Shown here: positions 1 to 31,385 of the stretch, piece by piece
How positions within the stretch are numbered: the first letter of the stretch is position 1
How the letters are laid out: every line of letters starts with the position of its first letter
Source: a virus
Strand: one strand, 5' to 3'
Length of the DNA stretch: 31,385 bases
Virus record (IMG/VR): IMGVR_UViG_3300037041_000487
Coordinates: 1-31,385 of that record
Position numbers and translations under genes: made by a program
Notes under the pieces: model-generated
The model's database searches: none
Seen by the model: the letters and a program-made list of their open reading frames with translations, nothing else
What the model was told of the DNA's origin: nothing

Positions 1-365
1 CAAGGTTATAAAAGGATTCCATTCACGGCACATCTTCTTTGCAGATTCCTCATCCTTCTTTGCCTTGTACATATCCTGCAACCCACCTGCGTTACTGCCA
101 ACGTCTGGGCAAGCAAACCAATATCTATTGAAGCGCAATATACCATTACCGTTCTTTATAGTCTGCAAGGCAAAATCTCTATCTTCTTTTAAGTTGAACT
201 CTGAGCGGTAGTTCCAATGGATCTTCTTGACGTTCATTAAGACACAAACTTCTGCAAACTTTTTATTTACTGAGTAGTTTGTTTTTTCGTGCCAAGCGTG
301 TTGCGTGTAATTTATTCCAATCATTTCAAAAGGAAGTTTCTTTGCCTTGTCTAAAATGTCTAACC
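1..365. repeat. left copy of the terminal near-repeat
   Basis: Nearly identical to 31021-31385: 13 differences in 365 bases, all at or left of position 238; 239-365 are identical. Twelve differences fall on third codon positions of the glycosyltransferase. Most likely an assembly overlap of a circular or permuted genome from a mixed population. Confidence 0.9.
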
Positions 366-654
366 AAATGGAAGCGTCTTTCTTTACCGTCTTGCCGTTG
401 TATATTCCAAAGGAAGTTACATCGTCATCGCAAACAATAACCCATTCGTGATTGTTCTTTCTGGCGTAATCAAGCATAAAGTTTCTCACGTATCCAATCC
501 CTTTGTTGTTTTCTAAAATAGAAACTTTGTTTGGAACTGGGTACTTATCTATTTCCTGCGGTTCAATAAAGTGTCGAACTTCAATTCCAACCTGTTCAAA
601 TAATTTGTAGGTCTTTGTGGTTGTTCTTCCTTTTGTTGGAATGAAACATATCAT
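1..654 (-). CDS. TET-associated glycosyltransferase (TAGT-like), 3' part cut by the window edge
   Basis: This is the first 218 codons of a GT-A-type glycosyltransferase; the rest runs off the left edge. It starts at the ATG at 654, which overlaps the ParB-like stop codon (ATGA). Seen near the N-terminus are MICFIPTKGR, then NNKGIGYVRNF (residues 49-59) and the acidic motif CDDDV (residues 75-79), the usual place of the metal/nucleotide-sugar-binding DxD in GT-A enzymes. This pattern, next to a TET/JBP dioxygenase, fits the phage TET-associated glycosyltransferases, which are thought to put sugar on hydroxymethylated bases. The right-edge copy (30943-31385) is 96% identical over the overlap and supplies the C-terminus, giving about 243 residues if the genome is circular. 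Family assignment is from motif and context, not a search. Confidence 0.72.
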   Translation of the reverse strand, partial: MICFIPTKGRTTTKTYKLFEQVGIEVRHFIEPQEIDKYPVPNKVSILENNKGIGYVRNFMLDYARKNNHEWVIVCDDDVTSFGIYNGKTVKKDASIWLDILDKAKKLPFEMIGINYTQHAWHEKTNYSVNKKFAEVCVLMNVKKIHWNYRSEFNLKEDRDFALQTIKNGNGILRFNRYWFACPDVGSNAGGLQDMYKAKKDEESAKKMCREWNPFITL

Positions 655-1232
655 AACTTTTCCTTTTCTTCTTTTAGGTATTCCATTATCATTCCACCGA
701 CATACGCTTTTCTTTCTCTCCAAAACTTTACTAACTCATAACCTTCTTCGTAATGTTCGGCTTCAAATTCAATCTGAATAGCTTTCTTTACTCCGTTAGC
801 CATATCGGAAATTAGATTATCCATTTCGTCCGCACCGTCTAAAATAGAATAGTCAACTTCGGTAGGTGCTTTCCAAACGTCCAAGCCCCATTCGATTAAA
901 AGTTCTGCGTCCCATTCGTTAGCCAACGCGTCCCAATCCCACTCTCCATAACCAACGTTATCTTTGATAATGAAAGAGCGTTGTTGTTCTTCGCTCAAAT
1001 CAGTAGCTTTGATGATTGGTATTTCTTTTAGTCCTGCTTCTTTGCAAGCCTTTAATCGCATATTACCACCAAGAACGACCATATCTTCATTGACAACGAT
1101 TGGTCTTAATTGAAGCATTTGAGGAAGTTCTTTAATTGAAGCAACAAGTTTTTGAAACTTATCATCTTTAATTATTCGAGGGTTGTTTGGGTTTGACTTA
1201 ACGTCGCTGATTTTAACTGTTATTGTTTTCAT
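651..1232 (-). CDS. ParB-like N-terminal domain protein
   Basis: A 193-residue protein. Its N-terminal 75 residues are a typical ParB/sulfiredoxin-fold domain: NPNNPR at 14-19, RPIVVNED at 43-50, and the signature GGNMRLKACKEAG at 55-67. Residues 75-125 form a helical region found in stand-alone phage ParB-like proteins (DNVGYGEWDWDAL). The C-terminus (130-193) is charged and not recognised. Phage proteins of this class can bind or nick DNA and are often encoded beside DNA-modifying enzymes; a partner ParA is absent, so plasmid-type partition is unlikely. The stop codon overlaps the glycosyltransferase start (ATGA), which suggests translational coupling. I infer a role in targeting or supporting base modification; it could equally be a nuclease or transcription regulator. 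Confidence 0.85.
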   Translation of the reverse strand: MKTITVKISDVKSNPNNPRIIKDDKFQKLVASIKELPQMLQLRPIVVNEDMVVLGGNMRLKACKEAGLKEIPIIKATDLSEEQQRSFIIKDNVGYGEWDWDALANEWDAELLIEWGLDVWKAPTEVDYSILDGADEMDNLISDMANGVKKAIQIEFEAEHYEEGYELVKFWRERKAYVGGMIMEYLKEEKEKL

Positions 1233-1266
1233 CTGTTAGTATAATATATTATTGTGCTAAATTACT

Positions 1267-1437
1267 TTATTGACTGTCTGGTTGTGTCGCTAAAGTATTA
1301 ACAAAAGAAAAGAAAGAAAAAGAAAAGTTAAAAAGAAAAAGAAACAAAAGAAAAAGCTCCCCAAGAAAAACAAAACGTCTTGCTCTTAAAAGAGCAGTTG
1401 CACGATCCAAGCGTTGATATGTCGCAAGTGTAGTCAT
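1267..1437 (-). CDS. small single-pass membrane protein, 56 aa
   Basis: A short ORF starting at the ATG at 1437. It has a polar, basic N-terminus (MTTLATYQRLDRATALLRAR), a run of about 25 hydrophobic residues at 22-46 rich in Leu and Phe (for example FLFLFNFSFSFF), and a polar tail ending TQPDSQ. It lies between the leader terminator and the ParB-like gene, on the same strand. The striking purine tract on the + strand (about 1301-1366) is simply the complement of the TTT/CTT/TCT codons of the membrane segment. No function is recognised. The stable N-terminal composition and the single, well-defined membrane segment argue for a real gene; the low-complexity codons argue for caution. Confidence 0.5.
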   Translation of the reverse strand: MTTLATYQRLDRATALLRARRFVFLGELFLLFLFLFNFSFSFFSFVNTLATQPDSQ

Positions 1438-1485
1438 TGGTTACTTCGCTTTGACTTACGAAGGGAAAGAGCGTTGTTCAATGTT

Positions 1486-1563
1486 TCATTTCTTGTATAA
1501 AAAAATACCCCCAATTGTTTTTTGTCGCCAAACGAAAAACAAAAGAGGGTAGTACTTATTCAT
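1486..1563 (-). CDS. possible 25-codon leader peptide over the terminator
   Basis: The ATG at 1563 lies only about 6 nt after the predicted transcription start of the promoter at 1573-1603. The ORF reads MNKYYPLLFFVWRQK and on to a stop at 1486, spanning the whole terminator hairpin. A translated leader over a terminator is the layout of attenuators, but the ORF is very short and may be chance. Confidence 0.25.
   Translation of the reverse strand: MNKYYPLLFFVWRQKTIGGIFLYKK
1499..1551 (-). terminator. intrinsic terminator / attenuator in the leader of the modification cassette
   Basis: On the - strand, TACCC at 1551-1547 pairs with GGGTA ending at 1506. The stem continues through TTGTTTTT and ACAAAAA to a small loop around 1530, about 15 pairs with one internal mismatch, followed directly by seven T (1505-1499). 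It lies about 20-70 nt after the predicted transcript start, so it would stop transcription early unless bypassed, giving an RNA of about 70 nt. Confidence 0.75.
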
Positions 1564-1572
1564 TTGGCTAAA

Positions 1573-1603
1573 CAAATATAGGTTGTTTATTTGAAACTGC
1601 AAA
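1573..1603 (-). promoter_or_regulatory. Bacteroidetes-type promoter for the ParB/TAGT/TET cassette
   Basis: Read on the - strand there is TTTG at 1603-1600, then 19 nt, then TATATTTG at 1580-1573. This is an exact match to the Bacteroidetes housekeeping promoter (TTTG, 19-21 nt, TAnnTTTG). Expected start of transcription is near 1569. It sits just upstream of the leader terminator and faces the small membrane protein and the modification genes. Confidence 0.8.
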
Positions 1604-1612
1604 AAAAAGTTT

Positions 1613-2050
1613 TTAACTTTCTTCTATTTGAACGTCCTTCATTGATTCAAGAAAAGAGTTGATGTCTTTCTTGACACATGGCGGACACGTTGAACGCTCG
1701 TTGAATGCTCCTGTGGCTTTATCCTTAAACGAATAGAAGCGAAGCATATCTTTCTGTTCCAAACGCCCTTGCGCTTTCATATCAAGCAAGAATCGTTTGA
1801 ACTCTATTTGTTCCTCAACTGAAAGAACACCGTCCCATTTAGACGCAGGACAAGAAGCGAAAGCAAGTTTTGCCTTGACTGGCATTACGCAACCGCATAA
1901 CTTAATTGACTTGCGACGGAATAGGACTTCGGTTTCTACTTCGTCACCTATTATTAAAGTTCCGCATGACTGCGTTGAAGGTTCGAAGAATTTGCAAGCA
2001 CGACAAATGTCTAACCTGCGTTTGTACTCATTGTGTTTTGCGAATAACAT
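1613..2050 (-). CDS. Cys-rich, probably zinc-binding phage protein
   Basis: A 145-residue protein with eight cysteines in clusters: CRAC (16-19), C29, CGC (52-54), C67, and CPPC (122-125). These would suit one or two structural zinc sites. The middle is helical and charged. Similar Cys-rich proteins are common in flavobacterial phages but have no assigned role. It is the third gene of a leftward trio with the nuclease and the sigma-like protein: its start overlaps the end of the sigma-like gene by 23 bases, so the three are likely one transcript. The context suggests regulation or DNA handling, but that is inference only. Confidence 0.8.
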   Translation of the reverse strand: MLFAKHNEYKRRLDICRACKFFEPSTQSCGTLIIGDEVETEVLFRRKSIKLCGCVMPVKAKLAFASCPASKWDGVLSVEEQIEFKRFLLDMKAQGRLEQKDMLRFYSFKDKATGAFNERSTCPPCVKKDINSFLESMKDVQIEES

Positions 2051-2531
2051 TTGCTCTTATTTTTTGTTTGATTAAATCAATTGTTTTGTAAAGGAAGGTT
2101 GTAGGTATTCCTGTTTGTTTCGACAGCTCGCGGTAGGTGAAATCTTCAAGTATGTATTCCTGAAAGATTAAGCGTTCGAACTCACTCAGTCGACTAATGA
2201 GAATGTCTAACTGTTCGTTTGTCATTCTTGCGCCTAGCCAAGTCTTATCGACTTCGTGAGCGTAGTCTTTGAAGTCGCGTCTATTTCTGTTCCAGGCTAT
2301 CGTTTGTTTGTAAAATGGCGACGTTGGACTGTTAACCGACAAATACATTACACGTATAAGATAGAACTCAAAGTCGCCTGTATCAATTAAGTTTTCGATG
2401 TGCTTTGAACCAAACATAGAAAGTAAAGAGTCGTGCAAGAGATCCTCGTAGAATGGTTCTTTCCGAGCGATGTTATACGCTAACTCTTTGAAGTGCTTGT
2501 AATGTCCTTCTATGTAATGGTCAAGTGTCAA
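2028..2531 (-). CDS. sigma-70-like (ECF-type) protein
   Basis: A 167-residue protein with the two-part layout of small sigma factors. Residues 17-40 (LAYNIARKEPFYEDLLHDSL) resemble sigma region 2. Residues 108-160 resemble region 4, with a helix-turn-helix at 133-157 (YRELSKQTGIPTTFLYKTI) preceded by SEFERLIFQEYILE. The -10 melting motif of region 2 is not obvious, so it may not be a complete sigma factor. If active, it could redirect host RNA polymerase to phage late promoters, none of which I can identify by the host consensus. Its start overlaps the VRR-NUC stop by four bases. It could also be a terminase-small-subunit-like HTH protein, but TerS is better matched elsewhere. Confidence 0.72.
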   Translation of the reverse strand: MTLDHYIEGHYKHFKELAYNIARKEPFYEDLLHDSLLSMFGSKHIENLIDTGDFEFYLIRVMYLSVNSPTSPFYKQTIAWNRNRRDFKDYAHEVDKTWLGARMTNEQLDILISRLSEFERLIFQEYILEDFTYRELSKQTGIPTTFLYKTIDLIKQKIRANVIRKTQ

Positions 2532-2938
2532 GTGTTGAAATATTCATCTATTACTTTGATTGCTTCTTCGTTTCCCTTACAAATATACGAAGCGTATCCC
2601 CTGTTTCTTAATTGTTCTTGCCATGACTTCTGCTCAGGTGATGCGACACTTCCCTTTTCTTTCTTCATTTCAATGGCTAATCCGTGATAGTCTGCGTTTG
2701 GTTCGTAAATAAAGAGGTCGGGAAAGCCTTTAACGTAGCCTGTGCGCTTCATCTTAATGGCTTGCAAGTAACTTGTTCGCATACCACCTGCGGAAGCGCA
2801 ATAAAGCGCATGAGGATATGCTAAACGTAGGTACTTAATTACTATTTCTTGTTGGTTCGCTTCGGATTCGGGTGCAATTTTCTTACGCGGACTACTTTTT
2901 TTATAAGATTTCTTAAAAGTTTTTACGTTCATTTTCAA
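2528..2938 (-). CDS. VRR-NUC domain nuclease
   Basis: A 136-residue protein. After a basic N-terminus (residues 5-22) comes a compact VRR-NUC restriction-type nuclease fold: E26/Q30 in the first helix, GFPDLFIY (71-78) with catalytic D74, IEMKKEKG (89-96) with the E90-x-K92 pair, then SPEQKSWQ (100-107). These are the metal-binding and catalytic positions of the family, which includes phage Holliday-junction or flap nucleases. The length is normal for the stand-alone phage form. It is the first gene of the leftward unit that starts opposite the early operon. Its likely job is processing branched replication or recombination intermediates before packaging. Confidence 0.9.
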   Translation of the reverse strand: MKMNVKTFKKSYKKSSPRKKIAPESEANQQEIVIKYLRLAYPHALYCASAGGMRTSYLQAIKMKRTGYVKGFPDLFIYEPNADYHGLAIEMKKEKGSVASPEQKSWQEQLRNRGYASYICKGNEEAIKVIDEYFNT

Positions 2939-2977
2939 TTAGTTATAAGTTTTTGCGAAAAATAGTTTGTTTTTTAT

Positions 2978-3009
2978 TTTGTTTTATGCTAAAAGTTTTT
3001 CTATCTTTG
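2978..3009 (+). promoter_or_regulatory. early rightward promoter (Bacteroidetes type)
   Basis: TTTG at 2978-2981, a 20-nt spacer, and TATCTTTG at 3002-3009, matching the TTTG-N19-21-TAnnTTTG consensus. Expected start near 3013, giving a leader of about 23 nt before the ATG at 3036. I found no equally good promoter for the opposite gene at 2938. Confidence 0.82.
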
Positions 3010-3029
3010 CTTCATCAAAATCAAAGATA
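3002..3029. promoter_or_regulatory. inverted repeat overlapping the early promoter (possible operator)
   Basis: TATCTTTG (3002-3009) and CAAAGATA (3022-3029) are perfect 8-base inverted repeats separated by 12 nt. The left arm is the -7 box; the right arm falls about 10-17 nt into the transcript. Since the left arm is not transcribed, an RNA hairpin is unlikely, and a dimeric DNA-binding regulator is the natural reading. The phage's own ribbon-helix-helix protein (10084-10254) is one candidate. Confidence 0.5.
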
Positions 3030-3035
3030 AACAAA

Positions 3036-3218
3036 ATGAAAACAAATAAACTACAATACAGAATCTTAACTTCAGAAGGATTAGCAAAATATACAGGAAC
3101 AACAATCGGATCTTGGTTCACTTTAGAAGATGCAAAGAAATTAGTTAACCGCAACAACGGAGAAATGATTTACAAGTTTTCAATGCAAACAATGACACGC
3201 CTTTTTGAAATATTATAA
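3036..3218 (+). CDS. small early protein, 60 aa
   Basis: First gene of the early operon. I use the ATG at 3036 because it follows the predicted transcription start by 23 nt with an A-rich leader; a longer reading upstream would begin inside the promoter. The product is mixed charged/polar (LTSEGLAKYTGTTIGSWFTLEDAKKLVNRN follows the family look of small phage proteins that carry an alpha/beta fold) with no signal or membrane segment. No function is recognised. Its position suggests an immediate-early host-takeover or regulatory protein. Confidence 0.75.
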   Translation: MKTNKLQYRILTSEGLAKYTGTTIGSWFTLEDAKKLVNRNNGEMIYKFSMQTMTRLFEIL

Positions 3219-3237
3219 TCTAAAACCAAATAATCAA

Positions 3238-3351
3238 ATGAAAAAATACTTACTCTACATCGCGCTGTTATTCGCAGCAATGTTAATCGCAGGAACGATT
3301 GACGAATCAACCAGACAACTAGAACAAACCCCAAATCACACAACAAAATGA
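3238..3351 (+). CDS. small hydrophobic early protein, 37 aa
   Basis: A 37-codon ORF that starts MKKYLLYIALLFAAMLIAG, a basic N-terminus followed by a single membrane segment or signal anchor (residues 4-19), then a short polar tail. The leader AATCAAATG matches its neighbours, and the stop overlaps the next gene's start (ATGA at 3348-3351), good evidence that it is translated. It may act at the inner membrane early in infection, for example in exclusion of other phages, but no family is recognised. Confidence 0.65.
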   Translation: MKKYLLYIALLFAAMLIAGTIDESTRQLEQTPNHTTK

Positions 3352-3641
3352 AAACACAATTAGAAATTGATTCAAATGTTCTTAACGAATTAAAAGGATC
3401 TGACTTTGAATCTTGGCTTATAGTTCAACAGGCATATCGTGATTGCGCTATTAGAGAGGAAGTAATGTGCGCAGGAATGAACTTAAACACTGGCTATGTT
3501 TATATAGCACTTGAAAACGGAGTAACAATAGCTTCTTGTTTTGGACAAGGTGTTGACTTTATAGTTACCGACTTTGAAGACGGAGAGGAATTTTTCTTTG
3601 ATAGTTACGAGGAAGCATTAGAAAAACAATATCAATTATAA
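3348..3641 (+). CDS. hypothetical acidic early protein, 97 aa
   Basis: A soluble, strongly acidic protein (net negative; DFEDGEEFFFDSYEEALEKQ near the C-terminus). It has a few central cysteines and an aromatic-rich acidic end. Acidic small early proteins in phages are often inhibitors that mimic DNA or bind host enzymes, but nothing here identifies a target. Translationally coupled to the membrane protein upstream through ATGA. Confidence 0.8.
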   Translation: MKTQLEIDSNVLNELKGSDFESWLIVQQAYRDCAIREEVMCAGMNLNTGYVYIALENGVTIASCFGQGVDFIVTDFEDGEEFFFDSYEEALEKQYQL

Positions 3642-3654
3642 ACCATACAACAAA

Positions 3655-3825
3655 ATGAAAGTAGAACTAATTCAAAAAACAACGTTAACCGATATGTACT
3701 ACAAGATTGTAGTTAACGGAGAGTTTCACATGTCGTACAACGACTACGACGAAGCTGTACGCGCATACGACCGCATCAAGACAGCCATACCACGCGAAGA
3801 AGTCATCTTATCAAAAGAAATCTAA
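3655..3825 (+). CDS. hypothetical early protein, 56 aa
   Basis: A 56-codon ORF (MKVELIQKTTLTDMYYKIVV... to LSKEI) with a leader AACCATACAACAAAATG that closely resembles the leader before 5406. Predicted beta-hairpin followed by a helix (YNDYDEAVRAYDRIK), a common layout of tiny phage proteins. No function recognised. Confidence 0.7.
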   Translation: MKVELIQKTTLTDMYYKIVVNGEFHMSYNDYDEAVRAYDRIKTAIPREEVILSKEI

Positions 3826-3838
3826 AACCAAAAACAAA

Positions 3839-4069
3839 ATGAACAATGAAAAACATCTTTACAAAACACCGCTCCTATTCGAGCAAGACTACAACGAGCT
3901 TCGCGAAGCTATTATTATCACGCAAAATTACTGGGGTGATAAGAGAAATGGAACACTGGATTGGGATTCGTATATTGCCTTTCGAATTGACAAACTTGAA
4001 CGAGTACTCTACTCAATTGAGTCAACGCCTTTCAAAGAACTACCAGAACCCCCAAACGAAGAAAAGTAA
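3839..4069 (+). CDS. hypothetical early protein, 76 aa
   Basis: A soluble, mostly helical 76-residue protein (KTPLLFEQDYNELREAI near the start; ends ELPEPPNEEK). Its leader, AAACCAAAAACAAAATG, matches the early-gene pattern. A coding-like stretch in the +1 frame continues directly after its stop codon (see 4070-4205), so the true product may be about 121 residues through a frameshift. No domain recognised. Confidence 0.7.
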   Translation: MNNEKHLYKTPLLFEQDYNELREAIIITQNYWGDKRNGTLDWDSYIAFRIDKLERVLYSIESTPFKELPEPPNEEK

Positions 4070-4205
4070 CTTTGTTTGCGTTTATTCCTCAGCTAACGCG
4101 TACAACCTAACGCACAACGAGATAAGCGAGAACATTGAAAAATGTCATAAACTTTCGGAAGCGCGTTGGAACGACCAACTAATTGAATACATTTGCAACA
4201 ACTAA
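4070..4205 (+). other. coding-like tail in the +1 frame after the 4069 stop
   Basis: This stretch lacks its own start codon but reads as protein with normal phage composition (NFVCVYSSANAYN, then HNEISENIEKCHKLSEARWN, to a stop at 4203-4205) and fills a gap that would otherwise be empty. It is in the +1 frame relative to the 76-residue gene; the junction is AAG TAA C. Upstream of 4070 the same frame reads Ser/Thr/Lys-rich shadow-like sequence. Options: +1 frameshift at the stop codon, an assembly error of one base, or a decayed gene. Confidence 0.4.
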
Positions 4206-4215
4206 AATCAAAAAT

Positions 4216-4509
4216 ATGTACTGTCCAAAAATTTCTTATTGCTTTATTGGTGACGACATACGCACCTTAAACGAACAAATCAAAACAATAGCTAAAGACT
4301 TTCAAGATGAAGACAATGGCGGTTGGTTTTCAATAGACGAAAAGAACAACCTTGTATTCATTGACGAACAAGACAACCTGTATGTTATCCATTTGCGAGG
4401 TAAGTTTTGGCGCAAAGGTGAACGCGATTTTAACCTGGAGTACGTCACGCTAGAAAAGGACGGTATCTCTTTTAGCTTTGACACCGATATTTTCGACGAT
4501 CAAATATAA
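4216..4509 (+). CDS. hypothetical protein, 97 aa
   Basis: I start at the ATG at 4216, which follows ACTAAAATCAAAA, the same leader as the gene at 7014; an upstream in-frame ATG at 4183 lies inside the preceding coding stretch. The product is acidic and beta-rich (GGWFSIDEKNNLVFIDEQDN, then LRGKFWRKGERDFNLEYVTL), soluble, with no recognised domain. It ends directly before the ATG of the SSB-like gene with no gap. Confidence 0.75.
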   Translation: MYCPKISYCFIGDDIRTLNEQIKTIAKDFQDEDNGGWFSIDEKNNLVFIDEQDNLYVIHLRGKFWRKGERDFNLEYVTLEKDGISFSFDTDIFDDQI

Positions 4510-5316
4510 ATGGGTTACTTCAAAAGAATCAACGAACAATCCGACATTCACGACAGCCAGTTGCGACATATCCAAAGCGACGAAGAACTCGCTATAAAGT
4601 TCGAACAATACATTAATTCATTCAACAATAAACAAATAAACAACAACAACATGAGCATCATTGCACAACAAACAAACAACAACAGCGGAGGTCAAACAGT
4701 CCCTGCAGGAACACACGTAGCGCGCTGCTACCAAATCATTCACATCGGGACAGTTCCTGACACTTATCAAGGTGAAGATAGACTTGTCGACAAGGTTCGT
4801 TTGGTATTCGAACTACCTTTAGAAACCGCTGACTTCGGCAAAGGTGAACAACCCTTTTCAATTGGTCGCGACTTTACATTGTCGATGCACGAAAAGAGCG
4901 CGTTACGTGCCTTCGTTCAAAACTGGCTAGGCGAATCGTTAAGCGACGCTGAAGCTAACAAATTCGACATCGCTACGCTTCTTGGAAAGGAAGGAATGGT
5001 TAATGTAATGCACCGCACCGCGAACACAGGAAGAACTTACGCAGACATCAAAGGTGCGTCGCCACTTGTTAAGGGAATGAGTTGCCCGCCGTTAGTGAAT
5101 AGCGCGTTTCTTTTGGACTACGATAGTGAAGACTTCGACTTGCGCTTTAAAATGTTACCAGAATGGCTTCAAAATAAGGTGAGTTCTTCAGCTGAATTTA
5201 GCAATCGATTAGACCGCGCTGCGGATCAAATGAACAAAGCTAAATCGATGCTAGAACAAAGCGGATTAGTTGAACCAAAACAAACAAACGACGACACGGA
5301 CGATATGCCGTTCTAA
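4510..5316 (+). CDS. putative single-stranded DNA-binding protein
   Basis: A 268-residue protein. Residues 48-220 form a beta-rich core (VPAGTHVARCYQIIHIGTV, KVRLVFELPLET, FSIGRDFTLSMHEKS), like other phage SSB/DUF669-type replication proteins. The C-terminus is acidic and ends DDTDDMPF, very close to the tip of bacterial SSB (DDDIPF) that recruits replication and repair proteins. Residues 1-47 are a polar extension; the second in-frame ATG at 4651, after an ACAACAACAAC leader, would give a 221-residue form, and I cannot decide between the two. It heads the replication module. SSB assignment rests on the tip, composition and position. Confidence 0.68.
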   Translation: MGYFKRINEQSDIHDSQLRHIQSDEELAIKFEQYINSFNNKQINNNNMSIIAQQTNNNSGGQTVPAGTHVARCYQIIHIGTVPDTYQGEDRLVDKVRLVFELPLETADFGKGEQPFSIGRDFTLSMHEKSALRAFVQNWLGESLSDAEANKFDIATLLGKEGMVNVMHRTANTGRTYADIKGASPLVKGMSCPPLVNSAFLLDYDSEDFDLRFKMLPEWLQNKVSSSAEFSNRLDRAADQMNKAKSMLEQSGLVEPKQTNDDTDDMPF

Positions 5317-5336
5317 ATGAATAAGATGCTATTAAT

Positions 5337-5362
5337 GGGGGTTATCTCATACGTTAGCCCCC
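5337..5362 (+). other. hairpin between the SSB-like gene and the next gene
   Basis: GGGGGTTA (5337-5344) can pair with TAGCCCCC (5355-5362), eight pairs including one G-T, with a 10-nt loop. There is no T-run after it, so it is not a classical terminator. It may stabilise or process the mRNA upstream, or shape translation of the gene at 5406. The interval holds only a 19-codon ORF that I do not credit. Confidence 0.5.
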
Positions 5363-5405
5363 GTTATAACACTTAATGAATAATAAACCATACAATCAAA
5401 ACACA

Positions 5406-5699
5406 ATGAAAAAATTAGTAACACTTGAAAACCGCGTTGAGAAACTGTTGAAGAAGTATAAATTTCTTCGTAACGATAATAAATCACTCTGCGTAAAGGT
5501 TTGGGAACAACAGTTCGATGAACGCAAAGACATCACAAGCAACTTCTTTGCTATGTACGAAAGCGGCAAGTACGTCAGCGCGGATAACATTACACGCATC
5601 GCACGATTGGTTAAGCAATACAATCCAGAGTTACGCGGAACGAATGACAAAGACAACAAGAAGAAAGCGCAACTCATTAAACCACTATTGAAAAAATGA
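5406..5699 (+). CDS. hypothetical basic protein, 97 aa
   Basis: I choose the ATG at 5406 over 5376 because the bases between them (AAACCATACAATCAAAACAC) look like the leader before the gene at 3655. The product is basic and helical (ENRVEKLLKKYKFLRNDN at the start, a Lys-rich end), with an HTH-like middle (YVSADNITRIARLVKQ). It may bind DNA and act in regulation or replication, but no family is recognised. Its stop overlaps the next start (ATGA). Confidence 0.78.
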   Translation: MKKLVTLENRVEKLLKKYKFLRNDNKSLCVKVWEQQFDERKDITSNFFAMYESGKYVSADNITRIARLVKQYNPELRGTNDKDNKKKAQLIKPLLKK

Positions 5700-5935
5700 A
5701 TAAAGAAATATACAAGACGCCATTCGGTCGTTTAGTTAAGATTAACTTCAAGACGCTAACGAACTTCAAGACAGCGTTGAGAATCAGCGATCCAACGGCA
5801 CGTCTTTACGTCGCACACCCAGAACGAATGAGAATAAAAGACTTCAACAACATTTGCTTACACACGGGACTTTCACGCGAAGAAGTATTTAGCACCTTCA
5901 CACCTACCAAATTAATAAACGAAGAAAATGACTAA
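5696..5935 (+). CDS. hypothetical protein, 79 aa, possible HTH
   Basis: A small protein with a basic first half and a helical second half (MRIKDFNNICLHTGLSREEV), which could be a winged or plain helix-turn-helix. It is coupled on both sides: ATGA overlap with the gene before, and 8-base overlap with the DnaA-like gene after. It is probably a DNA-binding accessory of the replication module; no specific family is recognised. Confidence 0.75.
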   Translation: MNKEIYKTPFGRLVKINFKTLTNFKTALRISDPTARLYVAHPERMRIKDFNNICLHTGLSREEVFSTFTPTKLINEEND

Positions 5936-6461
5936 CGAAAAGATACGCTCTGAAATAGTCGACATGATTCCCTTTCGTCACATGGAACGCTTCGAGTTGT
6001 TATGGACGATGATAACGCCACGCTACGAAAGATTAACAGCCGAACAAATTGAAATGCAAAAGGAAATGGAGAACGAACGCGATATGTTCTGGAGCGCACT
6101 GGAAGATGTTACCTGTTCCGTGTTGGGTGTTCCTTCGCAAGCGTTGTACACGTCGACAAGAAAGCGTGAGATAGTAACCGCACGACAAATCATTTTCTTT
6201 CTTGTTCGTCCTTGTTACGTGTTGACTTTAAAAAACGTTGGCGACCGATACAAGAAAGACCACGCGACAATCCTTCACGGAATAAAGCAAGCTAGCGCAC
6301 AGGTTGAATGGGACAAATACTATCGAGCAAACGTTGAACGCATTTGTTTTTTACTTGCCGAGATAGGTTATGCTAAACCAATGAGTTTTTTTATTAAGTT
6401 TGTTGACCACGTTGAACACCAAAGAACGCTTCGTGCAAAAAGAAAATCTAAAATTAAATAA
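5928..6461 (+). CDS. DnaA domain IV (origin-binding) protein
   Basis: A 177-residue protein built around the C-terminal DNA-binding domain of DnaA (about residues 58-125). The basic loop TRKREIVTARQIIFFLV (77-93) and the signature DHATILHGIK (111-120) are clear; in DnaA these bind the 9-base DnaA box. The ATPase domain is absent. The N-terminal 57 residues and a basic C-terminus (about 150-177) are not recognised. A stand-alone domain IV could bind the phage origin and bring in the host machinery, or compete with host DnaA. I did not find a convincing DnaA-box cluster in the window. Confidence 0.88.
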   Translation: MTNEKIRSEIVDMIPFRHMERFELLWTMITPRYERLTAEQIEMQKEMENERDMFWSALEDVTCSVLGVPSQALYTSTRKREIVTARQIIFFLVRPCYVLTLKNVGDRYKKDHATILHGIKQASAQVEWDKYYRANVERICFLLAEIGYAKPMSFFIKFVDHVEHQRTLRAKRKSKIK

Positions 6462-6470
6462 CTAAAAACT

Positions 6471-6665
6471 ATGTGCGACTACTGCCGTTATTGCGACACC
6501 GAAGCAATCGAAGAACGAATTGCTGATATTAAACACAATAGCATTGTTTACGAGAACTGGGACAACTCAGACGTTCAAGAATTATTTGACGACGAAATAG
6601 GTCTTTGCCGCGAATGTCAAAAAGAAGAAGACGCGGACGACTACAAAGGCGAAGGTTGGGACTAA
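6471..6665 (+). CDS. small Cys-rich acidic protein, 64 aa
   Basis: Starts MCDYCRYCDTE, and ends with a second CREC pair (residues 47-50), so four to five cysteines could hold one zinc ion (CxxCxxC...CxxC). Otherwise very acidic (ADDYKGEGWD). Small phage zinc proteins of this type have no settled role. It lies between the DnaA-like gene and the replication-region genes. Confidence 0.75.
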   Translation: MCDYCRYCDTEAIEERIADIKHNSIVYENWDNSDVQELFDDEIGLCRECQKEEDADDYKGEGWD

Positions 6666-6682
6666 CTAAAAAATAAAACAAG

Positions 6683-7081
6683 ATGCTAATTTTACAACTT
6701 AAAAAAAGAATCGAGATTCTCGAAGCGCAGGTTCAACAATTATTGAACGCGCAAATAACACCAACAGCTCCAACGCTTATACCGAAGGAAAAGAAAGCGC
6801 AATTCGTCAAGCCAACGGTTGTGGAAATCTACGACTACGCCTGCGAAAAATTAAGCGACAAAGACGCGCTTGCATTTACCGAGAAATTTCATGCACACTA
6901 CGAAGCGAACGGTTGGAAGGTCGGACGCAACGCAATGAAAGACTGGAAAGCCGCCGTTCGCAAATGGGACTTAACTACTTTTGTAACTACAAACCAACAA
7001 ACTAAAATCAAAAATGGAAAATTCGATTCAGACGCTGCGCAACGCATCTACAACGACGCTCACAACTACACAAAGGGTTGA
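6683..7081 (+). CDS. phage replication-region protein with C-terminal tryptophan motif
   Basis: A 132-residue protein with an N-terminal coiled coil (LKKRIEILEAQVQQLL, 6-21), a proline-rich linker, and a helical C-terminal domain containing HYEANGWKVGRNAMKDWKAA (71-90) and RKWD. The pattern YxxxGWxxGxxxMxDWxAAVRxW is a recurrent domain at the end of phage replication-initiation or primosome proteins in Bacteroidetes and Firmicutes. The length is about half that of a full initiator, so this may be an accessory form. The next gene starts inside its 3' end, 68 bases before its stop. Confidence 0.65.
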   Translation: MLILQLKKRIEILEAQVQQLLNAQITPTAPTLIPKEKKAQFVKPTVVEIYDYACEKLSDKDALAFTEKFHAHYEANGWKVGRNAMKDWKAAVRKWDLTTFVTTNQQTKIKNGKFDSDAAQRIYNDAHNYTKG

Positions 7082-7769
7082 TCGTGCCGAACGCGAAAGC
7101 GCGTTTGTAGCCGACTACGAACTCCCTGCATTTGTTAAATTAAGTTCAAAGGTCTGCGCCATGTACGGCATAGCACTTCCAGAGGCGCAGTTACTTCAAA
7201 TGCTTCATGAGTTTATAGGCAAACACTTTCGGTGGGTTACGTTCGAACACTTCAACCTTGCATTTGAATTGAACGCAGCGAATGAACTGTCAAAGAAATG
7301 CGAACACTTTGGAGCTTTGAGCGTGTCGTTTATTGGTGATGTGTTGACACACTACAAACCACATCGCGACAAGGCGAACCTACAAATACAACGCGAAATA
7401 GCGGAATCAAAAGAAGAACAAAACAAACAATTAAAAGAAAGCGAAATGGCGGTAAACGACGACAGCTGGAAGCGAATGTTGACTGAGGACATTGCAAGCT
7501 ATAAGAAGGGAAAGTATACAGTCATTGAGATTCGTGCGGTGTCGCTTATGCGTTGGCTTGAGGAAGCGAAGTATATAACCGCTGACACGTTTACGGACGA
7601 GGAATACGCCCTTTGTAAAGCGAAGGCAAGAAAGAATATCTACTTCGAACAAAACTTAAATAAACCAATGGTTGAACGCATGAGTGACCGCAAACGACAA
7701 CTACTCAAAGAATCAATTTCATTCGAAGGTATGCGAGAGCTTTACAAATTATATTTGTCGAAGCAATGA
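7014..7769 (+). CDS. conserved phage protein of the replication region
   Basis: A 251-residue, mostly helical protein. Residues 40-110 contain an amphipathic domain (LLQMLHEFIGKHFRWVTFEHF, then NLAFELNAANELSKK), followed by a charged linker and a basic C-terminal domain. Its place after the DnaA-like and tryptophan-motif genes suggests a role in replication, perhaps helicase loading, but no ATPase motif is present. It starts with the leader ACTAAAATCAAAA and overlaps the previous gene by 68 bases. I do not recognise a named family with confidence. Confidence 0.75.
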   Translation: MENSIQTLRNASTTTLTTTQRVDRAERESAFVADYELPAFVKLSSKVCAMYGIALPEAQLLQMLHEFIGKHFRWVTFEHFNLAFELNAANELSKKCEHFGALSVSFIGDVLTHYKPHRDKANLQIQREIAESKEEQNKQLKESEMAVNDDSWKRMLTEDIASYKKGKYTVIEIRAVSLMRWLEEAKYITADTFTDEEYALCKAKARKNIYFEQNLNKPMVERMSDRKRQLLKESISFEGMRELYKLYLSKQ

Positions 7770-8113
7770 GCCAGTTCACCTTCAACGAACACGGAGTTTG
7801 CGAGAACCCTATTTTGAAAACTTTCAAATGTATCAAGGGTTATGAAGCGCAGGTTAGCACCGCTATTGTTCGACGTGGTTTGTGGAGTTACGCAATAAGG
7901 TTTCAAGGACGTGAGCAGGGTTGGTCGCAGCCGCTACTTTACCACGCGGAACATTGCGTTTATCCAACGAAGGACGAAGCGTTCAACGCAGGTCTTGAAT
8001 TGCTATTACACCAAGTAAAGCAAAATAACGACTTCAAGAAATACGATCGTATTATTCAGATTCTTCAAGACGAACTTTGTCCTGTGGTTGAAAATCAATT
8101 ATCATTATTTTAA
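7766..8113 (+). CDS. hypothetical protein ending in a beta-clamp-binding-like motif
   Basis: A 115-residue protein with a small alpha/beta domain (about 10-80: WSYAIRFQGREQGWSQPLLY) like small domains seen in Bacteroidetes mobile elements. Its last five residues are QLSLF (111-115). This is the consensus of the pentapeptide QL(S/D)LF by which polymerases, MutS, DnaA-associated Hda and others bind the beta sliding clamp. A terminal position is typical of such motifs. It may therefore bind the host clamp. It is coupled on both sides: ATGA with the gene upstream and an overlap of its stop with the terminase start. Confidence 0.78.
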   Translation: MSQFTFNEHGVCENPILKTFKCIKGYEAQVSTAIVRRGLWSYAIRFQGREQGWSQPLLYHAEHCVYPTKDEAFNAGLELLLHQVKQNNDFKKYDRIIQILQDELCPVVENQLSLF

Positions 8114-9420
8114 TGCAACCATACAAACCCGAATACCTGCCGCGTCAAGTTGAAGCGTTGAACTTTTTGAACACCGATAGCATCGTTGAACAGTTGTTGT
8201 ACGGTGGCGCGGCAGGTGGTGGTAAGACAAAGTTCGGTTGTATGTGGCAAATACAACGTCGTTTGAAGTACGCAGGGACACGTTCTCTCATTGGACGTAG
8301 CAAATTAGACACGCTGAAAAAGACGACCTTAAATACGTTCTTTGAAACCGCTGAAGAATTCGGATTGATAGCAAACAAACACTACACCTTCAACGGTCAA
8401 TCGAACGTGATTAAGTTTTTCAACGGAAGCGAAATTGTTTTGAAAGACTTGTTTGCTTACCCCTCAGATGTAAATTTTAATTCACTCGGTTCGCTCGAAA
8501 TTACTGATTATTTTATAGACGAATGTTCCGAAGTAACTCAAAAGGCGGTCAGCATCGTTCACTCGCGTTGCCGTTTTAAGTTGAACGAGTTCAATCTTAT
8601 TCCGAAAGGTTTCTTATCGTGCAATCCGTCGAAGGGTTGGTTGTATAACGAGTTTTATATTAAGAATAACAGGAACGAACTACCTTCACACCGCGCTTTC
8701 GTGCAAGCGTTACCGCAAGACAATCCGTTCCTTCCTGTTGCTTACATTGAATCGCTCCGTCGCCTTCCAGAGTACGACCGCAAACGTCTGCTCGAAGGCA
8801 ACTGGGAGTTCGACGACGACAGCGACAAACTATTTTCAACGGATAATTTGCTTCGTATGTTCCGAAACGAACTGATTGAAGGAAAGAAATATATTACAGC
8901 CGACATAGCGCGTTTTGGAAAGGATAGGACAATCATTTGCGTATGGCACGGGCTAACTATCATTGACATTATTGAACTCAATCGTGCAGCCCTTGACGAA
9001 GTAGTGAACAAGATTCGAATTGTAGCCAAAGAACACAACATTTTGTTGCAAGATATTGTCTGCGATGAGGACGGCATCGGCGCGGGAACGGTCGACTTTC
9101 TGAAATGCAGGGGCTTTCTTAATGGATCTAAACCCAAACAACCGCAATATCAAAATTTGAAAAGCGAATGTTACTACAAATTGGCTCAATATGTTGAGGA
9201 AAACAAGCTCACTATTCTTGTGAATGGACGCAAAGAACAAATCGTGAAAGAGTTAGAAATGATTAAACGACACCGCGCTGACGTCGAAGGAAAGTTAATG
9301 GTCACACCGAAGGACGTAATCAAGAACCGCGAAGGAATCAGTCCCGACGTTGCAGACGCAATCATGATGCGAATGTATTTCGAACTCAATCCAAGTTATG
9401 GACAATACGTTGTAGGTTAG
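8113..9420 (+). CDS. terL: terminase large subunit (ATPase and nuclease)
   Basis: A 435-residue packaging motor. The N-terminal ATPase has Walker A GGAAGGGKT (31-39) and Walker B DYFIDE (132-137) with the catalytic Glu at 137. The C-terminal RNase H-like nuclease has acidic positions at D264 (ITADIARFGKD), D318/D320 (CDEDGIG) and D415 (DVADAI), as expected for the three-metal-ligand core. Full length for the family. It cuts concatemeric DNA at the portal and pumps it into the prohead. Unusually, it lies at the end of the rightward early unit, while the small subunit and the portal are in the leftward late unit. Confidence 0.96.
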   Translation: MQPYKPEYLPRQVEALNFLNTDSIVEQLLYGGAAGGGKTKFGCMWQIQRRLKYAGTRSLIGRSKLDTLKKTTLNTFFETAEEFGLIANKHYTFNGQSNVIKFFNGSEIVLKDLFAYPSDVNFNSLGSLEITDYFIDECSEVTQKAVSIVHSRCRFKLNEFNLIPKGFLSCNPSKGWLYNEFYIKNNRNELPSHRAFVQALPQDNPFLPVAYIESLRRLPEYDRKRLLEGNWEFDDDSDKLFSTDNLLRMFRNELIEGKKYITADIARFGKDRTIICVWHGLTIIDIIELNRAALDEVVNKIRIVAKEHNILLQDIVCDEDGIGAGTVDFLKCRGFLNGSKPKQPQYQNLKSECYYKLAQYVEENKLTILVNGRKEQIVKELEMIKRHRADVEGKLMVTPKDVIKNREGISPDVADAIMMRMYFELNPSYGQYVVG

Positions 9421-9439
9421 CATACATTGATTATATTAG
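9410..9439 (+). promoter_or_regulatory. weak candidate promoter after the terminase
   Basis: TTG at 9410-9412, 19 nt, TATATTAG at 9432-9439, one mismatch from TAnnTTTG. It sits in the only gap of the rightward unit and would serve the four small genes up to 10254. Confidence 0.35.
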
Positions 9440-9457
9440 CACAAATAAAACAAACAG

Positions 9458-9664
9458 ATGAATAAAACAATGAGTAAATTTTTTAAGGCAACTGAAATTG
9501 CAATTGCAATTATTCTTTTTATTGCACTTGGGTATTCAGTTATTACTGGAACTGAAATAGGAAAAATTATAGATGTTGATTTTTGGACATTATCATATCT
9601 AATTTCATTAACCACACCTCGTATTCTTAGCGAATCTGAAGACGAAAAAACAGAACAAGAATGA
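9458..9664 (+). CDS. small membrane protein, 68 aa
   Basis: A protein with one clear membrane segment (EIAIAIILFIALGYSVIT, about 13-30) and a second weaker hydrophobic stretch (WTLSYLISLT, 43-52), ending in an acidic tail (ESEDEKTEQE). The start may be 9458 or the Met four codons later. It could be a holin-like or exclusion protein, but the lysis genes are elsewhere. Its AT-rich codons (runs of ATT and GCA) differ from the more GC-rich terminase before it, perhaps an acquisition. The stop overlaps the next start (ATGA). Confidence 0.75.
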   Translation: MNKTMSKFFKATEIAIAIILFIALGYSVITGTEIGKIIDVDFWTLSYLISLTTPRILSESEDEKTEQE

Positions 9665-9876
9665 AACAAACACCACTTTATGAATCGCTCAAAATGACTT
9701 ATGAGCGCGAACGCGAAATTGTTAATTCAATGGCGACGTACTTCCAACAAGGAAAAATCTTAGGAGATATTCTCCTTGAACTTTCACAGCGCAAGGACAT
9801 GAACGCAAAAGAGAAAGTATATCTCGCGCTTATGATAGGTTCAATGATGACTAAACCGAATGAAGAAAATGAGTGA
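9661..9876 (+). CDS. hypothetical helical protein, 71 aa
   Basis: A short, largely helical protein (KMTYEREREIVNSMATYFQQ, then AKEKVYLALMIGSMMT). No membrane segment or motif recognised. Coupled by ATGA to the membrane protein upstream and overlapping the next gene by 17 bases. Confidence 0.75.
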   Translation: MKQTPLYESLKMTYEREREIVNSMATYFQQGKILGDILLELSQRKDMNAKEKVYLALMIGSMMTKPNEENE

Positions 9877-10072
9877 TATTGTTTATAAATTAATTTTCAA
9901 AAGAAACGATGTAATGACGCATTACGAACGTCATACATCAAAAACAAAAGCGAAAAATATATTGAAAGAACACGCTGAAAAATTTAGATTGTGTTCACGT
10001 TGCGACGGTTATTATGTTTTTACAAACGAATGCCCACCTGTTATTTCAATTGAAATTGTTGAAGAAACTTAA
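9860..10072 (+). CDS. hypothetical basic protein, 70 aa
   Basis: A small basic protein with a CSRC pair (residues 44-47) and one further Cys at 56; a single zinc site is possible but not complete. The ATG at 9869 is an alternative start that would remove three residues. No family recognised. Confidence 0.72.
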   Translation: MKKMSDIVYKLIFKRNDVMTHYERHTSKTKAKNILKEHAEKFRLCSRCDGYYVFTNECPPVISIEIVEET

Positions 10073-10083
10073 AATTAAACAAA

Positions 10084-10254
10084 ATGGCACAAAGCAAAAC
10101 TAAGAAAGGTATCTGCGTGTACCTTCACAAAGACTTGTGGAACGAGATAGACGAAAAACGTGGTGAGAATAGTCGCAACACTTTCTTGAGTGAAGCTATC
10201 CAGTTCTCAATGAAGTTCTACGTTGACGAATCTAAAGTAAAATTGCAAGAATAA
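10084..10254 (+). CDS. ribbon-helix-helix DNA-binding protein, 56 aa
   Basis: A 56-codon gene with the layout of a CopG/Arc-type repressor: a beta-strand GICVYLHKDL (9-18), then a helix WNEIDEKRG, a turn, and a second helix SRNTFLSEAIQFSM (30-43). Such proteins dimerise through the strand, which sits in the DNA major groove. It is the last gene before the terminator and is a natural candidate to bind the inverted repeat at the early promoter. The leader AAATTAAACAAAATG matches its neighbours. Its end overlaps the end of the opposite gene by 23 bases. Confidence 0.78.
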   Translation: MAQSKTKKGICVYLHKDLWNEIDEKRGENSRNTFLSEAIQFSMKFYVDESKVKLQE

Positions 10255-10813
10255 ACGTCGACAAAATAGCGACACTTGAAGAAACGATAAGAGCGCCAGT
10301 ACGGCGCTTTTTTTGTTTGTCTAATTTCTTTTTATCAGACGTTAAATTGTTAATTTCTTCAGTCAACAACTGTTCCTTCTGTTCATAAGCTACAACGACT
10401 TCTTGCAAGTTGTTAATCTTTCTTTCTTCGATGTTCAATTGTTCCGTTAAGTTGTCAATAATGAGCGAATCAGACGCAATAACGCTATCGCAAGCGTTGA
10501 CTAAATAGACAACATCAATTTTACGAATAGTATCGATACGAAGAATAGTATCACGACGAGTGCGGTAGGTCGTTTTGGTTGAATGTCTAGCGTTTTCATA
10601 GTACGAAAGTTGTTCTTTTAGTTCAATCGTTTCTTCAACTAACATTTGATATTCGCCTGCGTTATAATTTATGATGCTATCCTGTTTTTGTACTTCAACT
10701 TGCGTTTCAATTTTCGGTTTAAAATTCGTAAAAGCAAAATAAACAAGCACCCAAAAAACAGATGTTGCAATTACAACAACAAGCGCGTCGGGTTGGTATT
10801 CTCTTTTGTCCAT
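10232..10813 (-). CDS. membrane-anchored coiled-coil protein of the lysis region
   Basis: A 193-residue protein starting at the ATG at 10813 (the longer reading from 10882 overlaps another small gene). It has an N-terminal membrane segment (ALVVVIATSVFWVLVYFAF, about 10-28), a long charged coiled coil with RTRRDTILRIDTIRK and EERKINNLQEV, and a C-terminal membrane segment (last 21 residues). It is the last gene of the leftward unit, after endolysin and holin-like genes, where spanins often lie; the long coiled coil is spanin-like, but two membrane segments and no lipobox are not the classic form. I call it lysis-associated only by context. Confidence 0.7.
   Translation of the reverse strand: MDKREYQPDALVVVIATSVFWVLVYFAFTNFKPKIETQVEVQKQDSIINYNAGEYQMLVEETIELKEQLSYYENARHSTKTTYRTRRDTILRIDTIRKIDVVYLVNACDSVIASDSLIIDNLTEQLNIEERKINNLQEVVVAYEQKEQLLTEEINNLTSDKKKLDKQKKRRTGALIVSSSVAILSTFILAILL
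10292..10314 (+). terminator. intrinsic terminator of the rightward unit
   Basis: AGCGCC (10292-10297) and GGCGCT (10303-10308) form a six-pair stem with loop AGTAC, followed by a run of seven T (10308-10314). It lies 38 bases after the stop of the ribbon-helix-helix gene and inside the coding sequence of the converging leftward gene. It has no matching T-run for the leftward direction. Confidence 0.88.
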
Positions 10814-10815
10814 AA

Positions 10816-10929
10816 TTAGATAAAATCTTCGCCTTTGTAGTCGGGGTGTTCCTTCGACATTTTGTCGATACCTCGAACCCATACAATGGCAATTAATAAA
10901 GTGACTGAAAAAATTGTTCCGATTAACAT
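10816..10929 (-). CDS. small membrane protein, 37 aa
   Basis: A 37-codon ORF, starting MLIGTIFSVTLLIAIVWVRG, a single membrane segment at 2-18, then a polar tail KMSKEHPDYKGEDFI. It sits between the phosphoesterase and the coiled-coil membrane protein with 2-base and 17-base gaps. It resembles the many tiny membrane proteins in phage lysis regions but cannot be named. Confidence 0.62.
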   Translation of the reverse strand: MLIGTIFSVTLLIAIVWVRGIDKMSKEHPDYKGEDFI

Positions 10930-10946
10930 AGTTTTATTTTTTAGGT

Positions 10947-11948
10947 TTATAAAATTTGTCCTTCGTGTATACGCAGGTTCTTGACGCTAAAGTAACCATT
11001 TTTTCCCAACTCCACAATAGCGAATCCATGATTGTATTTTGAATACGGGTTGTAGTCTGGAGATAACTCCGAAAGGCAACCTACACCCCAACAGGTAATA
11101 AACTTTCCGTTAGCGTCGCGCTCGTTGTGTTCCGCTGTTTGGTGGTGGTGTCCACAAAGCGCGCTTACTTTTGTTTTCATAAACAAGCCACGCGCCACGT
11201 TGACTGAAGGAAGGAATTGTTTTCCGAATTCGTGACCGTGAAAGATTGAAAGTTTACCGATGTTTAGTTTACTCTTTCCGTCAACCCATTTGATATTGTG
11301 CTTATCTAAATGACACAACGAAGCGAAGTCAAACGCGTCAATGTCGAACAACTCAGGAGCTTTCACACGCATATAACGCCAGTAGCGTTCTTCGTGGTTA
11401 CCTTCTTTGTAGTAAATGTGAGCCGTTGGAAATTGCTGTCTTAACGTGTCCACAAATTGACGCATTGCATAGAGTTCGTCCTTGAATTTTCTTTTGCGTG
11501 GATCTTTGACAAAGTCACTAATCATGTGACAGTCGAGAGCGTCCCCATTTAGAATAACTGCGTCGCACCCTTGACGAACTCCTTCGTTAATTGCAACGGT
11601 TAACGCTTCGTTGTCCTGATAAGGAATATGCACATCGCAAAGAATTAAGAACTTTGTTCCTTTCACTTCAACGTGTCTACGCTTTTTGGCGTACGACTTT
11701 GGAAGTGTGAATGGGTTCAATGGTCGTGGCTTTGCGTCAAACAATGATTTGTCGGAGGCGTGTTTCCTCTCGTAGTTTCCTTTTTGACCGCGTATAATTC
11801 GAACGAATGTTCTTGCGTGTTCTTGTGAATTATAAACTTCGGGATATTCTGCAAATAATTTCTTCGCAAGAGTTAGCGAAGGTGTTTTTTGAAACCGTGA
11901 ACAGACTTCTTCAGCTATTGTTCGAGCTGTTGTTTTCGGTGTTGCCAT
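10947..11948 (-). CDS. calcineurin-like metallophosphoesterase
   Basis: A 333-residue protein if started at the ATG at 11948 (an upstream ATG at 11975 is possible). Residues 1-90 contain an HTH-like N-terminal domain. The catalytic domain has all five metal motifs of the family in order: CDVHIPY, NGDALD, GNHEE, HGHE and CGHHH. These hold a two-metal centre that cuts phosphoester bonds. The substrate is unknown; phage members are variously tied to DNA repair or nucleotide turnover. It is placed among lysis genes and overlaps the holin-like gene by 38 bases. Confidence 0.9.
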   Translation of the reverse strand: MATPKTTARTIAEEVCSRFQKTPSLTLAKKLFAEYPEVYNSQEHARTFVRIIRGQKGNYERKHASDKSLFDAKPRPLNPFTLPKSYAKKRRHVEVKGTKFLILCDVHIPYQDNEALTVAINEGVRQGCDAVILNGDALDCHMISDFVKDPRKRKFKDELYAMRQFVDTLRQQFPTAHIYYKEGNHEERYWRYMRVKAPELFDIDAFDFASLCHLDKHNIKWVDGKSKLNIGKLSIFHGHEFGKQFLPSVNVARGLFMKTKVSALCGHHHQTAEHNERDANGKFITCWGVGCLSELSPDYNPYSKYNHGFAIVELGKNGYFSVKNLRIHEGQIL

Positions 11949-12165
11949 TCTTTGTTTTTTTAGTGAACTTTTCAATCACAGTACCACCGAATAAACCTGC
12001 TGTTAACAATGCGAGTGTGTCGTACATCGCAATCGGACAGTCATATTCAGAAAACGTAGCGATGTAACTTAAAAGAATCAAATTTGTTACAACAAATATA
12101 GCAATAACTCGCTTGCTCGATACCTTCGAACAATTACTTAACAAAGAGTTGAACCAGTCTTTCAT
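11911..12165 (-). CDS. putative holin, two membrane segments
   Basis: An 84-residue protein with two membrane segments (VIAIFVVTNLILLSYIATF, about 20-38, and YDTLALLTAGLFGGTVI, about 48-64) and a charged C-terminal tail (KFTKKTKNGNTENNSSNN). Size and layout fit class II holins that release the endolysin. It lies two genes after the endolysin in the same leftward unit and overlaps the XhlA-like gene (ATGA). Confidence 0.7.
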   Translation of the reverse strand: MKDWFNSLLSNCSKVSSKRVIAIFVVTNLILLSYIATFSEYDCPIAMYDTLALLTAGLFGGTVIEKFTKKTKNGNTENNSSNNS

Positions 12166-12410
12166 ATCATTTTTAAAATTAGTTGAACAATAAGACCACC
12201 AACGACACCCGCAGTAACCGCTATACCGCTTAAACGAGCAACCTGCAAACGTTGGTTCTGAATGTACTTGTCGTGCTTTTGAACCTTACTCACAAGACCT
12301 TCAATTTTCATTTCGTCGTCACCAATAAGAACGTGATAGATGCGGTCTATCTTCTTGTTCATGTTTTGCAATTCCTCGTGTATCAATTGAATCTCGGTTT
12401 CGGTGTTCAT
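12162..12410 (-). CDS. XhlA/hemolysin-like lysis accessory protein
   Basis: An 82-residue protein from the ATG at 12410. The N-terminal half is a coiled coil (IQLIHEELQNMNKKIDRIYH), and the C-terminus is one membrane segment (LSGIAVTAGVVGGLIVQLIL, about 60-79). This is the layout of XhlA, which works with a holin at the cell membrane. It starts one base after the endolysin stop. Confidence 0.68.
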   Translation of the reverse strand: MNTETEIQLIHEELQNMNKKIDRIYHVLIGDDEMKIEGLVSKVQKHDKYIQNQRLQVARLSGIAVTAGVVGGLIVQLILKMI

Positions 12411-12411
12411 G

Positions 12412-12855
12412 TCACTTAAAATAAAGTTGTATTTCTGCTTCACGACGGCGAACCAAACCCTTCAACACAACACCGCCGCCCTTGTTCCATAACCGAAAAG
12501 AATCGGCAATGGTTGCGTCTGTTGGATTGACGTTTAATTTCTTGAAAACTGAAGAACGTTTAAACCCACCAGTACCGATGTTATACGCAAGTGAAACGCA
12601 CGCGCTGAATTGATTTTCGTTGAGCGGTTGTAAAATGAAAGGAGTAATTGAAACGGCGAACTGGTCAATGATAAACTTCGCTAGTTCTTCAGCACGTTGT
12701 TGAGTGATAACGTCGCCTTCTTTCACCTTTTCACCGTTCTCGTAAAACGTATTTCCATATCCAATTGTCCACACGTTAGCGGGACATTTGTACGCCTTTA
12801 ATTTGCAACCTTCAAAACGCTTTATAAGTGCGTAACCTTCGCTATTAACTTTCAT
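12412..12855 (-). CDS. endolysin, GH24 (phage lysozyme)
   Basis: A 147-residue muramidase cutting the NAM-NAG bonds of peptidoglycan. The catalytic triad is of the Glu-8-Asp/Cys-5-Thr type: E15 (RFEG), C24 in CPANVW, T30 in WTIGYGNT. The rest matches the family: NENQFSACVSLAYNIGTGGF (98-117) and LVRRREAEIQLYF at the end. Normal length. No signal peptide or signal-anchor segment, so it needs the holin-like proteins encoded just after it. Confidence 0.94.
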   Translation of the reverse strand: MKVNSEGYALIKRFEGCKLKAYKCPANVWTIGYGNTFYENGEKVKEGDVITQQRAEELAKFIIDQFAVSITPFILQPLNENQFSACVSLAYNIGTGGFKRSSVFKKLNVNPTDATIADSFRLWNKGGGVVLKGLVRRREAEIQLYFK

Positions 12856-12961
12856 TGACTAATCTTTTTATTTGTTTCTCTTTTCGAACAAGATACTTAC
12901 GAAATTTTTCTTCGTATACCTTTTGTTTTACCATGTCTTTCTTCCGTCCCCTTGTAGCCAT
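12845..12961 (-). CDS. small highly basic protein, 38 aa
   Basis: Starts MATRGRKKDMVKQK and continues as a charged helix to the stop, overlapping the endolysin start by 11 bases. More than a third of the residues are Lys or Arg. It is likely translated as part of the late unit; function unknown. Confidence 0.55.
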   Translation of the reverse strand: MATRGRKKDMVKQKVYEEKFRKYLVRKEKQIKRLVNES

Positions 12962-12976
12962 GTGTTTTTTTATTCG

Positions 12977-13549
12977 TTATCTAAACCAACCTAAACCAAT
13001 TCTTCTATATTCGTATGGTCGTCTGTCGCGTCCGTCGCTAATCTCGAAAGCGTTCGACGGATACACGTTTGTTTGTGACCAAATTTGGTTCGTCGTGTTT
13101 GTCATGTATTCAGGAAAGTCGCTAGAGTTATGACACAAATAATCAACCATTCTTTGCGTGTAAAACATAGCTTGTTGACGCGCTTGATCGCGGTAGTTCT
13201 GCAAATCAGTTTGGCTTATTGGTGTAGTATCTTCGCTTGTGCGAATTACTAAACTTCCGTTATCCGTTTTAACGTACAAATGCGGAAGCACTTCGTACAT
13301 GGTCCACCACATTATCATTCGACGCAAGTAATTGTCAAGAAGGGTTGCGTATGCGCCTGTAATATCGTCGTTCACAACATCTTCTTTGATGCGGTTGTAC
13401 AAATCAGTTCCTAAATACAACTGTGCGTATTTGTCCTGCGACAAATAAATTGCAGGATACAAAAGCAAGGGATCAACCGAGCCGTTAATCCATGTATATT
13501 TTTTGATATAATTTTCGTCAATGAGTAGAACTTCGGGTTGTAGTGCCAT
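12977..13549 (-). CDS. head-tail connector protein (DUF6712-like)
   Basis: A 190-residue protein, mainly helical, with an aromatic-rich centre (YLRRMIMWWTMYEVLPHLY, about 74-92) and a C-terminal arm (RDRRPYEYRRIGLGWFR). In Bacteroidetes phages, proteins of this type next to the portal are connector or neck proteins of the head-completion group. It starts four bases after the portal stop. The role is from position and general look rather than a motif. Confidence 0.65.
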   Translation of the reverse strand: MALQPEVLLIDENYIKKYTWINGSVDPLLLYPAIYLSQDKYAQLYLGTDLYNRIKEDVVNDDITGAYATLLDNYLRRMIMWWTMYEVLPHLYVKTDNGSLVIRTSEDTTPISQTDLQNYRDQARQQAMFYTQRMVDYLCHNSSDFPEYMTNTTNQIWSQTNVYPSNAFEISDGRDRRPYEYRRIGLGWFR

Positions 13550-13552
13550 TTT

Positions 13553-15241
13553 TTATGAGTATTTTATTGAACCTCGTGAGGGTGTGTTAATTGGAGCAAC
13601 ACCTTCCGCTCCTTTTTGTGGTACAAATGGATTGTTACCAACTCGCTTGTCGTTATTTAATCCGTCGTTTGGAAGTACACGACCTTTTGAATCTCTCTTT
13701 CTAATGTAGATTTGACGCTTCCAGAAGTGATGACAAAATGCGCCACCTTTCCAAACAAAAATATCGTAGGTATTTGAACCGCCTGGTCCGAAGTCGGGGT
13801 TAATGTCGGGGTCTTTGCTCATCTTTTCAATATCTTCATATCTAAAAGACAAACCTGCTTGTGAAATGCTTACCATTTCTTGACAAAACTCACGACTGTT
13901 TTCGCTTAAATTTTGCGAGTAAGCGTAACGCAATTTATAAAGTCCTGTATCTCCAAAAGGCGACCTTTCGTCTGCGTTTGCGTAAGTACGCGCACTCATA
14001 TATTCTTGACGGAAATTAGCTTCGTTTTCGGGTTCTGTTACGTCTTCTTCACTCAACAACTCCCACTCGTCTAAATCAACTAATTCAGCTTTCTCTTTTA
14101 GCGCGTTAATCCAAAGACGACCTTGCTCATCTGAAAAGTCATTTTCAGCAGCAACTACTTTTTTTTTTAACTCAATACTTTGAACCGTTGGTTGAACAAC
14201 AACTACTTCGTCAAAAACGCTATTCATTGTGATAGTTAAATCACTTCCAAGAATAGGAGCGAATGTGTTTGTTATGATGCGTTGGTAAGGCTTGATTACT
14301 TGGTTGTTGAATATCTCCATACCAACCAACATTTCGTCCTTATTAGAACCGAAGCCTGTTGTATCTCTAATTCCGTGAATCAATGGTGAAACAACGCGGT
14401 GTCCAACCATAATTTGCTTCGCTGTTTCTTCACTTAAAAATTGATATTGCTTATCTGCGTCCGACAAAGGAAACGATTGTATATCGGGAGCGCGTGTAGG
14501 ATCTTCGTTGAAGGTCATTAAGAACTTACCCGCGTTACTTGCACCGCTCAATCTTTCCTCCCACTCGCGACGAATAGCTTCGCGTTCTTCTTTCTGCGGT
14601 ATGCCGTTCAAGAAGTTTATAATGAACGAAGGGAATAAACCATTCAAGATATTGTTAACGTGGTAAAGTCCCATTTGATAAGACAATTCAACGTAATTCA
14701 ACGCACCGAAGTAGTCAGGTTTTGCGTAGTACGAAGAACCCGCCATCATTCCGTGTGCGTAGATTACTTGACGCGGCTGTTCTTCCGCTTGCGAAGGATT
14801 GAACGCAGGAATAAATTCAGGCTTTCCTTTTTTGCTGCGTGTATTTGCCCAGTCTTTCGAATACCAAATTCCTGTAATGTCGTCTTCTTCTTTGTCGTAT
14901 GCAAGTCTACAATTCTCAAAAGGCAAGTGGTTGATTTTAACAACGCGTGTAAAGTCCATTGACCAAATAACTTCAGCAACAAATGCACCTTGAAGTTTTA
15001 AGTCGAACGCGATACCTTGAAGTGCGTTGTCGAGAATTGTTCCCGTTCCTTGTCCTTCTATCATGTAAGCAATTGAGTTCGTCAATGCGTTGTGAATAGG
15101 GCTATTGTAATAAAGCGTGATTAGGTGCTGAGGAAATAAGTTATTGAAACCGTAGTCAATCCAACCTGCGCGATTGTCTTTTTCAACCGCTTCAACTGGC
15201 TGATACATTGATAGGTTTATTGCTTGTATATTGTTTTCCAT
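13553..15241 (-). CDS. portal protein with C-terminal extension
   Basis: A 562-residue protein. The first 370 residues look like a Bacteroidetes phage portal: YNSPIHNALTNSIAYMIEG (45-63), VAEVIWSMDFTRVVKINHLP, and the stem/wing region GHRVVSPLIHGIRDTTGFGS with NKDEMLVGMEIFNNQVIKPY. Twelve copies form the DNA channel at one capsid vertex and dock the terminase. Residues about 430-520 are a separate domain, RYAYSQNLSENSREFCQEMV, then DFGPGGSNTYDIF and GGAFCHHFW (499-507), rich in Cys and His, resembling MuF-type minor head domains fused to portals. Normal size for such fusions. Confidence 0.85.
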   Translation of the reverse strand: MENNIQAINLSMYQPVEAVEKDNRAGWIDYGFNNLFPQHLITLYYNSPIHNALTNSIAYMIEGQGTGTILDNALQGIAFDLKLQGAFVAEVIWSMDFTRVVKINHLPFENCRLAYDKEEDDITGIWYSKDWANTRSKKGKPEFIPAFNPSQAEEQPRQVIYAHGMMAGSSYYAKPDYFGALNYVELSYQMGLYHVNNILNGLFPSFIINFLNGIPQKEEREAIRREWEERLSGASNAGKFLMTFNEDPTRAPDIQSFPLSDADKQYQFLSEETAKQIMVGHRVVSPLIHGIRDTTGFGSNKDEMLVGMEIFNNQVIKPYQRIITNTFAPILGSDLTITMNSVFDEVVVVQPTVQSIELKKKVVAAENDFSDEQGRLWINALKEKAELVDLDEWELLSEEDVTEPENEANFRQEYMSARTYANADERSPFGDTGLYKLRYAYSQNLSENSREFCQEMVSISQAGLSFRYEDIEKMSKDPDINPDFGPGGSNTYDIFVWKGGAFCHHFWKRQIYIRKRDSKGRVLPNDGLNNDKRVGNNPFVPQKGAEGVAPINTPSRGSIKYS

Positions 15242-15244
15242 TTT

Positions 15245-15628
15245 TTATGCACCTGTATATATTACGTCTACGGGAATCGTAGGCGATGAAACGTCGAAGT
15301 AAATTGTTCCGTCTTGAAGAATCATTGAACCACGTTCAACAAGTCCAACAACGGAAGCGTTTGTTGGATCTAAATTGTCGTCGCTGTTTTGACCGTACAC
15401 ATCGTACTTGTATTTGCCCGCGTCGACAAGACCAACTGTTGTTAAACGTATTTTAGTAACACGTTCGTTTTCGTTTATAACCTCAACGACTTGTGCGAGT
15501 TGTTCGCCTGTCATTTCGTAGGTTAAAACAAGAAGGTAGTAAGTAAATGCAACGTTGAAGAAAGCGCGCCCTTCGTCGAGTGAAAGCCACGCGTCTTGAT
15601 TCGCTGTGTTTGTATTCAAATAAACCAT
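15245..15628 (-). CDS. hypothetical structural protein, 127 aa
   Basis: A beta-rich, acidic protein with a hydrophobic helix (FFNVAFTYYLLVLTYEM, 23-39) and a domain ending FDVSSPTIPVDVIYTG. It lies between the tail-tube-like protein and the portal. The position suggests a head-tail joining or decoration protein, but no family is recognised. Confidence 0.75.
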   Translation of the reverse strand: MVYLNTNTANQDAWLSLDEGRAFFNVAFTYYLLVLTYEMTGEQLAQVVEVINENERVTKIRLTTVGLVDAGKYKYDVYGQNSDDNLDPTNASVVGLVERGSMILQDGTIYFDVSSPTIPVDVIYTGA

Positions 15629-15660
15629 TCTATCCTTTTATTTGTTCGATGAAATTACAT

Positions 15661-15689
15661 CACAGAGGGACGCTTTGCCCCTCTATGTG
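15661..15689. other. hairpin in the gap 15629-15706
   Basis: CACAGAGGG (15661-15669) pairs with CCCTC/TATGTG (15679-15689) with a two-base bulge and a 9-nt loop. On the leftward transcript it has no T-run after it; on the rightward strand a T-run follows only 16 bases later. More likely mRNA processing or stabilisation than termination. Confidence 0.45.
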
Positions 15690-15706
15690 TAAAAGTTTTT
15701 TTGTTA

Positions 15707-16222
15707 TTATGGAACAAGTTCCGAAGGAGAGTCGGCTAACAAATTAGCACGCTTAACGCTTTCTTGAACAAACGCTAAAGTGTAACCGTGAGCGTCACCA
15801 AAAACAGTACCTGTTGCACCTGTTGCGGTAGAAAGGTCTGCTCCGTTTTCAACACCAACAGCCCACCAATTGTCGTTTGCATCTTGAATGAAAACAACAA
15901 CGCGAGTAGTCGCAACACTTTGCAATTCCAAACGCTTTGCGCTTGATAATTTCTGCAACATAACGTTAACCGTTTGCGTGTAAAAAACAGTACCTGCATC
16001 TCGGTTGAAGTTGATTGTTTCTTCGAACGAAGCCGTTTGTGTTGGTAATTCGTAGGTGTATAAATCAGTATTTGCTGGTAATGCTGTAATGACTTCAGTT
16101 CCGTCTAAAGTAATCTCTTGAGGGAAGTCACTATACCATTCAGCCAAAACGATTCTTTTCACTCCACCTACACCGTCTTTGCAGTCTAGGTCGAAGCCAA
16201 TTGATAATTCACAATTTGCCAT
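15707..16222 (-). CDS. probable tail tube or structural protein
   Basis: A 171-residue beta-rich protein (FEETINFNRDAGTVFYTQTV, about 66-85; VFIQDANDNWWAVGVENGAD), with a short C-terminal tail ending DSPSELVP. The motif NNWWAVGxENGxxLxTATG-like is typical of abundant beta-sandwich structural proteins in Bacteroidetes siphophages. It lies directly after the capsid gene, behind a hairpin that may set its level. I prefer tail tube, but a head decoration protein is possible. Confidence 0.6.
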   Translation of the reverse strand: MANCELSIGFDLDCKDGVGGVKRIVLAEWYSDFPQEITLDGTEVITALPANTDLYTYELPTQTASFEETINFNRDAGTVFYTQTVNVMLQKLSSAKRLELQSVATTRVVVFIQDANDNWWAVGVENGADLSTATGATGTVFGDAHGYTLAFVQESVKRANLLADSPSELVP

Positions 16223-16245
16223 ATTATTAATGTTTTTATTAGCAC

Positions 16246-16277
16246 AAAAGAGGGGTGGTTTTTATGCCACCACCTCT
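16246..16277 (-). terminator. hairpin after the capsid gene, probably a partial terminator
   Basis: On the leftward strand AGAGGTGGTGG (16277-16267) pairs with CCACCCCTCT (16258-16249), ten pairs with one bulged base, followed by TTTTG. The short T-run suggests partial termination or 3'-end protection of capsid mRNA. Confidence 0.55.
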
Positions 16278-16304
16278 ATTATGCAAGGGTTAGAATGGTT
16301 GAGA

Positions 16305-17207
16305 TTAGGCAGTGTATTGGTAGAACGCGATTTCGTCACCGAAGCCGTATTGTACACCTGCGAAGAATGAACAAGAAAAACGAACGTTGTTAGAAAGGTC
16401 GTATTGGTACATATCCAAAACTGCAACGGTGTTCCATTGGTCAAGTAAGTTAGTACCGAACCATAGGTTTGATTTTTGGTAAAACGCCATTGTGTCGTCG
16501 CTCATTCCTGGGCACTCAATAACGTCATACTGTCCCTGCCAGTTCATTACAACTGATTCTCCTTGATAAAGGTAGTATCCACCGCCAAGACCTAAGATAG
16601 CGCTTCTGTATGCTTCAGCAACGTTAGAAGAAACTGCGATAATTGGCTTCTCAGTTGCACGACGAACGCGTGTTGGAAGTGTCAAAACAAGTTTACCCAT
16701 TTCTTCGATTACGTTTCCTGAAGTGATTGCCTCTGGAGCAGCAACGTCAAGAACAGTACCGTCAGCTAAGAACAATGTTTCGAAACCGTCGTACTGACCA
16801 GCAGTTGCATTAACACCCTGCCAAATTAAAACTTCGTTGCGTGCTGCAACACCCGCCATAACGTTAGCAATTAATGCGTCAGTTAATGAAGCGTGAAGTT
16901 CTCCGTTCTGCTCTGAGCGAGATTCCCAATCCGATAAAAACGTATTTTTACAAAGTTGACGCTGAACTTGGAATTTCTCCAAAGTCAAGATACGCTCTGT
17001 AAGTGTTACTGTTCCTTGTGCGTCAAAGTCACAAGTAGCATTTGCAAACGTTACGTTGTCAACAAGACGACGAACAACTTGCTTATACTCGATGTTCTCT
17101 TTTACTGTAAGTGCAGCAAGTGATTCGTTGCTTAAAAATGCAGCGCGGATATATCCTGCTGCCTCTCTACCTGCATAGGTAGTTGTTAATGAAGTGGTAG
17201 TAGCCAT
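16305..17207 (-). CDS. major capsid protein (HK97-like fold)
   Basis: A 300-residue protein that would form the icosahedral shell. It has an N-arm and E-loop-like region (1-90), an A-domain and P-domain-like region with RVRRATEKPIIAVSSNVAEAYR (178-199), then YDVIECPGMSDDTMAFYQKS and LWFGTNLL (about 228-256), and a hydrophobic end EIAFYQYTA. Gene order (protease, scaffold-like protein, this gene, then head-tail proteins) supports the call. No frameshift or intron. Located between a scaffold-like gene and a strong 3' hairpin, in line with high expression. Confidence 0.85.
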   Translation of the reverse strand: MATTTSLTTTYAGREAAGYIRAAFLSNESLAALTVKENIEYKQVVRRLVDNVTFANATCDFDAQGTVTLTERILTLEKFQVQRQLCKNTFLSDWESRSEQNGELHASLTDALIANVMAGVAARNEVLIWQGVNATAGQYDGFETLFLADGTVLDVAAPEAITSGNVIEEMGKLVLTLPTRVRRATEKPIIAVSSNVAEAYRSAILGLGGGYYLYQGESVVMNWQGQYDVIECPGMSDDTMAFYQKSNLWFGTNLLDQWNTVAVLDMYQYDLSNNVRFSCSFFAGVQYGFGDEIAFYQYTA

Positions 17208-17223
17208 TTTTTATTGTGTTTTT

Positions 17224-17784
17224 TTATTTTTTTAAGTGAAATAAGAAGCGTTCTTCTGCGCTCATCTTGTTGTAAGATTTAGCAGGTGCGCTTACTTTTG
17301 ATTGTTTAACTTCTTTGATTGAAGTAGCGGCAGGTTGTGCGCTCAACTTCTCAACGTTAGCAGAAAGCTCGGTATTTGCCTTCTTGATGTCAGCAAGTTC
17401 GCTTTCTAATTTTGCAACCAAAGACAAAAGACCTTCAACCTCTTGATTGAATGTTTCTTCTTTAGCTTGTTCTTCGGTTTCTACTTCAACCTCAACTTCT
17501 GGTTCTTCAACCATTGGTTTCAATTCAACAAGTAGTCCGTCAGCAACTACAACAATAACTCCTTCGGCTGTTGTGTATTCTCCGTCCGCAACAACAACCT
17601 CGTTGCCTTCTGCGTCTTTAGCGAATACACGAACACCAGCAGCCCAAGTGTCGCTGTCAGAGTAGATGCTTGTTCCGTCCTCTAAGATCGCTTCAACCAT
17701 TTGTTTTACTTCAACCACTTCTTCAGCGGAGAGCGAAACATTGTGCTTTGCGAAAAGAGCGTTTACTTTTTCTCGTAAGTTCAT
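17224..17784 (-). CDS. scaffold-like prohead protein
   Basis: A 186-residue acidic protein from the ATG at 17784 (a longer reading to 17856 begins in an AT-rich leader). The N-terminal half is soluble and acidic (AEEVVEVKQMVEAILEDGTS); the middle has a coiled coil (EGLLSLVAKLESELADIKKA) and an Ala/Val/Lys-rich linker; the end is basic (YNKMSAEERFLFHLKK). The charge split and coiled coil just before the capsid gene are typical of scaffolds. It would guide capsid assembly and be removed by the protease encoded upstream. Confidence 0.72.
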   Translation of the reverse strand: MNLREKVNALFAKHNVSLSAEEVVEVKQMVEAILEDGTSIYSDSDTWAAGVRVFAKDAEGNEVVVADGEYTTAEGVIVVVADGLLVELKPMVEEPEVEVEVETEEQAKEETFNQEVEGLLSLVAKLESELADIKKANTELSANVEKLSAQPAATSIKEVKQSKVSAPAKSYNKMSAEERFLFHLKK

Positions 17785-17881
17785 ATAAGTGTTTATTAAA
17801 TGTTTAGTACCTAAATAGAAAAACGCGTAGATTTGTTTCGTAATTCGATTTTTCATTGATTACTTTTTGATTTTAGGTTTG

Positions 17882-17912
17882 AACGGGGGAGTAGTTACCC
17901 CCGTTTTTTTTT
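17882..17912 (+). terminator. strong rightward terminator inside the leftward late unit
   Basis: AACGGGGG (17882-17889) pairs with CCCCCGTT (17898-17905), loop of eight, followed by a T-run to 17912. It is a textbook intrinsic terminator for rightward transcripts, where no rightward gene exists. In the leftward direction only two T follow the stem. It lies at the end of the 58-codon gene and in the leader of the scaffold-like gene. Confidence 0.8.
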
Positions 17913-18087
17913 ATCCTAAATTGTCAAGAATGTCATTCAGTACCTTCACCTCTTGTTCGTTCAACCCATACGTTTTAAAACCCATTTTACCACCCTCGTT
18001 CGTTATCTTCGTGAGTGCGTTAAGAAACAGGTTTGCGTCGTCGTTGAATAGTTCGACTTTTAGAAACCCCCCTGCTTCGATGTTCAT
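17911..18087 (-). CDS. hypothetical protein, 58 aa
   Basis: A 58-codon gene whose ATG directly follows the protease stop codon. The protein (GGFLKVELFNDDANLFLNAL ... NEQEVKVLNDILDNLG) is acidic, helical and soluble. Placed between protease and scaffold, it may be a structural or assembly accessory. Real because of the exact junction and normal codon pattern; no family recognised. Confidence 0.7.
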   Translation of the reverse strand: MNIEAGGFLKVELFNDDANLFLNALTKITNEGGKMGFKTYGLNEQEVKVLNDILDNLG

Positions 18088-18678
18088 TTAGTTCTCTTTC
18101 AAAAGCTGTTCAATTTCAGCAAGTATGGAAGCAAATTCTTCGTGTGCGCTTAAATACATTTCTTTTTCAACTTCAAAGTTTCCTTCAATTGAGAACCCAA
18201 GAACTTCTTTGTTTTGTATCTGTTGCTTTACTTCTTCATTCTCAACCTTCATGCAACCGAACCAAGTACCTTCTGGAAGGTCAAACCCGAAGTTTTTCGA
18301 CTTGTCGTTTTCACCTTCGATGATCCACGTTTCAACCAACGAAACACCGTCTACAACTTTCGCGTGTTCAACCGTTGCGTTGTTCGTCATATTTTGCTTC
18401 AAGTAATTGTAAGCGATTGAACGAATCGTGTCTTTCGAATACTTAACGTAGTATTCCTCGTCTGTCTTGTCGTTGCGTCGGTATATCAGTTGGTCAGGAA
18501 TCAATAGCGCGCCGTATAAAAGACCTCTAAAATCTTCTTTGAACTTTACCGTATGTTGGTCGCTTAACGCAACGAAGTCGACACCTATTGCAGGTTGTTC
18601 AACCATACTTATACAAAACACTCCGAGCAAACCTGCGTCGTCAATGCCGTATTCAATAACTTTAATTTTTTTATTCAT
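18088..18678 (-). CDS. XkdF-like prohead protease
   Basis: A 196-residue protein. Starts KKIKVIEYGIDDAGLLGVFCIS, then MVEQPAIGVDFVALS (25-39), typical of XkdF-family putative serine proteases of phage heads. Further matches are SLVETWIIEGENDKS, GTWFGCMKVENEEV and KEVLGFSIEGNF (about 161-172), with conserved His at 105 (VEHAKVVDGVS) as the likely catalytic residue. It would remove the scaffold and mature the capsid. Positioned two genes upstream of the capsid gene, as usual. Length is normal for the family. Confidence 0.82.
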   Translation of the reverse strand: MNKKIKVIEYGIDDAGLLGVFCISMVEQPAIGVDFVALSDQHTVKFKEDFRGLLYGALLIPDQLIYRRNDKTDEEYYVKYSKDTIRSIAYNYLKQNMTNNATVEHAKVVDGVSLVETWIIEGENDKSKNFGFDLPEGTWFGCMKVENEEVKQQIQNKEVLGFSIEGNFEVEKEMYLSAHEEFASILAEIEQLLKEN

Positions 18679-18689
18679 GTGTTTATTTT

Positions 18690-20771
18690 TTAACCGCCAA
18701 GACGCGATTGGTTTTGAATTAATTGTTGTGCTTCTAAATTGCTGCTCACTTGACCGCTTACGACGTATGCTTGCAATGGTGGTTGTTGGTTTGGTTGGTT
18801 TCCTAAGAAGGCGAAGTTCGCAGGTGAAGGAGCTTCAGTACCACCGCCGCTATTTGGCATACTTGAACTACCGCCACCACCACCACTTGTTCCACCACTA
18901 CCTTTAAATTGTTGTTTGCTTATGATAGCAACACGCGCAAGACCTGAAGCAATTGCTATTCCTGCCGCAACCGCAGCGCGAACGGGGGCGTCGGGTGTAA
19001 GTATCGCCATTTGCGAACGATACGCTCCTTGCGCTGCTAGGTATGTATCTATTGTCGCCGTTGCAATACTTACTCCCTTTTGAATTTCAAACGCTTTCTT
19101 TTGCTGTGCTTCGCTTTGTCCTGCAAACGCCGCTGCTAAATCGCCAATAATTGACAATGAAGTTTTCATTGCATCAACGCGAAGTTGTGCTTTTGCATCT
19201 TCAGCTTTTTTTAGTTCAGTAAGTTCTTTTGCCGCTGCTATTGCATTTGCTTCGTTTATTTTATCTTGAGCTGCTTTTTTATCAGCCGCTTCTTTTTCAT
19301 CTTCAGCTTTTTTCTTTTCATTTGCAGCAATTTGTTGTTCAAGTGCTAAATCGTCGTACTTGGTGTATATGTCAATTTCCGCAAGACGATATTTTTCAAT
19401 AATAAAAACTTTATCTTCTTCTGCTCCTTCCCAAGTTTGAAGCTCCTTTTCTTTTTTAAGTTCTAATTCATAAAGTTCATTTGCTTGTGCGCTTTGATTT
19501 GCTTTTATGTAGTCTTGTTGAACTTTTAGTTTTTCGGCTGCTAATTCTTTTTCAACTTTTAGTTCTTTCGCGGCACGAACTGCGTTATCTTCAAGAAGTT
19601 GTTCTTGTGCTTTTTGTGCTTCAGTTCGTTTTCTTTTTGATTCTTCTGCTGCTTTTGCTGCTGCGTCTTTTGAAGCTTTTGCAGATTCAGCATCACTGTT
19701 TGTTAAGCCCGTAATTTGTAACGCGTTTAATGCTTCTTGGTCATTATAAACACTTTCGGAAATCATTTCGATTTCTTTTTGTATATTCTGCAAATCGGTA
19801 ACGGTTGTACCCATACCACTTGTCAAAAAGTCGTTTGTGGTTTGCATCAATTTACCAACCCCACCAAGTTGGTCTGTAATCATTTTATTTGCCGCTGACA
19901 ATTCTGTCATCGTTCCAACACCCGCTTGCAATTTTACTTGTTTAGCGTACAATTCCTCAAGGTATGCCAACTTACCGCGCACCTTTGCTTCTTGTTGTAG
20001 CTTTTTAATCAACGCGTCTTTTGCAACTATTACTTGTCCCGTTGCATTGATGTCGTTAATGGTTGCAATGCCGTTAGCTTCTAACGCCGTGTTAACTTTT
20101 TCAAGTGCTAACTTTCTGTCTTTTTCACTTTTCGAATGGTCGTTAACCGTGCGTATTAATAATTCAATTTGTGCCGTTTGAATAGCTACGTCTTTCGTTG
20201 CAGTTTGCATCGCCTGACTTTTATTCATTCTGTCCATTGAATCTTCGTAAGTCAACGTGTACGTTTGCACCGCTGACTTTAAGTCGTCCCAGTATGCAAT
20301 CAATCCAACGAGAGCAGCACCCAACAAAAAGAATGGATTAGAAACAACCGAAACACCTAAGTCGACTAATCCTTTCGCCAACCCACCAACTTCATCTTTA
20401 AGCGTCTTAAAATCAATTTTAGATACAGCACTACCCATTCCCTTCAACGCTTGTCCTGCTCCTTTTAAATCGAGCGACATAAGACGTGAACCAAACAAAC
20501 CAACGTTATTCGAAAGACCTTCGAAAGCATTACCCGCGTTTGCGTTAATCTCTGCGGACAAGTCACCTATGCTATCTTTCAATTCGGCAGCACGCGCAGA
20601 CGCTTTCTTGAACGCGTCGCTAGACTGATCCATTGTCAACAACTGTTGTTGTAACGCACGCAATTCAGCCTTTGCGCTTGTAAATGCTTTAGTCGTATTT
20701 TCTGCCGCGTCGGTGGTTTGGTTTAATACCGTTACCGCGTTGCTCGATATGTTAAATTCTTTCGTTGCCAT
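18690..20771 (-). CDS. tape measure protein
   Basis: A 693-residue protein that sets tail length and leaves with the DNA. N-terminal coiled coil (KAELRALQQQLLTMDQSS), one strong membrane segment (NPFFLLGAALVGLIAYW, about 149-165), a long Lys/Glu/Ala coiled coil at about 370-530, a second hydrophobic stretch (AAVAAGIAIASGLARVAII, about 600-618), a Gly/Ser linker and an end with AYVVSGQVSSNLEAQQLIQ, a recurrent terminal motif in Bacteroidetes tape measures. By the usual rule of about 0.15 nm per residue the tail would be near 100 nm. It overlaps the small gene upstream by a TAATG junction. Confidence 0.92.
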   Translation of the reverse strand: MATKEFNISSNAVTVLNQTTDAAENTTKAFTSAKAELRALQQQLLTMDQSSDAFKKASARAAELKDSIGDLSAEINANAGNAFEGLSNNVGLFGSRLMSLDLKGAGQALKGMGSAVSKIDFKTLKDEVGGLAKGLVDLGVSVVSNPFFLLGAALVGLIAYWDDLKSAVQTYTLTYEDSMDRMNKSQAMQTATKDVAIQTAQIELLIRTVNDHSKSEKDRKLALEKVNTALEANGIATINDINATGQVIVAKDALIKKLQQEAKVRGKLAYLEELYAKQVKLQAGVGTMTELSAANKMITDQLGGVGKLMQTTNDFLTSGMGTTVTDLQNIQKEIEMISESVYNDQEALNALQITGLTNSDAESAKASKDAAAKAAEESKRKRTEAQKAQEQLLEDNAVRAAKELKVEKELAAEKLKVQQDYIKANQSAQANELYELELKKEKELQTWEGAEEDKVFIIEKYRLAEIDIYTKYDDLALEQQIAANEKKKAEDEKEAADKKAAQDKINEANAIAAAKELTELKKAEDAKAQLRVDAMKTSLSIIGDLAAAFAGQSEAQQKKAFEIQKGVSIATATIDTYLAAQGAYRSQMAILTPDAPVRAAVAAGIAIASGLARVAIISKQQFKGSGGTSGGGGGSSSMPNSGGGTEAPSPANFAFLGNQPNQQPPLQAYVVSGQVSSNLEAQQLIQNQSRLGG

Positions 20772-20989
20772 TATGTGAATAGGTTATATAAAACAAATAT
20801 CCAAAACGACATATTTGCTGAAATGTATAATGTTTTCCATACATAATGCTTCCATAGTTTTAGCTTACGCGAACCTTGCGCTATTAGTCCTTCTTTGCTG
20901 TTGCTCTTTATGTTTAGCTTTATTAATTCTAAACAGGCAACCATTGCCGTTGCTTTATTTTGAAGCGGTTCCTTTGAAATCTGTTCCAT
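20771..20989 (-). CDS. small protein before the tape measure, 72 aa
   Basis: A 72-residue protein with a C-terminal membrane-like segment (LYISANMSFWIFVLYNLF, about 54-71). It overlaps the end of the big tail gene by 35 bases and joins the tape measure start directly (TAATG). Its place would suit a small tail chaperone, but the membrane segment does not. Function unknown. Confidence 0.6.
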   Translation of the reverse strand: MEQISKEPLQNKATAMVACLELIKLNIKSNSKEGLIAQGSRKLKLWKHYVWKTLYISANMSFWIFVLYNLFT

Positions 20990-23612
20990 TGCTTATTATT
21001 GTTATTGTGTCCCCTGCCGCGCTTAACGTAACGCTTCCGCTACCTTCAACCGTTTCTCCTGTGTATGCTTGTATCGTTAGTGGATTAGCACCCGAAACAA
21101 CGCGTTGAATTATCAATTCGCGTCCTGCCGTTGTCGTTGCAGAAGGCAAATAGATAGTAATGCCGTTGCTTGTTGTATCTGCGAAAATCATTCGGTCGAA
21201 ATTCGTCACAACGTAGTCAGTAGTAATTGTTCTAACTGGTTGTGTTATGCTTCCGCTAAAGTTGACAGGCGCACCAAAGCGCGTTGGTGCTAACGTTGGT
21301 GCTTGTGATGTAATGAATGAACGCGTGCCTATGTTTGGAACGGAAAAACAATCGTTCTTTGCAGAGTTCCAATAGTAGCCAAAACGTCTGCAACAATCTT
21401 CGGTGACTACCGCAGGATCTCCGTTTGGTGTTTCCCAATTTATTGTTTGGTCGAGGTTGGCTGTGATAGGCAAAATGTCGCAGTCGTTGTCTATGTCGAG
21501 AAGGCGAATAAGTTTTACCTTAGTCATGTCTTGTTCGCCAACGACGTAACCTTCGATGTCGAGAACGCGCCACCAAGAATCGACTATCCATATCTTGTCG
21601 CTCCATTGAAACGTGAATATGTCGTTTAGAGTTAGCGCAAACATTCCTTCTAAGATGCGCGCTTGTCCGTCGTAAAGTTCGCGGTAATAGTTACGCCACC
21701 AACGGTTGTAAAGATTGTCGTATGGCGGTGCAATGATTGTGTGTAAAGGAATTTCGGGCGCGAAGTTAAGGTCGGAATCTCCGACGCTTGCGTTCATTGT
21801 CGAATAATTGTTCAAACACTTAACCGCTGTTTGCACTACATCAGTTGAAACTTCGTCGTACATGTTTACAAAGAAGTCCGCGAAGTAATAAAGTATGCGC
21901 GGTTTAGGTTGCACGAATTGACCTTCGCCGTTAATGAATTTCGGAACGACGACATCGGTGTTTTCGACAGGTGCTGAAGGTGTTGGCGCGAATGTAAGTT
22001 CAACCTTTTCTTCGCCTGTTGCAAACTCGTTAATCACTTCGAAGTCGTTCTCCGTTACTTCGTACCTTCCGTAGATGCGCCCGTTGTCTTTGTAGACGCT
22101 GTTGTAATAGTCGCTGTCTTCGGTGTATGTGAAAGTGAACTTAGACTTTTGAAGGTCGGTTGTTGGATAGTACGTTATGTCTTTTGATAGGTCGAGTTTC
22201 TCTGTCCAGTCTAACGTGTTACCGCTTCCGATGTATTCAACAAGCGGTTCGATGCGTAATGTATTTGGAAGTGTGCGGTCGGGAACGAAGGCAAGGTTGA
22301 ACATCTTTTGAATTGACGTTATGAAATCAATTTGCTTCATGTCTGGAGCGTTAGATTGCATTACACAAGTGTCCCCTGTTAATCCTGTTCCAACACTTAC
22401 AAGTTCAACACCTGTTCCCGTGTAGTCAATGTTTGCGTTACCGCCAAAATCAATTTCAAAATTACCAACTGCTCCTGTTAATGAGAAGATATAAGCAAAA
22501 AAATTAAAGTCAACAACATCTCCTTCATTTAATTCAAGAGTTATGTCAGTTATAAAACTTAAATTATTAACCGATGGAGTTCCTTGTCCTGTTGTGTCAA
22601 ACGATAAACCTAAACCATTATTTATGTTTACAATAAAACCAAATAATATACTTTCAATATTTGCTCCTGCGGTTGGTGTTGCTTGTCCGTTAACCCACGC
22701 TTTGAAGGTGAATGTTCCTGTAAATGGAGCGGTATAAATTCCACTTACCCAAGTGTTTGCTGCGTCTTCGTATTCAGTAAAATGATTGTATATTGGATAG
22801 ATATAATCATTCGGCTGAAACAAAATATTGTTAACGTTAGTGGCAAGACCTACGTTTGAAGCTATGTCGTTTAATCCATTTGATGCGTTCAAATACTGAC
22901 CATTCACAAAAGGAACGTAAACATTTTCAAGGCAACCGCTCAAGTTGTCGCTTGTCCATTGCACCCCCGCGTCTTTAAGTATCTGGTCAAACAAATAATA
23001 CGCTTTTACCGCAGGTGTTAAATGACCAACATAAAGCGGTTGTGAATTGTTAAATAAACCCAAAGCGGGAACCCAATAAATTGCTTGTCCTTCTGTATTA
23101 GTTGCTGTCAAATTCCACTTATCACAAAGCGTTAGAATCGTTTGCGCGTTAGGTGGTGTTTCAACATTAGCATGAAGTAAATCGTAGTCCAAATCACCGT
23201 TGACAATGCTTTCAATGTCGCGTAGTTTTTTTTCATTTAATAGACGTGCAAGACTAGGTACTTCACCAAAAAATACAACTTCAAATTCGAACAACTTACC
23301 ACTTTGCCAGTATAATTTCTTGACCTGAATATGACCACTTGAAATGGGTATAGTGTTAACCGTTAGGTTAGCTGTTACCTTCTTTCTAAAGTCAAACCAC
23401 CCGTTGAAGTTAACGTTGAAGATAGCACCAAAGAAGTTTACATTTGTTGCGCTTGCAGGAATGCGAAACTCTTGCGAGTAGCTACCAACAGAACTAAAGT
23501 TTGTTAGGTCGGTAAACTTATAATTAAGGTGCATTTTCTCATTCTCGTACAAGTCGATTGTTGACGCGTTGCCGTTGCTATCGGTAAGCGTTAGTATTAC
23601 TTCGTTCATCAT
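20955..23612 (-). CDS. large tail protein (tip or baseplate) with C-terminal beta domain
   Basis: An 885-residue protein starting at the ATG at 23612, which overlaps the stop of the gene upstream. N-terminal part: LTDSNGNASTIDLYENEKMH and SSVGSYSQEFRIPAS (about 38-52), seen at the start of many Bacteroidetes phage tail proteins. The long middle is beta-rich with aromatic acidic turns. The last 130 residues form a repeat-like beta domain (TDYVVTNFDRMIFADTTSNG, GITIYLPSATTTAGR) like receptor-facing ends of fibres. It likely sits at the distal tail. Whether it is a hub or a spike cannot be told. Confidence 0.75.
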   Translation of the reverse strand: MMNEVILTLTDSNGNASTIDLYENEKMHLNYKFTDLTNFSSVGSYSQEFRIPASATNVNFFGAIFNVNFNGWFDFRKKVTANLTVNTIPISSGHIQVKKLYWQSGKLFEFEVVFFGEVPSLARLLNEKKLRDIESIVNGDLDYDLLHANVETPPNAQTILTLCDKWNLTATNTEGQAIYWVPALGLFNNSQPLYVGHLTPAVKAYYLFDQILKDAGVQWTSDNLSGCLENVYVPFVNGQYLNASNGLNDIASNVGLATNVNNILFQPNDYIYPIYNHFTEYEDAANTWVSGIYTAPFTGTFTFKAWVNGQATPTAGANIESILFGFIVNINNGLGLSFDTTGQGTPSVNNLSFITDITLELNEGDVVDFNFFAYIFSLTGAVGNFEIDFGGNANIDYTGTGVELVSVGTGLTGDTCVMQSNAPDMKQIDFITSIQKMFNLAFVPDRTLPNTLRIEPLVEYIGSGNTLDWTEKLDLSKDITYYPTTDLQKSKFTFTYTEDSDYYNSVYKDNGRIYGRYEVTENDFEVINEFATGEEKVELTFAPTPSAPVENTDVVVPKFINGEGQFVQPKPRILYYFADFFVNMYDEVSTDVVQTAVKCLNNYSTMNASVGDSDLNFAPEIPLHTIIAPPYDNLYNRWWRNYYRELYDGQARILEGMFALTLNDIFTFQWSDKIWIVDSWWRVLDIEGYVVGEQDMTKVKLIRLLDIDNDCDILPITANLDQTINWETPNGDPAVVTEDCCRRFGYYWNSAKNDCFSVPNIGTRSFITSQAPTLAPTRFGAPVNFSGSITQPVRTITTDYVVTNFDRMIFADTTSNGITIYLPSATTTAGRELIIQRVVSGANPLTIQAYTGETVEGSGSVTLSAAGDTITIISNGTDFKGTASK

Positions 23613-24844
23613 AGACCTACGGGTTGTGAGTATTTCAAGTTCAAAGTAACATTGTAAAGTTTTGAGTAGCGTTCGTCTTTGATAACAAAATTCTGAGTGT
23701 CGACAAGAACGGGTGTTAACGTTTGGTCGTCGTTGATTATAAATACATCGTTTGAACGACAAAGCGTTTGAAGTAGGTTGAACTCTCCAACAGATACCCA
23801 GTCGCTATTTATTTGCAGTCCTTTCGTTGTGTTTACATAACGGTCGGTTGTTCCTCTGTCCCAAGTGTTAAAGCTAAACGTCGCTTCGTTGTATGTTCCA
23901 ACAACTTTTTGATATTGCTTACGATCGTAGTTGAAAGACAATTCCGACTTCTTTGTGAAGTTGAAGTAATCCACACCGCCGCAAGTATTCGACCAACCCA
24001 AACGAACATTGTCAAAGCGACAATCGTCGTCGACAAGGTAAAAACAATAGACGCGTGAAGCGGCTGTGTAAACGGGGAACGCTGTTTCTTTTCCAAATTG
24101 TATTGTGTAGTATTTCGCACCTGTTAAATCAATTCCTGTGTTGTAAACGTTTTGATAAAACGCGGCTATTGTGTTAACAACCGAATTAGTATTTGCCATT
24201 GAAAAGAATTGTGTTTCAATCAATGCGTCGTTGTCGTCGTAGGTACTAATTACTGCAACATCGAAGTCGCTATCTGCAAGTAATGCCGTTGCTGAAGGAG
24301 CATAGAGAACACCAAAGTCAGCTAAACGAGTTGGCATGTAAACCCATTCGTTCGAAAGTCCGCGTCCTGCCGCTTCGCTCCACTTGTGCGTGTCTTTTTT
24401 TCTTTCGCTCATCGCGTACTTATCCGTTGCGTCTAACGCGTAACGTGCGTTTGGATCTGGTTTGTAACCGTCCGCGATTTGATATTCAGCAAGAAACGCG
24501 TACACGTCGTCAATGTCAGCCATTCCGCTACCGCTTACCGTGAACACTCCGTCAACGAGCCAACCTTCTTTTATCGTGCAAGATATGAACGCAACGCTGG
24601 TGTTCTCCGTTCCTGTTGTTTGGAAGTGTTCTGTCGCGTCGTGTTGCAGTTGCTCTCTAAATATCGGTGCGAGGTCTAACATTCCTTTGTTTTGCGCGTT
24701 GGGTTGTACGTTGACTTGGAAAGAACCAAAGTCAAACACAAATCGAAAGCCTGCGTTTGTAACATTTGTTGACCTGCAAACAATCATCAATCGTTGTCCG
24801 ATGGGTGTGTACTGGTATGGTTGTTCTTCTATTGTAATTGCCAT
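23609..24844 (-). CDS. tail structural protein, 411 aa
   Basis: A beta-rich protein (YTPIGQRLMIVCRSTNVTNA at the start; TCGGVDYFNFTKKSELSFNY, about 291-310) with several aromatic-rich strands and no signal or membrane segment. Similar proteins lie between tail completion and tip genes in Bacteroidetes siphophages. The stop overlaps the next start (ATGATGA). A distal-tail or baseplate role is inferred from order only. Confidence 0.72.
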   Translation of the reverse strand: MAITIEEQPYQYTPIGQRLMIVCRSTNVTNAGFRFVFDFGSFQVNVQPNAQNKGMLDLAPIFREQLQHDATEHFQTTGTENTSVAFISCTIKEGWLVDGVFTVSGSGMADIDDVYAFLAEYQIADGYKPDPNARYALDATDKYAMSERKKDTHKWSEAAGRGLSNEWVYMPTRLADFGVLYAPSATALLADSDFDVAVISTYDDNDALIETQFFSMANTNSVVNTIAAFYQNVYNTGIDLTGAKYYTIQFGKETAFPVYTAASRVYCFYLVDDDCRFDNVRLGWSNTCGGVDYFNFTKKSELSFNYDRKQYQKVVGTYNEATFSFNTWDRGTTDRYVNTTKGLQINSDWVSVGEFNLLQTLCRSNDVFIINDDQTLTPVLVDTQNFVIKDERYSKLYNVTLNLKYSQPVGL

Positions 24845-24848
24845 ATTT

Positions 24849-25451
24849 TTAAATGTCGTTTAATTGATTCTCTATTGTTGCTCCAAAGTCTTTGCCGTAT
24901 GCTTCAAATATCTTCGCTTCATATTCGTCCCAAATGTTTTCGTATGCGTAGTCAAACGCCTTCCAACCCTTTATTCCGTCGCGACGTACTTTGAACATGA
25001 TAAGTTTTGCAACCGTTTGTTTTAGCTCTTCGGTTGACTTCTTAAATTTGCCACTTGATTTGTCGCGTAATCGTATTCCTTTTATCGACATCCAGTCGTA
25101 TATCGATTGTTGCATAGGCGACATTTGACCTTTTGCGGGTTTGCTTCCGCTACCTCGTTTGAATGAATACGGCGCACCTTGTGACTTCTGCGTTCCATTT
25201 ACCCCGTCCTCGCGAAACATAAAGTATTTCGCAGCTTTGCCCTTTGCGTAAATGCTAACGTTTATATTTTTGCCCTTGATTTGTAGTCTATACTTCAAAG
25301 ACTTTTCGAGCGTACCGCTTGCAACCGCGTTCGTGAAGTTGCGTCCAACCTTTCGCTTCATGCGATAGTCGGACTGCATCAATTCGACAAAGCGTTTAGC
25401 CATGTCGTTGACCACAGCGAAGAAGTTGGGTGCGCTCTGTTCGTTAGCCAT
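24849..25451 (-). CDS. tail completion protein-like (HK97 gp10 class?)
   Basis: A 200-residue basic protein (KVGRNFTNAVASGTLEKSLKY, about 34-54; FREDGVNGTQKSQGAPYSFK). The pattern of basic helices followed by a short beta region with Gly-rich loops is similar to head-tail completion proteins of the gp10 class, but similarity is weak. Sits between small tail genes. Confidence 0.55.
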   Translation of the reverse strand: MANEQSAPNFFAVVNDMAKRFVELMQSDYRMKRKVGRNFTNAVASGTLEKSLKYRLQIKGKNINVSIYAKGKAAKYFMFREDGVNGTQKSQGAPYSFKRGSGSKPAKGQMSPMQQSIYDWMSIKGIRLRDKSSGKFKKSTEELKQTVAKLIMFKVRRDGIKGWKAFDYAYENIWDEYEAKIFEAYGKDFGATIENQLNDI

Positions 25452-25572
25452 TTGTCGCTTCGCTTTCCTCTTTTATCTTGTTGAAGAATTGAATCAATGG
25501 TAAGCCAAACTTTGTAGGCATTTCTTGAATGAAAGCGTCAAGTTGCTTTAAGTGTTCCTCTGTTAAGTTCAT
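25444..25572 (-). CDS. small protein, 42 aa
   Basis: A 42-codon ORF (MNLTEEHLKQLDAFIQEMPT, then PLIQFFNKIKEESEATNG) that overlaps the start of the tail-completion-like gene by eight bases. Helical and acidic, with a codon pattern like its neighbours. Function unknown. Confidence 0.6.
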   Translation of the reverse strand: MNLTEEHLKQLDAFIQEMPTKFGLPLIQFFNKIKEESEATNG

Positions 25573-25573
25573 C

Positions 25574-25828
25574 TTAGTCTTTTATAATTGTTACTCCTAT
25601 TGCGTTCGCTACGCACTCAGTTACCCACTCGTTATCTGTTCCCCACGCTGCGAACTCTTGTTCGGTCAAAGTGTAGTTGCCGTTTGTTAGAACTGCGCCT
25701 TCGTCGGTCTTTAATTCGTAGTAGGTAGTGCAGGTTACTGCATTTGTTTCGAAGTTCAAAATGAGAACTGTCATTTCCGTTGCCGTTCCTGCGTTAAGAG
25801 GAAAAGTGATTGGTTGTATTTTAGCCAT
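25574..25828 (-). CDS. small structural protein, 84 aa
   Basis: A beta-rich protein (GTATEMTVLILNFETNAVTC at about 14-33; ANAIGVTIIKD at the end), in the tail region between the fibre gene and the 42-residue gene. Similar 80-residue proteins are common next to Bacteroidetes fibre genes; possibly a fibre-attachment or capping protein. No family named. Confidence 0.72.
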   Translation of the reverse strand: MAKIQPITFPLNAGTATEMTVLILNFETNAVTCTTYYELKTDEGAVLTNGNYTLTEQEFAAWGTDNEWVTECVANAIGVTIIKD

Positions 25829-25846
25829 TGTATTTTTGTTTAATTA

Positions 25847-28378
25847 TTATAGTGATGTTATTGTTTCCCACGCTGCCGCGCCTCTTACGCAAAGTTTACC
25901 CAAAGTTGTATCGTAAACCACAAGACCTGACGCAGGTGAAGCAATGGCGTTCTTTTGCGTTGTAGTCATGCGAGGTGGTAAGAAGCCTTTTGTAACTGAG
26001 TCAGATTGTAAAACAGCAGATGCGTTTATTGATGCGCTACCCACTACCAGACTACCTTGAATTTCACCGCCTGTATTGTGCGAAAAGTAACCCGATTTTA
26101 ACACTCTAAATCTTACTGAGCCGCCTACTTGCAAACTGATTAAGTCAGAAAGCGCAGCACTTGCCGTATCTGTGATATTCACCTTTAACGCAATGGGTGT
26201 TCCTGTTGTGTTCCACGTTTGTGAAATATCCAAAGCACTTGTCGCCGTTGCTCCTGTCAGCGTTGCAGGTGTTATTGTAGTTGTACCACTCACCCTCGCC
26301 GTTCCGTTAACATCTAACTTGTAGCCTGCGTCTGTGAAAGTGCCACCGTTTTGAATGGTTACGTTTCCTGTTGATTGGAACATAGTAATATATGAAACAG
26401 AACTCGCTCCTCTTACGGTTAAATTTTGACCATTTGTTTGAATAAAATTTAATCGAGCAACATCTGTGAAAATTGTCGAACTTGCTCTTATGCTACCTGT
26501 AACATCAATTTCAACTCCAGGTGTTCTTTTTATTCCTAAATAACCATTCGTATTGTCCCAAAAGAAGTTAGCAGATTCTTGCAACACATTCCCCGTTCCT
26601 TCGAACAACACACGCCCTACCGTTCCGCTTGTGATAGGCGTAGTGCCTACCGTTAAGCCTGAAAGTTTTGAATTGAATGTAGTCCAATCCGCAGAACTTA
26701 ATGCACCTCTATTTGTTGCTGATGCCGTTGGAAGGTTGAAGGTGTGCGTACTTGTCGCAGATGAGATAGCGAAGTCTGTTCCACTTGTACCCGTTGCGAA
26801 GTTTTGCACCTGTGCCGTTAAGCCATTCAACGCAGTTAAGCCCGTTGAAAAGGTAGTAATGACTTGACACAAATGACTGTTCTCGGTGTGAAGTTTAATT
26901 GTCCTTCCTGAGTGCGTGACGTAGATTCTTATTGCCAACCTATCGGTAGCTGCTAAGGTAGTTTGTGGAACTGCTAAAGCGCTGAAATACGCATCTATTG
27001 CCGTGCCGTTGGTGATGCCTTCTGGAGTAGCTGAATTAGATGCAATTAAAGATAATGTTGCACCATTCCACTTGTATAACTCAACGTAAAATGAAGGACT
27101 ACCACCGTTACTCGAAGCGCTGAAATATGTTTCGAAATTCCAATTGCCTGCTGGTATTTCTAAAAGATTCGGTACGTTAGCATCTGTGATAAAAGATTGA
27201 ATGTATCCATTCGCGTTTATTGTGAAATCAGTACCTGCACCAAAGACAGGTGTCCTATCCATTTCTTTGAAAGCCACACCGCCAAATGTACCTTGCGCTA
27301 CTGATCCATTTAAATAGTAGGATAATGAAGCACCTCCACCTGTTGACGTTGGAAAGTTTGCAAGGCTGCCGTCACCTCTTACATATTGTGAAACCACACC
27401 TGCGCCTGTAACTGCTATATCTCCCGAACTTGTAATGGGACTATTCGCCACACTAAATGCGGAAGGCATTGTCAAACCTACCGATGTAACTGTTCCATTT
27501 GTTAGCGTTGGCTTGTTTAATATCTCACTTACTCCACTCGTTGCGTTCCAGTCTGAATTGACTTGAGCAGCAGGTATAGTTGGTTTATTGTCAAGGTCGT
27601 CGTAGTCATTCGAGAAACCAACCGCGCTGATGCTCGTTATGTCAGCCTTCAAAAGTATTTCTTCTTCGAGCGCGTCAATGGCTGCTTCAATATCTATTAT
27701 CGTTTGACATGAACCAATTGTTTCACACGTCAAACCTACTTCGTCGCTCAACAAATACCAACCGCGCACCCCTTCGTTGTTCGTTCCGTAGTAATAATTA
27801 GCAGCGGGTTCGGCTTCGTCGTTCACTAACGAAACATTTCCGTTTTCGTCGCGAACTATTGAATCAATGAACGTCAAAATTGAACCTGTGCCACCGCTTC
27901 CACTTTCGAAGAAGTCGTTCCATTCGGCGGGTATGCTGCACGCGTCCCAGTAATACGGAACGAGCAAGTCAAGACTAACCGTCCAACCTGTTAACGTGTT
28001 GTGAAATTCTTCTAAGAAGGGTTCGAGCGTTACGTTTTGTACTGTGATTAAGTCACCAAACAAAACGCGGTGGTTGGTAATTTCAGCAACTAAATCTTCA
28101 GCTATTCGTTGAAGGTCGGATAAGACCTCACGTTGAAATTCAACCTTATCGTCTTTGTCGCGCGGTAGATCCGCAAGGACAATTTGAAAAGAGAATGTCT
28201 TTGTTCCTTTTGCGTAAGTAACGTTCGAAGGAACGACGTGCATAAATGGGTATTCGGTAAACTTCTCAAGGTCTGCCGTGTCAATTTGACCGTGTGAAAA
28301 TGTTTTAAGAATAAAGTGTCCAGAGGCAAAAGCCTTGAATCTATCTATAAGAGCGTTGTAGCTTTGCACGTTCGACAT
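25847..28378 (-). CDS. tail fibre with an N-terminal tail-terminator-like domain
   Basis: An 843-residue protein. Residues 1-150 are a compact alpha/beta domain (SYNALIDRFKAFASGHFIL, ILADLPRDKDDKVEFQREVL, ending LVPYYWDACSIP) that is usually a separate protein near the tail in related phages. After a Gly/Ser linker (158-166) comes a hinge motif SNDYDDLDNKPTIP (256-269), then repeated beta segments rich in Gly, Thr and Ser, with GALSSADWTTFNSKL at about 570, a motif common in phage fibres. The last 60 residues contain KGFLPPRMTTTQKNAI, a typical fibre end. It would bind the host surface. Confidence 0.82.
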   Translation of the reverse strand: MSNVQSYNALIDRFKAFASGHFILKTFSHGQIDTADLEKFTEYPFMHVVPSNVTYAKGTKTFSFQIVLADLPRDKDDKVEFQREVLSDLQRIAEDLVAEITNHRVLFGDLITVQNVTLEPFLEEFHNTLTGWTVSLDLLVPYYWDACSIPAEWNDFFESGSGGTGSILTFIDSIVRDENGNVSLVNDEAEPAANYYYGTNNEGVRGWYLLSDEVGLTCETIGSCQTIIDIEAAIDALEEEILLKADITSISAVGFSNDYDDLDNKPTIPAAQVNSDWNATSGVSEILNKPTLTNGTVTSVGLTMPSAFSVANSPITSSGDIAVTGAGVVSQYVRGDGSLANFPTSTGGGASLSYYLNGSVAQGTFGGVAFKEMDRTPVFGAGTDFTINANGYIQSFITDANVPNLLEIPAGNWNFETYFSASSNGGSPSFYVELYKWNGATLSLIASNSATPEGITNGTAIDAYFSALAVPQTTLAATDRLAIRIYVTHSGRTIKLHTENSHLCQVITTFSTGLTALNGLTAQVQNFATGTSGTDFAISSATSTHTFNLPTASATNRGALSSADWTTFNSKLSGLTVGTTPITSGTVGRVLFEGTGNVLQESANFFWDNTNGYLGIKRTPGVEIDVTGSIRASSTIFTDVARLNFIQTNGQNLTVRGASSVSYITMFQSTGNVTIQNGGTFTDAGYKLDVNGTARVSGTTTITPATLTGATATSALDISQTWNTTGTPIALKVNITDTASAALSDLISLQVGGSVRFRVLKSGYFSHNTGGEIQGSLVVGSASINASAVLQSDSVTKGFLPPRMTTTQKNAIASPASGLVVYDTTLGKLCVRGAAAWETITSL

Positions 28379-28629
28379 AATTGTAATCTATTAGGTAAGT
28401 CATAAATGTAAATATCTCCCACGCGCTTTTTTCCGTAATTGCGTCCAATTTAGTTATGTCGCGCCCGCAGGCTTCCATGAAAAGATGATACCAACCGTAG
28501 CGTCCTAAGACTTGGTTGAGCCCTTCTCTGTCTTCAATTCCTGCATCTCCTTCGTCAACTTCTGCACTTCGTTCTCCAAAAAGTCTAGCGAAATGTTGTT
28601 TAGTTCGTTTAGCAAAGTCGAAAAAAAAA
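28341..28629 (-). CDS. -1 frame extension of the tail assembly chaperone
   Basis: An open frame in -1 relative to the gene at 28505-29098. It is free of stops from the nine-T run at 28629-28621 to the TAG at 28341. Translation of the part past the 28505 stop reads LGRYGWYHLFMEACGRDITK, then AWEIFTFMTYLIDYNY, like the second reading frame of tail assembly chaperones in Bacteroidetes siphophages. With a slip at TTTTTTT the full product would be about 252 residues. It has no own start of good quality and overlaps the fibre start by 38 bases. Confidence 0.68.
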
Positions 28630-29098
28630 GCATCGCACCGTTGAATTGTTCGAGCGTCATTTGCTCAACGTAGCCTTCAACGAGTTCTCTGTTTTGCTTG
28701 CTGTGAGGAATGATTGTGTACTTCGTGCCTATGCGCTTGTCAATGGGGCGGTAAAGCGTTCCCATTATCTTGACCATGTTCGCGTTGACGTCGGAAGCCC
28801 ACGTTGAAATGTCCGCGTACTCACCCATTGAGATAGAGTAAAGGTCAGGAATAAAACCGAAGTCTTTGTCTTTGATTGTTATCACTTCGAAGAATTTCGC
28901 GCTTTCAGTCAATAGCGTTACTTCAAACGCTTCTATTAACGTCGGCAAGTGTTGGAAGGGAATTTGTTCCGCTTGTTCTTTCAGTAGGTTAGTGATTGAA
29001 ACCAACTTGTCAATGTCGTTTTTCGCCGCGTGGTAGTCAACGTATTGTTTGATTTTTAGACTTTCGTAGTCAGCTGGTATGCTTACTTTTATGCTCAT
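28505..29098 (-). CDS. tail assembly chaperone, shorter product
   Basis: A 197-residue protein (YESLKIKQYVDYHAAKNDID, about 12-31; DFGFIPDLYSISMGEYADIS, about 79-98; FNGAMLFFSTLLNELNNI, about 151-168) with the look of the first chaperone of a frameshifting pair that coats the tape measure during tail assembly. The nine-T run within residues 157-160 allows a slip to the longer form. In most siphophages this gene lies directly before the tape measure; here it is about 8 kb upstream, with fibre and tail genes in between. Confidence 0.72.
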   Translation of the reverse strand: MSIKVSIPADYESLKIKQYVDYHAAKNDIDKLVSITNLLKEQAEQIPFQHLPTLIEAFEVTLLTESAKFFEVITIKDKDFGFIPDLYSISMGEYADISTWASDVNANMVKIMGTLYRPIDKRIGTKYTIIPHSKQNRELVEGYVEQMTLEQFNGAMLFFSTLLNELNNISLDFLENEVQKLTKEMQELKTEKGSTKS

Positions 29099-29140
29099 TT
29101 GTTTGTTGTTTAATATCTACAATATCAATTCTTTTGTTGA

Positions 29141-29296
29141 CTACGAACCACAATACAAACACCCTTCGTCGTCGTCGTCGATTGTGTTTGCTTCGTTGTA
29201 TATTCTAATCGCTTCCATTTCAACTTGCGCCTTCGTCCACGTTGGATTGAACACGCTTATCTGTGATTTGAGAAAGTTTAATTTGTTTTCGCTCAT
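29141..29296 (-). CDS. small protein with terminal CxxC, 51 aa
   Basis: A 51-codon ORF (SENKLNFLKSQISVFNPTWT ... ANTIDDDDEGCLYCGS) with an acidic run and a final CLYC pair. Codon pattern and spacing (42 bases to the chaperone) fit a real late-unit gene. The two Cys could bind a metal with a partner. Function unknown. Confidence 0.6.
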   Translation of the reverse strand: MSENKLNFLKSQISVFNPTWTKAQVEMEAIRIYNEANTIDDDDEGCLYCGS

Positions 29297-29306
29297 TTGT
29301 TTATTT

Positions 29307-29498
29307 TTATTCCTCTCTTATTTGTCCCGTCCATTCACTCGCGCCCAACCACATTATGTATTCGTCACACTTGCCGTCCTTCGTTGGTGGTGTTTCGCTG
29401 AAGTAACTTTGCCGATAGGGGTTCGCGGTTGCAAGGTAGCGGTAACACGTTAGACGCTGCTCGCAGTTAATACCTTCACACATTGTTATATCAGCCAT
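29307..29498 (-). CDS. small Cys-rich protein, 63 aa
   Basis: A protein with five-spaced cysteines (MCEGINCEQRLTCYRY, C7/C12/C18, and a C44) that look like a small zinc knuckle, then a Trp-rich end (WLGASEWTGQIREE). It recurs in Bacteroidetes phages near terminase small subunits, role unknown. It ends two bases before the next gene. Confidence 0.68.
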   Translation of the reverse strand: MADITMCEGINCEQRLTCYRYLATANPYRQSYFSETPPTKDGKCDEYIMWLGASEWTGQIREE

Positions 29499-29500
29499 TG

Positions 29501-29746
29501 TTAAACGATTAAATCTTCGACGTTAATTTGATGCTGTTGTAGTAAGTCGCGAATGTATTCGAACACTTCTTCAATGCCTTCTTGATATGCGGCTTCCTGT
29601 CGTTCGTTGTACTTCGTGAACTTGCGGTATCCGTTCATGTCGAGTTCCCACAACGCCATCGCCATATCGCGCGCTTTCGTTACGCGGTTAAATTCAATAC
29701 GATCGTCGCCGTCGGAAAGGTCAAATGTCAATGTAGCGGTACTCAT
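29501..29746 (-). CDS. hypothetical protein, 81 aa
   Basis: A soluble acidic protein (TLTFDLSDGDDRIEFNRVTK near the start; a helical second half YQEGIEEVFEYIRDLLQQHQ). Similar to small accessory proteins next to terminase genes. No motif recognised. Confidence 0.72.
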   Translation of the reverse strand: MSTATLTFDLSDGDDRIEFNRVTKARDMAMALWELDMNGYRKFTKYNERQEAAYQEGIEEVFEYIRDLLQQHQINVEDLIV

Positions 29747-29769
29747 TCGGTAATTTGTCGAATTGGTTG

Positions 29770-30132
29770 TTATAATTTGTCATTGATTATTATTTGAATC
29801 GGTTCGCTGTTTGCGCCTGTAAGTTCGGTCATTTGTTTCGGGTTACCAAACGCACGGCTCAATAATGTTTCGAGCGAATACAACGAACCTTTCTTCAACG
29901 ATGTCATCATTGCGTTGGCTATTGTCTTTTCAAGTATCGTTGCGTGCTTGTTATCCCAAACGCTTTTCAGTTCGTCCATATCCATAGCCATCATCGCCTG
30001 AATGGTGTCGTTTATTTCGCTCAACTTGTATCCGCTTTCCTTCAACAACGAAACGTATTTCTTCGGACGTCCGTTGGGGTTTCCGCTTTGACCTTTTTTC
30101 CAACTTGGTTCTATGTTTTTATAACCTGCCAT
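29770..30132 (-). CDS. terS: terminase small subunit-like (DUF5681)
   Basis: A 120-residue protein starting GYKNIEPSWKKGQSGNPNGR, the N-terminal motif WKKGQSGNPxGRP of DUF5681, often found in small terminase subunits. The remaining residues are helical (DTIQAMMAMDMDELKSVWDN; ANAMMTSLKKGSLYSLETLL) and would form the oligomerisation core. It would recognise the phage DNA for packaging by the large subunit, which is encoded in the opposite unit. It is the first late gene after the TET-like dioxygenase. Confidence 0.72.
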   Translation of the reverse strand: MAGYKNIEPSWKKGQSGNPNGRPKKYVSLLKESGYKLSEINDTIQAMMAMDMDELKSVWDNKHATILEKTIANAMMTSLKKGSLYSLETLLSRAFGNPKQMTELTGANSEPIQIIINDKL

Positions 30133-30151
30133 AATCGTTGTTTTATTGTTG

Positions 30152-30946
30152 TTAATCTAAACCTACAAATGCTTTTAATGGATAAAATATCAGCGAGTTT
30201 CTGTAACCGCCTTCGTGCGTTGGAATGATTGGCGTAACTCCGTGCAGGTTTTTCCATGCTGGGTAAACGAGTATTGAATTGTCCTGTTGTCCTATCGTCG
30301 CTCCGTAGTCTGGTATGTTTAAGTCACCACCTTTTGAGTTGTGCTTCTTGCATATTATTACGTTTACTGCTCCGACTATATTACCAACGTCCCTGTGATA
30401 AGGTGCGCTTATGTTATAGTTTGAAATTGAGGAAGTAAACAAGTTTGCAAATCTCCACTTCTTTTGTACTTGCTCGAATAACTTTACTTGCTTTTCGTGT
30501 TGGTGTGGTAGTATTTCTTTTATTAGTTGTTCGCTTTCCGTTGCTAACATCAACATTGCTTTGACAAAAGTGTTGGCGGATTTTTGTAAATGAACACTAG
30601 ACCTTGACGCGTATGGTCTTTGCATATGTGGTTTAGGTGGTATTGAACCTAAAATACAACTGTATTGATGAACTTCATTTTTATATTTCCAAATACCTTT
30701 TTTTTCATCAAAACCATCCACTTGCCTTCTGTTTAACATTGACTTTGGAACATTTTTACTTCTTAGTTGTTCATTAGCAAGGTCTGCCAGTTTACACATA
30801 TTATCTGGCATCTTGTTAAGATAAAAACCAATTGCTTCGCCTTCTGAGTAGAAGATACAATCCTCCGTTACATTAGGTTCAATGTATTCACAGATATCAC
30901 TAACTTTTTTGTTGTGCTGAACAGGTATTAAATCAATTCGTTTCAT
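30152..30946 (-). CDS. TET/JBP-family Fe(II)/2-oxoglutarate dioxygenase
   Basis: A 264-residue protein with the full set of TET/JBP active-site residues in the C-terminal half: HRD (H184, D186) in APYHRDVGNIVGAVNV, the GGDLNIPDYGAT block (207-218), distal H235 in NLHGVTPI, and R249 in GYRNSLIFYPL for 2-oxoglutarate. Fe(II) is held by H184, D186 and H235. Such enzymes oxidise the 5-methyl group of cytosine (TET) or thymine (JBP); phage members act on phage DNA before glycosylation. The first 180 residues are helical and less conserved. Its start overlaps the glycosyltransferase stop (ATGA), indicating joint translation. Substrate base is not shown by sequence. Confidence 0.88.
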   Translation of the reverse strand: MKRIDLIPVQHNKKVSDICEYIEPNVTEDCIFYSEGEAIGFYLNKMPDNMCKLADLANEQLRSKNVPKSMLNRRQVDGFDEKKGIWKYKNEVHQYSCILGSIPPKPHMQRPYASRSSVHLQKSANTFVKAMLMLATESEQLIKEILPHQHEKQVKLFEQVQKKWRFANLFTSSISNYNISAPYHRDVGNIVGAVNVIICKKHNSKGGDLNIPDYGATIGQQDNSILVYPAWKNLHGVTPIIPTHEGGYRNSLIFYPLKAFVGLD

Positions 30947-31385
30947 TTTACTATTTTTTTATAATGAGTAGCCAGTGCTTTGATGTCCGTCTTCATATCT
31001 ACGCGCTCACCTTTTCTTTGCAAGGTTACAAAAGGATTCCATTCACGACACATCTTTTTTGCAGATTCCTCATCCTTCTTTGCTTTGTACATATCCTGCA
31101 ACCCACCTGCGTTACTGCCAACGTCGGGACAAGCAAACCAATATCTATTGAAGCGTAATATACCATTACCATTCTTTATCGTCTGCAAGGCAAAGTCCCT
31201 GTCTTCTTTTAAGTTGAACTCTGAGCGGTAGTTCCAATGGATCTTCTTGACGTTCATCAAGACACAAACTTCTGCAAACTTTTTATTTACTGAGTAGTTT
31301 GTTTTTTCGTGCCAAGCGTGTTGCGTGTAATTTATTCCAATCATTTCAAAAGGAAGTTTCTTTGCCTTGTCTAAAATGTCTAACC
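30943..31385 (-). CDS. TET-associated glycosyltransferase, 5' part cut by the window edge
   Basis: The second copy of the glycosyltransferase end: the frame is open to the right edge and ends at 30943, overlapping the TET start. It covers FEMIGINYTQHAWHEK, VCVLMNVKKIHWNYRSEF, FNRYWFACPDVGSNAGG and the C-terminus DIKALATHYKKIVK. It overlaps the left copy for 365 bases at 96% identity. If the ends join, the two parts are one gene; the first 82 residues then come from the left copy. Confidence 0.75.
   Translation of the reverse strand, partial: LDILDKAKKLPFEMIGINYTQHAWHEKTNYSVNKKFAEVCVLMNVKKIHWNYRSEFNLKEDRDFALQTIKNGNGILRFNRYWFACPDVGSNAGGLQDMYKAKKDEESAKKMCREWNPFVTLQRKGERVDMKTDIKALATHYKKIVK
31021..31385. 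repeat. right copy of the terminal near-repeat
   Basis: Counterpart of 1-365. Joining at this overlap gives a genome of about 31,020 bases with an unbroken ParB-like / glycosyltransferase / TET-like operon. Confidence 0.9.

Follow-up and report, generated by a model that had tools for sequence, protein, structure and literature searches.

The window analysed here, a viral stretch of 31,385 nt (IMG/VR record IMGVR_UViG_3300037041_000487), carries three consecutive minus-strand genes for a ParB-like protein, a TAGT-type glycosyltransferase and a TET/JBP-type dioxygenase, and raises the question of what these proteins do together and on which base they act. A preliminary description made from the sequence alone had read them as a co-translated cassette for sugar-modified phage DNA. 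Its three family assignments held in Pfam searches, where all scores were above the curated cut-offs: 43.6 bits against 34.9 for Tet_JBP (PF12851), 58.2 against 27.5 for TAGT (PF20691, with the merged 243-aa protein) and 34.3 against 26.3 for ParB_N.

The two ends of the window turned out to be the same DNA. They share 365 nt that differ at 13 sites, 12 of these at a single codon position in the TAGT reading frame, so the genome is probably closed or terminally redundant and assembled from two coexisting strains, and a closed map of ~31,020 nt fits. The genes run from 1232 to 651 (ParB-like), from 654 to the contig start and then from 31020 to 30943 (TAGT), and from 30946 to 30152 (TET/JBP). 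Because positions 1-365 are the same DNA as 31021-31385, TAGT is a single 243-aa gene on the closed map; the preliminary description, which gave it 1-654 plus 30943-31385, had counted 365 nt twice. In relatives the intact gene has the merged length (gap of 724 nt), and intact 243-aa homologues were found in loci L003 and L016 (95% identical). Plain end-to-end joining of the contig was rejected, as it breaks the TAGT frame and leaves a truncated product of 219 aa.

Both of the ATGA junctions described earlier are real. In related loci the same −3 offset recurred at 77 of 93 junctions between ParB and the middle gene and at 56 of 93 junctions between the middle gene and TET, indicating that the overlaps are not due to chance. 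Likely co-translation of the three genes is supported. The description of the source as a 31-kb flavobacterial siphophage is plausible, since a tape-measure gene is present and the nearest TerL proteins are those of Flavobacterium phage 11b (47%) and Cellulophaga phage phi10:1 (46%); it is probably a small phage with a host among the Flavobacteria. Elsewhere in the window, a calcineurin-type phosphoesterase lies close to the lysozyme gene (10947-11975, minus strand), and a protein at 5928-6461 (plus strand) has a DnaA C-terminal HTH-type domain.

Table 1 Features of the cassette and its surroundings, in window coordinates
Feature	Position	Strand	Basis
Redundant contig end, same DNA as 31021-31385	1-365		96.4% end overlap
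TAGT 5' part, residues 1-218	1-654	−	Pfam TAGT 1.4e-15 on merged protein; end overlap
ATGA overlap, ParB stop / TAGT start	651-654	−	TCAT on plus strand
ParB-like protein, 193 aa, ParB_N at residues 5-92	651-1232	−	Pfam ParB_N 2.4e-8, above cut-off
Conserved RNA-like element directly upstream of ParB	1382-1463	−	Covariation
TET/JBP-type Fe(II)/2-oxoglutarate dioxygenase, 264 aa	30152-30946	−	Pfam Tet_JBP 2.4e-11, above cut-off
Dioxygenase active site, R249	30200-30202	−	Alignment
Dioxygenase active site, H235	30242-30244	−	Alignment
Dioxygenase active site, D186	30389-30391	−	Alignment
Dioxygenase active site, H184	30395-30397	−	Alignment
ATGA overlap, TAGT stop / TET start	30943-30946	−	TCAT on plus strand
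TAGT 3' part; forms, together with 1-654, a single 243-aa protein when the map is closed	30943-31385	−	Intact homologues

The active site of the dioxygenase is preserved as the preliminary description had stated: the HxD...H Fe(II) triad and the 2OG arginine (H184, D186, H235 and R249) are present and invariant across 43 aligned relatives, as is N189. The profile search proposed at that time as a check placed the enzyme inside the TET/JBP family, because, in addition to the Pfam match, a TET profile that included actinophage TETs detected human TET2 in the PDB (1.2e-4), with Naegleria Tet at 0.04-0.06. The single sequence gave no PDB match by phmmer, and no relatives of the TET were found in GTDB genomes. 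The AlphaFold model (pLDDT 65) is poor in the core, and its top Foldseek matches, which include CcTet, NgTet and TET2, are therefore only supportive. We know of no biochemistry for this TET clade; to our knowledge, all phage TETs studied by experiment so far act on 5-methylcytosine and the characterised TAGTs act on hmC. The PHROG label of the dioxygenase, 'queuine tRNA-ribosyltransferase' (phrog_6059), was discarded as it is contradicted by Pfam, by the active-site residues and by the PDB profile. The same label is attached to TET/JBP-like dioxygenases of many RefSeq phages (e.g., L086 6001-6786, L088 855-1787) and, like 'DNA methylase' on the ParB-like gene of Prochlorococcus phage MED4-117, is likely a propagated misannotation.

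The glycosyltransferase carries a DDD motif at residues 76-78 (about 421-429), and D77, D78 and D158 are invariant in its relatives. A TAGT profile found no match in the PDB; the homologue from L003, 95% identical, was modelled at pLDDT 86 and adopts a GT-A fold, for which the nearest structures in Foldseek were B4GALNT1 and LH3. As for the third protein, we looked in Pfam for the HTH and dimerisation domains of canonical ParB and found ParB_N alone, and we therefore call the protein ParB-like and do not file it as a partition protein. Towards its N-terminus it is similar to the ParB half of ParB-methyltransferase proteins from phages, and it contains an NTP-box-like motif, GGNMR (residues 55-59, about 1056-1070), in which G56 and N57 are conserved. 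A C-terminal motif, DYSILD...KAIQIEF...LVKxWR, is likewise conserved across 86 relatives. A survey of the ParB-CTPase fold reported that mutation of the box arginine abolishes NTP binding, and that in phages the fold also occurs fused to DNA methyltransferases (PMC12704722).

When related loci were compared, the middle gene proved to occupy an exchangeable slot. We recruited 80 IMG/VR loci first with the window TET, and further ones with the TET profile and with TAGT. In the 100 non-redundant IMG/VR loci that have ParB upstream, the order ParB-X-TET was constant while X varied: the slot held TAGT in 56, an FkbM-type methyltransferase in 32, sets of ADDT (amino-acid:DNA-transferase) and P-loop genes in nine and a 301-aa protein without an assigned family in two, and one was not classified; these counts are biased by recruitment via TET and TAGT and are not population frequencies. 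The ADDT/P-loop sets optionally include GATase, GNAT, FAD-type or PALP-like genes. ADDT was above the Pfam cut-off, and the P-loop proteins of the slot show weak matches to known DNA kinases; the matches to actinophage kinases were obtained in a four-sequence database, with E-values that are not comparable with the others, and the c2 type was unmatched. In L145, the slot (3577-6014) combines a PALP-like gene with a single 510-aa ORF that contains ADDT and a P-loop region. The 301-aa gene, a candidate tailoring enzyme, is located at 5099-6004 in L109, where it has no Pfam match, and at 1790-2695 in L132.

The exchange has occurred repeatedly, as TETs up to 97% identical are accompanied by different slot genes. 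In a quick tree built from 91 TETs, the three main slot classes require no fewer than 21 changes, where two would suffice; some branches of this tree are weak, and the starred branches alone force nine TAGT changes and ten FkbM changes. For example, L060 (TAGT) and L149 (FkbM) are 96.6% identical in TET and 93.2% identical in ParB. The TETs of L023 (TAGT) and L125 (GATase, GNAT, ADDT and P-loop) are 92.8% identical and those of L019 (TAGT) and L028 (ADDT-like and P-loop) 94.7% identical, and in each of these two pairs only 2 of 90 residues differ in the active-site segment. The relatives thus hold on to ParB and TET and exchange the tailoring enzyme. According to a literature check that was not exhaustive, two things are new: a large metagenomic phage group in which ParB-X-TET is a fixed chassis whose slot has been exchanged repeatedly, and FkbM as a slot enzyme. 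The preliminary reading of the cassette stands in its DNA-modifying role, which is supported, but it had missed the wider distribution, the exchangeable middle gene and the fact that ParB-TET was already annotated in actinophages.

How might such a cassette work? We think that it probably carries out post-replicative DNA hypermodification, and from the genes and their conservation we infer the enzymatic activity, the thymine substrate, the sugar, the role of ParB and the protection as follows. The dioxygenase would hydroxylate a pyrimidine of the phage DNA at its 5-methyl group; the base is most likely thymine, which would become 5-hydroxymethyluracil (5hmU). The TAGT, as a GT-A glycosyltransferase, would then move a sugar from a nucleotide-sugar donor to the hydroxymethyl group, and the product would be a glycosylated thymine resembling base J. 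The ParB-like protein would probably be an adaptor that binds DNA under the control of an NTP switch and guides the enzymes to DNA or along it, and the modified base may shield the phage DNA against host nucleases. Swapping of the slot among glycosyl, methyl and amino-acyl chemistry would alter the final base and leave the first step unchanged. The chances seem to us evenly balanced that the group as a whole is a plug-in system, in which a ParB-TET chassis makes 5hmU by oxidation of T and sugar, methyl and amino-acyl enzymes are swapped in the slot, base-J-like glycosylated thymine being among its products. If this is the case, FkbM would represent a new DNA-base tailoring activity, producing for instance an O-methylated hydroxymethyl base. 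The slots supply candidate DNA-modifying enzymes, the FkbM-type methyltransferase among them, and the swap pairs, with TETs 93-97% identical and different tailoring genes, amount to a natural experiment in fast change of DNA armour with the first step kept.

Judging from gene content, thymine is the likelier substrate than cytosine. No C5-methyltransferase (PF00145) was found in the window; among relatives, it was found in 8 of 51 records and in 3 of 20 contigs of at least 28 kb, mostly kilobases from the cassette. A thymidylate-synthase-like hydroxymethylase (PF00303) was found in none of 37 records (the window and 36 relatives), which makes replicative formation of hmU unlikely. ADDT is absent from the window, and ADDT/kinase sets fill the slots of nine sister loci. 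ADDT and 5-hmU DNA kinases, so named in Pfam, reportedly (Lee 2018/2022) act in thymidine hypermodification starting from 5-hydroxymethyluracil. Since these pathways start from 5hmU and the window lacks a C5-methyltransferase, thymine is favoured; likewise, a near-identical TET that feeds both ADDT and TAGT would most simply make the same base, 5hmU, for both.

The alternative that survives best, although we regard it as unlikely, is a cytosine route, in which a methyltransferase of the host, or one that escaped detection, makes 5-methylcytosine, the TET turns this into 5hmC and the TAGT glycosylates it. The combination of TET, TAGT and C5-methyltransferase is known by experiment, reportedly from the work of Burke 2021 on phage TETs and Pyle 2024 on TAGTs, where it acts on 5-methylcytosine, and the original prediction is said to be that of Iyer 2013. 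Two papers likewise summarise phage TETs as acting on 5mC and TAGTs on hmC (PMC13216743, PMC12730594), and the three-enzyme combination is summarised in PMC12730594. In addition, the nearest solved relatives of the window enzyme are 5mC TETs, and a host methyltransferase could provide the 5mC. One divergent relative, L166, has a short C5-methyltransferase-like gene (4771-5430) directly before ParB-TAGT-TET, and its TET departs from the others near the active site, at two places that are otherwise conserved (HVD, GGCT); L166 is a possible 5mC-using branch, known from one example, and some members may accordingly use 5mC. What speaks against the cytosine route for the window is that the C5-methyltransferase is missing from it and from 17 of the 20 contigs of at least 28 kb, and is usually kilobases off where present, and that near-identical TETs serve ADDT/P-loop slots, whose enzymes are of the hmU-pathway kind. 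The proposed oxidation of thymine is open to a direct test with three small proteins, which would ask whether a phage TET hydroxylates thymine in a JBP-like manner without a methyltransferase partner.

A role of the dioxygenase in gene regulation or on host DNA, combined with a TAGT target other than DNA such as a virion protein or host glycans, is quite improbable. Phage glycosyltransferases can indeed modify virions (PMC12619734), but this TAGT is coupled by overlap to the TET, ADDT sets replace it at the same place, and distant cassettes combine TET with an annotated hmU kinase and ADDT. That the genes are degenerate or non-functional remnants can hardly be reconciled with the intact frames, the invariant active sites and end-overlap differences lying nearly all at one codon position.

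Cassettes of this kind are already known, since ParB-TET cassettes have been annotated and published in actinophages. ParB-TET-ADDT-kinase cassettes, among them those of Tonitrus (PMC11955845) and CaiB (PMC9302106), were described as probably serving thymidine hypermodification or nucleotide modification, and the CaiB paper noted the 4-bp overlaps. As in the window, the Gordonia phages CaiB and Wooper, Rhodococcus phage Tonitrus and Mycobacterium phage LilMcDreamy have neighbouring ParB-like and TET/JBP genes near the terminase, often with 4-nt overlaps and with adjoining tailoring enzymes. However, their TETs are only 24-27% identical to that of the window, and ADDT, with or without a kinase, follows TET, whereas in the window one TAGT lies between ParB and TET. 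Like the window, Arthrobacter phage Altadena has ParB, TET and a TAGT that exceeds the Pfam cut-off, but in the order ParB-TET-TAGT-deacetylase (the deacetylase being predicted) with an extra small ORF and a TET 20% identical to the window's.

Closer TETs, about 50% identical, were found in the Prochlorococcus phages MED4-117 and MED4-184 (P-HS2); MED4-117 shares the ParB-X-TET order but has an FkbM methyltransferase as X instead of TAGT. In the flavobacterial Nonlabens phage P12024L (35.6 kb), a TET/JBP gene adjoins TAGT (37% to that of the window); unlike in the window, TET precedes TAGT, no ParB-like gene is annotated alongside, and an N6/N4 DNA methylase follows. The predicted logic of T hydroxylation and subsequent glycosylation is the same as that of kinetoplastid base J (JBP and a glucosyltransferase), although that system is eukaryotic with other partner genes and the use of thymine in the window is a prediction. 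The base J pathway, hydroxylation of T in DNA by JBP and then glucosyl transfer, is outlined in PMC12730594. TAGT homologues also occur alone: one survey lists solitary ones of undefined function in 288 of 753 phage genomes (PMC13216743).

Directly upstream of ParB, we observed a conserved RNA-like element that consists of an H-type pseudoknot, in which the hairpin loop pairs downstream, and a hairpin, with the core ACTTGC..A.ACCA.TGCTTGGA.CG followed by a polypyrimidine tract. Base pairing was maintained in 90.7% of cells, with double-sided changes in 45 cells compared with 14.7 in shuffles. Neither the whole window nor the element matched Rfam at gathering thresholds, and a search with the RNA stretch alone gave two weak matches far under the family cut-offs. 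A 56-aa ORF inside the stretch was rejected, as 12 of 80 loci lack its start codon, the codon bias of substitutions is weak and the base pairing covaries. The element is present in 101 IMG/VR stretches (including L173, L188, L207, L219 and L243), and TET is present in just 3 of the 80 fetched loci that carry it, which rules it out as a part of the cassette and makes it a feature of the lineage.
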